Shown: one piece after another, positions 1-64,000 of the stretch
How positions within the stretch are numbered: the stretch's first letter is position 1
How the letters are laid out: each line of letters begins with the position of its first letter
Origin: Rhodococcus koreensis
GTDB lineage: Bacteria > Actinomycetota > Actinomycetes > Mycobacteriales > Mycobacteriaceae
Direction of reading: 5' to 3'
Assembly (NCBI RefSeq): GCF_900105905.1
Contig: NZ_FNSV01000004.1
Location: 248,001-312,000 of the forward strand
Length of the DNA stretch: 64,000 nucleotides
Notes under the pieces: model-generated
What the model saw: only the letters and a program-made list of their open reading frames with translations
Told to the model about the DNA's origin: nothing
The model's database searches: none
Translations under genes and position numbers: made by a program

Positions 1-1
1 G

Positions 2-874
2 GTGATCGCCGGTGGCGTCGAATCCATGTCGCGAGTGCCGCTGGGCAGCGACGGAGGTGCCCTCTTCAACGACCCGACGACCGCATACGACCTCCACTTC
101 GCTCCCCAGGGAATCGGTGCGGACCTGATCGCCACGATCGAGGGTTTCAGCCGCGAAGACGTCGATGCCTACGCTGCGCGGTCGCAGGCCCGCGCCGAGG
201 CCGCCTGGTCCGGTGGATACTTCGCCAAGTCGGTCGTTCCGGTCAAGGATTTCAACGGTGTCCCGCTGCTCGATCACGACGAGCACCGCCGTCCAGGCAC
301 CACCGTCGAATCGCTGGCCTCGTTGAAGCCGTCCTTTGCGGCACTCGGTCAACAGGGTGGCTTCGATGCTGTTGCGCTGCAGAAGTATACGTCGGTGGAG
401 CGGATCAACCACGTCCATCACGGCGGTAACAGTTCCGGCATCGTGGACGGCGCGGCGCTGGTCCTGATCGGCAACGAAAAGGCCGGCAAGCAGTTCGGCC
501 TCACACCCCGCGCCCGGATTATCGCCACCGCTGTCACCGGGGCAGACCCTACGATCATGCTCACCGCCCCCACCCCGGTGGCGCTGAAGGCACTCGATGT
601 CGCCGGACTCACCGTCGACGACATCGATCTGTTCGAACTGAACGAGGCGTTTGCCTCGGTGGTCCTGAAATTCCAGAAGGATCTGGCCATTCCGGACGAG
701 AAACTCAACGTGAACGGCGGCGCGATCGCCATGGGCCACCCCTTGGGAGCGACCGGCGCGATGCTCGTCGGAACGGTGATCGACGAGTTGGAGCGGCGCG
801 GCGACCGGCGCGCATTGATCAACCTGTGCGTCGGTGGCGGCATGGGTATCGCGGCCATCATCGAGCGAGTCTGA
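2..874 (+). CDS. fadA: Acetyl-CoA acyltransferase (thiolase), 5' end outside window
   Basis: Catalyses the last step of beta-oxidation, thiolytic cleavage of 3-ketoacyl-CoA, in the cytosol. Only the C-terminal 290 residues are visible, so the N-terminal nucleophilic cysteine lies upstream of the window. Visible family landmarks are [10 protein letters not shown], the active-site histidine motif [15 protein letters not shown] and the second catalytic cysteine in LCVGGGMG near the end. The gene is followed after 17 bp by fadB, so the two form the usual trifunctional-type pair. Specificity for chain length cannot be read from the sequence. The family assignment is secure; the symbol follows from the fadB partner. 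Confidence 0.93.
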
Positions 875-891
875 AAGGCAACGGCAACAAC

Positions 892-3042
892 ATGAGTGCA
901 ACATCAACCATCACGTGGTCGCAGGATTCGGACGGAATCGTGCTGCTGACCCTCGACGATCCGGCCCAGTCCGCAAACACCATGAACTCGCAGTACGTCG
1001 AGTCCATGGGCAACGTACTCGACCGGCTCGAGGCCGAGCGTGACTCTGTCACCGGTGTCGTGATCACGTCCGCGAAGAAGACCTTCTTCGTGGGCGGTGA
1101 CCTCAACGACCTGGTCCGTGCCACCGCGCAGGATGCGGTCAGGTTCACGGACTTCGCGAATGGGATCAAGGCCCAGTTCCGACGTCTCGAGACCCTGGGC
1201 CGTCCGGTGGTGGCGGCGGTCAACGGTGCCGCCCTCGGCGGTGGCCTCGAGATCACCCTGGCCACCCACCACCGCATCGCGGTCGATTCGAGATCGGTGA
1301 TCTTCGGACTGCCCGAAGTGACGCTCGGGTTGCTCCCCGGTGTCGGCGGAATCACCCGGACCGTTCGGATGTTGGGGCTCGAGAAGGCACTGACGAGCCT
1401 GCTGCTGACCGGGAAGACGTTCAGCCCCGCGGCCGCGAAGACGCTCGGCCTCGTCGACGACCTGGTGACCAGCGCCGACGAACTCGTTCCCGCCGCCAAG
1501 AAGTGGATCAAGGACAACCCCGAGGGCGGTGTACAGCCGTGGGACCGGAAGGGATTCCGGATCCCCGGCGGCACCGCGCTCAATCCGGCGGTGACGGCGA
1601 ACCTGCGCCGCACCGTGGCGGGGGCACCCCTCGAGGCGCCGCGGGCCATCCTCGCCGCCGCCGCCGAGGGTGCGTTGGTCGACCTCGACACGGCGGCGCA
1701 GATCGAGACACGCTACTTCGTCGGCCTCGTCACCGGTCAGGTGTCGACGAACATGATCAAGGCACAGTTTTTCGATCTGCAGAGCATCAAAGCCGGCGGA
1801 AGCCGGCCGGAGGGGCATCCCAGGTTCGCGGCCCAGAAGGTCGGCGTGATCGGCGCCGGGATGATGGGTGCCGCGGTGGCCTACGTCTCGGCGAAGGCGG
1901 GAATCGACGTCGTGCTACAGGACGTCTCGATCGAGTCGGCGCGAAAAGGGAAGGCCTACGCCGAGAAGCTGGAGGCCAAGGCCCTCGCTCGTGGAACAAC
2001 GACCGAGGAGAAGTCCGCCGCGCTGCTCGCCCGCATCACCGCGACCGACAATCCGGCCGACTTCGCGAATGTCGATTTCGTCGTCGAGGCGGTCTTCGAG
2101 AGCGTGGAGGTCAAACAGGCGGTCTTCAAGTCGATCCAGGACATCGTCGCCCCCGACGCCGTGCTGGGCTCGAATACGTCGACGCTGCCGATCACCACGC
2201 TGGCCGAAGGCGTCGACCGTAAGGAAGACTTCATCGGGGTGCACTTCTTCTCCCCGGTCGAACGGATGCCGTTGGTCGAGATCATCGTTGGCGCACACAC
2301 CGCACCGGCAACATTGGCGAGGGCGTTCGACTTCGCGCAGCAGATCAAGAAGACCCCGATCGTGGTCAACGACAGCCGCGGCTTCTTCACCAGCCGCGTG
2401 ATCACGAAATTCCTCGACGAGGCCGCCGCCGCGGTCGGTGAGGGCATCGAACCGGTGATCATCGAGCAAGCGGGGGCCCAGGCCGGCTATCCCGCACCCC
2501 CGCTGCAGCTGCTCGACGAGCTGACGTTGACCCTGCCGCGCAAGATTCGTCAGGAAGCCCGTGCGGCGGTCGAGGCGGACGGCGGCGTCTGGGTCGAGCA
2601 CGGATCGGAGGCCGTCCTCGACCGGCTGGTCGAGGAACTCGATCGTCGAGGTCGGTCGACCGGTGGCGGCTTCTACGAGTACGACGAGTCGGGCAGCCGC
2701 GTCGGCCTGTGGCCGGGGCTGCGCGACGCCTTCCAGTCGGGGAGCACCGAGATCCCGTTCGACGACCTCAAGGAACGGATGCTGTTCGCGGAGTCCCTCG
2801 AGACGGTGCGCTGCCTCGACGAAGGGGTCCTGACGTCGGTCGCCGACGCCAACGTCGGATCCCTGCTCGGTATCGGGTTCCCGGCGTGGACTGGCGGCGT
2901 CCTCCAGTACATCAACGGCTACCCGGGTGGGATCGCGGCGTTCGTCCAGCGGGCACGCGTACTTGCCGCCCGGTACGGCACTCGCTTCGAGCCGCCCGCC
3001 TCACTGGTGGCCAAGGCCGAGCGCGGAGAGACCTACGAGTAA
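892..3042 (+). CDS. fadB: Fatty-acid oxidation complex alpha subunit (enoyl-CoA hydratase / 3-hydroxyacyl-CoA dehydrogenase)
   Basis: A 716-residue bifunctional protein that hydrates enoyl-CoA and oxidises 3-hydroxyacyl-CoA with NAD. The N-terminal crotonase domain carries the oxyanion-hole segment ALGGGLEI near residue 118. The dehydrogenase domain begins with the Rossmann motif VGVIGAGMMG around residue 318, and the catalytic histidine lies in GVHFFSPVERMP near residue 449. The C-terminal domain is complete, so the length is normal for FadB. The ATG at 892 is chosen because upstream in-frame codons overlap fadA and give a non-family N-terminus. It is co-transcribed with fadA and ends at a strong hairpin. 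Confidence 0.93.
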   Translation: MSATSTITWSQDSDGIVLLTLDDPAQSANTMNSQYVESMGNVLDRLEAERDSVTGVVITSAKKTFFVGGDLNDLVRATAQDAVRFTDFANGIKAQFRRLETLGRPVVAAVNGAALGGGLEITLATHHRIAVDSRSVIFGLPEVTLGLLPGVGGITRTVRMLGLEKALTSLLLTGKTFSPAAAKTLGLVDDLVTSADELVPAAKKWIKDNPEGGVQPWDRKGFRIPGGTALNPAVTANLRRTVAGAPLEAPRAILAAAAEGALVDLDTAAQIETRYFVGLVTGQVSTNMIKAQFFDLQSIKAGGSRPEGHPRFAAQKVGVIGAGMMGAAVAYVSAKAGIDVVLQDVSIESARKGKAYAEKLEAKALARGTTTEEKSAALLARITATDNPADFANVDFVVEAVFESVEVKQAVFKSIQDIVAPDAVLGSNTSTLPITTLAEGVDRKEDFIGVHFFSPVERMPLVEIIVGAHTAPATLARAFDFAQQIKKTPIVVNDSRGFFTSRVITKFLDEAAAAVGEGIEPVIIEQAGAQAGYPAPPLQLLDELTLTLPRKIRQEARAAVEADGGVWVEHGSEAVLDRLVEELDRRGRSTGGGFYEYDESGSRVGLWPGLRDAFQSGSTEIPFDDLKERMLFAESLETVRCLDEGVLTSVADANVGSLLGIGFPAWTGGVLQYINGYPGGIAAFVQRARVLAARYGTRFEPPASLVAKAERGETYE

Positions 3043-3059
3043 CGGCGTCATTTACGATC

Positions 3060-3095
3060 GGGGTTGGCACCACTGTGGGCAGTGGTGCCAACCCC
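3060..3095 (+). terminator. Hairpin terminator of fadAB
   Basis: A perfect 15-bp stem (GGGGTTGGCACCACT and its complement) with a 6-nt loop starts 18 bp after the fadB stop. A T-containing tract (GGGCTTTTCTCC) follows a few bases later. It separates fadAB from the TetR gene that starts at 3119. Confidence 0.8.
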
Positions 3096-3118
3096 GTTGA
3101 GGGCTTTTCTCCGAACGG

Positions 3119-3745
3119 ATGGAGCTGATGTCGGTGTCGATCAGTGACGCCTCGGTCAAGCGCACCCAGCAAGAACGGCGGGCGATCACACGCAGGCAGA
3201 TACTCGACGCCGCCGTTGCGGTGTTGTTCCGGGACGGCTACTCTGCCGCCACCACGTTGCGGATCCAACACGAGGCGGGGGTGTCCCGCGGCCGTCTCTT
3301 ACAACAATTTCCCTCCCGCGAAGCGCTGCTCGTCGCCGCCGTCCAGCATCTCGCGACGGCGCGGATGGAGGACATGCGGCATCGCGAAGATTGGCCACAC
3401 GACCCCACAGAGCGCATCGACTGGGCGATCGAGATCATGTGGCCCACCTTCCACCAGCCGTATTTCTGGGCCGCGACCGAGCTGTGGCTCGCCTCCCGCG
3501 CCAACGACAAGTTACGCGAAGCGCTGCTGCCGGAGGAGCGCCGGCTGGGCCACCTCGTGAGAGCAACGACCGACGCGTTCTTCGGCGGCGAGTTGTGCGC
3601 ACGCCCGCGCTACGAGTTGGTACGCGAACAACTCAACACCTCGATGCGGGGTGCCGCACTGACCTATGCGCTCGATCCGCGCGATCCCGCCACCGACCCG
3701 CACCTGCACGAGTGGAAACTGATGGCGCGAGAACTGCTTACCTGA
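3119..3745 (+). CDS. TetR-family transcriptional regulator
   Basis: A 208-residue protein. The N-terminal helix-turn-helix spans roughly residues 22-66 (ITRRQILDAAVAVLF, then GVSRGRLLQQFPSREALL). In the recognition helix the common LYRHF is replaced by LLQQF. The C-terminal ligand-binding half has no recognisable signature, so the ligand is unknown. A second ATG at 3128 is an equally possible start. It follows the fadAB terminator, so it has its own promoter or depends on read-through. Its last 8 bp overlap the convergent nitronate monooxygenase gene. A role in controlling fadAB is likely from position only. Confidence 0.88.
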   Translation: MELMSVSISDASVKRTQQERRAITRRQILDAAVAVLFRDGYSAATTLRIQHEAGVSRGRLLQQFPSREALLVAAVQHLATARMEDMRHREDWPHDPTERIDWAIEIMWPTFHQPYFWAATELWLASRANDKLREALLPEERRLGHLVRATTDAFFGGELCARPRYELVREQLNTSMRGAALTYALDPRDPATDPHLHEWKLMARELLT

Positions 3746-4697
3746 CGGCCTGTACGGCGGAGCTATCCCGCGCCACCGATCTGGCGCGGGATTCCTCGTA
3801 TTCCCGGGCGGTCTTCTCGATGAGCGCGGCGACCGAGAGGACCGCGTCCACCCCGGACACGCTGTGCCCACCACTCCACGCCGTGCGGTTGCTGAGCAAT
3901 CGGTCCTGGCGGAAACCCTCGGATGCGGGATGCTCGGCCGCGGCAGCGTCTCCGGCCTGCCGATCGACCCAGCACTTGAGCAGGCTCGCCGGAATGCCAC
4001 CTACCTGGGTCGAGAGCACGACGTCGTCGAGGCTCGCCTCGACCAGCGCCCGCCGATAGTCGTTGTCGGCCCGACTTTCGTCGGTGGCGATGAACTTCGT
4101 GCCCATGTACCCGAGGTCGGCGCCGAGAACCTGGGCGGCGTGCAACGCCACGCCGTCACTGATACCGCCGGCCAGAACGATGGTGCCGTCGAAGCGCTCG
4201 CGGACGGCGCGGACGAAGGAGAACGGGTTCGCCCAGCCCGTCTGGCCGCCGGCACCCGCGGTCAGGAGCACCAACCCGTCCACGCCCAAGGCGATGGCCC
4301 GGTCCGCATGCTGCAACGTCGCGACGTCGGCATAGACCTGGCATCCGATCGCGCGCAGGGGGGCAAGAACGGGCTCGGGGGACCCGACACTGGTGATGAC
4401 GAGTTCTACGCCGTGATCCACCAGGCACGCGAGGTCTTCGCGCAGTCGCCGGTTCGATCGGTGCACCACGAGGTTCGGCGCAAAGGGCGCCGACCTCGGG
4501 ACCTCGCTCAGGGCCGTCTCGATGCGGGTGAGCCAGTGGGCGAGTTCACCGGTGGTGGCCGCGTTGTGGGTGGGCACGGATCCCACGACGCCTTCGCGGC
4601 ACGCCGCGATGACCAGATCGGGGCCGGATACCTCCGTCATCGGGGCGGCGATCAACGGAACGGTCAATCGATTCGCCAACGCTTCGGAAATGGACAC
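3738..4697 (-). CDS. Nitronate monooxygenase (2-nitropropane dioxygenase family)
   Basis: A 319-residue FMN-dependent TIM-barrel oxidoreductase. Family marks are the N-terminal LTVPLIAAPMTEVSGPDLV, the central glycine-rich GAGGQTGWANPF, the GGISDGVAL phosphate-binding strand and GADLGYMGTKFIATDES. Members oxidise alkyl nitronates or the toxin propionate-3-nitronate, and many actinobacterial relatives have unknown substrates. The gene is transcribed away from the double-TetR gene across a 163-bp intergenic region that carries two TAAGTAAAT boxes. It shares this divergent promoter region, so shared control is plausible. The link to lipid catabolism is not proven. Confidence 0.87.
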   Translation of the reverse strand: MSISEALANRLTVPLIAAPMTEVSGPDLVIAACREGVVGSVPTHNAATTGELAHWLTRIETALSEVPRSAPFAPNLVVHRSNRRLREDLACLVDHGVELVITSVGSPEPVLAPLRAIGCQVYADVATLQHADRAIALGVDGLVLLTAGAGGQTGWANPFSFVRAVRERFDGTIVLAGGISDGVALHAAQVLGADLGYMGTKFIATDESRADNDYRRALVEASLDDVVLSTQVGGIPASLLKCWVDRQAGDAAAAEHPASEGFRQDRLLSNRTAWSGGHSVSGVDAVLSVAALIEKTAREYEESRARSVARDSSAVQAVR

Positions 4698-4800
4698 GTC
4701 AACTCCTTGCGAGAACCACGAGAGGCAGGGTGCGCACCTAAGTAAATGCCGGAAAAGCGGCGATGACGCATGCTAGGTTGAAAATCAAGCTACAACCCCG

Positions 4801-4820
4801 GTAAGTAAATCTCAAGCCAC
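4801..4820 (+). promoter_or_regulatory. Repeated 20-bp box, copy 1
   Basis: GTAAGTAAATC TCA AGCCAC lies 41 bp before the double-TetR start. A near-identical 20-mer (17 of 20 positions, differing only in the central three) lies at 6182-6201 before the first LuxR gene. A shorter TAAGTAAAT also occurs at 4739-4747. AT-rich 9-mers of this kind are uncommon in DNA of this composition. The role, whether operator or activator site, is inferred. Confidence 0.5.
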
Positions 4821-4860
4821 ATCGAATGCGTCGAAAGGGGCGGGAAGCATCGACGAACTA

Positions 4861-6039
4861 GTGCGCCCGAGGCGAGCTCGGCTCACCAGCACTCCGCGTC
4901 CCCGCAACCGCAGGGCCCAGATCCTGGTGGCCGCGAGCGCCCTGTTCTCCGAACGCGGCTACCACAATGTGAGCACCGAGGACATCGCCTCGTCCGTCGG
5001 GATCACCGCCGGGGCCTTGTACCGGCACTTTCGGAGTAAACAGGAATTGCTCGCCTGCACGGTGGCCGAGAGCTTCGATCAGGCGGGTGAGCTGCTGCTC
5101 TCACGCGGAATCGATGACCTCCCGGCGCTGCTGCACGGTCTGGCGGAAACGGCCGGCACTCGACGTGACCTCGGAGTTCTGTGGAATCGCGAGATTCGAC
5201 ACCTGCCACCGGAGCAGCACGCGTCCCTGCGTGGCCGATTGCATGATGTGGTGTCGCGTCTCTCCGCGGCGCTCGGCCATTCCGTGCCGGGGGCGGGCGC
5301 CGCTGACGCGGAACTGCTGGCGTGGTGCACTCTTGCGGTTCTGACCAGCCCGGGCTATCACCGCACCGAGATCCTGCCGGGCCGTTTGATCGACCTGCTC
5401 GCCACCATGTCCGTGGCCGTCAGCGCGGCGCCGCTGAACAGTACAGCTGAACCGGCCGCCGATCTTCCCGGACGGGGCGGCATGGCGCCGGCATCGCGCC
5501 GCGAGGCACTCCTGGGCGCGGCCGCCAGACTGTTCGGCGCGAAGGGATACCAAGCAGTCACGATGGACGAGATCGCAGCCGCTGTGCAGGTCCACAGCGC
5601 CAGCGTGTACCGGCACTTCGATACGAAGGCCGATCTCCTGGCCGCCGTGATCGACCGGGGCGCGGAACCGCTCCAGTTGGGGCTGTCGCAGGCACTGTTC
5701 TCCGCGGACACCTCCCAGGAGGCTCTGGACGCCGCGGTCGATGCGTACATCGCGTTCGCGATGATCCACCACGACCTGCTGGCCGTGCTGACCTGCGAGG
5801 TACTCAGCCTTCCACCGGCCAGACGACACGCTGTGCGCAGCGCGCAGCACGACTACGTCGGGCAGTGGTTCCAACTGCTGCAAGAATCCCGGCCCGAACT
5901 CGACGACACCGAGGTGCGATTTCGTGTTCACGCTGCGCTGACAATCGTCAACGATGTATCCCGGACGGTACGGTTGCGCTGCATGCCCAACGTGCAGGAA
6001 CGTGTGCGCCTGGCCGCCCGCCGCGCATTGTATGGCTGA
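4861..6039 (+). CDS. Tandem (double-domain) TetR-family regulator
   Basis: A 392-residue protein holding two complete TetR DNA-binding domains in one chain. The first is at about residues 18-62 (ILVAASALFSERGYHNV, then GALYRHFRSKQELL). The second is at about residues 212-258 (LLGAAARLFGAKGYQAV, then ASVYRHFDTKADLL). Each is followed by its own ligand-binding-type helical half, so the chain resembles a fused TetR dimer. Family knowledge: TetR proteins normally act as homodimers on palindromes, and a fusion could read two different half-sites. The start is a GTG without a clear ribosome binding site. It is divergent from the nitronate monooxygenase gene. Confidence 0.85.
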   Translation: MRPRRARLTSTPRPRNRRAQILVAASALFSERGYHNVSTEDIASSVGITAGALYRHFRSKQELLACTVAESFDQAGELLLSRGIDDLPALLHGLAETAGTRRDLGVLWNREIRHLPPEQHASLRGRLHDVVSRLSAALGHSVPGAGAADAELLAWCTLAVLTSPGYHRTEILPGRLIDLLATMSVAVSAAPLNSTAEPAADLPGRGGMAPASRREALLGAAARLFGAKGYQAVTMDEIAAAVQVHSASVYRHFDTKADLLAAVIDRGAEPLQLGLSQALFSADTSQEALDAAVDAYIAFAMIHHDLLAVLTCEVLSLPPARRHAVRSAQHDYVGQWFQLLQESRPELDDTEVRFRVHAALTIVNDVSRTVRLRCMPNVQERVRLAARRALYG

Positions 6040-6054
6040 CACTCACCGCCCCCA

Positions 6055-6074
6055 TAGTTAAGGGCGATTCACTA
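6055..6074 (-). promoter_or_regulatory. Candidate TetR-type operator, copy 1 (before LuxR pair)
   Basis: Read on the minus strand, the 20-mer TAGTGAATCGCCCTTAACTA is an imperfect palindrome (7 of 10 half-site positions pair). It shares the 10-base core AGTGAATCGC with sites at 25563-25582 and 29352-29371. It lies between the double-TetR stop and the LuxR pair. Function is inferred from recurrence and symmetry. Confidence 0.5.
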
Positions 6075-6181
6075 CCGATCGTGACCTCAACCCCGCACGA
6101 TTTCAGCGCATACCCCCTGACAAGGCAGTTTTCGAGGTCACCGCGTTGACAATAGTGATGCGGGTCACCACAATGGCAGAC

Positions 6182-6201
6182 GTAAGTAAATCGTGAGCCA
6201 C
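6182..6201 (+). promoter_or_regulatory. Repeated 20-bp box, copy 2
   Basis: GTAAGTAAATC GTG AGCCAC lies 100 bp before the first LuxR gene and matches the box at 4801-4820 in 17 of 20 positions. Both copies precede regulator genes. A protein-binding site is the simplest explanation. Confidence 0.5.
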
Positions 6202-6301
6202 GACATGGTGAATTGAAGGCAGGTGCAGTGCCGCAGCATCCCGAGGAGGACGTCGCCGATATGGCGGCAATGGATGCCCCGCACCCCGAGATGGAGGAAC
6301 A

Positions 6302-7414
6302 GTGAATACTTCCGCCGCCCAGCCGTCCGTCGCCCACCGGCTGAGCGAGATGGCGGCCGCGATGCGAGAAATGGCGGGGGTGGAGGTCACCGAGACCCGA
6401 AACGCGGGTGACACGATCGATGAGACCGGTGCTTTGTCCGCCATTCTCGACGAGCTACACCACGCGCAGGGCGTCCTCTACGAGCAGGCCTGCCTGACTC
6501 CGCAGCGCGGTCTGGAACGCGTGCTCGGTTCGCTGGCCCGCCTGCGCTCGGCGGCGACCGGGCCCGGCCAGTTCTTCAGTAGTTCGGCCGAAGAACTGTG
6601 TACCGCAGGGGGATTCGACCGGGTTCTGGTCTCTCGCATCCAGGGTTCGATGTGGATTCCGCACACCCTGCACCTGGTCTCCGAGGCCATCTCCGCCGCG
6701 CTGCGCAACTATCTGAGCGATCTGGAGATCCCCTTGAGCGCGTCGCCGCTCGAGGCCGATGTCGTACGGCGCCGGATCCCGATGCTGGTGAGCGATGCCG
6801 GGGCAGAAACCCGGACGTATCGTCCGCTCATCAGGTTGTCGAGGACCACAAGCTATGTCGTTGCGCCGGTGGTGGTCGACGGAACAGTCGTCGCCCTGCT
6901 TCATGCCGACACCAATATCTCCGGGCGGGTGCTGACGTCCGCGGACCGTGACATCGTTCGGCTCTTCGCCGACGGGCTGGGACCGATCTACGAACGGATG
7001 GTGCTGACCGAGCGACTGCGTGAGCAGCGTGACCGGCTCGGTATGGTCTTCAGTGCCACGGAAGCGATGATCGACGACGTTCACGGTGGCCCGCTGACCC
7101 TCGACGCCCCCATCGGGATGTTGCCTCCGGCGGCTGTCGATCCTTCTCGCCGAGATCGTGGGGCGGCGGGCGGATCGTCGGAGGTGCGGGTCACGGGTCG
7201 GCCCGAACGGCACTTGACCGCACGCGAGATCGATGTGGTGGAACTGCTGTCGAAAGGCGCGTCGAACGCGGAAATCGCCGCCCAGCTCACCGTGTCCGAG
7301 AGCACCGTGAAATCCCACGTGAAACACATCTTCCGCAAGTTGGGTGCCACCAACAGGGCCAGCGCCATCGCGCGATACGGGAAGATGAAACGCTCGATGG
7401 GACGGACACTATGA
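6302..7414 (+). CDS. GAF-domain LuxR-family regulator, first of a pair
   Basis: A 370-residue cytosolic regulator. A GAF-like sensor region lies around residues 85-240 ([11 protein letters not shown], then [20 protein letters not shown]). A helical linker ([16 protein letters not shown]) leads to a C-terminal LuxR helix-turn-helix from about residue 303 ([22 protein letters not shown], with the typical [19 protein letters not shown]). The GTG start has a well-placed GGAGG. It overlaps the next LuxR gene by 4 bp, so the two are translationally coupled. GAF-LuxR proteins usually activate nearby catabolic genes in response to a small molecule. The effector is not predictable here. Confidence 0.88.
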
Positions 7415-8607
7415 CACAGGCATTGATCGCAACGACGCAGCACCAGACTGCACGGGGATCCTTGCAGGGGTGGCGACGCAAAGACATCGAGCTGATCACT
7501 CGGCTGGAGGCCATCCGGGACGAGATCTTCGCTGATGTCGGTTCGACCACTCTTCCGGGGATCCGGCACGAGCGTCCCGCCCATTCCGCAGAGGCGATCT
7601 CAGTCCTGACGCATCACTGCGTCGACGAGCTGCGACGGGCCGCGGCAGCCGACACCGCCAAGGTGGAGCGACTGACCAAGACAGTCCTCGACCTGCAGCA
7701 GGTGGCGATGGATCTGTACCTGAACGAAATGGGCCGCAGGACCGAACGTCTGGCGGAGTGTTCGGCGGGACTCCACCGGTTGCGGACCGTCCCGAGCACC
7801 TCCGACCTCCTCGACCGCCTCTGTGAGGACGTGGCCGTTCGTTGCGGATTCCGGCGGGTGGTGTTGTCGCGGGTCGAGGCGGGAACCTGGAAACCGTGGA
7901 AGGCGTATCTGGGCGAGGGCGATGAATCGGACTCATGGTTCACCGACTGGATCGATCGCGGGATACCGTTCGACGAGCGGGCTCCTGAGGCGCGGCTGCT
8001 GACCGATCATCGGCCGGCGATCGTCTACGACACGGAAAACGCGCCGGTATACCGGCCGATCATCGTCGAGTCGGGTCGCTCACGCTCGTACGTGGTCTCC
8101 GCCCTGGTTCTCGACAACAACGTTGTCGGTTTGCTTCATGCCGACCACTTCCCGGTTCCGAGCCGGATCGACGAGATCGACCGCGACGTCCTGTGGGCCT
8201 TCACCGAAGGGGTCGGTTACATCTACGAGCGGACGTCGCTGATGGAACGGTTGCGCAGCCAACGCGACCAGATCAGGGAAATCCTCTCGTCGACGGTGGC
8301 GACGATGGACGAGCTGTGCGAATCGGGGATGGCCTCGGCCGGGCGGGCAGACTCCGATCCTGCTGGAGTCGACTCGTCGGCGGAGTTCGCCTCGCGTCCC
8401 AGCTTGGTCCCGCTCGCCGAATTCACCTCCCGCGAACAAGAGGTGTTCACATTGATGGCGGCGGGGGCGACCAACAACGACATCGCCGAGTCCCTCGTCA
8501 TCACGGAGGGGACGGTGAAATCGCATGTCAAGCACATCCTGCGGAAGCTCGGTGCGACCAACCGTTCACAGGCCATTGCCTGGTCGATCGGCAACCGCAT
8601 CGCGTAG
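7411..8607 (+). CDS. GAF-domain LuxR-family regulator, second of a pair
   Basis: A 398-residue paralogue of the preceding protein with the same order: N-terminal helices, a GAF-like sensor ([12 protein letters not shown], later [20 protein letters not shown]), a linker and a LuxR HTH from about residue 336 ([41 protein letters not shown] variant with GTVKSH). Its start overlaps the upstream stop as ATGA. The two proteins could form a heterodimer; this is inferred from coupling and similarity. A strong hairpin lies 28 bp after the stop, so the pair is probably its own transcription unit. Confidence 0.88.
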
Positions 8608-8635
8608 TCGATTCGGCACCATCTCCTCAGCGTCA

Positions 8636-8662
8636 CGCCGCCCGGCACTGTGCCGGGCGGCG
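8636..8662 (+). terminator. Hairpin terminator of LuxR pair
   Basis: A 12-bp perfect stem (CGCCGCCCGGCA and complement) with a 3-nt loop is followed by GTTCTATTCT. It closes the LuxR unit. The rest of the 322-bp gap to 8930 holds the promoter region of the next operon. Confidence 0.75.
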
Positions 8663-8780
8663 GTTCTATTCTGGTGCCAAACCATGCTCCCCGGGTACGC
8701 CCGTTTCGGAAACTGACGACCGCTCGCAGCCGCGTCGGCATTCCGGACCGGAACAGCCGGCTCGGTGATCGACCGAGTAT

Positions 8781-8811
8781 CCCCCTGTTGAGGGGTGGGT
8801 TTCCTCCCCAA
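8781..8811 (+). promoter_or_regulatory. G-box upstream of SnoaL/ligase/ALDH operon
   Basis: CCCCT GTTG AGGGG is a small inverted repeat that runs straight into the core GGGGTGGGTTTCCTC (8792-8806) and then CCCC. The same core recurs at 27266-27280 and 29324-29338. A TACCTT hexamer 35 bases after the core is a possible -10 element. It may be the target of the adjacent LuxR-type activators; this is inference. Confidence 0.5.
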
Positions 8812-8929
8812 GTAAGTCGCCGCCGGTGTGACCTACGCAATACCTTGATGGTGTTCCTGAAGTGAGCGGAGCACATCGATATTCGAGTATCCGCGGGGAC
8901 TATGACAACCACCGAGGAGAGCGATATTC

Positions 8930-9382
8930 ATGAGTCATTCCTTTGCTGTCAAGTGGCTGAAGGCCTTCCGTGAGAGCCCCGAAGCGGTCGTTGCGTTGTA
9001 CGCCGACGACTTCCTCTTCGAGGATCCCATCCTCGGCCAGAAGATCACCGACAGGGACGAGCTCCTCCGTGTTTTTGCGCCGTACGCCAACAAGGACACC
9101 GAAAACGGCATCGGCATCAACAACTTTCGGATCGATGAGGTTGTCGGCGACGAGAAGTCGGCGATCTACCGGTGGACCTGGAAGGCGCCCACGGCGACCG
9201 CTTTCGTCGGCGTCCCGACGAACGGGAAGGTGCCCGGAGCGCGCGGACTGACGTTCCACATCTACAACGAAGCAGGCCTGATCACCCGGGAAGCGAGCCT
9301 GTGGGATGTCGCGACGGCAGCGGCGGATCTGGGACAGCCCATCGACCCGTCCAGCGTGACCAAGTCCGCTGTTCTCGTCTGA
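8930..9382 (+). CDS. SnoaL/NTF2-like protein A
   Basis: A 150-residue protein with the cone-shaped NTF2/SnoaL fold suggested by its length and pattern (WLKAFRESPEAVVALYADDFLFEDP at the N-terminus, a mid-segment RWTWKAPTATAFVGVP and C-terminal ITREASLWDVATAAADLG). The family includes ketosteroid isomerases, polyketide cyclases and epoxide hydrolases, as well as many non-enzymatic ligand binders. The next gene is a clear paralogue, so the two may make a heterodimer. It is the first gene of an operon with an acyl-CoA ligase and an aldehyde dehydrogenase. The substrate is unknown. Confidence 0.82.
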   Translation: MSHSFAVKWLKAFRESPEAVVALYADDFLFEDPILGQKITDRDELLRVFAPYANKDTENGIGINNFRIDEVVGDEKSAIYRWTWKAPTATAFVGVPTNGKVPGARGLTFHIYNEAGLITREASLWDVATAAADLGQPIDPSSVTKSAVLV

Positions 9383-9415
9383 CACCGAACCCTGCGAAAG
9401 GAAACTACGAGCATC

Positions 9416-9919
9416 ATGAGTAAGCACGAAGAGCACGCCCGGCGCTGGATCACCGCGTTGACCACCGACACCGCGGCGGCGGTCGCCCTGTACGCCGACG
9501 ACCTGGTCTACGACGACCACGCCGATTCCGACCACGTCACCGACACCGCCATCACCAAGGATGAGCTGGCGCCGAAGCTCGCCCCGTACGCGAACACCGA
9601 CACCGCCAACGGTGTCGGCCTGCACTCCTTCGAGATCACCGACTCGTTCCCGGTGGCCGGCGTGGCCGGCAACCCGGCCGTGGTGATCCTGTGGAACTGG
9701 ACGGGCACCGGTCTCGAGACCTACAAGGGCGTTCCGGCCCAGGGCAAGACGCTGTCCACCCGCGGCATCACCTGGCACCAGCTCGACAGCGACGGACAGA
9801 TCGTCCGCGAAACGACGTACTGGAACGACACCCCTGTGCTGCAGGAACTCGGAATCCCGATCATCACGCCGGAGTACTGGGTCGAAGGATTCGACCCGTC
9901 CGTCCTCGTTGGATCCTGA
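9416..9919 (+). CDS. SnoaL/NTF2-like protein B
   Basis: A 167-residue paralogue of the preceding gene. Aligned segments include ALYADDLVYDD, LAPYANTDTANGVGLHSFEI, LETYKGVPAQGKTLSTRGITWHQ and IVRETTYWNDTPVLQELGIPI. Both copies keep the paired acidic residues after ALYADD. There is a ribosome binding site (GAAAGGAAA) upstream of the ATG. The stop is 2 bp before the ligase start. A cyclase or isomerase role on a lipid or terpenoid intermediate is possible from the operon, but no catalytic residues can be assigned with confidence. Confidence 0.82.
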   Translation: MSKHEEHARRWITALTTDTAAAVALYADDLVYDDHADSDHVTDTAITKDELAPKLAPYANTDTANGVGLHSFEITDSFPVAGVAGNPAVVILWNWTGTGLETYKGVPAQGKTLSTRGITWHQLDSDGQIVRETTYWNDTPVLQELGIPIITPEYWVEGFDPSVLVGS

Positions 9920-9921
9920 CC

Positions 9922-11496
9922 ATGTGGGGGCCGTTGCCGGACGTGCTCGATCGGGCATGTACCTACTACAAGGACAAGGTCGCGATCGTCGATGGTGATC
10001 GTCGGGTGACCTATCGCGAGCTTCTCGACTGGCGCAACCAGGTAGCGAACGGACTCGTCTCTCTGGGGCTGCAGAAGGGCGAGCGCGTCGGCCTGCTGAT
10101 GCCGAACTGCTTGGAATTCATTCCCACGCAGCACGGAATCTGGGCAGCCGGCGGGGTGTTGGTGCAGATGCCTACGCGTAATGCTGCCAACGCATTCCGG
10201 TCGAGTCTCTCCCAGACCGATGCCACCACGCTGATCTATCACGCCCAGTTCGACGCAGTCGTCGCCGAGATCAGAGGCGACCTGCCGAAGCTGCAGACCG
10301 TGATCCGGATCGGGAGCAGTCCGGCTTCGGCGCCCCCCGAGATCGGCGAAGTGTTCGGCTACGACGGACTCTTCCGATCGCAGCCGACGGTTCGTCCCGA
10401 GGTGGAGATCGACGTCCACGACGAGGCGTACGTCCTGTTCACCTCCGGGAGCACCGGGGACCCCAAGGGTGTGGTCAACTCGCACTTCACCTGGGGCCAC
10501 TACAGCATCACCGCGGGTCTCGAGATCGGCGACATCGCCTGGGGTGAGGTCTTCGCGCACGGTGCGCCACTGACCCACTACACGCAGATCTTCGTCATGC
10601 CGACGTTCCTGCGGGGCGGCACCAACGTGATGCTGCCCGGGTTGGACGTGGACAAACTGCTCACCACCATCGATCAGGAGAAGGTGACCGCCACCGCCGT
10701 CGTTCCCACCATCATCTACCTGCTGCTCGACCATCCGCGCCGCGAAGCGCACGACCTGACTTCGCTGCGGACGATGATCTACGCGGGATCTCCCATCGCA
10801 CCCGACCGGCTGCGTCAGGCGCTGGACGTGTTCGGCCCGATCTTCATCCAGGCCTATGCCGGGACCGAACCCGGGTACGTCTCCTGTCTGCGCAAAAACG
10901 AGCACCGCGTGGACAGCGAGGTGTGGATCAAACGGCTCGCCTCGGCCGGTCGGCCCCTGTTCCACGTCGACGTGACAATCCAGGACGAAGCGGATCAGGT
11001 GTTGCCGCTCGGCGAACCCGGCGAGATCGTGTCCCGCCAGCTCGGGCAGATGCTCAGCTACGTCGACGTCTCCCGCAACGCCGAGGCGCTGCGGGACGGC
11101 TGGGTGCACACCGGCGATATCGGTCGCCTCGACGAGGACGGGTTCCTCTACATCGTCGACCGCAAGAAGGACCTGGTGGTCACCGGCGGATTCAACGTGT
11201 TTCCGCGACAGGTTGAGGACGCCCTGGCCGGTCATGCCGCAGTTGCGCAGGCAGCAGTGATCGGAGTCCCCCACGAGAAGTGGGGCGAAGCGGTACATGC
11301 GGTCATCGTTCTCAAGAGCGGTGTCGCGGCAACCGAGCAGGAACTGATCGATCACGTCAAAAGGGAGATGGGCAGCGTCCACGCGCCCAAGACGGTGGCA
11401 TTCGTCGACACCCTTCCGGTCAATCCGGCCGGAAAGATCGACAAGAAGTCGATCCGTGCCCCGTTCTGGGAAGGGCGGGCCCGCCAGATCAGCTGA
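9922..11496 (+). CDS. AMP-forming acyl-CoA synthetase (CaiC/FadD-like)
   Basis: A 524-residue ANL-superfamily ligase that activates a carboxylic acid with ATP and CoA. The P-loop-like motif LFTSGSTGDPKG is at about residues 172-184. The hinge and A8 region DRKKDLVVTGGFNVFPRQVE is near 412, and the catalytic lysine motif NPAGKIDKKS is near 503. The ATG at 9922 is preferred because earlier in-frame starts lie inside the SnoaL gene. The N-terminus WGPLPDVLDRACTYYKDKVA then fits the family. It sits between the SnoaL pair and the aldehyde dehydrogenase, so it probably acts on the acid that the dehydrogenase makes. Confidence 0.9.
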   Translation: MWGPLPDVLDRACTYYKDKVAIVDGDRRVTYRELLDWRNQVANGLVSLGLQKGERVGLLMPNCLEFIPTQHGIWAAGGVLVQMPTRNAANAFRSSLSQTDATTLIYHAQFDAVVAEIRGDLPKLQTVIRIGSSPASAPPEIGEVFGYDGLFRSQPTVRPEVEIDVHDEAYVLFTSGSTGDPKGVVNSHFTWGHYSITAGLEIGDIAWGEVFAHGAPLTHYTQIFVMPTFLRGGTNVMLPGLDVDKLLTTIDQEKVTATAVVPTIIYLLLDHPRREAHDLTSLRTMIYAGSPIAPDRLRQALDVFGPIFIQAYAGTEPGYVSCLRKNEHRVDSEVWIKRLASAGRPLFHVDVTIQDEADQVLPLGEPGEIVSRQLGQMLSYVDVSRNAEALRDGWVHTGDIGRLDEDGFLYIVDRKKDLVVTGGFNVFPRQVEDALAGHAAVAQAAVIGVPHEKWGEAVHAVIVLKSGVAATEQELIDHVKREMGSVHAPKTVAFVDTLPVNPAGKIDKKSIRAPFWEGRARQIS

Positions 11497-11559
11497 CCGT
11501 CGAAACCTTCGACACCGCATTGCTGTCGCTAGTCACATCAGAGAAAGAGGAGCACGCCG

Positions 11560-13059
11560 ATGAGCGTCCCGCACTACTCGCTCTATATCAACGGCGAATG
11601 GGTTGATACCGGCGAGAACTACGAAATTCGCAGCCCTGCAACCGAAGAGCTCGTCGCCACCGTCGCCAAGGGCGGCGTGGCGCAGGTCGACCAGGCCGTC
11701 GCTGCGGCCAAGGCGGCGCACGAAGAGGGCACCTGGCGGCGCACCCCGCCCGCGCAACGAGCAGCCCTGCTCAACGATGTCGCCACGCGCCTCGGCGGCC
11801 GTATCGACGAGCTGGCCGCGCTCCAGACACGGGAGAACGGCGCCACCATCCGGATCACCGGGGCCCTGCATATCGGGTTGTCGATCGCTCAGATGCAGTA
11901 CCTGGCCGACCAGGCCGCCACCTACGAGTTCGAGACGGCGGGTCCCGAGATCGGGCCAGTGCCGGCCGAAGGCCTCGTCCGGCGCGAGCCGCTGGGTGTG
12001 GTGGCGGCGATCGTGCCGTGGAACATTCCGCTGCTGGTCATCGTGTGGAAGATCGCCCCGGCCCTCGCCGCGGGTAACACGGTCGTCCTCAAGCCCGACG
12101 AGCACGCCCCCCTGGTCGCGCTCGAGCTGGCGAAGGAGTTCGAGGCGGCGGGCCTGCCGCCCGGCGTGCTCAACGTGGTGACCGGCGACGGCGAACCCAC
12201 CGGCGCGTACCTCAGCGGTCACCCCGATGTCCGCAAGGTGGCCTTCACCGGTTCCACCGCGGTCGGCAAGAGCATCCTGCGTCAGTCGGCCGACACCGTG
12301 AAGCGAGTGACCCTCGAACTCGGAGGCAAGGGACCGAACATCATTCTCGACAGCGCCGACCTCGACACCGCGATCGACGGTGCGCTGTTCGCGGCCCTGG
12401 CCAACAACGGCCAGGCCTGTGAAGCCGGCACCCGACTGCTGATTCCGTCGAGCAACCGCGACGAGATCGTCTCGCGGCTGGTCGAGCGTGCCCGCACGCT
12501 GAAGGTCGGTGATCCACTCGACCCCGCGACCGGAGTCGGGCCGATCATCTCCAAGGTCCAGCATCAGCGGATCCTCGACTACTTCGCGATCGCCGAAACC
12601 GAGGGCGCCAAGGCCGTGATCGGCGGCGGCGTTCCCACCGGTCCCGGGTTCGACAAGGGCTACTGGATCGAACCGACGATCTTCGTCGGTGTAACCAACG
12701 ATGCCAGGATCGCACGTGAAGAGGTGTTCGGACCGGTCCTGGTCGTGCTCACCTACGACTCGGTCGAGGAGGCGATCAAGATCGCCAACGACACCGATTA
12801 CGGGCTGTCCGCCGGGGTTTGGGGCGATGAGGACCAGGCGATCGAGATCGCCCGCGAACTCGATGCCGGCATGGTGTGGATCAATGACTGGCACGTCATT
12901 CACCCCGCCTACCCGTTCGGTGGATTCAAGCAGAGCGGTCTGGGCCGTGAAGGTGGCCCCCACGCACTCGACGAGTACACCGAGGCGAAATTCATTTCGT
13001 TGAATCGCTCCCCGGGTCCGGAGGCGCGGGCCTTCGCGATCGTGATCGATCCGGTCTGA
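11560..13059 (+). CDS. NAD(P)-dependent aldehyde dehydrogenase
   Basis: A 499-residue member of the ALDH superfamily that oxidises an aldehyde to its acid. The catalytic glutamate lies in VTLELGGKGP (about residue 253) and the nucleophilic cysteine in NNGQACEAGTR (about residue 287). The cofactor-binding segment VAAIVPWNIPLLV and the FTGSTAVGK motif are intact, and the C-terminus has PFGGFKQSGLGREGG. In a pathway for prenyl alcohols it could oxidise citronellal- or geranial-like aldehydes before CoA activation, but that substrate is inferred. A strong terminator follows. Confidence 0.92.
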   Translation: MSVPHYSLYINGEWVDTGENYEIRSPATEELVATVAKGGVAQVDQAVAAAKAAHEEGTWRRTPPAQRAALLNDVATRLGGRIDELAALQTRENGATIRITGALHIGLSIAQMQYLADQAATYEFETAGPEIGPVPAEGLVRREPLGVVAAIVPWNIPLLVIVWKIAPALAAGNTVVLKPDEHAPLVALELAKEFEAAGLPPGVLNVVTGDGEPTGAYLSGHPDVRKVAFTGSTAVGKSILRQSADTVKRVTLELGGKGPNIILDSADLDTAIDGALFAALANNGQACEAGTRLLIPSSNRDEIVSRLVERARTLKVGDPLDPATGVGPIISKVQHQRILDYFAIAETEGAKAVIGGGVPTGPGFDKGYWIEPTIFVGVTNDARIAREEVFGPVLVVLTYDSVEEAIKIANDTDYGLSAGVWGDEDQAIEIARELDAGMVWINDWHVIHPAYPFGGFKQSGLGREGGPHALDEYTEAKFISLNRSPGPEARAFAIVIDPV

Positions 13060-13063
13060 CATT

Positions 13064-13105
13064 TTGCCCCTGCACGATTCATCCTCAAGGATCGTGCAGG
13101 GGCAA
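13064..13105 (+). terminator. Hairpin terminator after aldehyde dehydrogenase
   Basis: A 15-bp perfect stem (TTGCCCCTGCACGAT and complement) encloses a 12-nt loop, beginning 4 bp after the stop codon. It ends the SnoaL-ligase-ALDH operon. Confidence 0.78.
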
Positions 13106-13295
13106 CATTTCGTGGGAGTCCGGTGGGTTGAGTCGGTGAACCAACTCCCCAAAATGTCAGGACCTCCAGAGCGAGAAACCCGGACCACACGGCCCCAGAG
13201 CCGTCCCCATCACCCGGCCAGTATTGGATACCGGAGTTGGCCGAAATCGGGCGCTGGGAAGTTCAACCCGTCTACTTCACTTCCCGGAGGATTTG

Positions 13296-14108
13296 ATGCC
13301 TACACCACCGTTCGATGCACCGCTGAATCTGGCGATGCAAACTGTTGCAACAATTGTCCTGTGGGCTCTCACGGCCGTGTTGTTGGCGTATGCGGTCCGG
13401 CAATCGGTGCGGGATCGGAGTGCCTTTCCGGTCGTGCTGGTCTTGGCTGTTGCCGTCGGCAGCATCATTGAACCGCTTTATGACATTTCCTATCATCTGC
13501 TGTGGCACATCCCCGGGCAGTGGACGCTGTTCACGTCGTTCGACCTGCCTCAGCCGGTATGGGTGATGCCTGCTTACGTAGTGGTGTTCGGCGCGCCGGC
13601 ACTCTTCTTGTACAAGGCCTTCGCCGAGAAGGGGACCACCTTATCGACCGTATTCAAATTCGCGGGCTTTACAGCCTTCACGACGGCGGTATTCGAGATC
13701 ACTGCGATCAACCTCGACCTCTACCAATACTATGGCGAACACCCCATGCGCTTCCTGGGCTACCCAATGTGGATCGCGTTTATGGAGGCCGCGCAGATAA
13801 CCGGATTCGCTATCCTCGCCGCCGCCTTGGAGCGTCGGTCAACGCGGGAGTGGCACTGCCTTGCATTGTTTGTCATATTTCCGGCGAACTTCGCATTCGA
13901 TACCCTCGGGGCGGGCTTCCCTACCATTATCACGATCAACGCCACCGACCCATCGACGTTGCTGATCTGGGTCACAGGGTTTATCAGCATCGCCTTCGCG
14001 GCAACCGCGTTGTGGTGGACATCGCAGCTCCTAGTGGCGCCGCAGCAACGACTTCCAATGAAGACGCCCGTCGACGCCGCACAAACCCAGGCGGAAGCCG
14101 TCTCTTAG
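13296..14108 (+). CDS. Multi-pass membrane protein, AveC-like candidate (copy 1)
   Basis: A 270-residue integral membrane protein with about seven hydrophobic segments. It is not assigned to a function. Conserved features shared with the protein at 44807-45643 are the motif EPLYD at residues 59-63, an F/V-E-I/V segment before a YYG motif in the middle, and a P-M/L segment followed by a further helix ending in ERR/WRR. The pattern resembles the spirocyclase AveC-like family of actinobacteria, but that is a tentative match from memory. The ATG at 13296 is chosen for its CCCGGAGG ribosome site; an upstream in-frame start at 13224 adds 24 unlikely residues. Confidence 0.75.
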   Translation: MPTPPFDAPLNLAMQTVATIVLWALTAVLLAYAVRQSVRDRSAFPVVLVLAVAVGSIIEPLYDISYHLLWHIPGQWTLFTSFDLPQPVWVMPAYVVVFGAPALFLYKAFAEKGTTLSTVFKFAGFTAFTTAVFEITAINLDLYQYYGEHPMRFLGYPMWIAFMEAAQITGFAILAAALERRSTREWHCLALFVIFPANFAFDTLGAGFPTIITINATDPSTLLIWVTGFISIAFAATALWWTSQLLVAPQQRLPMKTPVDAAQTQAEAVS

Positions 14109-15052
14109 CTCATTGCCATGAGCCTGATCGGGATGCCGGCGCACGGCCGGGAACTCGCTGGACGCCATTATGGCGGAGCGTTGTTATCTTTGTCGCAGTC
14201 GTCAGTCCAGACTGACGACTGTTGCGCCAGTGCAAGGCATGCCCCGGTGTGGCATGTCTCGGGACCGATTGGTGGTTTACTGCACTGGCGAAGATTGGTG
14301 CCTCTGCCCAACCGCTTTGACGCGGCGACGAGATGCAGTCCAGAATCTCACGGTTGTAAAGTCGGACATACTCGGGCAGAGTTTCCGAGATCTGACAATC
14401 AGTAACCGAGAGGACACGCCATCAGCTTCCTTTTGCCGATAGAATGATCCCGCACGCGATATCCCGCAGCCGATTCGGGCGCATAGCGAATAGCTCGTGT
14501 TATGCGAGTGCGACGATATTCGTCAGATTGCGCCAACCCAAAAAGCGCTGTACGCGTTCGCCGGTATCGAACTGCTGATCCTACATCTCCGAAATAATTG
14601 GTATGAACGGCAACGCCGCCATACCTACTGGAGACCGCACGTGTTCCGGATATTCGACTGCCCGTTGGCGCGTGAGGCCCTCGAGGCCGCTCAGGTTGTC
14701 GCCTTCACTGTCGGCGCCACCGTGCTAAGTCAGCGCATGTCGCACCCGGCCGGACTGCCCGGCAACGTCGTTCCCTTCCCATGCACTTTCGTGGGAGTGA
14801 AAAGTCGGCGCCAGGCTGGACGATGATCATTGCGCTGCACGACAGGAATTCGTCGATCTGACTCGTGGCGATCGGTTCGATTGCTACTGCCGCGGGGACT
14901 TTTCCGGCATCCGCGGTGCAGCACGTTTCGCTCCGAAACGCACAGCGGTAGACGATGTCGAGTCGGGACAGCGGCGGCGGTCCGGTTCGGCGGATCCACC
15001 AACGAGTCCTGCAGCGGTCATCCCGACACCCGCCGCAGGACTCGCTGTGGCG
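14109..15052. other. Gene-poor gap with a perfect palindrome
   Basis: No convincing gene is seen over 944 bp. Short open frames exist, the longest a 109-codon plus-strand frame at 14497-14826, but their composition and sequences do not resemble a protein family. The region is somewhat less GC-rich than its surroundings. It holds the palindrome at 14197-14220 and a spaced 10-bp inverted repeat (CGCCAGTGCA near 14224 with its complement near 14280). It separates a plus-strand gene from the 3' end of the minus-strand atu operon. Confidence 0.6.
14197..14220. repeat. Perfect 11-bp inverted repeat
   Basis: AGTCGTCAGTC, a 2-nt spacer (CA) and GACTGACGACT form a perfect 24-bp palindrome, 89 bp after the membrane protein stop. 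No T-run follows, so an operator or a recombination or replication-type site is as likely as a terminator. Confidence 0.55.
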
Positions 15053-15673
15053 CTAGGTCGTCGTCGAACTCACGCCGAGGACCGCGAGTGCCGAATCGGC
15101 GAGAATCTCCCGGAGGCGGTCGATCGGTAGCCCGACACTGTGGAACAAGCTGGACTGAATCGCCCCGATCGCGGCGTGCACGACCGCCCGGGCTTCTCCG
15201 TCGTCGAGATCCGAGCGCAGTTCGTCGACCAGGTGTACCCACTCCTCGATGTAGAGTCGCTGCTTTCGGCGCAGGCGCCGGCGGTCGTCTTCGGGGAGGT
15301 TGTGGATTTCGTTGTGGTAGACCTGCGCGACCTCGCGTTTTCCCACGACAAACTCGATCTGTCCTGCGACCAGATCGCGTAGTGCCTGCTCGAGTCCTAT
15401 ACCGCTGTCGAGGGTGCGCTCCGCGTCTTCGAGGAGGCGGTCGATCGCGCTGTCGAAGAGTTCGACGAGGACGGCGGACTTGCTGTCGAAGTGCCGGTAG
15501 ATCGCCGAGCCGGTGATCCCGGAGGCTGCACCGATGTCGGCCATCGACACGGAATTGAAGCCATTGCGCGCCACCAGGTCGGCCGCGGCGGCCAAGATCC
15601 TGTAGCGGCGCGCCGGGTCCCGTGTGCGTACCGGCCCGATTCTGTCCTCGATCATCCCACTACTCTCCACCAT
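15053..15673 (-). CDS. TetR-family regulator at the end of the atu-type operon
   Basis: A 206-residue TetR protein. The HTH is at about residues 22-66 (RILAAAADLVARNGFNSVSMADIG, with recognition helix SAIYRHFDSKSAVLVE). The C-terminal half is typical of the family and carries no ligand signature. The ATG at 15673 avoids overlap with the upstream ligase; 15694 is a possible longer start. It begins 7 bp after the ligase stop, so it is the last gene of the minus-strand operon that starts at 25485. The palindrome at 25563-25582 before the operon is a natural candidate for its operator. Confidence 0.88.
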   Translation of the reverse strand: MVESSGMIEDRIGPVRTRDPARRYRILAAAADLVARNGFNSVSMADIGAASGITGSAIYRHFDSKSAVLVELFDSAIDRLLEDAERTLDSGIGLEQALRDLVAGQIEFVVGKREVAQVYHNEIHNLPEDDRRRLRRKQRLYIEEWVHLVDELRSDLDDGEARAVVHAAIGAIQSSLFHSVGLPIDRLREILADSALAVLGVSSTTT

Positions 15674-15680
15674 CGTCCTA

Positions 15681-17264
15681 TCACCTTCTCTCATAGTGCT
15701 CGGCAAACCGGTCCCGAACCACGTTCTTTTGGATCTTGCCAGTCGAGGTTCGCGGGAGCGCATCGACCACGATGATCGACTTCGGGGTCTTGTACGGATC
15801 GATCAACTGTTTGATCTTGTCGATCAGTGACGCGGGGTCGACCGTTGCCCCTGTTGCCGGCACCACGACCGCGGTGATCGCTTCGCTCCATCGGTGGTGG
15901 GGAAGCCCGACGACAGTTGCCTCCGCGATGCGCGGATCGGCCTGATAGATGGCGCGCTCCACTTCGAGGGAGGAGACGTTCTCGCCGCCGGTCTTGATGA
16001 CGTCCTTGAACCGGTCGCTGAACCAGAGGATACCGTCGTCGTCGAACCGTCCGATGTCGCCGGAATGGAACCACCCGTGGTCGAAGGCCTTCGTGGTGGC
16101 CTCGGGGTTGTCCAGGTATTCGGTCATGGTGTGTGGGCTTCGGTAGACGATCTCTCCCTCGTCCCCCGTGGGCAGGAGTCCGCCGTCCTGTCCCATGATC
16201 GCCGCTTGTACCCCGATCACCGGAGTTCCGACAGCGCCGGTGTGGGTCAACTGGTGTTCGGGTCGGAACAGCGTGGTCGTCGGGCTCATCTCCGTTTGGC
16301 CGAACAGCAGGTAGAAGTCGCATGCAAAGACCTCGATGCAGCGTTCGATGAGATGCCGCGGCATGGGGGCCATGGCGTACAGCGCGCGGCGAAGCGAGGA
16401 AAGATTACGGAAACCGATGTCCGAATGCTCGAGCATTTCGCTGTACATCATCGGGAGGGCGAAGATCTGGGTGATTCGTTCGGATTCGATGAGTGCCAAC
16501 AGGCGGCGAGCGTCGAAGCGTCGTTCGATGAAGATCGTCGCTCCGACGAGGATCGCGGCGGTGCAGTGGGTGTTGAGTTGCGCGGTGTGGAACATCGGCA
16601 TCATTGCCACGAACCGGTCGTCCTCACGGAACTGCGCCTCGAGCGCCATGGTCATCGACTCGAGGTAGATGGCGGCGTGGTTTCCGACCACCCCTTTCGG
16701 AAACGAGGTGGTGCCACTGGTGTACAGGTACGACAGCGGTGCGCGGTCGGCGATCACATGCTCAGGTTCGGAATCCGGCAAACCGCTGGCCAGCTCCGCG
16801 AAGGCTGTGACGGTGGGATCACCCGAGACCGCGTCGCCGCCCAGGAGAAAGATGTCAACGCCGCCGACGGAATCGGCGAGGGCATCGTGGACTCGCGGCA
16901 GGAATTCGTTCTCGACGACGACCGCTTTGGCCGCCGAGTGGTCAAGCACGTAGGAGATTTCGCCTGTGCCCCAGCCAAGATTGATCGGAACGCACACGAG
17001 CCCCAGTTTCGCGCAGGCGTAGTAGGTGACGAGGAACTCCGCGCAATTACCGGACGCGAGGGCGAGCGCGTCGCCGCTGCGAAGACCGTGACGGTGCAGC
17101 CCGTGTGAGACCCGGTTGACCCAGTTGTTGAACTCGCGGTAGGTGAATCGGCGGTCCCCGTCGACCAGCGCCAGTGCCTCGGGTCTGCGCCACGCCGACC
17201 GGGTGAGGCTGTCACCGACGTTGATCCGGTGGATCAGATTGCGGCCGATTTCGGTGGTGGACAT
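15681..17264 (-). CDS. Acyl-CoA synthetase (AtuH-like)
   Basis: A 527-residue ANL-superfamily ligase. The adenylate-forming motif LYTSGTTSFPKGVVG is near residues 177-191, DRFKDVIKTGGENVSSLEVE lies in the C-terminal hinge, and the catalytic lysine is in RTSTGKIQKN close to the end. The ATG at 17264 (N-terminus MSTTEIGRNLIHRINVGDSL) is used because the upstream frame runs into the acyl-CoA dehydrogenase gene. In the Atu context it would activate citronellate or a related branched acid. It is 29 bp downstream of the dehydrogenase. Confidence 0.88.
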   Translation of the reverse strand: MSTTEIGRNLIHRINVGDSLTRSAWRRPEALALVDGDRRFTYREFNNWVNRVSHGLHRHGLRSGDALALASGNCAEFLVTYYACAKLGLVCVPINLGWGTGEISYVLDHSAAKAVVVENEFLPRVHDALADSVGGVDIFLLGGDAVSGDPTVTAFAELASGLPDSEPEHVIADRAPLSYLYTSGTTSFPKGVVGNHAAIYLESMTMALEAQFREDDRFVAMMPMFHTAQLNTHCTAAILVGATIFIERRFDARRLLALIESERITQIFALPMMYSEMLEHSDIGFRNLSSLRRALYAMAPMPRHLIERCIEVFACDFYLLFGQTEMSPTTTLFRPEHQLTHTGAVGTPVIGVQAAIMGQDGGLLPTGDEGEIVYRSPHTMTEYLDNPEATTKAFDHGWFHSGDIGRFDDDGILWFSDRFKDVIKTGGENVSSLEVERAIYQADPRIAEATVVGLPHHRWSEAITAVVVPATGATVDPASLIDKIKQLIDPYKTPKSIIVVDALPRTSTGKIQKNVVRDRFAEHYERR

Positions 17265-17293
17265 CGTGTTCCTCGGTTCGTGGAAGGGCGCTG

Positions 17294-18448
17294 TCAGTAG
17301 GACCGGGGCAGTTGCAAGCTGTGTTGGGCTACGTAGTTGAGGATCATCTCGCGGCTCACCGGGGCGATCCGGAGAAGCCGGGCGAGGCCCCACTGCGGGA
17401 GAAGCCCGTAGTCGTTGCTCAGTCCGTTGCCGCCGTGCGTCTGGATGGCGGCATCCGCCGCCGCGACCGCCGCCTCGGCGGCCGCGTACTTCGCCACGTT
17501 CGATGCCTCGGCTGCGGGTTTTCCGTGCTCGTACAACCACGCGGCCTTCGCAGTGGCCAGAGCGGCCAGTTGCACCTCGATCTGCGCCTTTGCCAGCGGG
17601 TGAGACAGTCCCTGATGCATCCCGATCGGCTGGCCCCAAACCGTGCGTGTCCGGGCGTACTCGGCCGCGCGGCCCAGGGTGAACCGGCCGACTCCGACAC
17701 AGATCGCGGCGCCGGTAATCCGCTCGGGGTTCAGGCCGTCGAAGACCTGGGAAAAGCCCTCGTGTTCGACTCCCAGCAGGCTGTCGGCCGGAACCCGTAC
17801 GTCGTCGAAGTGCAGGGTGAACTGCCTTTCGGGGAGCGCGACCCCGACCGGGAGCACGTTTTTGACCAGCCCCGGAGCATCAGTGGGGATCAGGAACAAC
17901 GACAGTTGAGCCCGCCCGGTCACCTCGTCGTGCCCGGTACGGGCGACGACCACGAGCGCCTCCGCCTCATCGACACCCGAAATGTAGTACTTCGTGCCGT
18001 TCAGAACGTAGTCGTCGCCGTCGCGAACGGCGTGCGTGGACAGTTGGTGCGTATTCGACCCTGCGTCGGGCTCGGTGATCGCGAAGACCACCTTGGTCTC
18101 GCCCGACGCCATGCCCGGAAGCCATCGCTGCCGTTGGTCGTCGCTGCCGTACTTGGCGATCAATTCCCCGGAGATGGCGCTGGAGACGAGCAGGAGCAGA
18201 AGCGGGCAGCCGTGGGCGGCGGTCTCCTCGCACACCAGCGCCAGCTCCGTCATGCCGGCGCCGCCCCCGCCGTACTCCTCCGGGAGGTTGATGCCGATGA
18301 AACCGCTGTTACCCAGTGCCTTCCATAGATCCGTGGTCGGTTCGTGGGCCAAGGCGTGGCGGGTGTAATAGTCGGGACCGAACTTGGTGGTGATGGCGGC
18401 GACCGCCTCGCGGATCGCGACGTGCTCGTCGGATTCGATGAAATCCAT
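17294..18448 (-). CDS. atuD: Acyl-CoA dehydrogenase (citronellyl-CoA dehydrogenase-like)
   Basis: A 384-residue FAD enzyme that introduces an alpha-beta double bond in an acyl-CoA. The flavin loop FAITEPDAGSNTHQ and the substrate region LNGTKYYISGV are clear. The helix-G segment GLNPERITGA carries a glutamate where isovaleryl-CoA and long-chain dehydrogenases keep their catalytic base. The C-terminal site used by medium-chain enzymes (YEGT) reads IAPVS instead. This fits a branched-chain substrate. The neighbours AtuA, hydratase and carboxylase support a citronellyl-CoA role, giving cis-geranyl-CoA. The symbol is by pathway analogy with Pseudomonas. Confidence 0.8.
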   Translation of the reverse strand: MDFIESDEHVAIREAVAAITTKFGPDYYTRHALAHEPTTDLWKALGNSGFIGINLPEEYGGGGAGMTELALVCEETAAHGCPLLLLLVSSAISGELIAKYGSDDQRQRWLPGMASGETKVVFAITEPDAGSNTHQLSTHAVRDGDDYVLNGTKYYISGVDEAEALVVVARTGHDEVTGRAQLSLFLIPTDAPGLVKNVLPVGVALPERQFTLHFDDVRVPADSLLGVEHEGFSQVFDGLNPERITGAAICVGVGRFTLGRAAEYARTRTVWGQPIGMHQGLSHPLAKAQIEVQLAALATAKAAWLYEHGKPAAEASNVAKYAAAEAAVAAADAAIQTHGGNGLSNDYGLLPQWGLARLLRIAPVSREMILNYVAQHSLQLPRSY

Positions 18449-18486
18449 GGTGGTTCCTCCGTGGGGCGGCGGTCGCCGCCGGTGCG

Positions 18487-20277
18487 TCAGTTGGTCTCGG
18501 GGAGCAATGTCGTCGGGATGTCGGTGTGCCGGGCGCGCAGGTACTCACCGAGACTCTTGGCCTGTGCATCGGTGCGGGTCGAGGACGCCACGCCGTCGCC
18601 CAGGAATCCGACGATGACGAAGTTCAGTGCCCGAAGGTTCGGGAGCTCGTAACGGTGTACGGGCAAGGACGCCGCCTCGGGGACCAGGTCGATGAACTTC
18701 TCGACGGTCAGGTGACGGCGCAGCCAGTCCCACCGTTCCGGGGTATCGGTCCACACACCGACATTCGCCTTGCCCCCCTTGTCGCCGGAGCGGGCGGCAA
18801 CGACGGACCCCAACGGCAGACGAGCGGTGGATACCGTGTCGGCCACGTCCGTGTGCGGCGTCGACGGTGCCGGCGTCAGTGCCGGTCTCTGGGTCCGCGG
18901 GCAGTGGTCGATGAGTTCCTTGGTTCCGTCGGCATGGAGGACCACATGCTCGATTTCGTTCGCCGGGATGAGCGAGGGCCAGTAGACCCCGAACTCCGAT
19001 GCCGACGACGGCGGAGTGGTGGTGTGGAAACCCGCATAGCCGGCGACGGCGATCTCGGTGACCGAGTTGGAGAACGCGCGGTCGACCTTGGCGCGATCGG
19101 CATCTTTGACAGTTACCCGCAAGTGCGCTGTCGATTGAGCGGCGGTGGGCGGGTCGGGAATGTCGTAGCGGAGCAGTTGGATATCGACGTCGTCGAACTT
19201 TTCTTTCCCACCCAGGATCTCAAACAGCTCGTCGACCGCCCAGGCGGCCTTTTCTTCGATGTCGAGTCCGGTGAGGACCAGGGTCATCGTGTTGCGGAAG
19301 CCGCCGATGTAGTTCATCGCCACCTTCAGATCGGGCGGCGGGGGACTTCCCGTGGTTCCGGCCACCCGGACCCGGTCGGGTCCTTCTTGGGTGATCTCGA
19401 TGGTCTCGAAGTGCGCGGCGACGTCCGGGTTCAGATAGAGGGGGCCATCGATCTCATACAACAACTGGGCCGTGACGGTTCCCACGGACACCAGGCCCCC
19501 GGTTCCAGGGTCCTTGGTGATGACAAAGCTCCCGTCGTGCGCAACTTCGGCGATCGGGGAGCCCGGATACCGACGATCGTGCACTTCCCGGATTTGTGAA
19601 TAGTTGCCCCCCGTTGCCTGAGGGCCGCACTCGATGATGTGTCCGGCTGCCACCGCCCCGGCAAGGGCGTCGAAGTCGGTGCGCCCCCAGCCGTGCCACC
19701 ACGCGCTGGTGCCGACAACGAGTGCTGCGTCGGTGACGCGTGGACAGATCACCACGTCGGCACCGTTGTTCAGTGCTGCGGCGATACCCCAGCCACCGAG
19801 GTAGGCGTTCGCCGACACCGGGCTCACCCCGGCCTCTGCCAGCGTGAGCCCCTTGTCGAGGTGCCGGAACTCGTGCCCGTCGGTCAGAAGTGATTCGAGC
19901 CGGGGCCGGATGTCATCGCCCTCGAGATGCGCGACGGACAGGTCGAGCCCCTGATCGGCGATGAGCTTGCGGACCTCGTCGGCGAGACCGGCAGGATTGA
20001 GGCCGCCCGCATTCACGACGATCTTGATTCCCTTGGCGGCGCAATCGGCGAGTGATTGACGGGCCTGGGTGAGGAAGGTCTTCGCGTAGCCGGTGGCGGG
20101 GTCCTTCTTGCGGGCCTTCCAGAGGATGAGCATGGTCAGTTCGGCCAGGTAGTCACCGGTGATCACATCGACCGGGCTGCCGTCCACCATATCGCGGAAG
20201 GCGGAGAGCCGGTCGCCGTAGAATCCCGATGCGTTGCCGATCCGGATCGGCCGACGCGGGGCGTCAGACTCTCTCAT
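18487..20277 (-). CDS. atuA: AtuA-family protein (DUF1446), acyclic terpene utilisation
   Basis: A 596-residue cytosolic protein. The N-terminal domain opens with IRIGNASGFYGDRLSA and includes VITGDYLAELTMLILWK, VVNAGGLNPAGL and CPRVTDAALVVG, all typical of AtuA proteins. A C-terminal domain of about 110 residues contains RSGDKGGKANVGVW, the usual AtuA tail domain. AtuA is required for growth on citronellol and geraniol in Pseudomonas, but its reaction is not settled. It is the diagnostic gene that separates this cluster from the leucine (liu) pathway. It overlaps the DinB-fold gene upstream by 4 bp. Confidence 0.88.
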   Translation of the reverse strand: MRESDAPRRPIRIGNASGFYGDRLSAFRDMVDGSPVDVITGDYLAELTMLILWKARKKDPATGYAKTFLTQARQSLADCAAKGIKIVVNAGGLNPAGLADEVRKLIADQGLDLSVAHLEGDDIRPRLESLLTDGHEFRHLDKGLTLAEAGVSPVSANAYLGGWGIAAALNNGADVVICPRVTDAALVVGTSAWWHGWGRTDFDALAGAVAAGHIIECGPQATGGNYSQIREVHDRRYPGSPIAEVAHDGSFVITKDPGTGGLVSVGTVTAQLLYEIDGPLYLNPDVAAHFETIEITQEGPDRVRVAGTTGSPPPPDLKVAMNYIGGFRNTMTLVLTGLDIEEKAAWAVDELFEILGGKEKFDDVDIQLLRYDIPDPPTAAQSTAHLRVTVKDADRAKVDRAFSNSVTEIAVAGYAGFHTTTPPSSASEFGVYWPSLIPANEIEHVVLHADGTKELIDHCPRTQRPALTPAPSTPHTDVADTVSTARLPLGSVVAARSGDKGGKANVGVWTDTPERWDWLRRHLTVEKFIDLVPEAASLPVHRYELPNLRALNFVIVGFLGDGVASSTRTDAQAKSLGEYLRARHTDIPTTLLPETN

Positions 20278-21095
20278 CGGGTTCCTCCAGTGGTTGACGG
20301 GGCGGCGAGACTGGGTCGGCCGGGGCCGGGGGCCCCGGCGAAGGCTTGGGCGATGCCCATCCAGGTGTGGGCGACGGGGCCGGTGACGACGAGGCGGGTG
20401 TCGGCCACGTTGCGTCGTTGCGTGACGACGAGGACGAAGTCCTCGGCCGGACCCACGACGGCGTTCTCGGCGTCAGCGGGCCCCCACGTCCACGCATCGG
20501 CGTCGGGGTCCGGGGCTTGCAGCACCACCCGGACAGGCTGCTCGGGCATGGGAAGTCCATTGAGCTGATGGGCGAAGGCGAAGGTACTCACCCCCAGGTG
20601 CGCGATGCTGCGCAGACCCGGACTGGCCGGATGTCGTATGCCGAGGGCATCGTAGATATCCCGGCCGTGGGCCCAAGTCTCCATCAACCGTGCGGTTGCT
20701 GAAGAGGCGGCACTCATATCGGGTCCATACCAGGGCATCCGTGCCTTCGGATCGGTCCGCCGCAGCGTCGTGAGTAACTCGCTTCGAGAGTGCACGAACC
20801 AGTCGATCAGGTCCTGGTGGGACATCGTTCGCAGGTCACGAGCGATCCGGTCCGGAAAATCCATTCCGCCGGAAATCAGGGCGGCGGATTCTTCGCGGAA
20901 CCGCTGGGGATCGTCCATCGCAGTACGTGCGGCGTCGTCGAAGAAGGCCAGATGCGAGACCTGATCGCGCAGGGCCCAGCCCTCGGCTGGGGTATCGATC
21001 TCCCATTGATCCGGTGTGAGGTCGCGAAGAACGAGGATCAGCCGTACGGTCTCGACATCGAGGTCGTCGAGAAGTGCCTCATAGTCCAGTGCCAT
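20274..21095 (-). CDS. TIGR03084-type DinB-fold / maleylpyruvate isomerase-like protein
   Basis: A 273-residue protein with an N-terminal four-helix DinB-like domain. Candidate metal ligands are the histidine in LRDQVSHLAFFDDA, with further histidines around MSHQDLIDWF and METWAHGRDIYDALG. The pattern W-H-D in TWAHGRDI is typical of the mycothiol-dependent maleylpyruvate isomerase-like family of actinobacteria. The C-terminal half is an SCP2-like domain. Its reaction is unknown. It lies inside the atu operon with 1-bp and 4-bp overlaps to its neighbours, so it probably contributes to the same pathway. Confidence 0.82.
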   Translation of the reverse strand: MALDYEALLDDLDVETVRLILVLRDLTPDQWEIDTPAEGWALRDQVSHLAFFDDAARTAMDDPQRFREESAALISGGMDFPDRIARDLRTMSHQDLIDWFVHSRSELLTTLRRTDPKARMPWYGPDMSAASSATARLMETWAHGRDIYDALGIRHPASPGLRSIAHLGVSTFAFAHQLNGLPMPEQPVRVVLQAPDPDADAWTWGPADAENAVVGPAEDFVLVVTQRRNVADTRLVVTGPVAHTWMGIAQAFAGAPGPGRPSLAAPSTTGGTR

Positions 21096-21874
21096 CAGTG
21101 CCCCTTCCAGTGCGGGCGCCGTTTTTCGCTGAAGGCGAGCATTCCCTCTTGGGCATCGTCGCTGAGGTACACCGGTTCCCAGATCTTTTCGGCCATCTCG
21201 AACGCGCCGGACAGTGGATGCTCGGCGGTCAGCTTGGCCGTCTTCTTTCCCGCACTCACCGACAACGGGGCATTCGCTGCGATCAGTTCGGCGAATCGTT
21301 GTGTCGTGTCAACTAATTCGTCGGGCTCGACGACGCGGTTGACGAAGCCGATCTCGTAGGCGCGCTGGGCGGTCAGCGGCGCGCCGGTGAGCACGATTTC
21401 CATCGCGATCCGCGGCGGGATCATCAGCGGCAGCGGAGCCGCCCAGGGCGAGCCGCGGCCGATCTTCACCTCGGAAATGGCGAAGGTTGCCGTACTCGAG
21501 GCGATACAGAGGTCGCAGGTCTGTGCCAGCAGGAAGCCGCCGGCGAAGGCGGCGCCGTTGACCGCCGCGATGGTCGGCTTGTCGACCTCGATGTTCCGCC
21601 CGAACTGGGGGACGAAGTCCACGGGCGGAACGGTGAGTTGTTCCTGACTCATCTCCTTGAGATCCCCGCCGGCGCAGAACGCCTTCTCGCCGCTGCCGGT
21701 GAGGACGAGGACCTTCGCGGACTCGTCGTCGTTGAAGCGCCGGACGCCGGCGAACAGGCCCTCTCTCACCGCGCGGTTGAGACTGTTGCGGGCATCGGGA
21801 CGGTTGATCGTGAGCCAGGCGATGGAATTGCGCACCTCGTAGGTGACCGCCGCGGTGGAGATGTCGAGTGCCAT
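21095..21874 (-). CDS. atuE: Enoyl-CoA hydratase/isomerase (AtuE-like)
   Basis: A 259-residue crotonase. The substrate segment AFCAGGDLKEM and the oxyanion-hole segment NGAAFAGGFLLAQTCD are intact, and ERR-type crotonase glutamates are partly replaced, as in isohexenylglutaconyl- or methylglutaconyl-CoA hydratases. In the Atu pathway it would hydrate isohexenylglutaconyl-CoA, the product of geranyl-CoA carboxylase. It starts immediately after the stop of the biotin carboxylase gene and overlaps the next gene by 1 bp. Substrate is inferred from the operon. Confidence 0.82.
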   Translation of the reverse strand: MALDISTAAVTYEVRNSIAWLTINRPDARNSLNRAVREGLFAGVRRFNDDESAKVLVLTGSGEKAFCAGGDLKEMSQEQLTVPPVDFVPQFGRNIEVDKPTIAAVNGAAFAGGFLLAQTCDLCIASSTATFAISEVKIGRGSPWAAPLPLMIPPRIAMEIVLTGAPLTAQRAYEIGFVNRVVEPDELVDTTQRFAELIAANAPLSVSAGKKTAKLTAEHPLSGAFEMAEKIWEPVYLSDDAQEGMLAFSEKRRPHWKGH

Positions 21875-23890
21875 CTATGCGTCCTCCTGCCCGTCGTGCA
21901 CCACCGCGAGCACGGTGCCGGAGTCGACCTGCTGGCCGACGGTGACGGGAATCTTCGTCACCACTCCGTCGATGGGGGCCTTGACCGTGTGCTCCATCTT
22001 CATGGCCTCGAGCACGACGACCGCGGCCCCGGCCGTGATTTCGTCTCCCTCGGAGACCTCGATCCGCACGACCGCGCCGGGCATCGGCGCGAGCAGGGAA
22101 CCGGACTCCTGCACATCGCTCGGGTCGGGGAACCGCTCCACCTCATGCAGTTCGGTGGCCCCGAGGGCGCTGTTGACGAAATGCGCGGCACCGTCTCGGA
22201 CGATCGAGTAGCGGCGGCGCACCCCCTCGATGACCGCGTCGACGAGAGTGGGGGAGGCCTCGATCAGCTCGATGTCTTCGATGTCACGTCCGTCGGCGGC
22301 CGCATTGATCCGGTCGCGGAGAAACGCGTATGCGATCTCGATCTCGTTGTCACCATGGCGGAACAGCACTGCCTGCGGTGCGCTGCGGACGGTGCGGAAG
22401 CCGGAGGGCAGTCCCGGCAGCGTCGCCGTCGTCGCTCGGCGCTCGGTCTGAGCGGCGAGCGCGGCGACGAGCGCGTGGGTCGCGGTAGTGGCATCGCCGT
22501 TCACGCGGCTGGCGGTCAGATCGGCGACCGAGTGCCGGTCGAGGTAGCCGGTGTCGGTCTGCCCGTTGCGGAACTCGGGTTCACGGAGAATGCCGATCAG
22601 CAGGTCACGGTTGGTGGTCACGCCGTGGATGAGTGATTCCTCCAGGGCCCGGGCCACCCGGTCGCAGGCCTCTTCCCGGGTACTGCCGAATCCGATCACC
22701 TTCGCCAACATCGGATCGTAGAAGGTACTGACAGTGGACCCCGAGGCGAATCCCGCGTCGACGCGGATGCCGGGAAGGTCGGCGATCTCGAAGGTGGTCA
22801 GCTTCCCGGACACCGGCACGAATCCGGCCGGTACGTCCTCGGCGTAGAGCCGAACCTCGACCGCGTGCCCGTCGAACTCCGGTGATTCGATCTCGGGGGG
22901 CAGCTTCTGGCCGGCGGCGACGAGGAGCTGCCCGCGCACCAGGTCTGTCCCGGTGACGAGTTCGGTGACCGGATGTTCCACCTGCAGTCGGGTGTTGACC
23001 TCGAGGAAATAGAAGGCGCCGTCGGGTGCCATCACGAATTCGACGGTGCCGGCGCCCTCGTAGTTGAGCGCCTTACCCGCCGAGACCGCGGCGGCGCCGA
23101 GTTCTTCCCGCAACTCCCGGTCGACCGCCGTCGAGGGCGACTCCTCGACAATCTTCTGGTAGCGACGCTGGATGGAGCACTCTCGTTCGCCCAGATGAAC
23201 GACGTTGCCGAAGCTGTCACCGAAGATCTGCACCTCGATGTGCCGCGGCGACTGGACGAACTTCTCCAGGAAGACCGTGCCGTTGCCGAACGCCGACTGC
23301 GCCTCGCGGCGGGCGCTGCGGACCGCTTCGGCGATCTCGTCGCGGTCGGTCACGATCCGCATCCCGCGGCCGCCGCCACCGAACGCGGCCTTGACCAGCA
23401 CCGGCAACCCGATGTCGTCCGCAGCCGCCCGCAGCCGCTCGGGATCCTCGTCGGATTCGTTCTCGATCACCATCCCCGGCAGCACGGGGACTCCCGCATC
23501 CGCCATGATGCGTTTGGCCTCGATCTTCGATCCCATCGCGGCGATCGCCTCGGGTGAGGGACCGACGAAGATGATGCCCTCGGCTTTGCACCGTCGTGCG
23601 AAGTCCTCGTTCTCCGAGAGGAACCCATAGCCGGGGTGGATGGCGTTCGCGCCGGTTCGGTGCGCGGCCGCGACAACCAGATCGACCCGCAGGTAGGTGT
23701 CGGTGGGGGTGGTGCCGGGAAGGTGGATGGATTCGTCGGCCTCGAGCACGTACGGCGAGTGCCGATCGGCGTCGGAATAGAGCGCCACCGTCGAGATGTC
23801 CATTTCGCGCGCCGTCCTGATGATGCGCGACGCGATTTCGCCTCGGTTGGCGATCAGCAGCTTGGTGATCGTTGACACTGCGGTACTCAC
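21875..23890 (-). CDS. atuF: Geranyl/methylcrotonyl-type acyl-CoA carboxylase, biotin carboxylase subunit
   Basis: A 671-residue biotin-dependent carboxylase alpha subunit. The N-terminal biotin carboxylase opens with LLIANRGEIASRIIRT. The ATP-grasp region carries AAFGGGGRGMR near residues 168-178 and the lobe ends at about residue 450. A linker domain follows. The C-terminal biotin carrier domain has VVLEAMKMEHTV, with the biotinylated lysine near residue 631. The start overlaps the carboxyltransferase gene by 4 bp. The operon points to geranyl-CoA; propionyl- or methylcrotonyl-CoA cannot be excluded by sequence alone. Confidence 0.87.
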   Translation of the reverse strand: MSTAVSTITKLLIANRGEIASRIIRTAREMDISTVALYSDADRHSPYVLEADESIHLPGTTPTDTYLRVDLVVAAAHRTGANAIHPGYGFLSENEDFARRCKAEGIIFVGPSPEAIAAMGSKIEAKRIMADAGVPVLPGMVIENESDEDPERLRAAADDIGLPVLVKAAFGGGGRGMRIVTDRDEIAEAVRSARREAQSAFGNGTVFLEKFVQSPRHIEVQIFGDSFGNVVHLGERECSIQRRYQKIVEESPSTAVDRELREELGAAAVSAGKALNYEGAGTVEFVMAPDGAFYFLEVNTRLQVEHPVTELVTGTDLVRGQLLVAAGQKLPPEIESPEFDGHAVEVRLYAEDVPAGFVPVSGKLTTFEIADLPGIRVDAGFASGSTVSTFYDPMLAKVIGFGSTREEACDRVARALEESLIHGVTTNRDLLIGILREPEFRNGQTDTGYLDRHSVADLTASRVNGDATTATHALVAALAAQTERRATTATLPGLPSGFRTVRSAPQAVLFRHGDNEIEIAYAFLRDRINAAADGRDIEDIELIEASPTLVDAVIEGVRRRYSIVRDGAAHFVNSALGATELHEVERFPDPSDVQESGSLLAPMPGAVVRIEVSEGDEITAGAAVVVLEAMKMEHTVKAPIDGVVTKIPVTVGQQVDSGTVLAVVHDGQEDA

Positions 23891-25485
23891 ATTCTGAAGA
23901 CGCCGTAGCCACGCTGGCCGGCAATGTGGTTGGAATGGGCGGCGGACAAGGCGATCGCGAGGATCGCGCGGGTGTCACGCGGATCGATGACGCCGTCGTC
24001 GTAGAGGCGTCCGGAGATGAAGAAGGGATGTGATTCGGCTTCGATCTGCTGCTCGATCGCGGCGGTGCGCGCGGCATCGGCCTCCACGTCGAATTCACGA
24101 CCAGCGGACTCTGCGGCGGTCTTGCCGACAATCGACATCACGCCGGCGAGTTGCTGGGCACCCATCACCGCGAGCTTGGCATTGGCCCACGTGAACATGA
24201 AGCGGGGATCGTAGGCCCGGCCGGACATTCCGTAGTTTCCGGCACCGAAGGAACCGCCCACGTTGATCGTGATGTGCGGGACCTTGCTGTTGGTGACCGC
24301 ATTGATCATCTTGGCACCGTCCTTGATGATGCCGCCCTGCTCGTACTCGGTGCCGACCATGTAGCCGGTGGTGTTGTGCAGGAAGATCAACGGGGTGTCG
24401 GTCTGGTTCGCCAACAGGATGAATTCGGTGGCCTTCTTGGCTTCTTCGCTGAAGAGGACGCCGCGGTGGTTGGCGAGGATTCCGACCGGAAAGCCGTGGA
24501 TCGACGCCCAACCGGTCACCAGGCTGGACCCGTAGCGTGGTTTGTACTCGGAGAACCTCGAGCCGTCAGCGACCCGGGCGATGACATCCCGGGGATCGAA
24601 CGGGACCCGCGGGTCCCCGGAGGCGATACCGAGGAGTTCCTCGGGGTCGTACAACGGGTCGTCGGCGGTCGCGGACGGGGCGGGTCCGAACTTGCGCCAG
24701 TTGAGGTGGCTGACGATGTCGCGGCCGATTCTGATGCAGTCGTTCTCGTCGACGGCGAACTGGTCGGCCACACCGGACACGCGCGAGTGCATGTCGGCGC
24801 CCCCGAGGTCCTCGTCGTTGGCGTCCTCTCCGGTGGCCATCTTCACCAGCGGGGGACCACCGAGGAACACCTTGGCCTGTTTGTCGACCAGCACCGCGTA
24901 GTCGCACATGCCGGGGACGTACGCGCCGCCGGCGGTGGCATTGCCGAAGACCAGCGCGATGGTCGGAATTCCCATCGACGACAGCTCGCTCAGGTCGTGA
25001 AAGATCTTGCCGGCGAACACGAAGAGTTCCGATTGCGTCGGCAGGTCCGCGCCGCCCGACTCCACCAGGTAGACCACTGGCAGCCGGTTCACGCGAGCGA
25101 TCTCCAACGCGCGCAGATTCTTCTTCAACGTGAAGGGATTCATCGTGCCGCCCCGCACCGTGGGGTCGTGGGCGATGATCATGGTTTCGACGCCGGAGAC
25201 GACGCCCACGCCCGTCACGATGGCCGCCCCGACGTTGAACTGAGTTCCCCACGCCGCCAACGGTGACAACTCCATGAACGGGGCATCGCGGTCGATGAGA
25301 AGCTCGATCCGTTCGCGGACGAGTAGGCGTCCGCGATCGTGGTGGCGTTGGGTGTACCGCTGGCCACCACCGGCGATGACGAGCTCGAGTTGCTCATTGA
25401 GCGCGGCGACCGCGGCGAGCTGAACTCTGCGGTTCTCCTGATAGGTATCCGATGATGTGTCGATCACCGAGTCGAGTACGGGCAT
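23887..25485 (-). CDS. atuC: Acyl-CoA carboxylase, carboxyltransferase subunit (AtuC-like)
   Basis: A 532-residue carboxyltransferase that transfers carboxybiotin CO2 to an enoyl-CoA. It has both crotonase-like halves: the N-terminal half with VYLVESGGADLPTQSELF and GNATAGGAYVPGMCDY, and the C-terminal half with NTTGYMVGTEYEQGGIIKDGAKM and GSFGAGNYGMSGRAYDP. These segments are the methylcrotonyl/geranyl-CoA class rather than the propionyl-CoA class. It is the first gene of the operon and overlaps the biotin carboxylase gene by 4 bp. The upstream 228-bp gap to 25713 holds the operator candidate at 25563. Confidence 0.88.
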   Translation of the reverse strand: MPVLDSVIDTSSDTYQENRRVQLAAVAALNEQLELVIAGGGQRYTQRHHDRGRLLVRERIELLIDRDAPFMELSPLAAWGTQFNVGAAIVTGVGVVSGVETMIIAHDPTVRGGTMNPFTLKKNLRALEIARVNRLPVVYLVESGGADLPTQSELFVFAGKIFHDLSELSSMGIPTIALVFGNATAGGAYVPGMCDYAVLVDKQAKVFLGGPPLVKMATGEDANDEDLGGADMHSRVSGVADQFAVDENDCIRIGRDIVSHLNWRKFGPAPSATADDPLYDPEELLGIASGDPRVPFDPRDVIARVADGSRFSEYKPRYGSSLVTGWASIHGFPVGILANHRGVLFSEEAKKATEFILLANQTDTPLIFLHNTTGYMVGTEYEQGGIIKDGAKMINAVTNSKVPHITINVGGSFGAGNYGMSGRAYDPRFMFTWANAKLAVMGAQQLAGVMSIVGKTAAESAGREFDVEADAARTAAIEQQIEAESHPFFISGRLYDDGVIDPRDTRAILAIALSAAHSNHIAGQRGYGVFRM

Positions 25486-25562
25486 CCGTACGCCTTTCTG
25501 TCAGATCTGGGGACTCTCACCGACGAGGGCGAGCATCGAAGCTGTGACCAGAGTAACCCAAA

Positions 25563-25582
25563 AGTGAATCGCCGTACACTTA
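25563..25582. promoter_or_regulatory. Candidate TetR-type operator, copy 2 (before atu operon)
   Basis: AAGTGAATCGCCGTACACTT is an imperfect palindrome (7 of 10 positions pair) located 78 bp upstream of the carboxyltransferase start and 131 bp upstream of the flavin reductase start. It shares AGTGAATCGC with two other sites in the window. It could control both divergent units. Function is inferred. Confidence 0.55.
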
Positions 25583-25712
25583 CATCTTGAGATCACCCAG
25601 AATCGGCGCTATCGTAGGTGGTAACGCAGCGGCAATCTCAGATCATGTACATCAGGCTTCACTAAATGCCGAGGAAGATCGCCGTCGGCTGCAGAGAACC
25701 CTTCCCGCTTGA

Positions 25713-26273
25713 ATGGAGAATCCGTTGTCCCAGTCCCTCGACAACTCCGCCCACAGGGCGGGAGCGTCCACCACCATCGATGCCGATCTCTACCGGACGG
25801 CACTTCGTCGCCATCCTGCCGGCGTCACGATCATCACCCTCGACTCCGCGAACGGACCGGTCGGGTTCACCGCGACCTCGTTCTCGTCCCTGTCACTGAA
25901 CCCGCCACTGGTGTCCTTCAATATCGCACACACCTCGTCGAGTATCGCTGCTCTACACCAGGCGCAGTCGTTGATCGTCCACTTGGTCGGAGATCACCAA
26001 CTCCCACTCGCGCAACGCTTTTCCGCGAGTGCCGATCAGCGATTCGCTGACGAATCGGCCTGGGTGACATTGTCCACCGGAGAGCCCCTCCTGCGCGGCA
26101 CGCACTGCTGGTTGCGGACCGGTGTGCATCAGCTGATCGAGGCCGGCGATCACACCTTGGTCATCGGGGCGGTCGAGGAAATCCACATCGAAGACCCCGA
26201 CGCAACGTCGGACGCGGCCCCACTGCTGTATCACGAGGGCCGCTATCACCGGGCCGTACCGTTCGGGTCGTAG
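25713..26273 (+). CDS. Flavin reductase (FMN-binding, split-barrel)
   Basis: A 186-residue flavin reductase-like protein of the type that supplies reduced FMN to two-component monooxygenases. Family segments are [45 protein letters not shown] and a C-terminal [12 protein letters not shown]. It is divergent from the atu operon and 48 bp upstream of a luciferase-fold gene, which suggests a reductase/oxygenase pair. The ATG start has no obvious ribosome site, and a TTG 12 bp downstream with GGAGA before it is a possible alternative. Confidence 0.88.
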
Positions 26274-26321
26274 ACCGCCACGGCCACTGCCTCCCCGCAC
26301 CCCAACTGGAGAAAATGTGCC

Positions 26322-26909
26322 ATGACACGCCTGCACGGAACGTCCCGACCCGCCCTGAGGATCGCCGCGGAACTCAACGGCCACGGCCACCACCCCGCGC
26401 TCAGCATCGACCCCCGGGCCGGACGTCCAGAGTCTCGCTGGGTTGACCTGCGCCGAGCCGACGACGACGGCGGTCTACCGCACGATCACGCGACGATCGT
26501 GCGGATACAGGCCTCAGACATGGCCCAAGCTCATCGAGAACGCGCGACGCTGCGCGCGGAGATCCAGGCCAAGGGAGGCCATCCCGACGACATCGCGGTG
26601 CTCGTCGACATTGCGGTGCTCATCGCCCCGGAGGCCCGGACCGCGCGCAAGGAACTGATGACGCTCGACAGCACGCTGCCCGGCCCACGGCCGAGCGAGT
26701 CCCTGGAATACATCGGCACGCCCATCGGACTCGCCAGCCTGATCGCGGATCTGTACGTCGTCGGCGTCGTCGACGGCGTCACCCTTCTGCCAATGTCGGA
26801 ACCCGCAGTGCTGGACCACGTTGTGAACGAGTCACTGCCGTGGTTAACGCTGCGAGGGGTCTACCCGCCCCCCAGAGGGGCAGCCCTGGCACGAACACCC
26901 CTCCGGTAG
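26322..26909 (+). CDS. Short luciferase-like (NtaA/DszA type) monooxygenase, C-terminal part only
   Basis: A 195-residue protein that matches the C-terminal third of bacterial luciferase-like, FMNH2-using monooxygenases. The visible pattern is an FYADVKARA-like helix region (MAQAHRERATLRAEIQAKGGHPDDIAV is its counterpart), followed by IGTPIGLASLIADLYVVGVVDGVTLLP and VLDHVVNESLPWLTLRGV. The N-terminal barrel half with the flavin site is missing. A good GGAG precedes the ATG. It may be a decayed gene or a small binding protein. A hairpin terminator follows 24 bp after the stop. Confidence 0.65.
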   Translation: MTRLHGTSRPALRIAAELNGHGHHPALSIDPRAGRPESRWVDLRRADDDGGLPHDHATIVRIQASDMAQAHRERATLRAEIQAKGGHPDDIAVLVDIAVLIAPEARTARKELMTLDSTLPGPRPSESLEYIGTPIGLASLIADLYVVGVVDGVTLLPMSEPAVLDHVVNESLPWLTLRGVYPPPRGAALARTPLR

Positions 26910-26932
26910 ATCGTTGCTGTAACTCGCTCACG

Positions 26933-26960
26933 AAGGCCGCGTCGAAGACGACGCGGCCTT
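26933..26960 (+). terminator. Hairpin terminator after luciferase-like gene
   Basis: A 12-bp perfect stem (AAGGCCGCGTCG and complement) with an AAGA tetraloop. It is the only feature seen in the first half of the 443-bp gap to 27353. Confidence 0.72.
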
Positions 26961-27253
26961 TCCGCGTTTCGACGGGGGAGGGCGCTGCCATCCGCCGACC
27001 TGAAGATCTGTGGGACGCCGGAAGCGGATGAGGCGCGCAAGGCAACCGTGTACTTCCGCCGTCTGCCACCCCCCGAGCCAGATCCGGCGAACCTCGATCC
27101 GGTCCTGCCAAGTCCAAACGGCCGACACTCTCCCTGTCGTTCCGCTTGAAACTGTTGCGAAATAGCCCATCTCGGGAACCGGCGAGCTCGTCGCCGGCGC
27201 GCAAAGGCACCCTCAGGGCCGTGCGGGCATCTCGAACTGCGTCGCCGACTTAT

Positions 27254-27294
27254 CTCCCCAACGTGGGGGTGAAATCCCTCTTCAGAGGGGTGTG
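27254..27294 (+). promoter_or_regulatory. G-box upstream of SCP2/acyl-CoA dehydrogenase operon
   Basis: Two small inverted repeats (CCCCA ACG TGGGG and CCCTC TTCA GAGGG) flank and include the core GGGGTGAAATCCCTC at 27266-27280. The core matches those at 8792 and 29324. The second repeat also aligns with the repeat at 8781-8799 (14 of 19 positions). A CACACT hexamer lies 34 bases after the core, at the same distance as TACCTT in the 8781 copy. Confidence 0.5.
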
Positions 27295-27352
27295 GACACG
27301 GAGTGACCGCTGCCACACTTGGTTCATCCAGCACCGGAACCGAAGGGTCGAC

Positions 27353-27766
27353 ATGAGTACATTCGCCAACGCCGACGAGGTCTACACCTATATCGGTGGA
27401 ATTTTCGACAGAGCCACGAAGGAAAAGACCTTCATCGACGCGACCGCGGGGACCGGTCTGGTGATCAAGCTGATCCAGACAGATCCGGACGCGGTGATGA
27501 TCATCGACTTCCCGGGACAGAAGGTCACCACGGGCGATGCGACCGAGGGAATGGCGTCCACGGTGCAGTTGCGGATGTCGTCGGACAACAGCAACAAGTT
27601 CTGGCAGGGCAAGCTCAACTTCACCCTCGCGATGGCACAGCGGAAGGTCAAGCTCGACGGCAAACGCTCGGTGGCGCTCAAGCTTCTCCCGCTCACGGGC
27701 GGCCTGTTCGACGTCTACAAGCAGCTTCTGAAGGAAAACGGCCGCGAAGACCTCTTGATCGACTGA
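27353..27766 (+). CDS. SCP2 sterol-binding domain protein
   Basis: A 137-residue single-domain protein of the SCP2 sterol-carrier fold, which binds sterols, fatty acids or acyl-CoAs in a hydrophobic tunnel. Visible segments are ATAGTGLVIKLIQTDP, MIIDFPGQKVTTG, STVQLRMSSDNSNKFWQGKLNFTLA in two parts, and a C-terminal KLLPLTGGLFDVYKQLL. There is no signal peptide, so it is cytosolic. The ATG at 27353 follows an AAGG-type site. It forms an operon with an acyl-CoA dehydrogenase just before the mce operon, suggesting a carrier for the imported lipid. Confidence 0.87.
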   Translation: MSTFANADEVYTYIGGIFDRATKEKTFIDATAGTGLVIKLIQTDPDAVMIIDFPGQKVTTGDATEGMASTVQLRMSSDNSNKFWQGKLNFTLAMAQRKVKLDGKRSVALKLLPLTGGLFDVYKQLLKENGREDLLID

Positions 27767-27813
27767 CACCACGCTTGAACAACTCATTTAACGACACAGC
27801 AATTGGAGTGCAC

Positions 27814-29052
27814 ATGCTAGAGCAGGACATGACCGACGAAGAGTTTCAGCCCTACTTCGAAAAGGCGGAAGAGCTGTCCAAGTTCTTCCGCGAGATCGGC
27901 CCCAAGTACGACGCGGAAAACACGTTCGCATACCCGTCCATCAAGGCGTTCAAGGAATCCGGGCTCGGAACCCTTCCGGTGCCGAAGGCGTTCGGCGGGC
28001 CCGGCGGCAACCTGCTGCAGGCCTCGAAGGTCATCAGTGAGTTGTCGAAAGGCGACTCCGCAATCACGTTGGCCTACAACATGCACTACATCATGGTCGG
28101 CATCGCCGGCAACCTGATGAGTGAAGAGCAGAACAAGTACTGGCTCGGGCGCGTCGCCGACGGCGAGATCATGTTCGGTCCCTTCTCCGAGCAGCGGGCC
28201 GGATTCAGCGGTCTCGCCGACATGAAGGCCATTCCCCAGCCCAACGGCGGATGGAAGCTCTACGGCAAGAAGACGTGGGGAACACTCTGCGAGGCCGCGG
28301 ACATCATCACCACCAACGCGACGATCACCGACGCCGAGGGAAATCTCCCGGAGGACTTCCAGGACCGCGTCAACGCGGAGAGCTTTTTCATCGGCGACTT
28401 CAACGTCGACGAGAACGGCCAGGGAGACGGCATCCGCATCGAAAAGACCTGGGACGCTCTCGGTATGCATGCCACCGGTACGCAGACCATCCACTTCGAT
28501 GGCTACTACGTTCCGGAAGACGGGTTCATCTGTGAGTGGCGCTCCGGTGCGTTCGGCGTCCTCGAGTGGGCGTCACTGATGTTCGCGAGCATCTACCTGG
28601 GTATGCAGTACCGCGTTCTCGAGGAATCTCGCGCCACCCTGTCGAAGAAGACCCTCGGCGCCACCTTCGGTGCCATCGTCGCAGAAGACACCAAGGTCTC
28701 CGGCGTCGGCCACATCATCGACGGTATCGGCGACATGGCCTCGCGGGTGGAGATCTCGCGCCGGGTCCTCTACCAGACCTGCCAGGAACTCCTCGACGGC
28801 AAGGACGACGAATGGCCGTTGGAGCTCCGCTTCCCGTACATCGGCCTGGCCAAGACCTTCGTCGCCGAAAACGTCATGCACATGACCAGGCACGCCATGA
28901 GCATGGCCGGTGGGTCGTCGTTCCGTAAGGGGGCGATCTTCGAGCGTCTGTACCGCGATTCGGCGGCCTCGATGTTCCAGCCGCTCAACTCCGACCAATC
29001 TCGCACGTACATCGGCGAGTATCTTCTGCAGCCCGAGCAGCTCAACGACTGA
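27814..29052 (+). CDS. Acyl-CoA dehydrogenase
   Basis: A 412-residue acyl-CoA dehydrogenase-fold enzyme. Family segments are an N-terminal helix bundle, FGGPGGNLLQASKVISELSKGD, a flavin-loop region FGPFSEQRAGFSGLADMKA, YGKKTWGTLCEAADI and a C-terminal helix bundle with MTRHAMSMAGGSSFRKG. The usual TEP/TEPDAGS motif is replaced by SEQRAGFSG. The start is ATG at 27814 with GGAG upstream; a GTG 6 bp earlier is also in frame. It is 47 bp after SCP2 and probably acts on the carried acyl-CoA. The exact substrate is unknown. Confidence 0.85.
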   Translation: MLEQDMTDEEFQPYFEKAEELSKFFREIGPKYDAENTFAYPSIKAFKESGLGTLPVPKAFGGPGGNLLQASKVISELSKGDSAITLAYNMHYIMVGIAGNLMSEEQNKYWLGRVADGEIMFGPFSEQRAGFSGLADMKAIPQPNGGWKLYGKKTWGTLCEAADIITTNATITDAEGNLPEDFQDRVNAESFFIGDFNVDENGQGDGIRIEKTWDALGMHATGTQTIHFDGYYVPEDGFICEWRSGAFGVLEWASLMFASIYLGMQYRVLEESRATLSKKTLGATFGAIVAEDTKVSGVGHIIDGIGDMASRVEISRRVLYQTCQELLDGKDDEWPLELRFPYIGLAKTFVAENVMHMTRHAMSMAGGSSFRKGAIFERLYRDSAASMFQPLNSDQSRTYIGEYLLQPEQLND

Positions 29053-29064
29053 TCGGCTGCCACG

Positions 29065-29107
29065 AAGCCCTCCGGTTTCCTGTCCCGAGCAGGACGCCGG
29101 AGGGCTT
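29065..29107 (+). terminator. Hairpin terminator after acyl-CoA dehydrogenase
   Basis: An 11-bp perfect outer stem (AAGCCCTCCGG and complement) encloses a smaller TCCTG/CAGGA helix, and TTTCG follows. It separates the SCP2 unit from the mce operon. Confidence 0.78.
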
Positions 29108-29282
29108 TCGTGTACGCGCCGAGAACCCCATCCGCGCGCGGCGACAGCAGGGGCGACAGGGGCCTGTAGCCGCGTCGCCGGCGGTTGTCTCCTTGCCGCT
29201 GGGCGGGTCGGCCGTTCCCTACGCCGCTACGGGAGGTCCCACGGGCGAAAGTACATTGCGGATCACTTTCTCCTCCCCTCAT

Positions 29283-29341
29283 CCCCCCTCGGGGGGAACT
29301 CCGACGCGGTTTCCTGCCACTTCGGGGTGAGATTGCTCCCC
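29283..29341 (+). promoter_or_regulatory. G-boxes upstream of mce operon
   Basis: CCCCCC TC GGGGGG is a perfect 14-bp palindrome at 29283-29296. The core GGGGTGAGATTGCTC follows at 29324-29338, then CCCC. Over 21 positions the core region matches the copy at 8792 in 16. A TACCAT hexamer lies 56 bases after the core, 21 bases more than in the 8781 copy, or about two helical turns. Confidence 0.5.
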
Positions 29342-29351
29342 CAAACGGAGG

Positions 29352-29371
29352 AAGTGAATCGCAATTTACTT
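29352..29371. promoter_or_regulatory. Candidate TetR-type operator, copy 3 (before mce operon)
   Basis: AAGTGAATCGCAATTTACTT is the most symmetric of three related sites (8 of 10 half-site positions pair). Its right half reads AAGTAAATTG on the other strand, which contains the AAGTAAAT box seen before the double-TetR and LuxR genes. It sits 13 bp after the G-box and 131 bp before the first mce gene. Confidence 0.58.
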
Positions 29372-29502
29372 GTGTTGTGATCGAGCGTAGCCCTACCATT
29401 CAAATGTGATGCGGCGCACAACATATCTGGTTGTGGATGGGCCCGAGTAGCCCGATTAGTCGCTCGACACACTTCATTTTCCATTTGACGAGGAGGAAAC
29501 CG

Positions 29503-30348
29503 GTGACCGGTTCCCCACCGCTCGCTGTAGATCCGCGTGCACCGGGCCGCGACGACGCGCCTGTCCGCAAGCCCGGGAAGGCTCGGATCTGGGCCGAATC
29601 GGCAGTGCGGCCCCTGGGCGCATTCTTCGAGATGTGCGCGGCGACATTCCGGGCGCTGTTCCGGCCCCCGTTCCAATGGCGAGAGTTCGTTCTGCAGTCC
29701 TGGTTCATCGTTCGTGTCGCGTTGCTGCCCACCCTGCTGGTCGCGGTGCCGTTCACCGTTCTGGTGGTCTTCACCCTCAACATCCTCCTGGTCGAGTTCG
29801 GTGCTGCCGACCTGTCCGGTGCCGGTGCGGCACTCGGCGCGGTCACCCAGATCGGCCCGCTCGTCACCGTTCTGGTCGTGGCCGGCGCCGGAGCCACCGC
29901 GATCTGCGCCGATCTCGGAGCCCGGACGATCCGCGAGGAGATCGACGCCATGAAAGTCCTGGGCATCGACCCGATCCAGCGTCTGGTGGTCCCGCGCGTG
30001 CTCGGCTCCACCCTGGTGGCGCTGCTGCTGAACGGGCTGGTGATCACGATCGGCATCGTCGGAGGCTTCTTCTTCTCCGTCGTCTTCCAAAACGTCACCC
30101 CGGGCGCATACGTGTCGTCTCTGACCTTCGTCACCGGATTGCCGGAGGTCATCATCTCCGAGGTCAAGGCGTGCTTGTTCGGGCTCATCGCGGGTCTGGT
30201 GGCGTGCCATCGTGGGCTCACGGTGAAGGGCGGCCCGAAGAGCGTCGGCGACGCCGTCAACGAGACGGTCGTGTACGCCTTCATGGCCTTGTTCGCGGTC
30301 AATGTGATTGTCACCGCCATCGGCGTGAAATACGGAACGGGGCGATGA
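29503..30348 (+). CDS. yrbEA: YrbE-type ABC transporter permease, first
   Basis: A 281-residue MlaE/YrbE permease with about five to six membrane segments, one of the two channel subunits of the Mce lipid importer in the inner membrane. The family coupling region GARTIREEIDAMKVLGIDPI, which contacts the ATPase, is intact at about residues 142-161. GTG at 29503 is preferred because of the AGGAGG 6 bp upstream; the open frame extends earlier without another ribosome site. It overlaps the next permease by 4 bp. The symbol letter denotes order only. Confidence 0.92.
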   Translation: MTGSPPLAVDPRAPGRDDAPVRKPGKARIWAESAVRPLGAFFEMCAATFRALFRPPFQWREFVLQSWFIVRVALLPTLLVAVPFTVLVVFTLNILLVEFGAADLSGAGAALGAVTQIGPLVTVLVVAGAGATAICADLGARTIREEIDAMKVLGIDPIQRLVVPRVLGSTLVALLLNGLVITIGIVGGFFFSVVFQNVTPGAYVSSLTFVTGLPEVIISEVKACLFGLIAGLVACHRGLTVKGGPKSVGDAVNETVVYAFMALFAVNVIVTAIGVKYGTGR

Positions 30349-31199
30349 CCGTGACAGGCAGCCTGACCGGCAAACGACGAGCATCGAAGGTCGCGGCGGC
30401 GCCGCTGCGGTTCCTCGAATCCCTCGGTGAACAGGCAGTCTTCTTCTGGCGAACCATCCGGTTCACTCCGCACGCCCTGAAGACATACTCACGCGAAACC
30501 CTCCGGCTGATCGCCGAAATCGGCATGGGATCCGGGGCCTTGGCGGTGATCGGCGGCACCGTGGCGATCGTGGGATTCATGACCTTCGCCGGCGGAACCC
30601 TCGCCGCTATCCAAGGATTCAACTCGCTGGGCAACATCGGCGTGGAGGCACTGACCGGGTTCTTCGCCGCGTTCTGCAACGTGCGGATCATGGCACCCGT
30701 GGTCGCCGGTATCGCGCTGGCAGCGACCATCGGTGCGGGCGCCACCGCCCAGCTGGGGGCGATGCGGATCAGCGAGGAAATCGACGCACTCGAAGTGACC
30801 GGCATCCGGTCGATGTCCTACCTGGTGTCGACCAGGGCCATCGCCGGCATCGTCGCGATCATCCCGCTGTACTCCATGGCCGTCATCATGTCGTTCCTCG
30901 CGGCGCAGGTGACGACCACCGGGATCTACGGCCAGTCCGCCGGCGTCTACAACCACTACTTCTTCACCTTCTTGCGGACGAGCGACCTGTTCTGGTCCTT
31001 CCTGGAGGCCTTACTGATGGCCACCGTGGTCATGCTGATCCACTGCTACTACGGCTACAACGCCGCCGGTGGCCCCGCCGGCGTAGGCGAGGCGGTCGGA
31101 CGGGCCGTACGCACATCACTGATCGCGGTGGTGATGGTGGTTCTGTTTGCCTCACTTGCCATTTACGGAACATCCGGCAATTTCAACCTGGCCGGTTAG
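30345..31199 (+). CDS. yrbEB: YrbE-type ABC transporter permease, second
   Basis: A 284-residue partner of the preceding permease with the same fold. The coupling helix region is GAMRISEEIDALEVTGIRSMS, and the C-terminal half includes HCYYGYNAAGGPAGVGEAVGRA, a typical YrbE tail. A cytosolic N-terminus of about 45 residues precedes the first membrane segment. It starts within the ATGA overlap and is followed after 15 bp by mceA. Two permeases, six Mce proteins and an ATPase make a complete importer. Confidence 0.92.
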   Translation: MTVTGSLTGKRRASKVAAAPLRFLESLGEQAVFFWRTIRFTPHALKTYSRETLRLIAEIGMGSGALAVIGGTVAIVGFMTFAGGTLAAIQGFNSLGNIGVEALTGFFAAFCNVRIMAPVVAGIALAATIGAGATAQLGAMRISEEIDALEVTGIRSMSYLVSTRAIAGIVAIIPLYSMAVIMSFLAAQVTTTGIYGQSAGVYNHYFFTFLRTSDLFWSFLEALLMATVVMLIHCYYGYNAAGGPAGVGEAVGRAVRTSLIAVVMVVLFASLAIYGTSGNFNLAG

Positions 31200-31214
31200 A
31201 CGGGGGACGCGCTG

Positions 31215-32411
31215 ATGGGAACACGCAACAAATCACACTACAAACAGCCACCGCTGCGGGTCGCCGGCGCCGCGATGCTGGTCGGCGTCATCACGGCCCT
31301 GGTGCTGTGCATGCAGACATTCCGCGGGGCCTTCGAGGAAACCGTTCCGTTGACCGTCGTCGCCGACAGGTCCGGCCTGGTGATGGAACCCGGGGCCAAG
31401 GTCCAACTCAATGGTGTCGAGATCGGCAGGGTCAAGGAAGTCCAGCAGGTGGCCGGCACCTCGCGACTGAGCCTCGATATCGATTCGGCACGCTTCGACC
31501 TGCTCTCGGCCGACACCACCGCCGAGATCAAAGCGACGACGGCGTTCGGCGCCAAGTATGTCGCACTGACCAGCGCAGGACAGGACAGCAGCCCGCTGGC
31601 CGCAGGAAGTGAAGTCCGGTCGGGCAACGTCACGACCGAGATCAACACCGTATTCGAGAACTTGACGTCGGTGATGCACCACGTCGACCCGGCGAAGCTG
31701 AACTCGGCACTCGGCGCGGTCGCCGAGGGTCTGCGCGGCCGCGGGGAGCAGCTCGGCGACACCATGGTCAAGGCCGATTCCGTCCTCGTTCGACTCAACC
31801 CAGCTCTGCCGCAACTGCAGAGCGACCTCCGCGACACCTCCACCGTCGTCAACACCTATGCGGATGTCGCGCCGACCCTGATGGACCTGCTGAAATTCGC
31901 CTCCACGACGTCGGATTCGGTCGTCGAGAGAGAGGACCAACTCGATGCGACGCTGACCGCGGCGGTGAACTTCGGCAACGACGGCGCGGCGCTGACCAAT
32001 GACCTCGAACGCGGGCTGGTCGATTCCATGCGGCTACTGCTGCCGACCACCGGCCTTCTGTCCAAGTACAGCCCCGAGATCACCTGCCTACTGCAACAAT
32101 CCGTCGACGCGCGCAATGCGCAGATGCACGCGTTCGGTGGCAACACCGGATACTCCGCCGACCTCGATGTCGGATTCCTTCCCGGCGACGACCCGTATCG
32201 CTACCCCGAGAACCTTCCGAAGGTCGAGGCCTCCGGCGGTCCGGGCGGGCAGCCGGGGTGCTATCCGATGATCACCAAAGACATGTACCCGGCGCCCGTG
32301 CTGGTCACCGACACCGGCGCCTCGATCGCCGATTCGACCACCCCCCGTCTGGGTTCCCCGTTCTTCGTCGACTATCTGTTCGGGAATATCGTGGGAGGGC
32401 CTGCACGCTAA
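31215..32411 (+). CDS. mceA: Mce family protein A
   Basis: A 398-residue Mce protein. It has an N-terminal membrane anchor (about residues 13-35), an MlaD/MCE domain with AKVQLNGVEIGRVKEV and TTAFGAKYVALTS at about residues 50-140, and a long helical tail. Six Mce proteins together form a periplasm-spanning tube that shuttles lipids from the outer layer to the permeases. Like MceA proteins, it has a cysteine pair region near the C-terminus (ITCLLQQS and QPGCYPM). Its stop shares one base with the mceB start. Confidence 0.92.
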   Translation: MGTRNKSHYKQPPLRVAGAAMLVGVITALVLCMQTFRGAFEETVPLTVVADRSGLVMEPGAKVQLNGVEIGRVKEVQQVAGTSRLSLDIDSARFDLLSADTTAEIKATTAFGAKYVALTSAGQDSSPLAAGSEVRSGNVTTEINTVFENLTSVMHHVDPAKLNSALGAVAEGLRGRGEQLGDTMVKADSVLVRLNPALPQLQSDLRDTSTVVNTYADVAPTLMDLLKFASTTSDSVVEREDQLDATLTAAVNFGNDGAALTNDLERGLVDSMRLLLPTTGLLSKYSPEITCLLQQSVDARNAQMHAFGGNTGYSADLDVGFLPGDDPYRYPENLPKVEASGGPGGQPGCYPMITKDMYPAPVLVTDTGASIADSTTPRLGSPFFVDYLFGNIVGGPAR

Positions 32412-33433
32412 TGAAAATCACTGGAACCATTGCACGTTTGGCCCTCTTCGCGGTGATCATGGTGCTCTTCACCGCCGCGGTCGTCGTGGTCTTCTCGCAA
32501 GTGCGATTCGGCAGCGAACGAACCTACAAGGCCGCCTTCGCGGACGCATCCGGTTTGAAGTCGGACGAGTTCGTGCGGGTCGCCGGCGTCGAAGTCGGGA
32601 AGGTGAAGTCCGTCGAGATCGTCGACGAGGCCACCGCCCTGGTCGAGTTCTCGCTCACCAAGGCCGTGCCGTTCACCGAATCCACCAAGCTCGCCGTGCG
32701 GTACGAGAACCTCATCGGAGCCCACTACCTCGAACTGCTCGACAGCCCCGGGTCCAACACCACACAGCCCGAGGACTCGACCATCCCGGCAGATCGCACG
32801 ATGGCCGCGCTGGATCTCGACGCCCTGATCAACGGCTTCCGGCCACTGTTCAAAGCACTGGACCCCGACCAGGTCAACAAGCTCTCCACCTCACTTGTGC
32901 ATGTCCTGCAAGGACAGGGCGGAACGGTATCGGACTTCCTGAAACAATCCGGCGAACTGACCTCCGCACTGGCCGACCGGGATCAGCTGATCGGCTCGGT
33001 GATCGACAACCTCAACCGGGTCCTCGGCACGGTCGACGAACACAACAAGCAGTTCGACGAAGGTGTCGACAAACTGCAGCAAGTCATCAGTGGACTCTCC
33101 GAGCAGTCCGACCCGATCGGCGATGCCCTGGTCCGCGTCAACGACGCGTCCGCCTCCGTCGCCGACCTCCTGGTGAACGCCCGCCCGGCGATCAGGAACG
33201 ACGTCACCGAGATCGGACGAGTCGCCGGCAACATCAATGCCGACAAGGACTACGTCAACTGGGCGCTCAGCGCACTCCCCGATGCGTATGGCCGCCTCGC
33301 CCGACTCGGACTCTACGGCGACTTCTTCACGTTCTACCTCTGCGATGTCACATTGAAAGTCAATGGCCCTGACGGCAATCCCGCCCTCATCCCGATCATC
33401 GGACAGCGGGCAGGAAGGTGTACAGCACAGTGA
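32411..33433 (+). CDS. mceB: Mce family protein B
   Basis: A 340-residue Mce protein with an N-terminal transmembrane anchor, an MCE domain (GLKSDEFVRVAGVEVGKVKSV and ENLIGAHYLELLD) at about residues 35-115, and a helical region with many heptad-like leucines. The C-terminal LYGDFFTFYLCDVTLKVNG is typical of MceB. The ATG at 32411 overlaps the mceA stop by one base, giving translational coupling. It forms one chain position in the Mce hexamer. Confidence 0.92.
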   Translation: MKITGTIARLALFAVIMVLFTAAVVVVFSQVRFGSERTYKAAFADASGLKSDEFVRVAGVEVGKVKSVEIVDEATALVEFSLTKAVPFTESTKLAVRYENLIGAHYLELLDSPGSNTTQPEDSTIPADRTMAALDLDALINGFRPLFKALDPDQVNKLSTSLVHVLQGQGGTVSDFLKQSGELTSALADRDQLIGSVIDNLNRVLGTVDEHNKQFDEGVDKLQQVISGLSEQSDPIGDALVRVNDASASVADLLVNARPAIRNDVTEIGRVAGNINADKDYVNWALSALPDAYGRLARLGLYGDFFTFYLCDVTLKVNGPDGNPALIPIIGQRAGRCTAQ

Positions 33434-34677
33434 GCCGAACACAGAAATCCAACACCGTACGCACCGGTCTGATCGGCGTCCTGGTGGTCGCGGCCCTGGT
33501 GCTGATCTCGGTCAACTTCGACCGCATCGCCTCCACACTGAGCTCGTCGGTGACCTACACCGCATACGTCGGTGACACAGGCGGGCTCGAGACCGGCGAC
33601 AAGGTGTTCCTCTCCGGCGTCCACGTCGGGGATGTCGAAGACATCGACCTCGACGGCGACAAGGTCCGGATCGCATTCAGCGTGGACGGACCGCGTCTGG
33701 GCGAGGCCTCCGAGGTATCGATCAAGACACTGACCGTGCTCGGACGAAAGTTCCTGCAGGTGACGCCGAAGGGCGACAAGGCGCTCTCACCCGATCAGCC
33801 GATCCCGCTCGAGCACACCTCCACCCCCTATCTCCTGACCGATGCGCTCGGCGACCTGTCCACCACCGTGAGCAACTTGGACACCGACCAGGTCACCAAC
33901 GCACTGGACACCCTGAGCCAAACTCTCGATCAGACCGCACCGAACCTCAGTGCCGCGCTCGACGGGGTCTCCCGGCTCTCGGACACCGTGGGCACCCGTG
34001 ACCAGATGGTCAAGGATCTGTTCCACAACGCGGAGTCACTGACCAAGGTCCTCGGCGGACGCAGCCAGCAGATCAACAAGCTGCTCCTCGACAGCAACAC
34101 CCTCTTCACCGCGCTCGATCAGCGCCGACAGGCAATCGACACGCTCCTGGTGAACCTGTCCGCCGTCACCGCGCAGGTGGCATCGCTGGTCGATGACAAC
34201 GAAGCCCAACTCCGACCAGTACTCGATCAACTCAACGGTGTGACAGCACTTTTGAACGAACGTAAGGACGATGTGAAGAAGGCGATCCTGCCGGCAAGCC
34301 AATATGTCACCTCGCTCGGTGAATCGGTGGCCTCCGGCCCGTTCTTCAAGGCCTACATCATGAATCTACTTCCCGGCCAGTTCCTGCAGCCCTTCATCGA
34401 CGCCGCCTTCCGGGAGCAAGGCGTCAACCCCGGCACGCTCAACGGGCAAAACCAGTTCCCGGTGACATGTGGACACAACGCGGCCCCAGGACTGGTCCCG
34501 CCCGGCCACACCACCCCGCTACCCGATCCGAGCACCTGCCCCGTCCAACCCGGCGACCCCGCCGCTCCCGCAGCCGCTCCGGCCCAGCCCGGACCACCCG
34601 CACTGCCGGGCCTGCCTGGCCTGCCGCCACTCCCGCAGCTGCCTGGACTTCCGCCGCTACCCGGACTGGGAGGATGA
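33430..34677 (+). CDS. mceC: Mce family protein C
   Basis: A 415-residue Mce protein. The anchor is at about residues 14-34, the MCE domain follows with ETGDKVFLSGVHVGDVEDI and TVLGRKFLQVTPKG, then a helical segment. The last 70 residues are strongly proline-rich with repeated PGLP/LPGLPPLP units, a common MceC tail of unknown role. The GTG at 33430 forms a GTGA overlap with mceB; GTG at 33418 is an alternative that adds four residues. Confidence 0.9.
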   Translation: MSRTQKSNTVRTGLIGVLVVAALVLISVNFDRIASTLSSSVTYTAYVGDTGGLETGDKVFLSGVHVGDVEDIDLDGDKVRIAFSVDGPRLGEASEVSIKTLTVLGRKFLQVTPKGDKALSPDQPIPLEHTSTPYLLTDALGDLSTTVSNLDTDQVTNALDTLSQTLDQTAPNLSAALDGVSRLSDTVGTRDQMVKDLFHNAESLTKVLGGRSQQINKLLLDSNTLFTALDQRRQAIDTLLVNLSAVTAQVASLVDDNEAQLRPVLDQLNGVTALLNERKDDVKKAILPASQYVTSLGESVASGPFFKAYIMNLLPGQFLQPFIDAAFREQGVNPGTLNGQNQFPVTCGHNAAPGLVPPGHTTPLPDPSTCPVQPGDPAAPAAAPAQPGPPALPGLPGLPPLPQLPGLPPLPGLGG

Positions 34678-34679
34678 GC

Positions 34680-35957
34680 ATGTTCGCGTCTTTGATGACA
34701 CGCGGATCGACCCGACGGCAAATCACCATCCTGACCATCGTCGTCCTCCTCGTGGCCGGAACACTCGGCCTCGCATGGCGTGCGTACGACCGCGTCACCA
34801 CGAGGTCCGCGGTCGCGTACTTCGAGAACACCAACGGTCTGTACGTCGGGGACAAGGTCAAGATCCTCGGCGTCGACGTCGGGGTGATCGATTCCATCGA
34901 TCCGGACGGCGAGCGGATGCGGGTGGGGTTCCACTACGACGCCGACTACAAGGTCCCTCAGCAGGCCAAGGCGGCGGTACTCTCGCAGAGCCTGATCTCC
35001 TCACGTGCGATCCAACTGACACCCGCGTACACCGGCGGCCCCGAACTGAGTGACGGCGGACAGATCCCGATCGAACGCACCGCTGTGCCAGTGGAATGGG
35101 ACGACCTTCGGGAACAGCTGCAGCACCTCGCCGAATCGATCGGCCCGACCGAGGCCAACAAGGCCGGCTCTCTCGGTGACTTCGTCGACACCGCAGCCGA
35201 GTCGTTGGCCGGCAAGGGGGACGACATCAACTCGACATTGACCAAGCTCTCCGATGCCATGTCCACGATGTCGGACGGCCGCGATGATCTCTTCGCCACC
35301 GTGCGCAACCTGCAGGCCTTCATGACCGCACTCGCCGCTAGCGACGATCAAATCGTCGAGCTCAATCAGAACGTCGCCTCGGTGTCGTCGGTGCTCGATA
35401 ACTCCGATCAAGAACTGGCGACCGCATTGCAGAACATCGATGCGATGACCAGCCGGCTGGGGCAGTTTGTGAAAGACAACCGCGACGGGCTCAGCAAATC
35501 GGTGAGCGACCTCGCCACCGTGACAACGTCGTTGAACGAGATACGGCCAGACATCGAGCAACTCTTGCACGTCGGTCCGACGGCGATCCAGAACTTCTAC
35601 AACATCTATGAACCCGCGCACGGGTCCTTCACCGGCGCGCTGGCTGTCACCCAGCTCCAGAACCCGGTGCAGTTCATCTGCGGTGCAATCCAGGCGGCAA
35701 GTCAGCTGGGTGCGGCCGAGGCGGCGAAACTATGTGTCCAACAGCTGGCACCGGTATTGCAGCTCGTGCAGATGAATTACCCACCGGTCGGAATCAACCC
35801 GGTGGCCGGCAAACAGGTCAGACCCGAGCAGATCGACTACAGCGAAGAGTGGCTGCGCGGCACGGTCCCTGCTCCCGCAGCCGTCGAGCCCGTCGGCGCA
35901 CCTGCGGGGCTGGCAGGGCTACTCGGAATCCCGGCACCCGCTGGAGGTGGGCGATAA
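34680..35957 (+). CDS. mceD: Mce family protein D
   Basis: A 425-residue Mce protein with an N-terminal anchor (ITILTIVVLLVAGTLGLAWR), an MCE domain with GLYVGDKVKILGVDVGVID and SLISSRAIQLTPAY, a helical tail and a proline/alanine-rich C-terminus. The ATG at 34680 is chosen because GGGAGG lies 6 bases upstream; ATG at 34674, which overlaps the mceC stop, is two codons longer and nearly as likely. Its stop shares a base with mceE. Confidence 0.9.
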   Translation: MFASLMTRGSTRRQITILTIVVLLVAGTLGLAWRAYDRVTTRSAVAYFENTNGLYVGDKVKILGVDVGVIDSIDPDGERMRVGFHYDADYKVPQQAKAAVLSQSLISSRAIQLTPAYTGGPELSDGGQIPIERTAVPVEWDDLREQLQHLAESIGPTEANKAGSLGDFVDTAAESLAGKGDDINSTLTKLSDAMSTMSDGRDDLFATVRNLQAFMTALAASDDQIVELNQNVASVSSVLDNSDQELATALQNIDAMTSRLGQFVKDNRDGLSKSVSDLATVTTSLNEIRPDIEQLLHVGPTAIQNFYNIYEPAHGSFTGALAVTQLQNPVQFICGAIQAASQLGAAEAAKLCVQQLAPVLQLVQMNYPPVGINPVAGKQVRPEQIDYSEEWLRGTVPAPAAVEPVGAPAGLAGLLGIPAPAGGGR

Positions 35958-37102
35958 TGGCCAACAACAAACTCACCCGGGGTGCCCTCGTGGCTCTGGT
36001 CGTCGGATTCACCCTCACGGTGTCGGGGTGCGATTGGCAAGGCGCCAATTCCCTGCCACTGCCAGGAACCGCCGGTTCCGACGACGGCGCGTACACCGTC
36101 AAGATCGAGATGCCGAATGTGACATCGATCCAACGCAACAGTCGGGTACGCGTCGGCGATGTCACGGTCGGCAACGTCGACGATGTGCAGCTCGCCGGAT
36201 GGCACGCCGTCGTCACGGTCTCACTCGAGTCCGACGTCCACCTCCCCGGCAACGCGACGGCGAAGGTGGGGCAGACCAGTTTGCTCGGTTCGCTGCACAT
36301 CGAACTGGCACCACCATTGACGGAACCGCCCGCGGGCGAACTCCGCGACGGTGACACGATCCCGATCGACAACGCCAGCACGTATCCGACCACGGAACAG
36401 ACACTGGCGTCGGTGTCGACCGTGCTCAACGGCGGAGGCCTCGCACAGATCCAGGAGATCAGTGGTGAACTCAACGCCGGGTTGTCCGGGCACGAGGTAG
36501 AAGTCCGCGACCTTCTCAATCAAGCGGACACGTTCAGCGGCAGTCTGAACGAACAGCGCGACGACATCATCACCGCCGCCGAAGGCCTCGATCGCCTTGC
36601 CTCGACCGTCGACCAGCAGAACGCCGTACTGGCCGGCGCGCTCGAACGGATCCCGCCCGCGCTCGCCGTCCTCGACGAACAGCAGAGGAAGCTCACCGAC
36701 ACGGTGACCTCCGTCGGAAACTTCGCCGACTCGGCGAACCGGGTGGTCACGGTGAGCTCGCAGGACGTACAGACCAACGTCCGTGAGCTCGAGCCGGTAT
36801 TGCGCGAACTCGGCAACTCCGGTTCCGACCTCACCCAGGCATTGGGGCTGCTTCCCACGTATCCGTGGCCGCTGGAAAACATTCCGAAGTTCTTCAAGGG
36901 TGACGCCGGTAACCTCTCCGCCACCGTCGATCTCACCATGGGACGCCTCGACCGAGGATTGCTGCAGGGCACACCCCTCGAGGGGTCGCTCACGAACGCC
37001 GAAACCGCCCTTGGTCGTACGGAGGGTCGAATTCCGGCGGTCTCGACGAAGAACCCGCTGACGGCGGGACTCGACAACGTTGCGATGAGGGGTACCCGAT
37101 GA
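35957..37102 (+). CDS. mceE: Mce family lipoprotein E
   Basis: A 381-residue Mce protein that is lipid-anchored. It has a signal peptide with lipobox VSGC, and cysteine 25 would be the acylated residue. The MCE domain follows (IQRNSRVRVGDVTVGNVDDV and TSLLGSLHIEL), then a long helical region. Lipoprotein character is the rule for the fifth Mce protein in mycobacteria and rhodococci. It overlaps mceF by 4 bp. Confidence 0.92.
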   Translation: MANNKLTRGALVALVVGFTLTVSGCDWQGANSLPLPGTAGSDDGAYTVKIEMPNVTSIQRNSRVRVGDVTVGNVDDVQLAGWHAVVTVSLESDVHLPGNATAKVGQTSLLGSLHIELAPPLTEPPAGELRDGDTIPIDNASTYPTTEQTLASVSTVLNGGGLAQIQEISGELNAGLSGHEVEVRDLLNQADTFSGSLNEQRDDIITAAEGLDRLASTVDQQNAVLAGALERIPPALAVLDEQQRKLTDTVTSVGNFADSANRVVTVSSQDVQTNVRELEPVLRELGNSGSDLTQALGLLPTYPWPLENIPKFFKGDAGNLSATVDLTMGRLDRGLLQGTPLEGSLTNAETALGRTEGRIPAVSTKNPLTAGLDNVAMRGTR

Positions 37103-38520
37103 TTCTGTCGAAATTCGTCAAGATTCAGCTGATCATCTTCGCCGTCCTCACCGTGATCGCCCTGATCACGATGGGTGTCGTGTACATGCGGTTGCCCGCG
37201 CTGGTAGGCATCGGGCGCTACTCGGTCGCCGTCGAACTTCCGACGAGTGGTGGGCTGTACAGCAGCGCGAACGTCACCTATCGCGGGTCGACCATCGGTA
37301 CCGTCACCGACGTCACGCCCACCGCCGGCGGGGCACGTGCCACGTTGAATCTCGATAGTTCGGTCAGCATCCCGGTCTCAGCCGAGGCTCAGGTGCACAG
37401 CAGGTCCGCGATCGGCGAACAGTACCTGGACTTCGTTCCCAGCTCGCTCGAGGGACCGTTCCTCGAGGATGGGGCGGTCGTACCAGCGAGCCAAGCGAGT
37501 GTGCCGCAAGACATCGGACCGATGATCGACACCCTCAACGCCAGCCTCACCTCGATCCCGCAGCAACAGCTGAGCGCACTGATCGACGAGACCCACACTG
37601 CGTTCGAGGGCTCCGGCCCCGCGCTGCAGCGGATCCTCAACGGGTCCGACCGTGTCCTGGATCAGGCCTACACCGACGCCGACGCCACCACCACGTTGAT
37701 CAACGACGCGGCACCATTTCTGGACTCCCAAAAGGTCAGCAGCCCCGCGATCCGCGAGTGGGTGGCGAACCTGGCGGGCACCGTCCAGCAGGCCGAAGCG
37801 AATGACCAGCACGTCCGGCACATCCTGGAAACCAGCCCCGCAGCGGCCAGTGAAGCAAGTGCACTCTTCCAGCAACTGCACCCCACCGCTCCGCTCCTGG
37901 CGGCCAACCTGACCAGTCTCGGTCAGGTCGCGGTCACCTACAATCAATCACTGGAACAGCTGCTGGTACTGCTGCCCGCCAGCGTCAGCGCCCTCAAGAC
38001 GATCAACGTCCCCGATCAGGGAACGTCCAACGGCGCATTCCTCGACTTCAACCTGAATCTGAACGCACCCCCGCCCTGCACGACCGGGTTCCTCCCGGCC
38101 TCCGAACGGCGCGATGGCTCGGCCGTCGACGCTCCGACGCGCACATCGGACCCGATCTTCTGCGCGGTGCCGCAGGACTCGTCGGTTGCCGTGCGCGGCG
38201 CACGGAACCTGCCGTGCATGGACACACCCGGCAAACGCGCCCCCACCGTGGAGATCTGCAAGAGCGACGAGCCGTTCATTCCGTCGGGAACCAACCCCTG
38301 GGTGGGGGACCCGACACCGACCACCGGCAACTCCGCCGCCCCCGCGTCCCACACACCGGAGACGCCCGCCCCTCAGATCGGGACGGCAAGCTACAACCCA
38401 CGGTCCGGCCAGTATCAGGGCAGCGACGGCAGAACATACACGCAAACAGATCTCAGCCACACGGGATCTGCGCACGGTGAAACATCGCCCGTACAGGCGA
38501 TTCTGACAGGAGGCCACTGA
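37099..38520 (+). CDS. mceF: Mce family protein F
   Basis: A 473-residue Mce protein, the last of the six. It has an N-terminal anchor (LIIFAVLTVIALITMGVVY), an MCE domain with GGLYSSANVTYRGSTIGTVTDV and SAIGEQYLDFVPS, a helical region and a C-terminal segment with several cysteines (PPCTTGFLP, CAVPQDSS, LPCMDTPGKRAPT). It ends in a low-complexity tail with SYNPRSGQYQGSDGRTYTQ, which is typical of MceF. Its stop shares one base with the first Mce-associated gene. Confidence 0.92.
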   Translation: MILSKFVKIQLIIFAVLTVIALITMGVVYMRLPALVGIGRYSVAVELPTSGGLYSSANVTYRGSTIGTVTDVTPTAGGARATLNLDSSVSIPVSAEAQVHSRSAIGEQYLDFVPSSLEGPFLEDGAVVPASQASVPQDIGPMIDTLNASLTSIPQQQLSALIDETHTAFEGSGPALQRILNGSDRVLDQAYTDADATTTLINDAAPFLDSQKVSSPAIREWVANLAGTVQQAEANDQHVRHILETSPAAASEASALFQQLHPTAPLLAANLTSLGQVAVTYNQSLEQLLVLLPASVSALKTINVPDQGTSNGAFLDFNLNLNAPPPCTTGFLPASERRDGSAVDAPTRTSDPIFCAVPQDSSVAVRGARNLPCMDTPGKRAPTVEICKSDEPFIPSGTNPWVGDPTPTTGNSAAPASHTPETPAPQIGTASYNPRSGQYQGSDGRTYTQTDLSHTGSAHGETSPVQAILTGGH

Positions 38521-39197
38521 TGCTCCGACGCAAATCCGAGACCGTGTCGGATGTCGCCGCCGTCCGCGCCGCACTCGACGCACGGCAGGCCGCCGAGGCG
38601 GCCGTCCAGGCGGCCGAGGCAGCAGAAGCCGCGGCCGCCGCACAGGAAGCAGGCGATACCGGCGACATACCAGCCGTCCGCCACGATCCGCGGCGCCCCA
38701 GACCAGGTACCCGCCGATGGAACACCCTCGCCGCGGCGCTGTTCGCGGTCGTCCTGGTGGGCCTGGTGGTGGCCGCGGGCGCCCTCGCACACGCGCACCG
38801 CAACAGCCAGGACGCCAGCGACCAAGATCTGGCCATGCTCGGCGCTGCCCGGCAGTCAGTCCTCAACCTGATCTCCCCGAGCTCGCAGGATCCCGCGGCC
38901 GGCGCGGATCGCATCATCAACGACGCGACCGGCTCGTGGCTCACCGAATTCGAAGGCACTAAAGATCAGTTCGTCTCCGCCATCGCGGAATCGAAGACCG
39001 AGTCGAGCGGCGAAATTCTCGGTGCGGGCATCGAGGACCGAAACGACGACGGCAGCACGACCGTCCTGGTATCGGCGGTGTCGAAGGTAACCAACGCCGC
39101 CGGCGCCAAGGACGAGCCGCGAACCTGGCGTCTACGAGTCGGCATCGTCGATGTCGACGGGTCCTACAAACTGTCAAAGGTGGAGGTCGTGCCATGA
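38520..39197 (+). CDS. Mce-associated membrane protein 1
   Basis: A 225-residue bitopic protein. It has an alanine/glutamate-rich N-terminal cytosolic region that is probably helical (AAEAAVQAAEAAEAAAAAQ), one membrane segment at about residues 74-95, and an extracytoplasmic NTF2-like domain ending in WRLRVGIVDVDGSYKLSKVEVVP. Mce-associated (Mam/Mas) proteins stabilise the Mce complex in mycobacteria. It overlaps mceF by 1 bp and the next gene by 4 bp. Confidence 0.88.
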   Translation: MLRRKSETVSDVAAVRAALDARQAAEAAVQAAEAAEAAAAAQEAGDTGDIPAVRHDPRRPRPGTRRWNTLAAALFAVVLVGLVVAAGALAHAHRNSQDASDQDLAMLGAARQSVLNLISPSSQDPAAGADRIINDATGSWLTEFEGTKDQFVSAIAESKTESSGEILGAGIEDRNDDGSTTVLVSAVSKVTNAAGAKDEPRTWRLRVGIVDVDGSYKLSKVEVVP

Positions 39198-39943
39198 CCT
39201 GTGAACTCGAGAACAAAAATGTCGCAGCGGAACCAACACAGGAACCGCCCGCAGCGGCCGAACCGAACCCAGCCAACGCCCGTCACGCCGTCTTCCTCAG
39301 ATGCGGACTCACCGTGGTCGCACTCGGTGCCCTCCTGGCCACCGGGGCAGTTCTCGAGTTCCCCCTCTGGTTCATCCTTTCGGGCGCAATCGGTGTCCTC
39401 GCCATCGGCGCTCTGACCTACCGCAGTGAAATCGCGTTCACCCGCTCCGCCACCATCAGAGGGCGGCGCACGCGCACACTGGTTGCGGTGGCGCTCCTGG
39501 CCGCTTCGGCGGTGGCCTTCGCCGCCGTGGCACACCTGCACCTCACCGTCTCCGGCGAACGCACCGAACAGACACGGGCCGCTGTCGCGGAGAAGGCCGG
39601 TGCACTGACCGCAGGGGTCCTGACCTACAAGGCACCCACCGTCGAGGACGACGTCGCCCAGGCCAAAAGCCATCTGACCGGCGAATTCTTGGACTCGTAC
39701 TCAACTCTCACCGCCGAGACGATAGTCCCGCAGGCGAAGCAAGGACAGGTCGAGACACATTGGGAAGCGAGCGGAGCGTCGGTAATTTCCGCCGAACCCG
39801 ACTCCGCGGTGGTACTCGTCTTCCTCCGCGGCACCACGGCCAGCGCCGCGAAACCAGATCCGACATACCTCTTCAGCAGTGTACGAGTACGCATGGAGGC
39901 GTCCGGCGATCAGTGGCTCATTTCCCAACTCGAGCCCCTGTGA
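39194..39943 (+). CDS. Mce-associated membrane protein 2
   Basis: A 249-residue Mce-associated protein with three hydrophobic segments in the N-terminal half (about residues 33-50, 52-72 and 95-115) followed by an extracytoplasmic NTF2-like domain (ARVEDDVAQAKSHLTGEFLDSY variant, ending VRMEASGDQWLISQLEPL). The domain start matches the motif APTVEDDVAQAKSHLTG that recurs as KPDTVDQDLDAARGVLTG in the fourth protein. It overlaps the first Mce-associated gene by 4 bp. Confidence 0.86.
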   Translation: MTCELENKNVAAEPTQEPPAAAEPNPANARHAVFLRCGLTVVALGALLATGAVLEFPLWFILSGAIGVLAIGALTYRSEIAFTRSATIRGRRTRTLVAVALLAASAVAFAAVAHLHLTVSGERTEQTRAAVAEKAGALTAGVLTYKAPTVEDDVAQAKSHLTGEFLDSYSTLTAETIVPQAKQGQVETHWEASGASVISAEPDSAVVLVFLRGTTASAAKPDPTYLFSSVRVRMEASGDQWLISQLEPL

Positions 39944-39977
39944 AATGCCCCGTCTCGAAACGTCCAAGGAGGCTGGG

Positions 39978-40772
39978 ATGACGAAGACATCCACCAACAC
40001 GCCACGATCGCGGATCGACGTCGACACCACGACCCTGCGCGCTCACGCAATCGAAGCCCGTGCCGCAGCGGCGGCCGCACTCGCGGCCGCCGAGCGCGCC
40101 GCGAAAGCCGCCGAACCACGTCCGCCGGACGATTCCCCCGCACCGGTCGCCGACGAGCAACCACAGCGTGCGGCCGGACGAGGTGGTGCGTTGCGCGGGC
40201 GCCGGAAGGCAGCAATGTACCGCGCCGCGGTGATGCTCCTCGCCGTGACCTCGCTCGCCGGCTCCGCCGCCGGTGTCAAGGCCTGGTGGGATCACCGTGC
40301 GGTCGAACAACGCGATTCGGCGGACCAGGCCGTGGTGCATTATGCCGAAGACGCTGTTGTGCAGCTCATCTCGACGAGCAAAGAAGACCCCGACGCCTAC
40401 GTGCAACGCATCCTCGACAACGCAGCCGGCCAGTGGCATGACGACTTCGATGCCCGCAAACAGACCGTTCTCGACACCATGAAAGCCGCGGGCAACGTCA
40501 CCGTAGGCCATGCCGTCGAATCCGGCATCGAGCGACGAAATGACGACGGCAGCACCACTGTTCTGGTGGCCGTTTCGGCGGACGGCAATGTACCGCTCGC
40601 CGGGCCCGGCGCCGCTGACCCCGCCACAGGCGGGGCCGGAGAACAGGCCCCACCCCCGGGCGGTGATCCCGGTATGACGGCGACGATCGAGCCACAGGAG
40701 TACCAGCTGCGCGTGGACGTCGTCGACGTCGACGGGCAACTCAAATTGTCGAAGGTGGGATTCGTCCAATGA
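39978..40772 (+). CDS. Mce-associated membrane protein 3
   Basis: A 264-residue Mce-associated protein with the same layout as the first one: an alanine-rich helical cytosolic N-terminus (HAIEARAAAAAALAAAERAAK), one membrane segment near residue 85, and an NTF2-like domain with GIERRNDDGSTTVLVAVSA and a C-terminal YQLRVDVVDVDGQLKLSKVGF. The ATG at 39978 has AAGGAGG in ideal position; an ATG at 39945 is weaker. It overlaps the next gene by 4 bp. Confidence 0.87.
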   Translation: MTKTSTNTPRSRIDVDTTTLRAHAIEARAAAAAALAAAERAAKAAEPRPPDDSPAPVADEQPQRAAGRGGALRGRRKAAMYRAAVMLLAVTSLAGSAAGVKAWWDHRAVEQRDSADQAVVHYAEDAVVQLISTSKEDPDAYVQRILDNAAGQWHDDFDARKQTVLDTMKAAGNVTVGHAVESGIERRNDDGSTTVLVAVSADGNVPLAGPGAADPATGGAGEQAPPPGGDPGMTATIEPQEYQLRVDVVDVDGQLKLSKVGFVQ

Positions 40773-41749
40773 CGACACTGAACATCGATACCCAGGTGAA
40801 AGAAGAGAGCGCAGAGCCCGACCGCGACAGCGCAAGGGAGCAGGGCGCATCACTCGTGCGCCGCGCCCGCGCACTGGCAATCGACATGTGCCCGCCCGTC
40901 ACCGCGGCGGCTTCCGTAGGGATGCTGTCCCACATTCTGGCGGGGCAGGTATGGGCCGTCCTGTGTTGGGGCATCGTGGCCGTGTCCGGGCTCGTCATCG
41001 TCGCCAACAGCATCATCTATCAGGGTCGCACCGGGCGAACCGCCGGCAAGTACCTCGTGGGCCTCCGCACGGTATCCACCACCACGGGAGCTCCGATCGG
41101 CGTCCTCCGTGCACTCATCCGGCTCGGGTGCCTGCCCGCCGACGGGATCCTGTTCCTGATCGGGCGGTTCTGGCCCCTCCATCGGGGACAGCGACGCACA
41201 TTCGCCGACAACATCGCCGGATCAGTCGTCAGAACGTACGACACGGAGGGTCCAACCGACGGTCGGCGCCGACTCGGCATGACGGCCGCAGCGGTGATCC
41301 CACTCGGTGCCGTCCTTCTCCTCGTCCTGGTCCAATTCTTCAGCCAACGCGCCGCCGACCAGGAAATCGCGGCAGCGCACGGATCCGTGACGCAGGTTGC
41401 CTCCGACGGTGCCGTAGCGCTCCTGTCGTACAAGCCCGACACCGTCGATCAGGATCTGGACGCCGCACGCGGCGTGCTGACCGGAGACTTCCTCGAAACG
41501 TACACAAAGCTCGCGAAAGATGTGGTCGCGCCGACGGCAAAAGACAAGCAGGTAACGATGCAAGCGTCCGCGGCAGGTTCTGCTGTCGAATCGGTGTCCG
41601 CAGACCAAGCATCAGTACTCGTCTACATCAACCAGAGCACGACGACGGCAAACAGCCCCGAAACTACGCAGTCGCAGAACGCCATTCGGGTCGGCCTCAC
41701 CCGCGTCGACGACACCTGGCTGATCAGCAAATTCGAACCGTTGTTCTGA
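40769..41749 (+). CDS. RDD-domain / Mce-associated fusion protein
   Basis: A 326-residue membrane protein that joins an RDD-family membrane domain (residues about 29-150, starting RRARALAIDMCPP, with GKYLVGLRTVSTTTGAPIG) to a Mce-associated NTF2-like domain after another membrane segment near residue 175. The C-terminal motif ends TRVDDTWLISKFEPLF, as in the second Mce-associated protein. The RDD-Mas order is known from rhodococcal mce operons. It is followed after 71 bp by the ATPase. Confidence 0.86.
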   Translation: MTTLNIDTQVKEESAEPDRDSAREQGASLVRRARALAIDMCPPVTAAASVGMLSHILAGQVWAVLCWGIVAVSGLVIVANSIIYQGRTGRTAGKYLVGLRTVSTTTGAPIGVLRALIRLGCLPADGILFLIGRFWPLHRGQRRTFADNIAGSVVRTYDTEGPTDGRRRLGMTAAAVIPLGAVLLLVLVQFFSQRAADQEIAAAHGSVTQVASDGAVALLSYKPDTVDQDLDAARGVLTGDFLETYTKLAKDVVAPTAKDKQVTMQASAAGSAVESVSADQASVLVYINQSTTTANSPETTQSQNAIRVGLTRVDDTWLISKFEPLF

Positions 41750-41820
41750 CAGTAGGGCAGCGGGATAGTGGCCACCGCTGCTGCAAACACCAATCCCCAG
41801 GCCGTGAGAGTGAGGAAACA

Positions 41821-42855
41821 ATGGGTGTCGAGGTAGCGGTCACCAATCTGACGAAGTCCTTCGGATCGCAGAAGATTTGGCAGGACGTGTCGCTGACGCT
41901 TCCGCCCGGTGAGGTCAGCGCGTTGCTGGGCCCGTCGGGTACGGGTAAGTCGGTGTTCCTGAAGTCGCTGATCGGTCTGCTCCGCCCGGAGCAGGGATCG
42001 ATCGTGATCGACGGCACCGACATCCTGGAGTGCTCGACCAAGGAGCTCTACGAGATCCGCAAGCTGTTCGGGGTGCTGTTCCAGGACGGTGCCCTGTTCG
42101 GGTCGATGAACCTCTACGACAACGTGGCGTTCCCGCTGCGCGAGCACACCAAGAAGAGCGAATCCGAGATCCGCACGATCGTGATGGAAAAGCTTGAACT
42201 GACCGGTCTGATCGGCGCCGAAACGAAACTGCCCGGCGAAATTTCCGGCGGCATGCGCAAGCGCGCCGGCCTGGCCCGGGCGCTGGTGCTGGACCCGCAG
42301 ATCATCCTCGTCGACGAGCCGGATTCCGGTCTGGATCCGGTCCGCACCACCTACATCAGTCAGACGTTGATCGACATCAACGCCGAGATCGACGCGACGA
42401 TCCTGATCGTCTCGCACAACATCAACCTCGCGCGCACGGTGCCGGACAACATCGGCATGCTCTTCCGCCGCCAACTGGTGATGTTCGGTCCCCGCGAGGT
42501 GCTGCTCACCAGCGAGGAGCCGGTGGTCAAACAGTTCCTCAACGGCACCATGATCGGACCGATCGGCATGTCCGAGGAGAAGGACGACGCTCAGATGGCA
42601 GCGGAGCAGGCCATGGTCGACGCCGGTCACCACGCCGGTGGCGTCGACGACGTCGAGGGCATCGTCCCGCAGATGAAGGCCACCCCGGGCATGCCATTCC
42701 GCCAAGCCGTCGCCCGCAGGCAAGAACGGGTGCGCGAGATCATGGACACCCTGCCCTACAGTGCCCAGCTCGCGATCCAGGAGAGCTTCGAATCCACCGC
42801 ACTCACCGAAGAATTTCCGGCCATCATGGCGGACGAGATGTACGCCGTCGACTAG
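41821..42855 (+). CDS. mceG: ABC transporter ATPase of the Mce system (MceG/MlaF type)
   Basis: A 344-residue ATPase that powers the YrbE permeases from the cytosolic side. Walker A is GPSGTGKS (residues 37-44), the signature is EISGGMRKRAGLARAL (near residue 140), and Walker B with the MceG-specific tail is ILVDEPDSGLDPVRT (near residue 162). A C-terminal extension of about 100 residues, ending EFPAIMADEMYAVD, is a feature of actinobacterial MceG proteins. In mycobacteria mceG lies apart from mce operons; here it closes the operon, 71 bp after the last Mce-associated gene. Confidence 0.92.
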   Translation: MGVEVAVTNLTKSFGSQKIWQDVSLTLPPGEVSALLGPSGTGKSVFLKSLIGLLRPEQGSIVIDGTDILECSTKELYEIRKLFGVLFQDGALFGSMNLYDNVAFPLREHTKKSESEIRTIVMEKLELTGLIGAETKLPGEISGGMRKRAGLARALVLDPQIILVDEPDSGLDPVRTTYISQTLIDINAEIDATILIVSHNINLARTVPDNIGMLFRRQLVMFGPREVLLTSEEPVVKQFLNGTMIGPIGMSEEKDDAQMAAEQAMVDAGHHAGGVDDVEGIVPQMKATPGMPFRQAVARRQERVREIMDTLPYSAQLAIQESFESTALTEEFPAIMADEMYAVD

Positions 42856-42896
42856 CGCGCGGCGAATCCGATCAACCCCCGAAGAAGAGAGAGCAC

Positions 42897-42983
42897 ATGA
42901 TCATCGACTTGGTAGACCCGATCCAGAACCTGGTGACCGCGATTGCGTGGTTGCTCGTCAGAGGTCACCTCCCCCCACTGTAG
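42897..42983 (+). CDS. Possible 28-residue small protein after mceG
   Basis: A short open frame starts at ATG 42897, 41 bp after the mceG stop and behind GAAGAAGAGAGAG. It encodes a 28-residue peptide with an amphipathic or membrane-seeking centre (PIQNLVTAIAWLLV) and ends LPPL. It is too short for any family comparison. It could be a small membrane peptide of the operon, a leader, or chance. Confidence 0.3.
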   Translation: MIIDLVDPIQNLVTAIAWLLVRGHLPPL

Positions 42984-43030
42984 GAAACTGCGACAGCCCA
43001 GATCGACGGACGAGCGACACAGGCAGGACC

Positions 43031-43687
43031 ATGGATTCACGGCGGCGAGTACCGTCAGCAGTATTCGACGAGGCAACGGCGGTACTCGACGAACCGGATT
43101 GGCGATATGTGGCGCAACCAGAATTGTCGCCGATTCTTCGCGGGGCCCTGGATGCTTTCTACGAAAAGGGTTTTCGTGGTACGACGGTGCGAGATATTTC
43201 TCAACGCGCCGGCGTGACGATGCCCACGCTGTACTACTATCACGGGAACAAGGAAGGCATCTTCACGGCGCTGCTCGAGTGCGCGACCAAGGATGTCCTC
43301 GCGCGCGCGTACGCCGCGCGGGACGAGGGCGGGGACAAGCCGGAGGTCCGACTGGCCTATGTGGTCGAATCGATACTTCTCCGGACCCTCATCAGCCCGC
43401 GGATGGTGGCGTTGGAGCCCGATATCCGGTTCCTCAGCGCACCGAATCGCGACCGCTTTGAGCGTGTGCGAACAGGGGTCGAACGTCTGCTGCTCGGGAT
43501 CGTACGAGAGGGGCGCCGCCGGGGCCTTTTCACCGTATCGGATCCCGTGCTCACCACAAGGGCGTTGCTCGACATGTGTGATGCCGTTCCCCGCTGGTAC
43601 GTCGAGTGTCCGCCCAAATATCAGGCCGTTGCGCAGAAGTATGGTGCCATTGCATTGAACGCGGTGGGGTACAGGGCGGACGGCTAG
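43031..43687 (+). CDS. TetR-family regulator downstream of mce operon
   Basis: A 218-residue TetR protein with an N-terminal extension of about 30 residues before the HTH (ILRGALDAFYEKGFRGTTVRDIS, with GVTMPTLYYYHGNKEGIF). The ligand half ends with PPKYQAVAQKYGAIALNAVGY, which resembles TetR proteins near fatty-acid and steroid genes. The ATG at 43031 is chosen because earlier in-frame starts lie within mceG. It lies on the same strand, 175 bp after mceG, so it is a candidate regulator of the mce operon or of the convergent hydratase. Confidence 0.87.
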   Translation: MDSRRRVPSAVFDEATAVLDEPDWRYVAQPELSPILRGALDAFYEKGFRGTTVRDISQRAGVTMPTLYYYHGNKEGIFTALLECATKDVLARAYAARDEGGDKPEVRLAYVVESILLRTLISPRMVALEPDIRFLSAPNRDRFERVRTGVERLLLGIVREGRRRGLFTVSDPVLTTRALLDMCDAVPRWYVECPPKYQAVAQKYGAIALNAVGYRADG

Positions 43688-43741
43688 ATCGGGGCTCCGA
43701 CAATCGCCCGAAGCGCGGATCAAGCGTGAATAGAACATGAT

Positions 43742-44548
43742 TCATACCGGGTCGATGAACGAGGGGGCGCGCCCGGAGACGCCGGCAGCGACCGCGGCGA
43801 CCTGATTTGGTGAACCCAGAAGTCCCAATTGAAGCCGGGATTCGAGGGCCAGCGCCTCCGCTGTGTCGCCGTTGTTCCAGCCCTCGTCGTAGAGGCGCTT
43901 GGCCGCCCGGATCGCATCTGGCGATTTCTCGGCGATGTCATCAGCCAATTCGAGTGCTGCACTGAGTGGGTCCTTGGCCGTGCGAGTGCCCAATCCCAAC
44001 GAACTCGCCTCCAGGCCCGATACGATTCGTCCGGTGAAAGTGAGTTCCTTCGCCACGTCGATGCGCATAACACGTGGTAGGGACTGAGTGATTGCCATGT
44101 CCGGGACCAGTCCCCACTTGACCTCCATGAGGGACAACCGGGCGTCGGGCGCAGCGATTCGGATGTCGGCGCCGAGCGCGATCTGCATACCGCCACCGAA
44201 GCAGTTTCCGGTGATCGCGGCGATCACCGGCACCGGAACTCCTGACCAGTCGTGCGCCGCGCGCTGCGCGAAATTGGCAGGTTTCCCATGCTCCCGGACG
44301 AACAGGGTGTCGATGCCTCCCGCTGAGTCAGCAAGAAAACTCGAGATGTCCAAACCTGAGCAGAAGCTGCGCCCTTCGCCGTGAAGAACAACCGCTCTCA
44401 CTGTGCGATCGGTAGCGAGGTGACCTGCGGCTTCGAGCAATCCCTCGAACATAGCCTTGTCCAACGCATTGTGCTTCTCGGCACGGACCATCGTGACAGT
44501 CGCTACACCGCTGTCGCTCACGCTGAGACGAATTCGTTTATCACTCAT
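43742..44548 (-). CDS. Enoyl-CoA hydratase/isomerase family protein
   Basis: A 268-residue crotonase. The substrate segment is GRSFCSGLDISSFLAD, and the oxyanion-hole segment is ITGNCFGGGMQIALGADIRIAAP. The following SLMEVKWGLVPDMAITQSLPR suits crotonases that act on longer acyl-CoAs, including the EchA20-like and dienoyl-CoA groups. The ATG at 44548 (MSDKRIRLSVSDSG) is preferred over the longer upstream frame. It is convergent with the TetR gene and divergent from the membrane protein at 44807. Confidence 0.87.
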   Translation of the reverse strand: MSDKRIRLSVSDSGVATVTMVRAEKHNALDKAMFEGLLEAAGHLATDRTVRAVVLHGEGRSFCSGLDISSFLADSAGGIDTLFVREHGKPANFAQRAAHDWSGVPVPVIAAITGNCFGGGMQIALGADIRIAAPDARLSLMEVKWGLVPDMAITQSLPRVMRIDVAKELTFTGRIVSGLEASSLGLGTRTAKDPLSAALELADDIAEKSPDAIRAAKRLYDEGWNNGDTAEALALESRLQLGLLGSPNQVAAVAAGVSGRAPSFIDPV

Positions 44549-44670
44549 GGGGGCTGACTCTAACTCTGGGACTGTCCGGCCCGAAAGCCGTTCGCGGGCG
44601 GAGTGTTCCTTTCTCGTCGATTTTTCGCTCCCGGTCGAGATGGCCGGCAGTGTGGCTTTCCCCCGACGCC

Positions 44671-44710
44671 TACCCCCAAAGTGTGATTCCCGTACCCCCC
44701 TGGGGAGACG
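44671..44710 (+). promoter_or_regulatory. G/C-rich boxes upstream of second membrane protein
   Basis: CCCCCAAAGTGTGATTCCC followed by CCCCCCTGGGGAG lies 96-136 bp before the gene at 44807. The segment GTGTGATT partly matches GTGAGATT of the mce G-box, and the CCCCAAA start resembles CTCCCCAAAATGTC at 13146-13159 before the first copy of this membrane protein. The match to the main core is weak. Confidence 0.3.
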
Positions 44711-44806
44711 CGCGCCATGGGGTGGCGGACCTAGCCTCAAAGGATCGTTGGCCTACACCGGCCAGGCAGTGGCGATTCGTACAAAGATGTTGGACTAGGA
44801 GCAGCT

Positions 44807-45643
44807 ATGGGGCGCATGCCATCCGAGGTCATGCAGCATGAACTCGACATGATGTGGCAGAGTATTTTCACCTGGCTGAGTTGGGCCATAGTTGCCGTTA
44901 TGCTGGCCATTGCCTTCCGAATGTGCGTCCGGCAGCGGACTCCCTTCTATCTGCTGGCATGCCTGGCGGCCGGTATCGCGGCCTTCGCTGAACCGCTCTA
45001 CGATGTCGCTTTCGATCTCTGGTTCTACGATGTCCACAACGGCGAGCCGGGAGCGATGTACTCCCACTTCACTGCATTCGGGGTCGTTCAGCCGAACTGG
45101 TCGCATAGCGGCTACATCATCCTGTACGCGAGCGCCTGCCTCTACGCTGGCCGTCGCATGTACGAGGGAAGCCTCCGGCGCAAGCATCTGTTCCTGATCT
45201 GGGGTGCCGAGATCATCACGTCGTGCGTATTCGAGGTCATCGGTACCGGCACAAATGTTTATACCTATTACGGTCCGTACGAGTTGCGGATCTGGAACTA
45301 TCCGTTGGTCATCGGCGTGCTTGAGGGAACCCAGGTAGTGCTGTTTACTGTACTGGCGGTGCAGCTCTGGCGGCGGGTGTCGACCGCGTGGGGCCTCGTC
45401 GGCCTCTTGGCGGTCTTCCCCGTCACAATGTTCGGTGCGAACTTCGGCCTCGGTGCACCAATTATCATTGCCCTACATCTCGACGAGTCCGAGTTCTCAA
45501 GCGGAATAGTCTGGGCAGCAACCCTACTCACCATTACGTTGTGCACTCTGGCGGTGAACGGCGCGAGCAAGTTCCTTCCGCGGCCGTTTGCTACGCCCGA
45601 GCCGGATGGCGCGCCCGTTGCGAAGGCGGTCGCGGCCGCCTGA
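44807..45643 (+). CDS. Multi-pass membrane protein, AveC-like candidate (copy 2)
   Basis: A 278-residue integral membrane protein with about seven hydrophobic segments, paralogous to the protein at 13296-14108. It shares EPLYD (residues 62-66), a VVQPNW/LPQPVW-type segment, TSCVFEVIG against TTAVFEITA, YTYYGPYELR against YQYYGEHPMR, and the following NYPLVIGVLEGTQVVLF. The function is unknown; an AveC-like spirocyclase or cyclase-like membrane family is the closest guess. AGGAG precedes the ATG at good spacing. Confidence 0.77.
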   Translation: MGRMPSEVMQHELDMMWQSIFTWLSWAIVAVMLAIAFRMCVRQRTPFYLLACLAAGIAAFAEPLYDVAFDLWFYDVHNGEPGAMYSHFTAFGVVQPNWSHSGYIILYASACLYAGRRMYEGSLRRKHLFLIWGAEIITSCVFEVIGTGTNVYTYYGPYELRIWNYPLVIGVLEGTQVVLFTVLAVQLWRRVSTAWGLVGLLAVFPVTMFGANFGLGAPIIIALHLDESEFSSGIVWAATLLTITLCTLAVNGASKFLPRPFATPEPDGAPVAKAVAAA

Positions 45644-46794
45644 GTGTGGCTGGGGAGGGGAACCACATCGACCCAGGGCAGCGTCTGCAGCGGGATCGAT
45701 CAAGAAGTTCTCCTCGAAGGCCGGCCGCAGCATCGCTAGGGCCTCCAAGATGGTGCCGGACTGGGAGTGCTCGTCGACCTCGATCTTCTTCCGGGCGGCG
45801 CCCCGATCACGACTGATCTCGTCGGAGAACGCGGCCCCCGGCGCTGGGACTCGTCCTGCTGCTGGCTCGGGCCGTAGTTGCGGGTCCACGGGCTCGGCGT
45901 GCGGCCATGTGGACGCTACCGAATGTGTCGTCGACCAGTTGGCGGTCGCCGAGCTTGAAGTCGGACCGTAAGGAATGCGACGACGTCGTCGCATTCCACA
46001 TGAACTGGCCGGGCAAGTCGCCGTTGATGATCGCGTTCTACCCCTCGCCAGATATGCAACTGAGGCGCCATGCACATCGAACGTTCTCGTGGTAGCCGAA
46101 GCGCAAGCTGCTCCGATGCTGGATTGGGACTGTCCGGGGTGTGTTGCCATGCTCGGAGCGGTCACATGGACCTCACTTCGACGTAACCCAGGGGTTGCCG
46201 TGGGTCGCATATTCTGGATTTACGCATCACCACTCGACCGGAGAGGCGCAAACCTGATGACGCCTGAAGTAGCCCGTAGCCGCCGATTCGATCGGCGCAC
46301 GACGCCTCCCGCGGTCCGACAACTGTCCGTCACTGATATCGCCGGTGTTGTTGAAGCACTCACCGGCCAGAGGCTACTGCCACGCGAGGGTGCAGAGACC
46401 GACTATCGCTTGATGTGATGCTCCACGCTCGACGACTTCGATGATAGGCACCTTCACCGACCGGTGGCGATGGTGAGATCAGCGGTTTCGGGGAGCAGTG
46501 TGAGCGCAGGCTGGGGAAAGGTCGCGGCGCTCGATCACTCGCGGGTTGGACTGGCCGGATTCAACGGGCATCCCTCCTATAGAGCGATGGGTGCAGGTCC
46601 ACTCGGCGCCGCGGAGAATGCGCGACGCCACCGCCCGAATTGGTTCAAGCTACGGGCTTGGTGCGCCGCATCCGGCCGGACTGGACGGAGACCGGTTCCG
46701 ATCGTCGCCAGTCCGGATCCCACCAGTGCCGACGCCACCAGCTGTGGGTGATGTAGGCAGGCGGCGGTGCTGTAGTACTCGGGAAGTTCGCGGC
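45644..46794. other. Decayed region without intact genes
   Basis: No intact gene is supported over 1151 bp. A minus-strand stretch at about 45660-46010 shows protein-like pieces in shifted frames, such as LPGQFMWN and SDFKLGDRQLVDDTFGSVHMA, then DEISRDRGAARKKIEVDEHSQSG, but no family was recognised. On the plus strand a 53-codon frame at 46257-46418 encodes RQLSVTDIAGVVEALTGQRLLP, which reads like the end of a protein. The region probably holds remnants of older genes. Confidence 0.5.
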
Positions 46795-47523
46795 TCACCG
46801 GAGTAGCAACTTGGCGATACTGTTGGCGGCGTAAGTTGTGGCGGACGCCAGCTCGTCCAATCGGCTTTCGATGCGTCGGCTGGGCCCGCCGATGGCCAGG
46901 CATGCCGCGAGACTCTTACCAACAACAATGCCTGAGGCGACGGCGCTGAGGTCGGGGAAGGTGTCACCGTGGTTGAAGGCAACGCCGGTGGCCCGGGCTT
47001 CGATGATTTCGGCGCGCAAGCCCTCTTGCTTCGACGGGTGAATGTGCTCGCCGATGTAGAGGTCGATCTGCTCGTCATCACGCTGGGCGAGGTAGAGCTT
47101 CTCGATGGACGACGGGTGGTCGCTGGGAGGACGAACTCGTGGCGGGGAATACCTCACAACTTGATTGGACTCCACATTGTGCAGATAGATGAGGGTCTCA
47201 CCGACCACGCGACCCAACATGACCGTCTCGTCGAACTGCCGCACAAGGTCGTCCATGAAGGGCTGCGCGATCGGCACGATCGACGGGCTGTCGACAGCGG
47301 CGAGGGCGCCGATAGACGGGCCGGTACGGTAGCGCGACCCGTCGTATGTGAGATAGCCGCGGAAGACCAGCGCTTTGAGCAGTGGGTGGAGTGATGACTT
47401 GGCGGCTCCCATCTGGTGTGCCAGCTCGCCCAGAGTAATTCCGTCCTTGGACGCCGCCGCGAGTTCCAGCGCGTGCAGCGCCCGGGAGACTGCTCGGTGT
47501 CCCTCGCTGTCGGCCATACCCAC
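46795..47523 (-). CDS. IclR-family transcriptional regulator
   Basis: A 242-residue regulator with an N-terminal winged HTH (RALHALELAAASKDGITLGELAHQMG, SSLHPLLKALVFRGYL) and a C-terminal effector domain (VMLGRVVGETLIYLHNVES, ATGVAFNHGDTFPDLSAVA, AIGGPSRRI). The start is ATG at 47523; a second ATG at 47517 is possible. It lies 44 bp downstream of the CoA-transferase on the same strand, so it may be the last gene of the tctCBA-CoA-transferase operon and control it in response to the imported carboxylate. Confidence 0.9.
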   Translation of the reverse strand: MGMADSEGHRAVSRALHALELAAASKDGITLGELAHQMGAAKSSLHPLLKALVFRGYLTYDGSRYRTGPSIGALAAVDSPSIVPIAQPFMDDLVRQFDETVMLGRVVGETLIYLHNVESNQVVRYSPPRVRPPSDHPSSIEKLYLAQRDDEQIDLYIGEHIHPSKQEGLRAEIIEARATGVAFNHGDTFPDLSAVASGIVVGKSLAACLAIGGPSRRIESRLDELASATTYAANSIAKLLLR

Positions 47524-47567
47524 CCCTCCTGTGTCATCCTGTCGGGCCCGTGATTTAGACGGCGAGT

Positions 47568-48854
47568 CTATCTGTCCCCTGCGGGAGCGGACGCTCCAGC
47601 AAACAGGTCGGCGTCGGCGGTCGCCACGATTCCGCGGCGAAGGAAATCGTCAATCTTCTTCTCGTCGTGGCCGAGCTCGGCAAGCAGTTGCCGCGAGTGC
47701 TGCCCCAGGGCCGGTACCGGGCGCACCGGGTACTCCTTACCGCGCTCGGTGATCACCTGGCGCAGGGTCGGCACAGGCCCGACGGGCGTGGGTGTTTCGA
47801 CCCACCGGCCCCGCTCCACCAACTGCGGGTGCTCGGCCACCACCGCGAGATCGTTGACGCGGGCGCAGGCGATCCCTATCTGATCGAGCAGCTCGGTGAG
47901 CTCGCCGGCGGTTAATCTCCGGCACGTGTCGGCGACCAGCGCGTCGACCTCGTCGCGGCGCCCTGCCCGGGCCACGTTGGTGGCGTACCGCTGGTCGGAG
48001 ACCAGGTCCCGGCGTCCCATCACGTGCTCGGCGAAGCGCGCCCACTCGCGGTCGTTCTGGATACCGATGACCACCGGGGTGTCTTGTGTGGCGTACTCGC
48101 CGTAGGGCACCAGCGAGGGGTGGCCGAGGCTGATCCGCTCGGCTGGGCTGCCGTGGTGCTGGGCGTAGTAGATGTGGTTGGCGATGAAGTCGGTCATTGC
48201 GTCGATCATCGCGACGTCGACCACGGTTCCCGATCCGGTGCGCTCGCGTTGGAACAGGCCCATCATCGCCGCCGAGGTCATGTACATGCCGCTGGCGACG
48301 TCGGCGGCCGAGAAGCCGGGTTTGACCATCAGGTCCTTGGTGCCGGTGACGGCTACGGCTCCGGACTCCGCTTGTACCAGGGCATCGTAGGCACGCTTGC
48401 CGGCATAGGGGCCTGGCGTGCCATACCCGGAGTTGGACACCACGATCAGGCGCGGGTTGTGGTGGGTCAGCTCGTCGGCACCCAGGCCGAGCCGCTCGAC
48501 GGCCCCGGGGCTCATGTTCTGCATGAAGACGTCGGCGGACGCGAGTAACTCCAGCATGATTTGGCGGCCCTCGGGCGATTTGAGGTCGAGCGCCAGTGAT
48601 TCCTTGCCGCGGCCCGTCCACAGGAACACACTGGACATCTCGCCGGCCACGGCGGCGTCGTATCCGCGGGCGAAGTCGCCACCGTCGATTCGCTCGACCT
48701 TGATCACCCGCGCCCCGAGATCGGCGAGCTGCCGGGTGGCGATGGGTACGGCGACGGCATGCTCGAGTGCGACGACGGTGACGCCTGTCAGCGGTAGATT
48801 CTCTTGCTTCGCCTGTGTGGTGGGAATGGTGGTAGTGGAAACAGTCTGGGTCAT
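47568..48854 (-). CDS. Class III CoA-transferase (CaiB/BaiF family)
   Basis: A 428-residue family III CoA-transferase that moves CoA between carboxylic acids. Family segments are LADLGARVIKVERIDGGDFARGY, LDLKSPEGRQIMLELLASADVF and the catalytic-aspartate motif SGTVVDVAMIDAM (the aspartate lies near residue 185). The ATG at 48854 overlaps the tctA stop by 4 bp. With a carboxylate importer next door it probably activates the imported acid. Succinyl-CoA or acetyl-CoA as donor is not known. Confidence 0.88.
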   Translation of the reverse strand: MTQTVSTTTIPTTQAKQENLPLTGVTVVALEHAVAVPIATRQLADLGARVIKVERIDGGDFARGYDAAVAGEMSSVFLWTGRGKESLALDLKSPEGRQIMLELLASADVFMQNMSPGAVERLGLGADELTHHNPRLIVVSNSGYGTPGPYAGKRAYDALVQAESGAVAVTGTKDLMVKPGFSAADVASGMYMTSAAMMGLFQRERTGSGTVVDVAMIDAMTDFIANHIYYAQHHGSPAERISLGHPSLVPYGEYATQDTPVVIGIQNDREWARFAEHVMGRRDLVSDQRYATNVARAGRRDEVDALVADTCRRLTAGELTELLDQIGIACARVNDLAVVAEHPQLVERGRWVETPTPVGPVPTLRQVITERGKEYPVRPVPALGQHSRQLLAELGHDEKKIDDFLRRGIVATADADLFAGASAPAGDR

Positions 48855-50371
48855 TGGGTTGCCTTTTCGGGTTGGCGGTCGGTTACATGTCGGGTACGGC
48901 GCGCGCGCAAGGAACGCGCGGCCATCACCCCGATGAACACGACCGCGAAGGCCAGCATGGTGCCGGAGATCGGTCGGGTGACGAAGACGGTGACGTCGCC
49001 GCCGCTGATGAGCAGCGTTTGGCGAATGGCGGGCTCGAGCAGCACTCCGAGAACGAAGGCGAGCACCAGCGGGCCGGGCTCGAAGCCGAGCTTGCGCATG
49101 GCGTACCCGAGGACACCGAAGACGAGCACCACCCACAGGTCGAAGATGCTGTTGTTGATGCTGAAGACCCCGAGCATGGTGACCACGACGGCGAGGGCGA
49201 CGAGGATCGCGACGCGTACGTCGAGAATTCGGATGAATACCCGCACCAGCGGCAGATTCAGCACCAGCAGAATCACGTTGCCGACGACCATCGAGGCGAT
49301 TACTCCCCAGAAGATGTCGGGGTGCTCGTTCATCAGCTGAGGCCCGGGGGTCACGCCCTGAATGAGCAACGCGCCCAGAATCAATGCGAGCACGGGGTTC
49401 GGTGGCAGGCCCAGGGTGAGCAAGGGGATGAAGGACGACTGCGAACCCGCGTTGTTGGCGGTCTCGGGGCCGGCGACGCCCTCGATGGCGCCGCGGCCGA
49501 AGCGTTCCGGATTCTTCGACCGCCGCTTCTCTGTCGCGTACGACGCGAGCGAGGCCACCATGCCACCACCACCGGGTACCAGCCCGAGAACGAACCCGAT
49601 CAGGCTGCCACGGGCGATCGGTCCCCTGGACTGGCGCAGCTCGGCTCGCGACGGGAGCACATGGCCGACACGGGCGACGGTGCCGGCAGGCTGGCGCGAG
49701 CGCTCGAGGGTGTACAACAGCTCGCCGAGCCCGAAGAGCCCCATAGCGACCGCGACGAAGTCCAGTCCGTTGAGCAACTCGAGGCTGTCGAACGTGAAGC
49801 GCGCACTGCCCTCGATCGAATCCTGCCCCACGGTGGCCAGCAGCAGCCCGCAGAAGGCCATTAACAGGGCCGCCGCGAAGCGCCGCGACGCGAGATACGC
49901 CGCCAACACAATGCCCAGAAGCGCCACGACAGCGAACTCGGGCGGCCCGAACTTCAGCGCGAAGGAGGCCAGGACCGGCGCCAGCAGCACAAGACCGACG
50001 ACGGCGACCAAGCCGCCGACGAAGGACCCGATCGCGGCGATGCCGAGGGCAGGCCCGGCCCGCCCTTGGCGGGCCATCTGGTAGCCGTCGAACGTCGTCA
50101 CCACGGACGCCGCCTCACCGGGGAGGCGGAGCAACACGGAGGTGATCGTGCCGCCGTACATTGAACCGTAATAGATGCCCGCCAGTAGAATCACAGCCGT
50201 CGCGGGCTCGAGGCTGTAGGTGAGCGGCAGCAGGAGCGCGATCGTTGCCGTGGGACCGAGGCCCGGGATCACGCCGATGACCATGCCCGCCAGCACACCT
50301 AGCAGAACGAAAAGCAAATTCATTGGAGTCAGCGTCGTCTCGACGCCGGTGATAATGCCGGAGAAATCCAC
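48851..50371 (-). CDS. tctA: Tripartite tricarboxylate transporter, large permease (TctA)
   Basis: A 506-residue membrane protein with about twelve segments. TctA marks are GVIPGLGPTATIALLLPLTY near the N-terminus, YYGSMYGGTITSVLLRLPGEAASV, and the second repeat PGGGGMVASLASYATEKR with GVAGPETANNAGSQSSFIPLLTLGLPPNP. The start is GTG at 50371 because the in-frame upstream region overlaps tctB. It uses a cation gradient to take up a carboxylate delivered by TctC. The stop overlaps the CoA-transferase start. Confidence 0.92.
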   Translation of the reverse strand: MDFSGIITGVETTLTPMNLLFVLLGVLAGMVIGVIPGLGPTATIALLLPLTYSLEPATAVILLAGIYYGSMYGGTITSVLLRLPGEAASVVTTFDGYQMARQGRAGPALGIAAIGSFVGGLVAVVGLVLLAPVLASFALKFGPPEFAVVALLGIVLAAYLASRRFAAALLMAFCGLLLATVGQDSIEGSARFTFDSLELLNGLDFVAVAMGLFGLGELLYTLERSRQPAGTVARVGHVLPSRAELRQSRGPIARGSLIGFVLGLVPGGGGMVASLASYATEKRRSKNPERFGRGAIEGVAGPETANNAGSQSSFIPLLTLGLPPNPVLALILGALLIQGVTPGPQLMNEHPDIFWGVIASMVVGNVILLVLNLPLVRVFIRILDVRVAILVALAVVVTMLGVFSINNSIFDLWVVLVFGVLGYAMRKLGFEPGPLVLAFVLGVLLEPAIRQTLLISGGDVTVFVTRPISGTMLAFAVVFIGVMAARSLRARRTRHVTDRQPEKATQ

Positions 50372-50376
50372 GAGAC

Positions 50377-50865
50377 TTACCTTCCGGGGGCCAGCGGCCC
50401 GATTGGGAACGGTACGCCGAGCAATTCGACGAAGACGATCTGCAGTGCGACGACTCCCAGTGCCGCGGTGACCAGCGTGAGTCGCCACGACTCACCGAAG
50501 AGCCGGAGCCACACCACGAGTAGCGCGAAAGCCGGTACGGGCATGCCCACCAGCGGAAGCATCACCACGAAGAATGCGACGGAGGCGATGGCGGCAGCCA
50601 CCCGAGCGAGGTCGCTGATCATGACCTTCTCGCAACGCTCGACCCCGGTAATGAACAACCAGGCGCTCGTAACGAGCACGCCCACCGAGGTCAGCAGGGG
50701 CCAAGCTCCGGGGCCCGGCTCGGTCAGGTCACCGAGACCGAGACGCACCGATTCGATTGTCGCCAATACGCCGAGAACGGTCAGGACCGCGGGGGCGAGG
50801 CGTCTATTCTCCACAACCCTCTCGTTCTTCTCGGCGGACTCCTCGACAACTAGCGTGTCGCTCAC
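50377..50865 (-). CDS. tctB: Tripartite tricarboxylate transporter, small permease (TctB)
   Basis: A 162-residue protein with four predicted membrane segments, the usual TctB size and layout (PGPGAWPLLTSVGVLVTSAWLF, then VAFFVVMLPLVGMPVPAFALLVVWL and LVTAALGVVALQIVFVELLGVPFP). The GTG at 50865 forms a GTGA overlap with tctC. Its stop is 5 bp before the tctA start. Confidence 0.9.
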   Translation of the reverse strand: MSDTLVVEESAEKNERVVENRRLAPAVLTVLGVLATIESVRLGLGDLTEPGPGAWPLLTSVGVLVTSAWLFITGVERCEKVMISDLARVAAAIASVAFFVVMLPLVGMPVPAFALLVVWLRLFGESWRLTLVTAALGVVALQIVFVELLGVPFPIGPLAPGR

Positions 50866-51842
50866 TTCTGGACCGCCTCTCGCCATTGGGTTTCGGCCGA
50901 GTTGATCTCTGCACGAATCGTTTCGGGGCCTGGGTCGTCGTCGCGCACGAATTCCTCTCCCAGCACGTCGGCAGTCGTCGGGTCTTTCAGGCACGATCCC
51001 ATGGCCTGCGCCAAAGTGGTTTTCACCTCACCGTCGATCCCGGCCGGGGAGAGCAGGGTGACGTTGACTGTCGAGTCAGGTAGGTCGCCGTATCCCAACT
51101 CGGTGAATGTCGGTACCTCGGGCAGGAATTCGATCCGCTCGTCGGCCCCCGTGACCAGGGCTCGCAGATTTCCCGATTCGATCTGCTTGAGCAGCGTCGG
51201 CGACGTACTCAGGTAGGCACTGTCAACGTTTCCGCCCAGCACCGCGGCCGCGGACTGATCGTTGCTGACGAAGGGGACGTTGGTAAAACGAGGGCCCCCG
51301 GCCTCGGTGACACCGTTGATAGCGAGCGCGAAGATGCCCATCGAGCCTGGCATGGCGACCGAGAACGTACCGTCCTTCCGCTGGGCTGCCTCCAGCACCT
51401 CCTCCCCGTTGCGATACGGGCTGTCGCCCTTCACCACCAGCACCGAGGGGGCAAGCGTGATACCGGAAATCGGATCGAAGCTGGATCCGTCGTACTGAGC
51501 GCCATCGGTAACCAGTGGTACCAGTGCCGCGGTCGACAACGACACCACCGAGAGTGTGTATCCGTCCGGCTCGGCGTTGGCGACCCTCGTCATCCCGATC
51601 GCTCCGCCACCACCGTCCTGATTCTCGACGATAAACGTCCCACCCAATTCGTCCTCCATACATTTCGCCGCGACACGGGCGGTGGTGTCAGAGATTCCGC
51701 CGGCGGCAAACGGTGTGATGATCCGCACTGTCCCGGATGGGTAGTACCCAGCGGTGGACTTCGGCATCTCGGCGCATCCGACGGTCGCAAGTCCGGCAGC
51801 GACAAGCAGTGCGGTTATTCGGGACATCCCGGCCATCAGCAT
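50862..51842 (-). CDS. tctC: Tripartite tricarboxylate transporter, solute-binding lipoprotein (TctC)
   Basis: A 326-residue extracytoplasmic receptor of the Bug/TctC family. Signal peptide with lipobox ATVGC, so cysteine 23 would be lipidated. The ligand loop VRIITPFAAGGISDTTARVAA and the second loop GGGGAIGMTRVANAEPDGYTL are present. It is unusual in having an N-terminal lipid anchor instead of a free periplasmic form, as expected in a cell without a Gram-negative periplasm. Ligand unknown. The ATG at 51842 is chosen with AGGAACGTG upstream. Confidence 0.88.
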   Translation of the reverse strand: MLMAGMSRITALLVAAGLATVGCAEMPKSTAGYYPSGTVRIITPFAAGGISDTTARVAAKCMEDELGGTFIVENQDGGGGAIGMTRVANAEPDGYTLSVVSLSTAALVPLVTDGAQYDGSSFDPISGITLAPSVLVVKGDSPYRNGEEVLEAAQRKDGTFSVAMPGSMGIFALAINGVTEAGGPRFTNVPFVSNDQSAAAVLGGNVDSAYLSTSPTLLKQIESGNLRALVTGADERIEFLPEVPTFTELGYGDLPDSTVNVTLLSPAGIDGEVKTTLAQAMGSCLKDPTTADVLGEEFVRDDDPGPETIRAEINSAETQWREAVQK

Positions 51843-51851
51843 CACGTTCCT

Positions 51852-51884
51852 ATATACGAATGGTGCATACTCATATTGGAATGG
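51852..51884 (+). promoter_or_regulatory. Direct repeat in tctC promoter region
   Basis: ATATACGAATGG (51852) and ATATTGGAATGG (51873) share 9 of 12 bases and start 21 bp apart, i.e. on the same face of the helix. They lie just upstream of tctC and could be the IclR operator. Nothing else is seen in the 516-bp gap to 52359 apart from this and the likely lipase promoter. Confidence 0.35.
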
Positions 51885-52358
51885 ACGATAGGTGTCGACA
51901 GGGGTGATGTCAATCACAATCGGTGCGATGTGCGATTTCTTCGAGCCGCCATGAGTGACCGGACGGCACTTTGCGCTTTCGAAAGCAGTGCCGCACACGA
52001 CCCGGGCGAGTGGGGGAATTGCCCAGCGGCAAGGATGTGGCGTCGACGCGCGCCGGGGGCAAGGGCGCACCGCGTTGGTTTCCGCCGGCATCAGCTTGCC
52101 GATCACGATCGTCTGCGAAGTTCACCTCACGCGCAGATCGTGCTTGCGGGTGGCGAAATACCTTCCAGATCCGCCCGTGCGTCGACTTCGATGCGCGGTA
52201 CAGGGGGACGTCGGCTCCCACGGTCAGTGTTGGGCGTTGCGCGACTGCAATTTCGGGTGTGCTGAGGTCATCTGTTCGACCCGCTCAACGGTGTTGCGAT
52301 CTGGGAACGGATCCGGGCAGATAAATGATGCTTTCGGTCGTACCATTTGGGTAGTAAT

Positions 52359-53588
52359 ATGATTTCCATGCGAATGGCGGCGTGGCTCGTCTGTCTTGCC
52401 ATGGTGACGTTCTCGAGCGCTGGCTTGGTGGCGGTCGCCGCTCCTGCGCTGGCCGAGATACCGGCACCATCCGAGGACCCGTTCTATCAAGCTCCGACCG
52501 GCTACGAGTCGCAGCTTGAGGGGACGATCCTGCGGTCGCGGCCGGTGACCGCGACGGCGCTAAGTGTGCCCCTTCCGGTCGATTCGTGGCAGCTGCTGTA
52601 CAAGTCGCTCGACTCCCACCGCGAACCGGTGGCCGACGTCGCCACGATTCTGGTCCCTAGAACACCGTGGACGGACGCCGGCCATCGGCCCCTGGTCTCC
52701 TATCAGACCGCGGAGGACAGCCTCGGATCCCGGTGCGCTCCGTCGTATGCACTCACGGCGGGCCTCGGGGCCGCGACCTCGAACGCCGCATCGGAGTCAC
52801 TGATGATCGCGCACCTGCTGTCCCGTGGATGGGCGGTCGTCACCGCGGACTACGAGGGGCCGGAGTCCGAGTTCCTCGCCGGCCCGCAAGCCGGCTTCGC
52901 GGTTCTCGACGGGATCCGCGCCGCTCAGCATTTCGAACCAGCCCGGCTGAACACGCAGTCGCCGACGGGTCTGTGGGGATACTCCGGCGGCGCCTTCGCC
53001 ACGGCGTGGGCCGCCGAACTTCAGCAGTCCCACGCTCCCGAGCTGGGTCTGAACGGTATTGCACTGGGCGGGTTACCCGCCGACCTTGAGGCGACCATGC
53101 GGAACGTCGATGGTGGGTACGGTTTCGGACTGACCTTCGGCGGAGTGACCGGTATCGATCGGGCATACCCCGAGAAGCAGATGAGCGAACTCTTCACCGC
53201 TGAGGGCAGAGCGGCCATGCACGCGACCGGTGCTGCGTGCACCGTCGATCTGATCGCGACCTATGCGTTTCGGTCGTTGCACGACTTCACGATCGACCCT
53301 CGACCGTTCGACCATCCGGCGCTGCGTTCGGCACTCGCTGAGAACAGCCCTACCGCAGTAGAAGTCAGCGCACCGATCTACAGCTATCACGCGGACGGGG
53401 ACGAGCTGGTACCCGTCGCAGTCCACGACGCATTCGTCCGGCAATACTGCGCTGCCGGGAGTACCGTCGAGATCGTCCGCTACCCCGGCGGAAGCCACAA
53501 CACGATGCTGATCTCCGGGGCCTCGGGAGCGATCGATTTTCTCGCAGCACGATTCGCCGATACGCCTGCCGTCGACGACTGCCACTGA
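52359..53588 (+). CDS. Secreted lipase (LIP family alpha/beta hydrolase)
   Basis: A 409-residue exported hydrolase. It starts with a signal peptide (AAWLVCLAMVTFSSAGLVAVAAPALA), then an alpha/beta-hydrolase with the nucleophile elbow GYSGG (serine near residue 209), an acidic residue in YHADGDELVP and a histidine in YPGGSHNTM. The pattern AEDSLGSRCAPSY and the segment GWAVVTADYEGPES are typical of the LIP family of secretory lipases. The ATG at 52359 is preferred over TTG 52347. It is likely to release fatty acids or esters outside the cell. Confidence 0.88.
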   Translation: MISMRMAAWLVCLAMVTFSSAGLVAVAAPALAEIPAPSEDPFYQAPTGYESQLEGTILRSRPVTATALSVPLPVDSWQLLYKSLDSHREPVADVATILVPRTPWTDAGHRPLVSYQTAEDSLGSRCAPSYALTAGLGAATSNAASESLMIAHLLSRGWAVVTADYEGPESEFLAGPQAGFAVLDGIRAAQHFEPARLNTQSPTGLWGYSGGAFATAWAAELQQSHAPELGLNGIALGGLPADLEATMRNVDGGYGFGLTFGGVTGIDRAYPEKQMSELFTAEGRAAMHATGAACTVDLIATYAFRSLHDFTIDPRPFDHPALRSALAENSPTAVEVSAPIYSYHADGDELVPVAVHDAFVRQYCAAGSTVEIVRYPGGSHNTMLISGASGAIDFLAARFADTPAVDDCH

Positions 53589-53596
53589 CGGCAGTC
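53577..53596 (+). terminator. Short hairpin after lipase
   Basis: A 7-bp stem (GACTGCC and complement) with a 6-nt loop overlaps the lipase stop codon. It lacks a T-run, so it is a weak terminator candidate. Confidence 0.35.
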
Positions 53597-53619
53597 AGCA
53601 GAGCTAGGACACGGGACAG

Positions 53620-54000
53620 CGGTCCGCGTGCAGGTAGTCAGCGTCATGGACGGACGAAGTCCGACTCGTCCTCCCCGAACAGCGTCACCCCAGTGGTGCA
53701 GTATGCCCTTGTCACAGATCGCCAGGTCGAACAATCCACCCCGATCTTCTGCGCGGCCGCGGCCGCGACCACGGGGAGGGAGCCGTAGGTGGTGAACACG
53801 ACCACCAAGCCCCTGGCGCGTTTGCGGTGCCCCATCTCCGCAGCGAGCTTGACCGGATCGGTGGTGACCGGGATCGCGACATCGTAAATGCACCACGGCC
53901 TCGACCGAGCGGGACACCTTGGTGTCCGAGCGCACCGCGAACGCGCGCAGGTCCATCGGGGTCTGTGCCGTCCACTTCCGCAACGTTTGCGACAGCACCG
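53620..54000 (-). pseudogene. Relic of a DEAD/DEAH helicase (restriction-enzyme type)
   Basis: Read on the minus strand from about 54000 to 53620, fragments of one helicase segment appear in shifting frames: LSQTLRKWTAQTPMDLRAFAV and SDTKVSRSVEA, then IYDVAIPVTTDPVKLAAEMGH, RKRARGLVVVFTTYGSLPVVA, then FDLAICDKG and TTGVTLFGEDESDFV. These match the motif I-II region of helicases found in type ISP restriction and related systems. Both ends are missing and there are several frameshifts, so it is a dead fragment. Confidence 0.65.
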
Positions 54001-54406
54001 AGATCTACCGCCGGCCATTGTCAGCTTGCCGCGTTCGTTCTAGATCCAGACGGCTTCTGTCGCCCATGCTGGTGGGCAACCCATCTCAGATTCGGACCGG
54101 TTCATTGCGGCGAGCGGGGTTCCGTCACTCCGCACAGCGACGTAGCTCTGTGTGGAGTCACGTCTGCCCCAACTGTGGAACCGGTGTTCGACGACCCCGT
54201 CCGCGCGGACCGGACATGACGAAATCGGTTTCTGCCGTTCTGTCGTGCGCAGTCGGCGCAGGCGAGGATTGCCTGAGCGCGGAGACGAGGTAACGACGTG
54301 CAGCAGCACGTCGGTTCCGGGGAGCGAAGCGGATGGTCGACGATCACTGGCAAGGACGGCAGGCTCGGCATTGGAGGCTGTCGATTCCAGCACCCACCTT
54401 CACTTC
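54001..54406. other. Spacer without a supported gene
   Basis: No convincing coding region. A minus-strand open frame (54040-54393) ends in VRSDGTPLAAMNRSESEMG and might be another protein relic, but no family was recognised. The stretch links the helicase relic to the 3' end of the CNNM-type gene. Confidence 0.4.
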
Positions 54407-55840
54407 CTACGAGGTGACGGTGTTCGGCTGCCATCTCGCCCCGCGCCCATGCGCGTTGGGCTCATCGTGGGAGTATCTTCCCGGGCCGTCGCCGCGAGCC
54501 CGGATCGCCTGATCAGCCCTGATTGTGGTCGAGCGCGGCACGGCCGGTGGCGGTGCGCCGCGGATCCGATGCCCGGTGGTGACCCGGATGCGGGAGATCC
54601 GGCGACCGTCGAGGGCGCTGACGGTGAGAATGTGGCCGTCGAAGGTGATGCTGTCACCGAGCTGGGGGACGCGCTGGAGTCGGTGGAGCAGGAAGCCGGC
54701 GACCGTCTCGTAGGGGCCGTCGGGCAGCGCGATGCCGGTCGCCTCCTCGAAATCTTCGACGATCAGTAGCCCGTCGACGGGCCGGTGAGGCGGCAGCGGT
54801 GACGGTTCGGCGGCGGTGGGGTTGTCGTACTCGTCGCCGATCTCGCCGACGATTTCTTCCACAATGTCCTCGAGGGTGGCAATGCCTGCGGTGCCGCCGT
54901 ATTCGTCGACGACGATCGTCATCTGACGATTGTTCTGCCGCATGTCCGCCAGTGCTGCCAGCGCCGGTTTCGAGGCGGGCAGTTGCAGGACCGGCCGACA
55001 CACGTCGGCCACGGTGATGACCTCGGACTGGTCGGCGCGGAGCAGGTCACGGAGGTGGACGAATCCGACGACGTCGTCGAAGGACGACCCGATGACGGGG
55101 TATCGGCTGTGTCCCCACTCGAGCGCCTGCCGCCCGGCCTGTGCCACCGGGGTGTCGGCGGACAGGAACCGGACGTCGGTCCGCGGGCGCATGACCTCGG
55201 ACAGGGAGCGTTGGCCGGCGTCGAAGACCTCCGAGTGGATGCGGCGCTCGTTCTCGGCGATTGCGGTATGCCCGATGACGAGGTCGCGCAACTCGTCGTG
55301 GGTGATCGCCTCGTTCGTGGTCCTCGGGTCGCCGCCCAGGATGCGGACCAGCAGGTCGGTGGAGGCCGACAGCAACCAGATGACCGGACGCATCACCGAG
55401 GCGAAGCGGTCCAGCGCGGGCGCGGTCAGCAGCGAGACTCCGGTCGCACGTTGCAGGGCAATGCGTTTGGGGGCAAGTTCGCCGAGGATCAGGGACAGGT
55501 AGGCGATCGTCAGGGTGGTGCCGACCAGCGCGGTGGCCGAGGCAGGCCCGGTCGGCATCCCCCACGACTCCAGGGTCGGCGCCAGGGCGGGCGCGATGGT
55601 GGAGGCGCCGTAGGCGGCCGACAGGAACCCTGCCACCGTGACGCCGATCTGCACCGCGGACAGGAACCGGTTCGGGTCGCGGGCCAGGGCGGCGGTCCGC
55701 ATCCCGCGGCCACCGCGGCGCTCGAGGCGCCGGATCTGGCCCTCGCGCAGCGACACCAACGCGATCTCGGTGGCCGCGAACACGCCGCCGACCAGCACGA
55801 AGAACAGCACCAGTCCGGCATTGGCTACCGTGTCGTTCAT
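54407..55840 (-). CDS. CNNM/CorC-family (HCC, hemolysin C-like) membrane protein
   Basis: A 477-residue protein with an N-terminal CNNM/DUF21 membrane domain (VLFFVLVGGVFAATEIALVSLREG, then IAYLSLILGELAPKRIALQR), a CBS pair at about residues 215-335 (VMRPRTDVRFLSADTP, YGGTAGIATLEDIVEEIVGEIGDEYD), and a CorC_HlyC domain. The C-terminal 55 residues after TVSALDGRRISRIRV are low-complexity. Members take part in Mg2+/Co2+ handling. A broken second copy lies at 63150-63415. Confidence 0.88.
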   Translation of the reverse strand: MNDTVANAGLVLFFVLVGGVFAATEIALVSLREGQIRRLERRGGRGMRTAALARDPNRFLSAVQIGVTVAGFLSAAYGASTIAPALAPTLESWGMPTGPASATALVGTTLTIAYLSLILGELAPKRIALQRATGVSLLTAPALDRFASVMRPVIWLLSASTDLLVRILGGDPRTTNEAITHDELRDLVIGHTAIAENERRIHSEVFDAGQRSLSEVMRPRTDVRFLSADTPVAQAGRQALEWGHSRYPVIGSSFDDVVGFVHLRDLLRADQSEVITVADVCRPVLQLPASKPALAALADMRQNNRQMTIVVDEYGGTAGIATLEDIVEEIVGEIGDEYDNPTAAEPSPLPPHRPVDGLLIVEDFEEATGIALPDGPYETVAGFLLHRLQRVPQLGDSITFDGHILTVSALDGRRISRIRVTTGHRIRGAPPPAVPRSTTIRADQAIRARGDGPGRYSHDEPNAHGRGARWQPNTVTS

Positions 55841-56049
55841 CGCAGCCGCCTACCTCGAAGCGGCCGGGGTCTGTGACGGTGACCCATGGTCCTTTCACCT
55901 CGGAGGCGATGTGGATCTGCGGTGACCTTCAGTGTAGTCAAATCGGGCAAATCGGACATTAGGGCTTGGTGGTCGGCGCCGGCGGAAAGGGGACGCACCC
56001 GCTGCGCGGGCGAGCCGGCGACGGTTCCTGTAAGGATTGGTTCGGCTGG

Positions 56050-56307
56050 TCAGAGTGAGTCGACCAAGTGGAGTACGGACAGGGGTAGTGCAGGAATCGC
56101 TAAACCGGCGCTGAAGGATGCTGCCCGTGCACGGGCGCGGCGGAACCGGTTGGTGTGGAAGGCGAGGAGTCCGGCGAAGGTGATGAGAGTCGCGGCAACG
56201 AGAACACGGATCGGCGAGATCAGGAGCACCGCGACACATCCGCAGACGAATGCGGCCGTCACCCACCAGGGTTGCAGGTCGTGGATCTCGATGGCCCTGG
56301 TCTTCAT
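56050..56307 (-). CDS. Small membrane protein of unknown function
   Basis: An 85-residue protein with two strong hydrophobic segments (WWVTAAFVCGCVAVLLISPIR region and VLVAATLITFAGLLAF). The ATG is preceded by AGGAG at 5 bases. No family was recognised. It lies 210 bp upstream of the CNNM-type gene on the same strand and may share its expression, although the 209-bp gap suggests separate promoters. Confidence 0.6.
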   Translation of the reverse strand: MKTRAIEIHDLQPWWVTAAFVCGCVAVLLISPIRVLVAATLITFAGLLAFHTNRFRRARARAASFSAGLAIPALPLSVLHLVDSL

Positions 56308-56855
56308 CGCACTCCTGTCACCCGTTTCAGGCTGGGTCGTACCGGAACCGGGCCGTGTTCACTGTGCCCCCTGCAGACGGGTGATCGCTCGGCCGCACGG
56401 GGTCACAGTGTGAGCTGAGGATCTGTCCATCGGCCCGCGCCCCGCGTCTCCGGTCCCTTCGGGTGACCGTCGGCTTCCTCTATGGTCAGCCTTGCGTTGG
56501 AGTCAACCCGGCGTCAATCGGTGGGGGCACCCCTTTGCGCCGGATCGCGGGTGCCGTCGTCAACCCTGCTACATGTTCGGCACCCCGAGAAATGGGTGTC
56601 GGACCCGATTGTGCCGGTGCGTTCGTGTGGGTGACGATGAACCCGTCCACCCGCGAGCGGTCGCCGATCAGCCCGGGCCAGTCACCCACAGGAGCGTTGC
56701 ACAACCCCACCAGCGGTGTGAGAGTCACAGGGATTCGACGCGAGGCCGCAACCGCGGTTCCGCCCATGAATCCGTGATAGATGCAGCAGCGCAACAGGAC
56801 TGGCCTGAGGAGCCGGTATGCGACGGGTCACCCCACCGAAAATGAGGTGCAGGCA
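56308..56855. other. Gap upstream of the P-type ATPase gene
   Basis: About 548 bp between divergent genes. Short open frames on both strands (for example 56486-56794 minus) have no family resemblance. Promoters for the small membrane protein and for the ATPase must lie here, but no clear -35/-10 pair is seen. Confidence 0.4.
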
Positions 56856-59561
56856 ATGGATCCCCCATGGCATGCGTTGGAAGCGCCGGGGACGCTGGAC
56901 CTGCTCGATTCGACACCAACCGGTCTGACCTCGGAGGAAGCCGCCCGGCGCTTGGCCGTCCACGGCCCCAACACGCTGCCTGCCGGGCGCAGTGACCGGT
57001 GGTGGTGGCGGCTGCTGCGGCAGTTCCACAACGTGCTGCTGTACGTCATGATGACTGCCGCGGCAATCACCGCATTCCTCGCACACTGGGTGGACACTGC
57101 CGTACTGCTCGGGGCGGTGGTGATCAACGCGATCCTCGGCTTCATCCAGGAGGGACGAGCCGAATCCGCGCTCGAGTCGATCCGCGCAATGCTCTCTCCC
57201 CGGGCTCGTGTGCACCGGGACGGGCGGATCGTGGAGATCCTCGCCGCCGACCTCGTTCCCGGGGATGTGGTCCGCCTGGTCTCGGGGGACCGGGTGCCGG
57301 CCGATGTGCGGTTGATCCGGGTGCGCGAACTCCGCATCGACGAGGCCGCGCTCACCGGGGAGTCAGTGCCCGTCGACAAGACCTCGAACCCGGTGGACCG
57401 CGACACCGAACTGGCCGACCGCCGATCCACCGCCTACGCCGGCACGGTGGCCGTATTCGGACAAGGCGACGGCGTCATCACCGCCACCGGGGCGGGCACC
57501 GAACTGGGCCGGATCAATGCGCTGCTTGCGGGCATCGCCAAGACCACCACCCCGCTGTTGCGGCAGATCGACCGGTTCGGCCGGTGGCTGGCCGTCGTGA
57601 TCCTCACCGCCGCCGCGGGCACATTCCTCCTCGGGATCGTCTGGCGCGGCGAATCACCCTCCGAGATGTTCACTCTCGTCGTCGCTCTCGCCGCCTCCGC
57701 CATCCCCGAAGGGCTGCCCGCGATCATGACGGTGACCCTGTCGCTGGGCGTGCTGCGGATGGCGCGGCGCAACGCGGTGATCCGCCGGCTGCCGGCGGTG
57801 GAGACCCTCGGGTCGGTGACGGTGATCTGCTCGGACAAGACCGGCACACTGACCCGCAACGAGATGACCGTGCAGAAGGTGGTCATCGCGCACCGCACCA
57901 TCGACGTCGGCGGGGTCGGATACGCCCCGGTCGGCAACCTCACCGAAGACGACGGGGTCGTCATCGACCCGGACACCGACCCGGCCCTGCAGGTGGCAGT
58001 GCGGGCCGGAGTGCTGTGCAACGACGCCACGCTCTATGAGGCCGACGACGTGTGGGAAATCGACGGCGACCCGACCGAGGCTGCGCTGCTGGTCCTCGGT
58101 GTCAAGGCCGGGCTGTCCCGGGCGGCCGCGGACGCGTCGTGGCCCCGGCTCGACGCGGTTCCGTTCGAATCCGAGCGGCGCTTCATGGCAACCCTGCATC
58201 CCGGCGACACCGCGGGGGATGAGCGGATCTACCTCAAGGGCGCCCCCGAGCGGGTCCTCGCGGCGTGCACGCATCACCTCGACGCCGGCGAAGCGGTCCG
58301 CATCGACCACACCCACTGGCCGCGGCGCGCCACCGAGACCGCGGCGCAGGGACTGCGGGTTCTGGCCCTCGCCTACCGGGACCGCCCCTCCACGGACGGC
58401 ATCCTCGACGCCGCCGACGCCGAGGACGGATTCACCCTGCTTGCGCTGGTGGGAATCATCGACCCCCCGCGGCAGGAAGCGATCGACGCGGTGCGGGACT
58501 GCCACCGGGCCGGCATCACCGTCAAGATGATCACCGGCGACCACGCCGACACCGCCGCGGAGATCGGGGCGCAAATGGGCCTCGGCACCGGTACGCGGCC
58601 CGTGACCGGTGCGCAGATCGACGAACTCGATGACCCGGCACTGCGCCGCGTCGTCGCCGAGACCGACGTCTTCGCCCGCGCCAGCCCCGAACACAAGCTG
58701 CGATTGGTGCGGGCCCTCCAAGACGGTGGACAGGTCGTCGCCATGACCGGGGACGGGGTCAACGACTCCCCGGCCCTGACCCGCGCCGACGTCGGGGTGG
58801 CGATGGGCCGCACCGGCACCGAGGCCGCCAAGGAGGCCTCGGACATGGTGCTGGTCGACGACAACTTCGCGACGATCGCCGCCGCGGTCCGCGAAGGACG
58901 CGGCGTCTACGACAACCTCAAGAAGTTCGTGCTGTTCATGCTGCCCACCAACGGCGGCGAAGCGTTGGTGGTGATCGCGGCGATCCTGTTCCAACTGACG
59001 TTGCCGCTGACGCCGGCGCAGGTGTTGTGGATCAACCTGGCCACGGTCAGCACGCTCGGGTTGGCGTTGGCGTTCGAGCCCACCGAACCCTCCGTGATGC
59101 GGCGTCCGCCCCGCCCCCCGACCGAGTCGCTGCTGTCCGGGTTCTTTGTCTGGCGGGTGGCCCTGGTGTCGGTGCTCATGATGTCCGGTGCGCTCGGGTT
59201 GTTCCTGTGGGAACTCGAATCCGGCACCACCGTCGAGGTGGCCCGCACCATCGCGGTCAATGCGATCGTGGTGACCGAGATGTTCTACCTGATCAACAGC
59301 CGGCACATCAGAGCATCGGTTCTGAACCGGGAAGGGCTGTTCGGCAACAGATACGTGCTCGGCGCGATCACCGCGTGCATCGTGCTGCAGGTGCTGTTCA
59401 CCTACGCCCCGTTCATGCAGGCAATCTTCGGCTCGTCCGGGCTCACGGCGACCGAATGGGTCAAGGTCCTCGGCGTGGGACTCGTGGTGTTCTTCGTCGC
59501 CGAGGCCGAAAAGTGGGTGATCCGTCGGCGACGCCGGCACACTACCGCCCACGCTGGGTGA
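56856..59561 (+). CDS. Cation-transporting P-type ATPase (P2 / calcium class)
   Basis: A 901-residue P-type ATPase with an N-terminal cation-ATPase domain (LTSEEAARRLAVHGPNTLP), an actuator with ALTGESVPV (about residue 168), membrane helix 4 with AASAIPEGLPA (about residue 284, the PEGL type of calcium pumps), the phosphorylated aspartate in CSDKTGTLTRNEM (residue 327), the hinge MTGDGVNDSPAL (about residue 631) and a C-terminal group of membrane helices. ATG at 56856 is favoured by GAGGTG upstream and by family N-termini; ATG at 56781 is a longer option. Likely exports Ca2+ or a similar cation. Confidence 0.9.
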   Translation: MDPPWHALEAPGTLDLLDSTPTGLTSEEAARRLAVHGPNTLPAGRSDRWWWRLLRQFHNVLLYVMMTAAAITAFLAHWVDTAVLLGAVVINAILGFIQEGRAESALESIRAMLSPRARVHRDGRIVEILAADLVPGDVVRLVSGDRVPADVRLIRVRELRIDEAALTGESVPVDKTSNPVDRDTELADRRSTAYAGTVAVFGQGDGVITATGAGTELGRINALLAGIAKTTTPLLRQIDRFGRWLAVVILTAAAGTFLLGIVWRGESPSEMFTLVVALAASAIPEGLPAIMTVTLSLGVLRMARRNAVIRRLPAVETLGSVTVICSDKTGTLTRNEMTVQKVVIAHRTIDVGGVGYAPVGNLTEDDGVVIDPDTDPALQVAVRAGVLCNDATLYEADDVWEIDGDPTEAALLVLGVKAGLSRAAADASWPRLDAVPFESERRFMATLHPGDTAGDERIYLKGAPERVLAACTHHLDAGEAVRIDHTHWPRRATETAAQGLRVLALAYRDRPSTDGILDAADAEDGFTLLALVGIIDPPRQEAIDAVRDCHRAGITVKMITGDHADTAAEIGAQMGLGTGTRPVTGAQIDELDDPALRRVVAETDVFARASPEHKLRLVRALQDGGQVVAMTGDGVNDSPALTRADVGVAMGRTGTEAAKEASDMVLVDDNFATIAAAVREGRGVYDNLKKFVLFMLPTNGGEALVVIAAILFQLTLPLTPAQVLWINLATVSTLGLALAFEPTEPSVMRRPPRPPTESLLSGFFVWRVALVSVLMMSGALGLFLWELESGTTVEVARTIAVNAIVVTEMFYLINSRHIRASVLNREGLFGNRYVLGAITACIVLQVLFTYAPFMQAIFGSSGLTATEWVKVLGVGLVVFFVAEAEKWVIRRRRRHTTAHAG

Positions 59562-59687
59562 CGCAATGAAGCACCTACATGGGCTTTCCGATTCCGCAGT
59601 GCATCAACGATTTACGCCTGCAGCCCGCTGGTCGTGTCGCCTTCATGCCGACTGGAGACTCGTCCCGCACGGAAGGGAACACCGCTC

Positions 59688-60851
59688 ATGACGACACACC
59701 CACATCGGCATCTGTTGTGGGTGGCGGCGGTGAGCGCTGCCTGCTGCACGGCCGCGACAGCATGCGGCGCACCCGCACCGGACGGTGCGCTCGCCCTTCC
59801 AGCACTGGACGTCGTCACCGAAATCGACGATCTCGACCACCCCTGGGACGTGGTCGCCGCGCCGGACGGCACCCTGCTGACCGGCGAGCGCTCCGGACGC
59901 TTCGTCGTCAAACACCCGGACGGCTCCACCGCCGTGCTGGCGGCGGATCTGCCCGACCTCGTCGTCCACCACGAACTGGGCCTGATGGGCATCGCCCTCG
60001 CCACCGACTTCGATACCACCCGCACCCTCTACACCTGCCATACCCATGCGGCGGGCGAGGTCACCGACATCCGGGTGCAATCGTGGACCGCAGACGCCCA
60101 GTGGACCGCCCTGACGCCCACCGGCGTGCTGATCGACGGCCTGCAGCTCAGCGACCGCGGCCGGCACGGCGGCTGCCGACTCCTCCCGCACCAGGACGGG
60201 ACGCTGTGGATCTCCACGGGAGACGCCACCCAAGCGGCGGCGCCACAAGATCTCCACTCCTTGGGCGGCAAGGTGTTACGGATCGACGCGGCCACCGGGT
60301 CACCCCCGGCGGACAACCCCTTCCCCGACAGCGCCGTCTACACCCTCGGGCACCGCAACGTCCAAGGGCTGACAGTGCGCCCGGGCACCGGGGACATCTA
60401 CTCCGTCGAGCAGGGCACCCACCGCGACGACGAGGTGAACCGACTCGTCGCCGGCGGCAACTACGGATGGAAACCGGACACCGGCGACGGGTTCTACGAC
60501 GAATCCGTGCCGATGACCGACCTCGACCGCATACCCGAGGCGATCGAGGCGGTCTGGAGTTCCGGACCCGCCACCATCGCCACCGCCAGCGGCACATTCG
60601 TCACCGGCGCGCAGTGGGGGGACTGGGACGGAGCCCTCGCTGTCGGCGTCCAGAAAGGCCGCAAGGTGCTGTTTCTGCGACTCGACCCCACCGGTGCGCA
60701 TGTCGTTGCCGAGGCCGCGCCACCCGAACTGGCCGGCAAATACGGCCGCATCCGCACGGTCGCCGCCCAGCCCGACGGGTCGCTGCTCGTCACCACCGAC
60801 AACGGCGACGGTGACCAGGTGCTCCGCGTGACGCCCGCGGCCGGACGGTGA
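59688..60851 (+). CDS. PQQ-type sugar dehydrogenase (glucose/sorbosone family), exported lipoprotein
   Basis: A 387-residue soluble-glucose-dehydrogenase-like six-bladed propeller. A signal peptide with a possible lipobox (ATAC, cysteine 26) precedes the domain. Typical segments are LDHPWDVVAAPDGTLLTGERSG, HHELGLMGIALATDF, LWISTGDATQ, GHRNVQGLTVRPGTGDIYSVEQG and DDEVNRLVAGGNYGW. Family members oxidise aldoses with PQQ and Ca2+ outside the membrane, but many actinobacterial relatives have unproven activity. ATG at 59688 follows GGAAGGGAAC. It is 126 bp after the ATPase. Confidence 0.87.
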   Translation: MTTHPHRHLLWVAAVSAACCTAATACGAPAPDGALALPALDVVTEIDDLDHPWDVVAAPDGTLLTGERSGRFVVKHPDGSTAVLAADLPDLVVHHELGLMGIALATDFDTTRTLYTCHTHAAGEVTDIRVQSWTADAQWTALTPTGVLIDGLQLSDRGRHGGCRLLPHQDGTLWISTGDATQAAAPQDLHSLGGKVLRIDAATGSPPADNPFPDSAVYTLGHRNVQGLTVRPGTGDIYSVEQGTHRDDEVNRLVAGGNYGWKPDTGDGFYDESVPMTDLDRIPEAIEAVWSSGPATIATASGTFVTGAQWGDWDGALAVGVQKGRKVLFLRLDPTGAHVVAEAAPPELAGKYGRIRTVAAQPDGSLLVTTDNGDGDQVLRVTPAAGR

Positions 60852-60879
60852 AGCTCCCACCCTCCGACCCGAAACGACG

Positions 60880-60895
60880 GGCGGGTTCGCCCGCC
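60880..60895. terminator. Hairpin with TTCG loop between convergent genes
   Basis: GGCGGG, a TTCG tetraloop and CCCGCC sit between the dehydrogenase stop (60851) and the exchanger stop (60969). An outer GACCCG/CGGGTC pairing extends it. It probably ends transcription from both sides. Confidence 0.6.
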
Positions 60896-60968
60896 GGGTC
60901 CCAGCACACTTACCTCGATTCACCGGCACGCCGTCGGCGCAGGCCGGCGGTCGGGCCGCCGAATTCCA

Positions 60969-62093
60969 TCACATCGGCACCTCCGATCCCGGATACGGGT
61001 GAATGCACAGGACCACATAGGCAGTGAGCAGCGCCAGGTGAAGTCCGCCGTGTAGCCGGGTAGCGCGGCCGGGGACCACCGTCAGGACAGCCACCACCAC
61101 GGTGAGGGCGAGGAGCACGAGTTGCGTCGGGCCGAGGCCGAGCAGGAGCGGTCCGTCCAGCCAGATCGAGGCGACCGCGACCGCGGGAATGGTCAATCCG
61201 ATGCTGGCCATCGCCGATCCGAGTGCCAGATTCAGGCTGGCCTGAACCTGGTTTCTTTGTGCTGCCCGCACGGCGGTGAGGGTGTTCGGCGCCAGCACGA
61301 GGAGGGCGATGACGACGCCGACCAGTGATTGCGGCAGTGCGCCGTCCCTGACTGCGCCCTCGATCCCGCGGGCCCCGACCTTCGCCAACCCCACGACCGC
61401 GCCCCACGCCACCACCAGCAGGATCAGGCTCAGCCCGGCCATCGCAGCCGACGGTCGTCGGGGACTCCGTCCGATCTCGGTGGGCGGATTCTCCGCGACG
61501 GCCGCGGGGAAGACATGGCGATGGGATCCGGTCTGGGTCAGGGCGAACATCTCGTACAGCAGGAGCGAGGCCACCGCGGCGAAAGCGAGTTGGGTCGGGG
61601 GGAATTGGGTACTGGGTGGGCTGCTGGTGAACGTGGGCAGCACCAGGGCAAGGGTGATGAGCGAGACGATGGTTGCGAGGGCGGCGCCGGTACCCTTGGC
61701 GCTGAACAGCACGGCCCCATGGCGCCCTGCGCCGACGAACAGGGCGAGCCCGACGATGCCGTTGAGGGTGATCATCACGGCGGCGAAGACGGTGTCTCGT
61801 GCGAGGGACGCCGTCGAGGGGCCACCGGAGATCATCAGGACCACGATCAGCCCCACCTGGATGACCGTGACCGCGACGGCAAAGATCAGGGACCCGAACG
61901 GCTCGCCGACCCGGCGGGCGAGCACCTGCGCATGATGGACCGCCGCCAGGACCGCGCCGATCAGCGCCAGCGCCACCGCGAGCACCAGCACGGGTCCGAG
62001 GTCGCGTCCCCAGGTGACGGCGAGCACCGCCATCGCGACCGATGGACTCACAAGGGGCCACGTAGTGATGGCCGACCGCCGACGAAGCGCCAT
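60969..62093 (-). CDS. chaA: Ca2+/H+ (or Na+/H+) exchanger, ChaA/CAX family
   Basis: A 374-residue membrane protein with about eleven segments in two repeats. The acidic motif of the first half is VHHAQVLARRVGEPFGSLIFAVAVTV (GEPFGSL with the exchange glutamate), and the second half has APNTLTAVRAAQRNQVQASLNLALGSAMAS. The family exports Ca2+ or Na+ in exchange for protons. Next to a calcium-class P-type ATPase this gives two Ca2+ export routes. It is convergent with the dehydrogenase gene. Confidence 0.88.
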   Translation of the reverse strand: MALRRRSAITTWPLVSPSVAMAVLAVTWGRDLGPVLVLAVALALIGAVLAAVHHAQVLARRVGEPFGSLIFAVAVTVIQVGLIVVLMISGGPSTASLARDTVFAAVMITLNGIVGLALFVGAGRHGAVLFSAKGTGAALATIVSLITLALVLPTFTSSPPSTQFPPTQLAFAAVASLLLYEMFALTQTGSHRHVFPAAVAENPPTEIGRSPRRPSAAMAGLSLILLVVAWGAVVGLAKVGARGIEGAVRDGALPQSLVGVVIALLVLAPNTLTAVRAAQRNQVQASLNLALGSAMASIGLTIPAVAVASIWLDGPLLLGLGPTQLVLLALTVVVAVLTVVPGRATRLHGGLHLALLTAYVVLCIHPYPGSEVPM

Positions 62094-62622
62094 GGTTCGA
62101 CTGTGCCAGCACCTTTCGGGTCCCGGGCGCCGGAATGGCGATTCCCAGGGATCTGTGACCGAAATCCGCTGGTATCACTCTCTGGCGCCCACGTGCAGCT
62201 GCAGTCCTCAACCGGCATCCGGCGATGCGCGGTCGTCGCCGACTTGTGACGGTGCCTCGTCTACGACCACCGGGTCCCGGTATGGTCATCAAGCCGTGCT
62301 GCCCGGGCATTCTGGTGGGCGACGAATGCCTCCCGCCAGTCCCGATCCGTCAGAGCGAGGTGGTCGCTGGTGGCAGGGGGTGCAACCTCGATTTGCGTCG
62401 CAATGTGTGCCCACGACCTGCCCGCCTTGAGGGCCCGAGCACCGCCCACGGGAACGCTGTCCGGTCGGGTGCGCTCGATGCACGCGGGTTGGGGTTTGCA
62501 TCCATTCGACTCGCCCACGGTCGGCGTAAACAGTATGAAGGTGATGACTTTGTCCCCTGCCCGTCCGCGGTGCCGCCGACAATGCTGGAGGGGTCGGAAC
62601 GCGCACCGATGAACAGGACACC
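62094..62622. other. Gap between exchanger and FMN-binding protein genes
   Basis: About 529 bp between divergent genes, without a supported coding region. A GACTTTGTCCCC stretch near 62546 is only a half-match to DosR boxes. Long open frames on the minus strand here are composition artefacts. Confidence 0.4.
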
Positions 62623-63066
62623 ATGGACTCTCACCTGGAGCCAGCGAGCGCCCCGATCAACGGGGCGCTCCGGACGGGGGAGTGCCTGAGTCTGTTGCGG
62701 TCCGTGGCCGCCGGGCGGCTGATCTACACTGACAATGCCCTGCCGGCCGTGTGGCCGGTGACCTTCGCCGCCCCGGACGGGCAGATCGTCATCCCTACCG
62801 GAGGACATCAATGGTTCGACCGTTTCGACGCCACCGTCGTAGCCCTCGAAGCCGGGGCCATCGCGTCGGTGACGCGCACCGGCTGGACGGTCCTCGCCAT
62901 CGGGCGATCCCGGTTGGTGATCGGCACCGACGGCCTCCACGGATTCGACGACCCCACCCGCGCGCCCTGGACCGAGGGCCCCGACGAGGGGTACCTCGTC
63001 TTCGACATCGAACGCCTCACCGGGCACCGAGCTGCCCTGCTCCGTCCCACCGGTGACCACCGCTGA
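62623..63066 (+). CDS. Pyridoxamine 5'-phosphate oxidase-like (FMN-binding split-barrel) protein
   Basis: A 147-residue single-domain protein of the PNPOx-like superfamily (ECLSLLRSVAAGRLIYTDNALPAV, DRFDATVVALEAGAIASVTRTGW, ERLTGHRAA). Such small proteins bind FMN, F420 or haem and are frequent in dormancy and stress regulons of mycobacteria and rhodococci. The ATG at 62623 follows AACAGGA. The cofactor cannot be set from the sequence. A stress role is suggested only by its neighbours. Confidence 0.83.
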   Translation: MDSHLEPASAPINGALRTGECLSLLRSVAAGRLIYTDNALPAVWPVTFAAPDGQIVIPTGGHQWFDRFDATVVALEAGAIASVTRTGWTVLAIGRSRLVIGTDGLHGFDDPTRAPWTEGPDEGYLVFDIERLTGHRAALLRPTGDHR

Positions 63067-63149
63067 AAACGCCCGCATAAGCGCAGGCCCACAAGGTTTT
63101 TCCGAGGCCATCCCTCTCGGATGTTACCGCGGGCCTGTTTCGAGGACCG

Positions 63150-63415
63150 TGGTCGCATCGGTGCCCAGCAATACCGTTGCGGCCCGCTCCGTAATGTGTC
63201 TGGTCGCTTCGATTGTCGCTTTCGGGTCCTCACCGAGCAGGCGCACCAACAGGTCGGTCGAGGCCGACAGCAGTCAGATCACCGGGCGCACCACCGTGGC
63301 GAACCGGCCCAGGGTCGGAGTAGTGAGCAGGGACACGTCACTGGAGCGGTGCAGCGCAATATGTTTGGGAATCAACTCGCCCAGGATCAAGGACAGGTAC
63401 GCGATCATCGCACCG
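63150..63415 (-). pseudogene. Broken copy of the CNNM/CorC-type gene
   Basis: Minus-strand sequence from about 63415 downward encodes MIAYLSLILGELIPKHIALHR, SSDVSLLTTPTLGRFATVVRPVI, then a TGA stop (63274-63276) where the intact gene at 54407-55840 has TGG. The same frame continues with LLSASTDLLVRLLGEDPKATIEA. Similarity covers only the middle of the membrane domain, and both ends are lost. It is a relic of a duplicate. Confidence 0.78.
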
Positions 63416-63507
63416 GCGGTTCCGCCGCCGACGGTACGGGTGCCGATGCGCGACGCGACCGCTCCAGCCCCGGGCTGGCGGGCAACCTGGAGGCTTACAA
63501 TCGGGTT

Positions 63508-63789
63508 ATGCGGAAGGGCGGTCCGGTGCGCGAGGTGCGCGAGGTGCCCGATGTGGTCGGCTTCGGCGCGGACGATGCCTGCGCCATTGTGCGCGGGGCG
63601 GGACTGATCCCGGTCGGGCCGAAAGGCGCCGGGGCGCCGACCGTCGGAGTGATCGTCGCCCAGCGGCCGATCGGAGCTGCCGGAATCGAAAAGGGCGGCG
63701 AGGTGATTCTGTGGAATCAGGACAGCGGAGGCGCGCACGGCGCACCGGTACCCCGGGGCCACGAGTCCGCGGCCCTGGATCCGGTATGA
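63508..63789 (+). CDS. PASTA-domain protein (small)
   Basis: A 93-residue protein with one PASTA-like domain (VREVPDVVGFGADDACAIVRGAGLIP, followed by VGVIVAQRPIGAAGIEKGGEVILW). PASTA domains bind peptidoglycan or sense cell-wall fragments. It lacks a signal peptide and kinase domain. The ATG at 63508 lies within the frame; longer upstream versions run into the CNNM relic. It may be soluble or a partial gene. Confidence 0.65.
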   Translation: MRKGGPVREVREVPDVVGFGADDACAIVRGAGLIPVGPKGAGAPTVGVIVAQRPIGAAGIEKGGEVILWNQDSGGAHGAPVPRGHESAALDPV

Positions 63790-64000
63790 CACCGGCCACT
63801 CCGGCGGACACGCGAGGTGATGCAACCTGCAGCGAGGTGGTGGGTCGGGGAACGCCGGTGTGGGGGCGTCGAGCAGCGCGACCCACACCAGTGGGGCGAC
63901 TACGATCTGTGTCCGCACCGCCGGATCAGGTTGGGCCGCGGCGGCGGCCTGCTTCCCAGCTTCGAGGACACCATGATCATCGGCTACCTGAACCCGCTCC

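Follow-up and report, generated by a model that had tools for sequence, protein, structure and literature searches.

What kind of DNA site is read by a regulator that carries two TetR units in one chain? The question is raised by the gene at 4861-6039 (+ strand) of the window, the whole 64-kb stretch of DNA that was analysed: a single open frame with a GTG start at 4861 and a stop at 6039, encoding 392 amino acids. TetR_N was matched in two stretches of this chain (Pfam, E 1.7e-36), which sets it apart from the classical TetR with one unit per chain. The first unit, residues 12-190 (4894-5430, +), carries the recognition helix ITAGALYRHF at 48-57, and the second, residues 209-392 (5485-6036, +), carries VHSASVYRHF at 244-253; a linker, residues 191-208 (5431-5484, +), lies between them, and the two halves share 31% identity over 140 columns. 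Residues 283-367 match TetR_C_24, i.e. the second ligand domain, while Pfam recovered no named C-terminal domain in the first half, which is nevertheless modelled as helical up to residue 189. The proposal of an earlier note, two TetR domains in one chain with an HTH and a ligand-type domain in each half, is confirmed by these features together with an alignment to Mce3R along the whole chain (residues 12-382). The top NCBIfam model, SACE_7040 (NF050111), was matched in two stretches as well, at 183 bits versus the 250 needed. Full-length copies are present in another genome of the same genus (96% identical) and in four named Frankiaceae records (51-53% identical), and paralogues occur in the source genome, so that the fusion is no chance join. 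The chain is a double-TetR regulator, a new member of an already known kind.

Double TFRs are an infrequent subfamily, with 204 predicted in Actinomycetes as quoted in PMC11667970, which presents the structure of Mce3R as the first of any double TetR. According to the same paper, a single Mce3R chain is seen by cryo-EM on a non-palindromic site in the shape of an asymmetric TetR-like unit; no complex was obtained with the first half alone, and high-affinity binding was lost when R53 of the first head was changed (R53A). The idea of a fused pseudo-dimer is thus already established for a relative. Mce3R (9b7y) is also the closest PDB match of the present chain (phmmer, E 1.2e-42, residues 12-382), the second match, 4g12, covering residues 191-373 only. 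Template-free AlphaFold2 prediction with five input sequences yielded five models with mean pLDDT spanning 54.8 to 79.2, the best reaching 79.2 with a pTM of 0.78 and falling below 50 at residues 1-13 and, in the linker, at 193-208. The top Foldseek match of this model was again 9b7y (TM 0.74, rmsd 6.0), and VIA-align superposed the two with Z 37.1 over 376 residues at 3.8 A, spanning residues 8-392, the next-ranked row having Z 19.3 over residues 210-392 only. Considering that these matches run along both halves, the model predicts an arrangement of the halves roughly like that of Mce3R. Modelled as a single chain, both would hence pack within it as an asymmetric TetR-like unit, a prediction the confidence of which is given by pLDDT and pTM, the inter-half error not being among the values.

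With the query counted, six full-length double TetRs are encoded by the source genome (10.3 Mb, 9 contigs, contamination estimate 8%; the contig bearing the window is 326 kb long). Three of the five paralogues (L002, L003 and L006) are clustered in a stretch of about 24 kb, at 6.038-6.062 Mb of contig C3. Of 28 genomes of the genus, 25 have one or more matches at E up to 1e-40, and matches at 1e-55 were recovered in 48 of 151 genomes of a family sample. In a tree of 98 loci and Mce3R, the query, its counterpart in genome G009 and four Frankiaceae proteins form one clade (support 100/100), and a separate one (100/100) joins Mce3R, which the program marks as a long branch, to four further proteins of the genus. 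The query is thus a double TFR without being the Mce3R orthologue, an assignment excluded by the separate clade and by differences at three of four chain-interface residues. Within the Mce3R clade, and compared with the other rows, the second HTH of L063, L065 and L076 lacks four residues immediately ahead of the recognition helix, and one head may be altered in these proteins.

In the DNA beside the double-TetR genes, exact AAGTRAAT is present within 300 bp of 19 of the 25 genes of clades A-C (A 6/6, B 8/14, C 5/5), beside 3 of 73 genes outside these clades and inside 0 of 25 gene bodies. Letter permutations of the motif (690, run without the target words) averaged 0.36 of the 25 genes, the largest count, 11, belonging to a one-base shift of the motif; the controls with most loci overlap it. 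The right half, four bases further on, differs by clade: nnnnACnn in A, a core of nCTCAT in five loci of B, and GTTAAGGT in all five loci of C. Neither the four clade D nor the four clade E loci have the exact motif within 300 bp, and the DNA upstream of the clade D genes resembles the tail of a different gene. In clade B, L003, L028, L026 and L006 have no clear site. None was found within 300 bp of L027 and L031, where the upstream DNA differs. A scan of ten genomes with the clade B operator gave one exact match in each of five, every one adjoining the double-TetR gene, plus nine one-mismatch rows, which were taken as noise since the reversed control matches too. A separate observation concerns the DNA upstream of the double-TetR genes of L024, L025, L047, L032 and L033, where the AAGTGAAT site is preceded by another conserved block, GGTAAGRTTCYCTAACC, which has the look of an inverted repeat and may be the site of another regulator.

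How far do these footprints depart from a palindrome? At a spacer of four, 25 of 28 sites agree with the palindromic partner ATTYACTT at 3-6 of 8 positions, and none agrees at more than 6; the other three, namely the site at 4740 of the window, the corresponding one in G009 and that of L002, agree at 1 of 8. We read the right half as the diverged half of an ancestral palindrome. The 28 sites were picked by an exact left half and therefore cannot show that this half is the better conserved one; that it is so is suggested by alignments made without choosing sites. The incomplete partner matches at all 28 clade A-C sites, together with the clade C right half, which is kept at every locus and far from a palindromic partner, speak against an arrangement in which two chains associate through like units, N with N and C with C, to form two classical symmetric modules binding palindromes. 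Such a dimer of chains has the precedent of typical TetRs, which are homodimers on palindromes (PMC11667970), and the site at 29352 of the window is almost a palindrome of AAGTRAAT; against this, the modelled halves are placed as in Mce3R, the single chain of which binds DNA, in contrast to its isolated first half. We consider the pairing of chains unlikely.

In the preferred alternative, one chain on two unequal half-sites, each head would have its own half to read. The N-terminal recognition helix is near-constant in most clade A-C proteins (ITAGALYRHF, ITAPALYRHF), and the C-terminal one is variable (e.g. VTSAGVYRHF, TTGPNVYNHF, VSGPNLYSYF). AAGTRAAT accompanies the N-helix [IM]T[AP][GP]ALYRH in 18 of 24 loci versus 4 of 74 with other helices, an association whose p-value is untrustworthy because the sequences are related and the pattern was chosen after viewing the helices; four clade D genes, L027 and L031 make up the six misses. 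Among 11 loci recovered later, AAGTAAAT is present in 6 of 7 with this helix and in 0 of 4 without it. From this we infer that the N-head would read AAGTRAAT and the C-head the right half. It is about an even bet that the family uses a modular two-part code, with the N-head a near-fixed AAGTRAAT reader in several subfamilies and the C-head diversifying, so that the right half alone would separate paralogues, the fusion having freed one half-site. The conserved footprints of one constant and one variable half-site beside double-TetR genes appear to be new here: among the papers listed by a literature search, in which subscription journals are thinly covered, a single one deals with the structure of a double TFR, and no listing describes such a pair of half-sites.

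Within the window, the general rule (no more than one mismatch in the left half, AC in register, 4 or more of 8 in the partner) finds six places, at 4803, 6055, 6184, 25562, 29249 and 29352, versus a Markov mean of 0.36 and a maximum of 2, a count that is only descriptive as the rule was partly drawn from the same sites. The places lie ahead of the double-TetR gene, of the LuxR pair and of the carboxylase and mce operons, and all six are kept under the same rule in G009, where contig C2 919000-957000 (L158, L159) also holds the double-TetR gene. Candidate operator O1, AAGTAAATctcaAGCCACAT (4803-4822, +), lies before the double-TetR gene and has a site in the same place in the Frankiaceae orthologues; O2, AAGTAAATcgtgAGCCACGA (6184-6203, +), lies before the LuxR pair and is conserved in the orthologue alignments. 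A lone AAGTAAAT without recognisable right half is found at 4740-4747 (+), in the interval between a nitronate-monooxygenase-like gene and the double-TetR gene. Three of the places had been named in the earlier note: TAGTGAATcgccCTTAACTA (6055-6074, -) before the LuxR pair, AAGTGAATcgccGTACACTT (25562-25581, +) before the acyl-CoA carboxylase operon, and the nearly palindromic AAGTGAATcgcaATTTACTT (29352-29371, no strand assigned) before the mce operon. The further candidate AAGTACATtgcgGATCACTT (29249-29268, +), with one mismatch in the left half, also precedes the mce operon, and forms with 29352-29371 an operator-like pair 103 bp apart.

The half-sites quoted in the earlier note are present in the window, AAGTGAAT at 25562 and 29352, GTACACTT at 25574, ATTTACTT at 29364 and, on the minus strand, CTTAACTA at 6055, where the left half is TAGTGAAT, one base from AAGTGAAT. 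Its three sites fit the layout of one constant and one diverged half; the best-conserved sites, from the genus to Frankiaceae, are however those at 4803 and 6184, and the site at 29352, AAGTGAATn4ATTTACTT, is an almost perfect palindrome that a classical homodimer could read. Imperfect palindromes are also used by many homodimeric TetRs. Exact AGTGAATCGCn5ACT occurs in three places of the genome (6055, 25562 and 29352), with three more at one mismatch. Its extended form AAGTGAATCGCn5ACTT was found, in the rows of a scan of 397 genomes of the order, at two sites of the source genome only, and this sub-motif therefore gives no wider footprint; G009, which has the motif, was not among the rows. 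TAAGTRAAT occurs 7 times in the source genome versus 4 for the reversed pattern and is not in excess by itself. Three of the seven flank the double-TetR gene and a fourth is found some 120-160 bp upstream of L002, the closest paralogue; only the clustering at the double-TetR gene is striking.

To whom do the near-palindromes belong? Those at 6055, 25562, 29249 and 29352 could be sites of another regulator, e.g. one of the two single TetR genes of the window (15053-15763 and 3119-3745), leaving to the double TetR only the AAGTAAAT sites at 4803, 6184 and perhaps 4740. Three of the near-palindromes share AGTGAATCGC with G, whereas the clade A sites within 300 bp are all AAGTAAAT, and the near-palindromes precede lipid operons. 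They nevertheless match the double-TetR sites in half-site, spacer and position of the AC, and for the TetR at 15053 ownership is not supported, as a palindrome-like site (at least 13 of 16) accompanies 1 of 6 orthologues only (L164, in loci of 3.2-3.7 kb). We regard such a division of the sites as a serious possibility, if a somewhat doubtful one. The families encoded in the window include an enoyl-CoA hydratase/3-hydroxyacyl-CoA dehydrogenase, a nitronate monooxygenase, SnoaL-like and AMP-binding proteins, an aldehyde dehydrogenase, a carboxyl transferase, an MlaE permease and Mce proteins, the mce operon starting about 23 kb from the double-TetR gene.

The genes following the double-TetR gene raise the same question for the AAGTAAAT sites. 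GAF-LuxR regulator 1 (6302-7414, +) and LuxR regulator 2, which has a weak GAF match (7411-8607, +), were assigned by Pfam and are conserved neighbours by flank comparison. A relative of the first lies downstream of the query gene, as it does at all 9 of the other clade A loci that were tested; the second was seen in four loci with 4-kb flanks, the other new loci having flanks of 1.5 kb. As the LuxR1 relative follows at every clade A locus tested, gene order cannot separate the double TetR from the LuxR proteins there, and the sites might be bound by the adjacent GAF-LuxR regulators or by another protein altogether. The clade B and C loci, however, were found via the double-TetR protein alone and have AAGTRAAT beside the gene. 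The LuxR1 relative is absent downstream of L178-L180 within 1.5-kb flanks, and L180, without a LuxR1 match there, has two AAGTAAAT sites; moreover, the motif tracks the N-terminal recognition helix of the double TetR. Binding of these sites by a protein other than the double TetR is in our view improbable.

The layout also recurs in orthologues collected after the site rule was set. A class-wide search of 394 genomes returned 15 rows besides the gene itself, four being the Frankiaceae loci already included and 11 being new. The five nearest new orthologues (47-52% identity) have AAGTAAAT-N8-AC before and after the gene in 10 of 10 cases, 7 of the 10 sites passing the stricter rule (partner at least 4 of 8), but they are close kin of the Frankiaceae loci, from the same family, and hence not independent. 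An alignment of the nine loci, four old and five new, with sites not preselected, is conserved as GAAGTAAA-CA---GTAAC-T before the gene and as AAGTAAAT---G--ACACA after it. The two sites of L180 lie before its double-TetR gene (-84 and -19) and have another right half; L178, L179, L181, L182 and L183 show no site within 400 bp, L178 and L179 having a similar N-helix. As a side observation, L180 and L088 have similar C-terminal helices (IAGPSIYHHF, IAGPSIYNHF) and similar right halves (tgtcATTAG, tgtcACTAG), and the L093 flank carries AAGTGAACtttcACTAG.

Aggregated, we favor, with a probability of roughly 0.7, a single-chain pseudo-dimer regulator that acts on sites with unequal halves and controls its own gene and the GAF-LuxR genes, possibly also the carboxylase and mce operons. 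The idea of the earlier note, a pseudo-dimer reading an asymmetric operator, gains from the Mce3R precedent, the match of the model along both halves and the recurrence across genomes of operators in which one half is constant and the other diverged; it holds less well for the particular sites that were named. As described for Mce3R, the halves would pack against each other inside a single chain; the resulting pseudo-dimer, with its two unequal HTH heads, would span the 20-bp candidate site AAGTAAAT-N4-nnnnACnn, the N-terminal head (ITAGALYRHF) presumably on the constant half and the C-terminal head (VHSASVYRHF) on the variable one. Binding to the candidate sites is proposed here from their sequence. 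Targets would be the regulator's own gene, through 4803, and the neighbouring GAF-LuxR genes, through 6184, with the acyl-CoA carboxylase (25562) and mce (29249, 29352) operons as possible additions, this wider regulon being the weakest part of the reading. The protein is most likely a repressor, and its ligand may be lipid-like or acyl-CoA-like.

The locus suggests that asymmetric operator reading is general among double TetRs. Fusion would have freed one half-site to evolve alone, which a homodimer cannot do, and subfamilies with a common left half and different right halves would make half-site evolution testable head by head. The candidate operators are short, and the locus is a possible source of parts for single-chain repressors that act on non-palindromic sites.

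Several known systems resemble the query in part. BkaR (6yj2) and Fad35R (4g12) resemble its second unit, at 29% identity and with Z 19.0 and 17.8, but have one TetR unit per chain as opposed to two, BkaR acting as a homodimer on a palindrome (PMC4482099); the SACE_7040 model, too, spans a single TetR unit (186 positions). Mce3R (Rv1963c) of Mycobacterium tuberculosis shares 31-32% identity with the query. The Mce3R residues listed near DNA are identical in the query at 7 of 12 positions of the first head and 5 of 7 of the second, the contacts R49, T241 and P253 being replaced by G, M and A, and the chain-interface residues R272, W276, C278 and R283 are identical at 1 of 4. Unlike Mce3R, the query is followed by GAF-LuxR genes; its candidate site is AAGTAAAT-N4-nnnnACnn. 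Paired operator sites are described for the mce3 promoter (PMC11667970). Common to both regulators are two TetR units per chain, an mce operon and lipid genes nearby, and multiple operator sites, which in the query are candidates.
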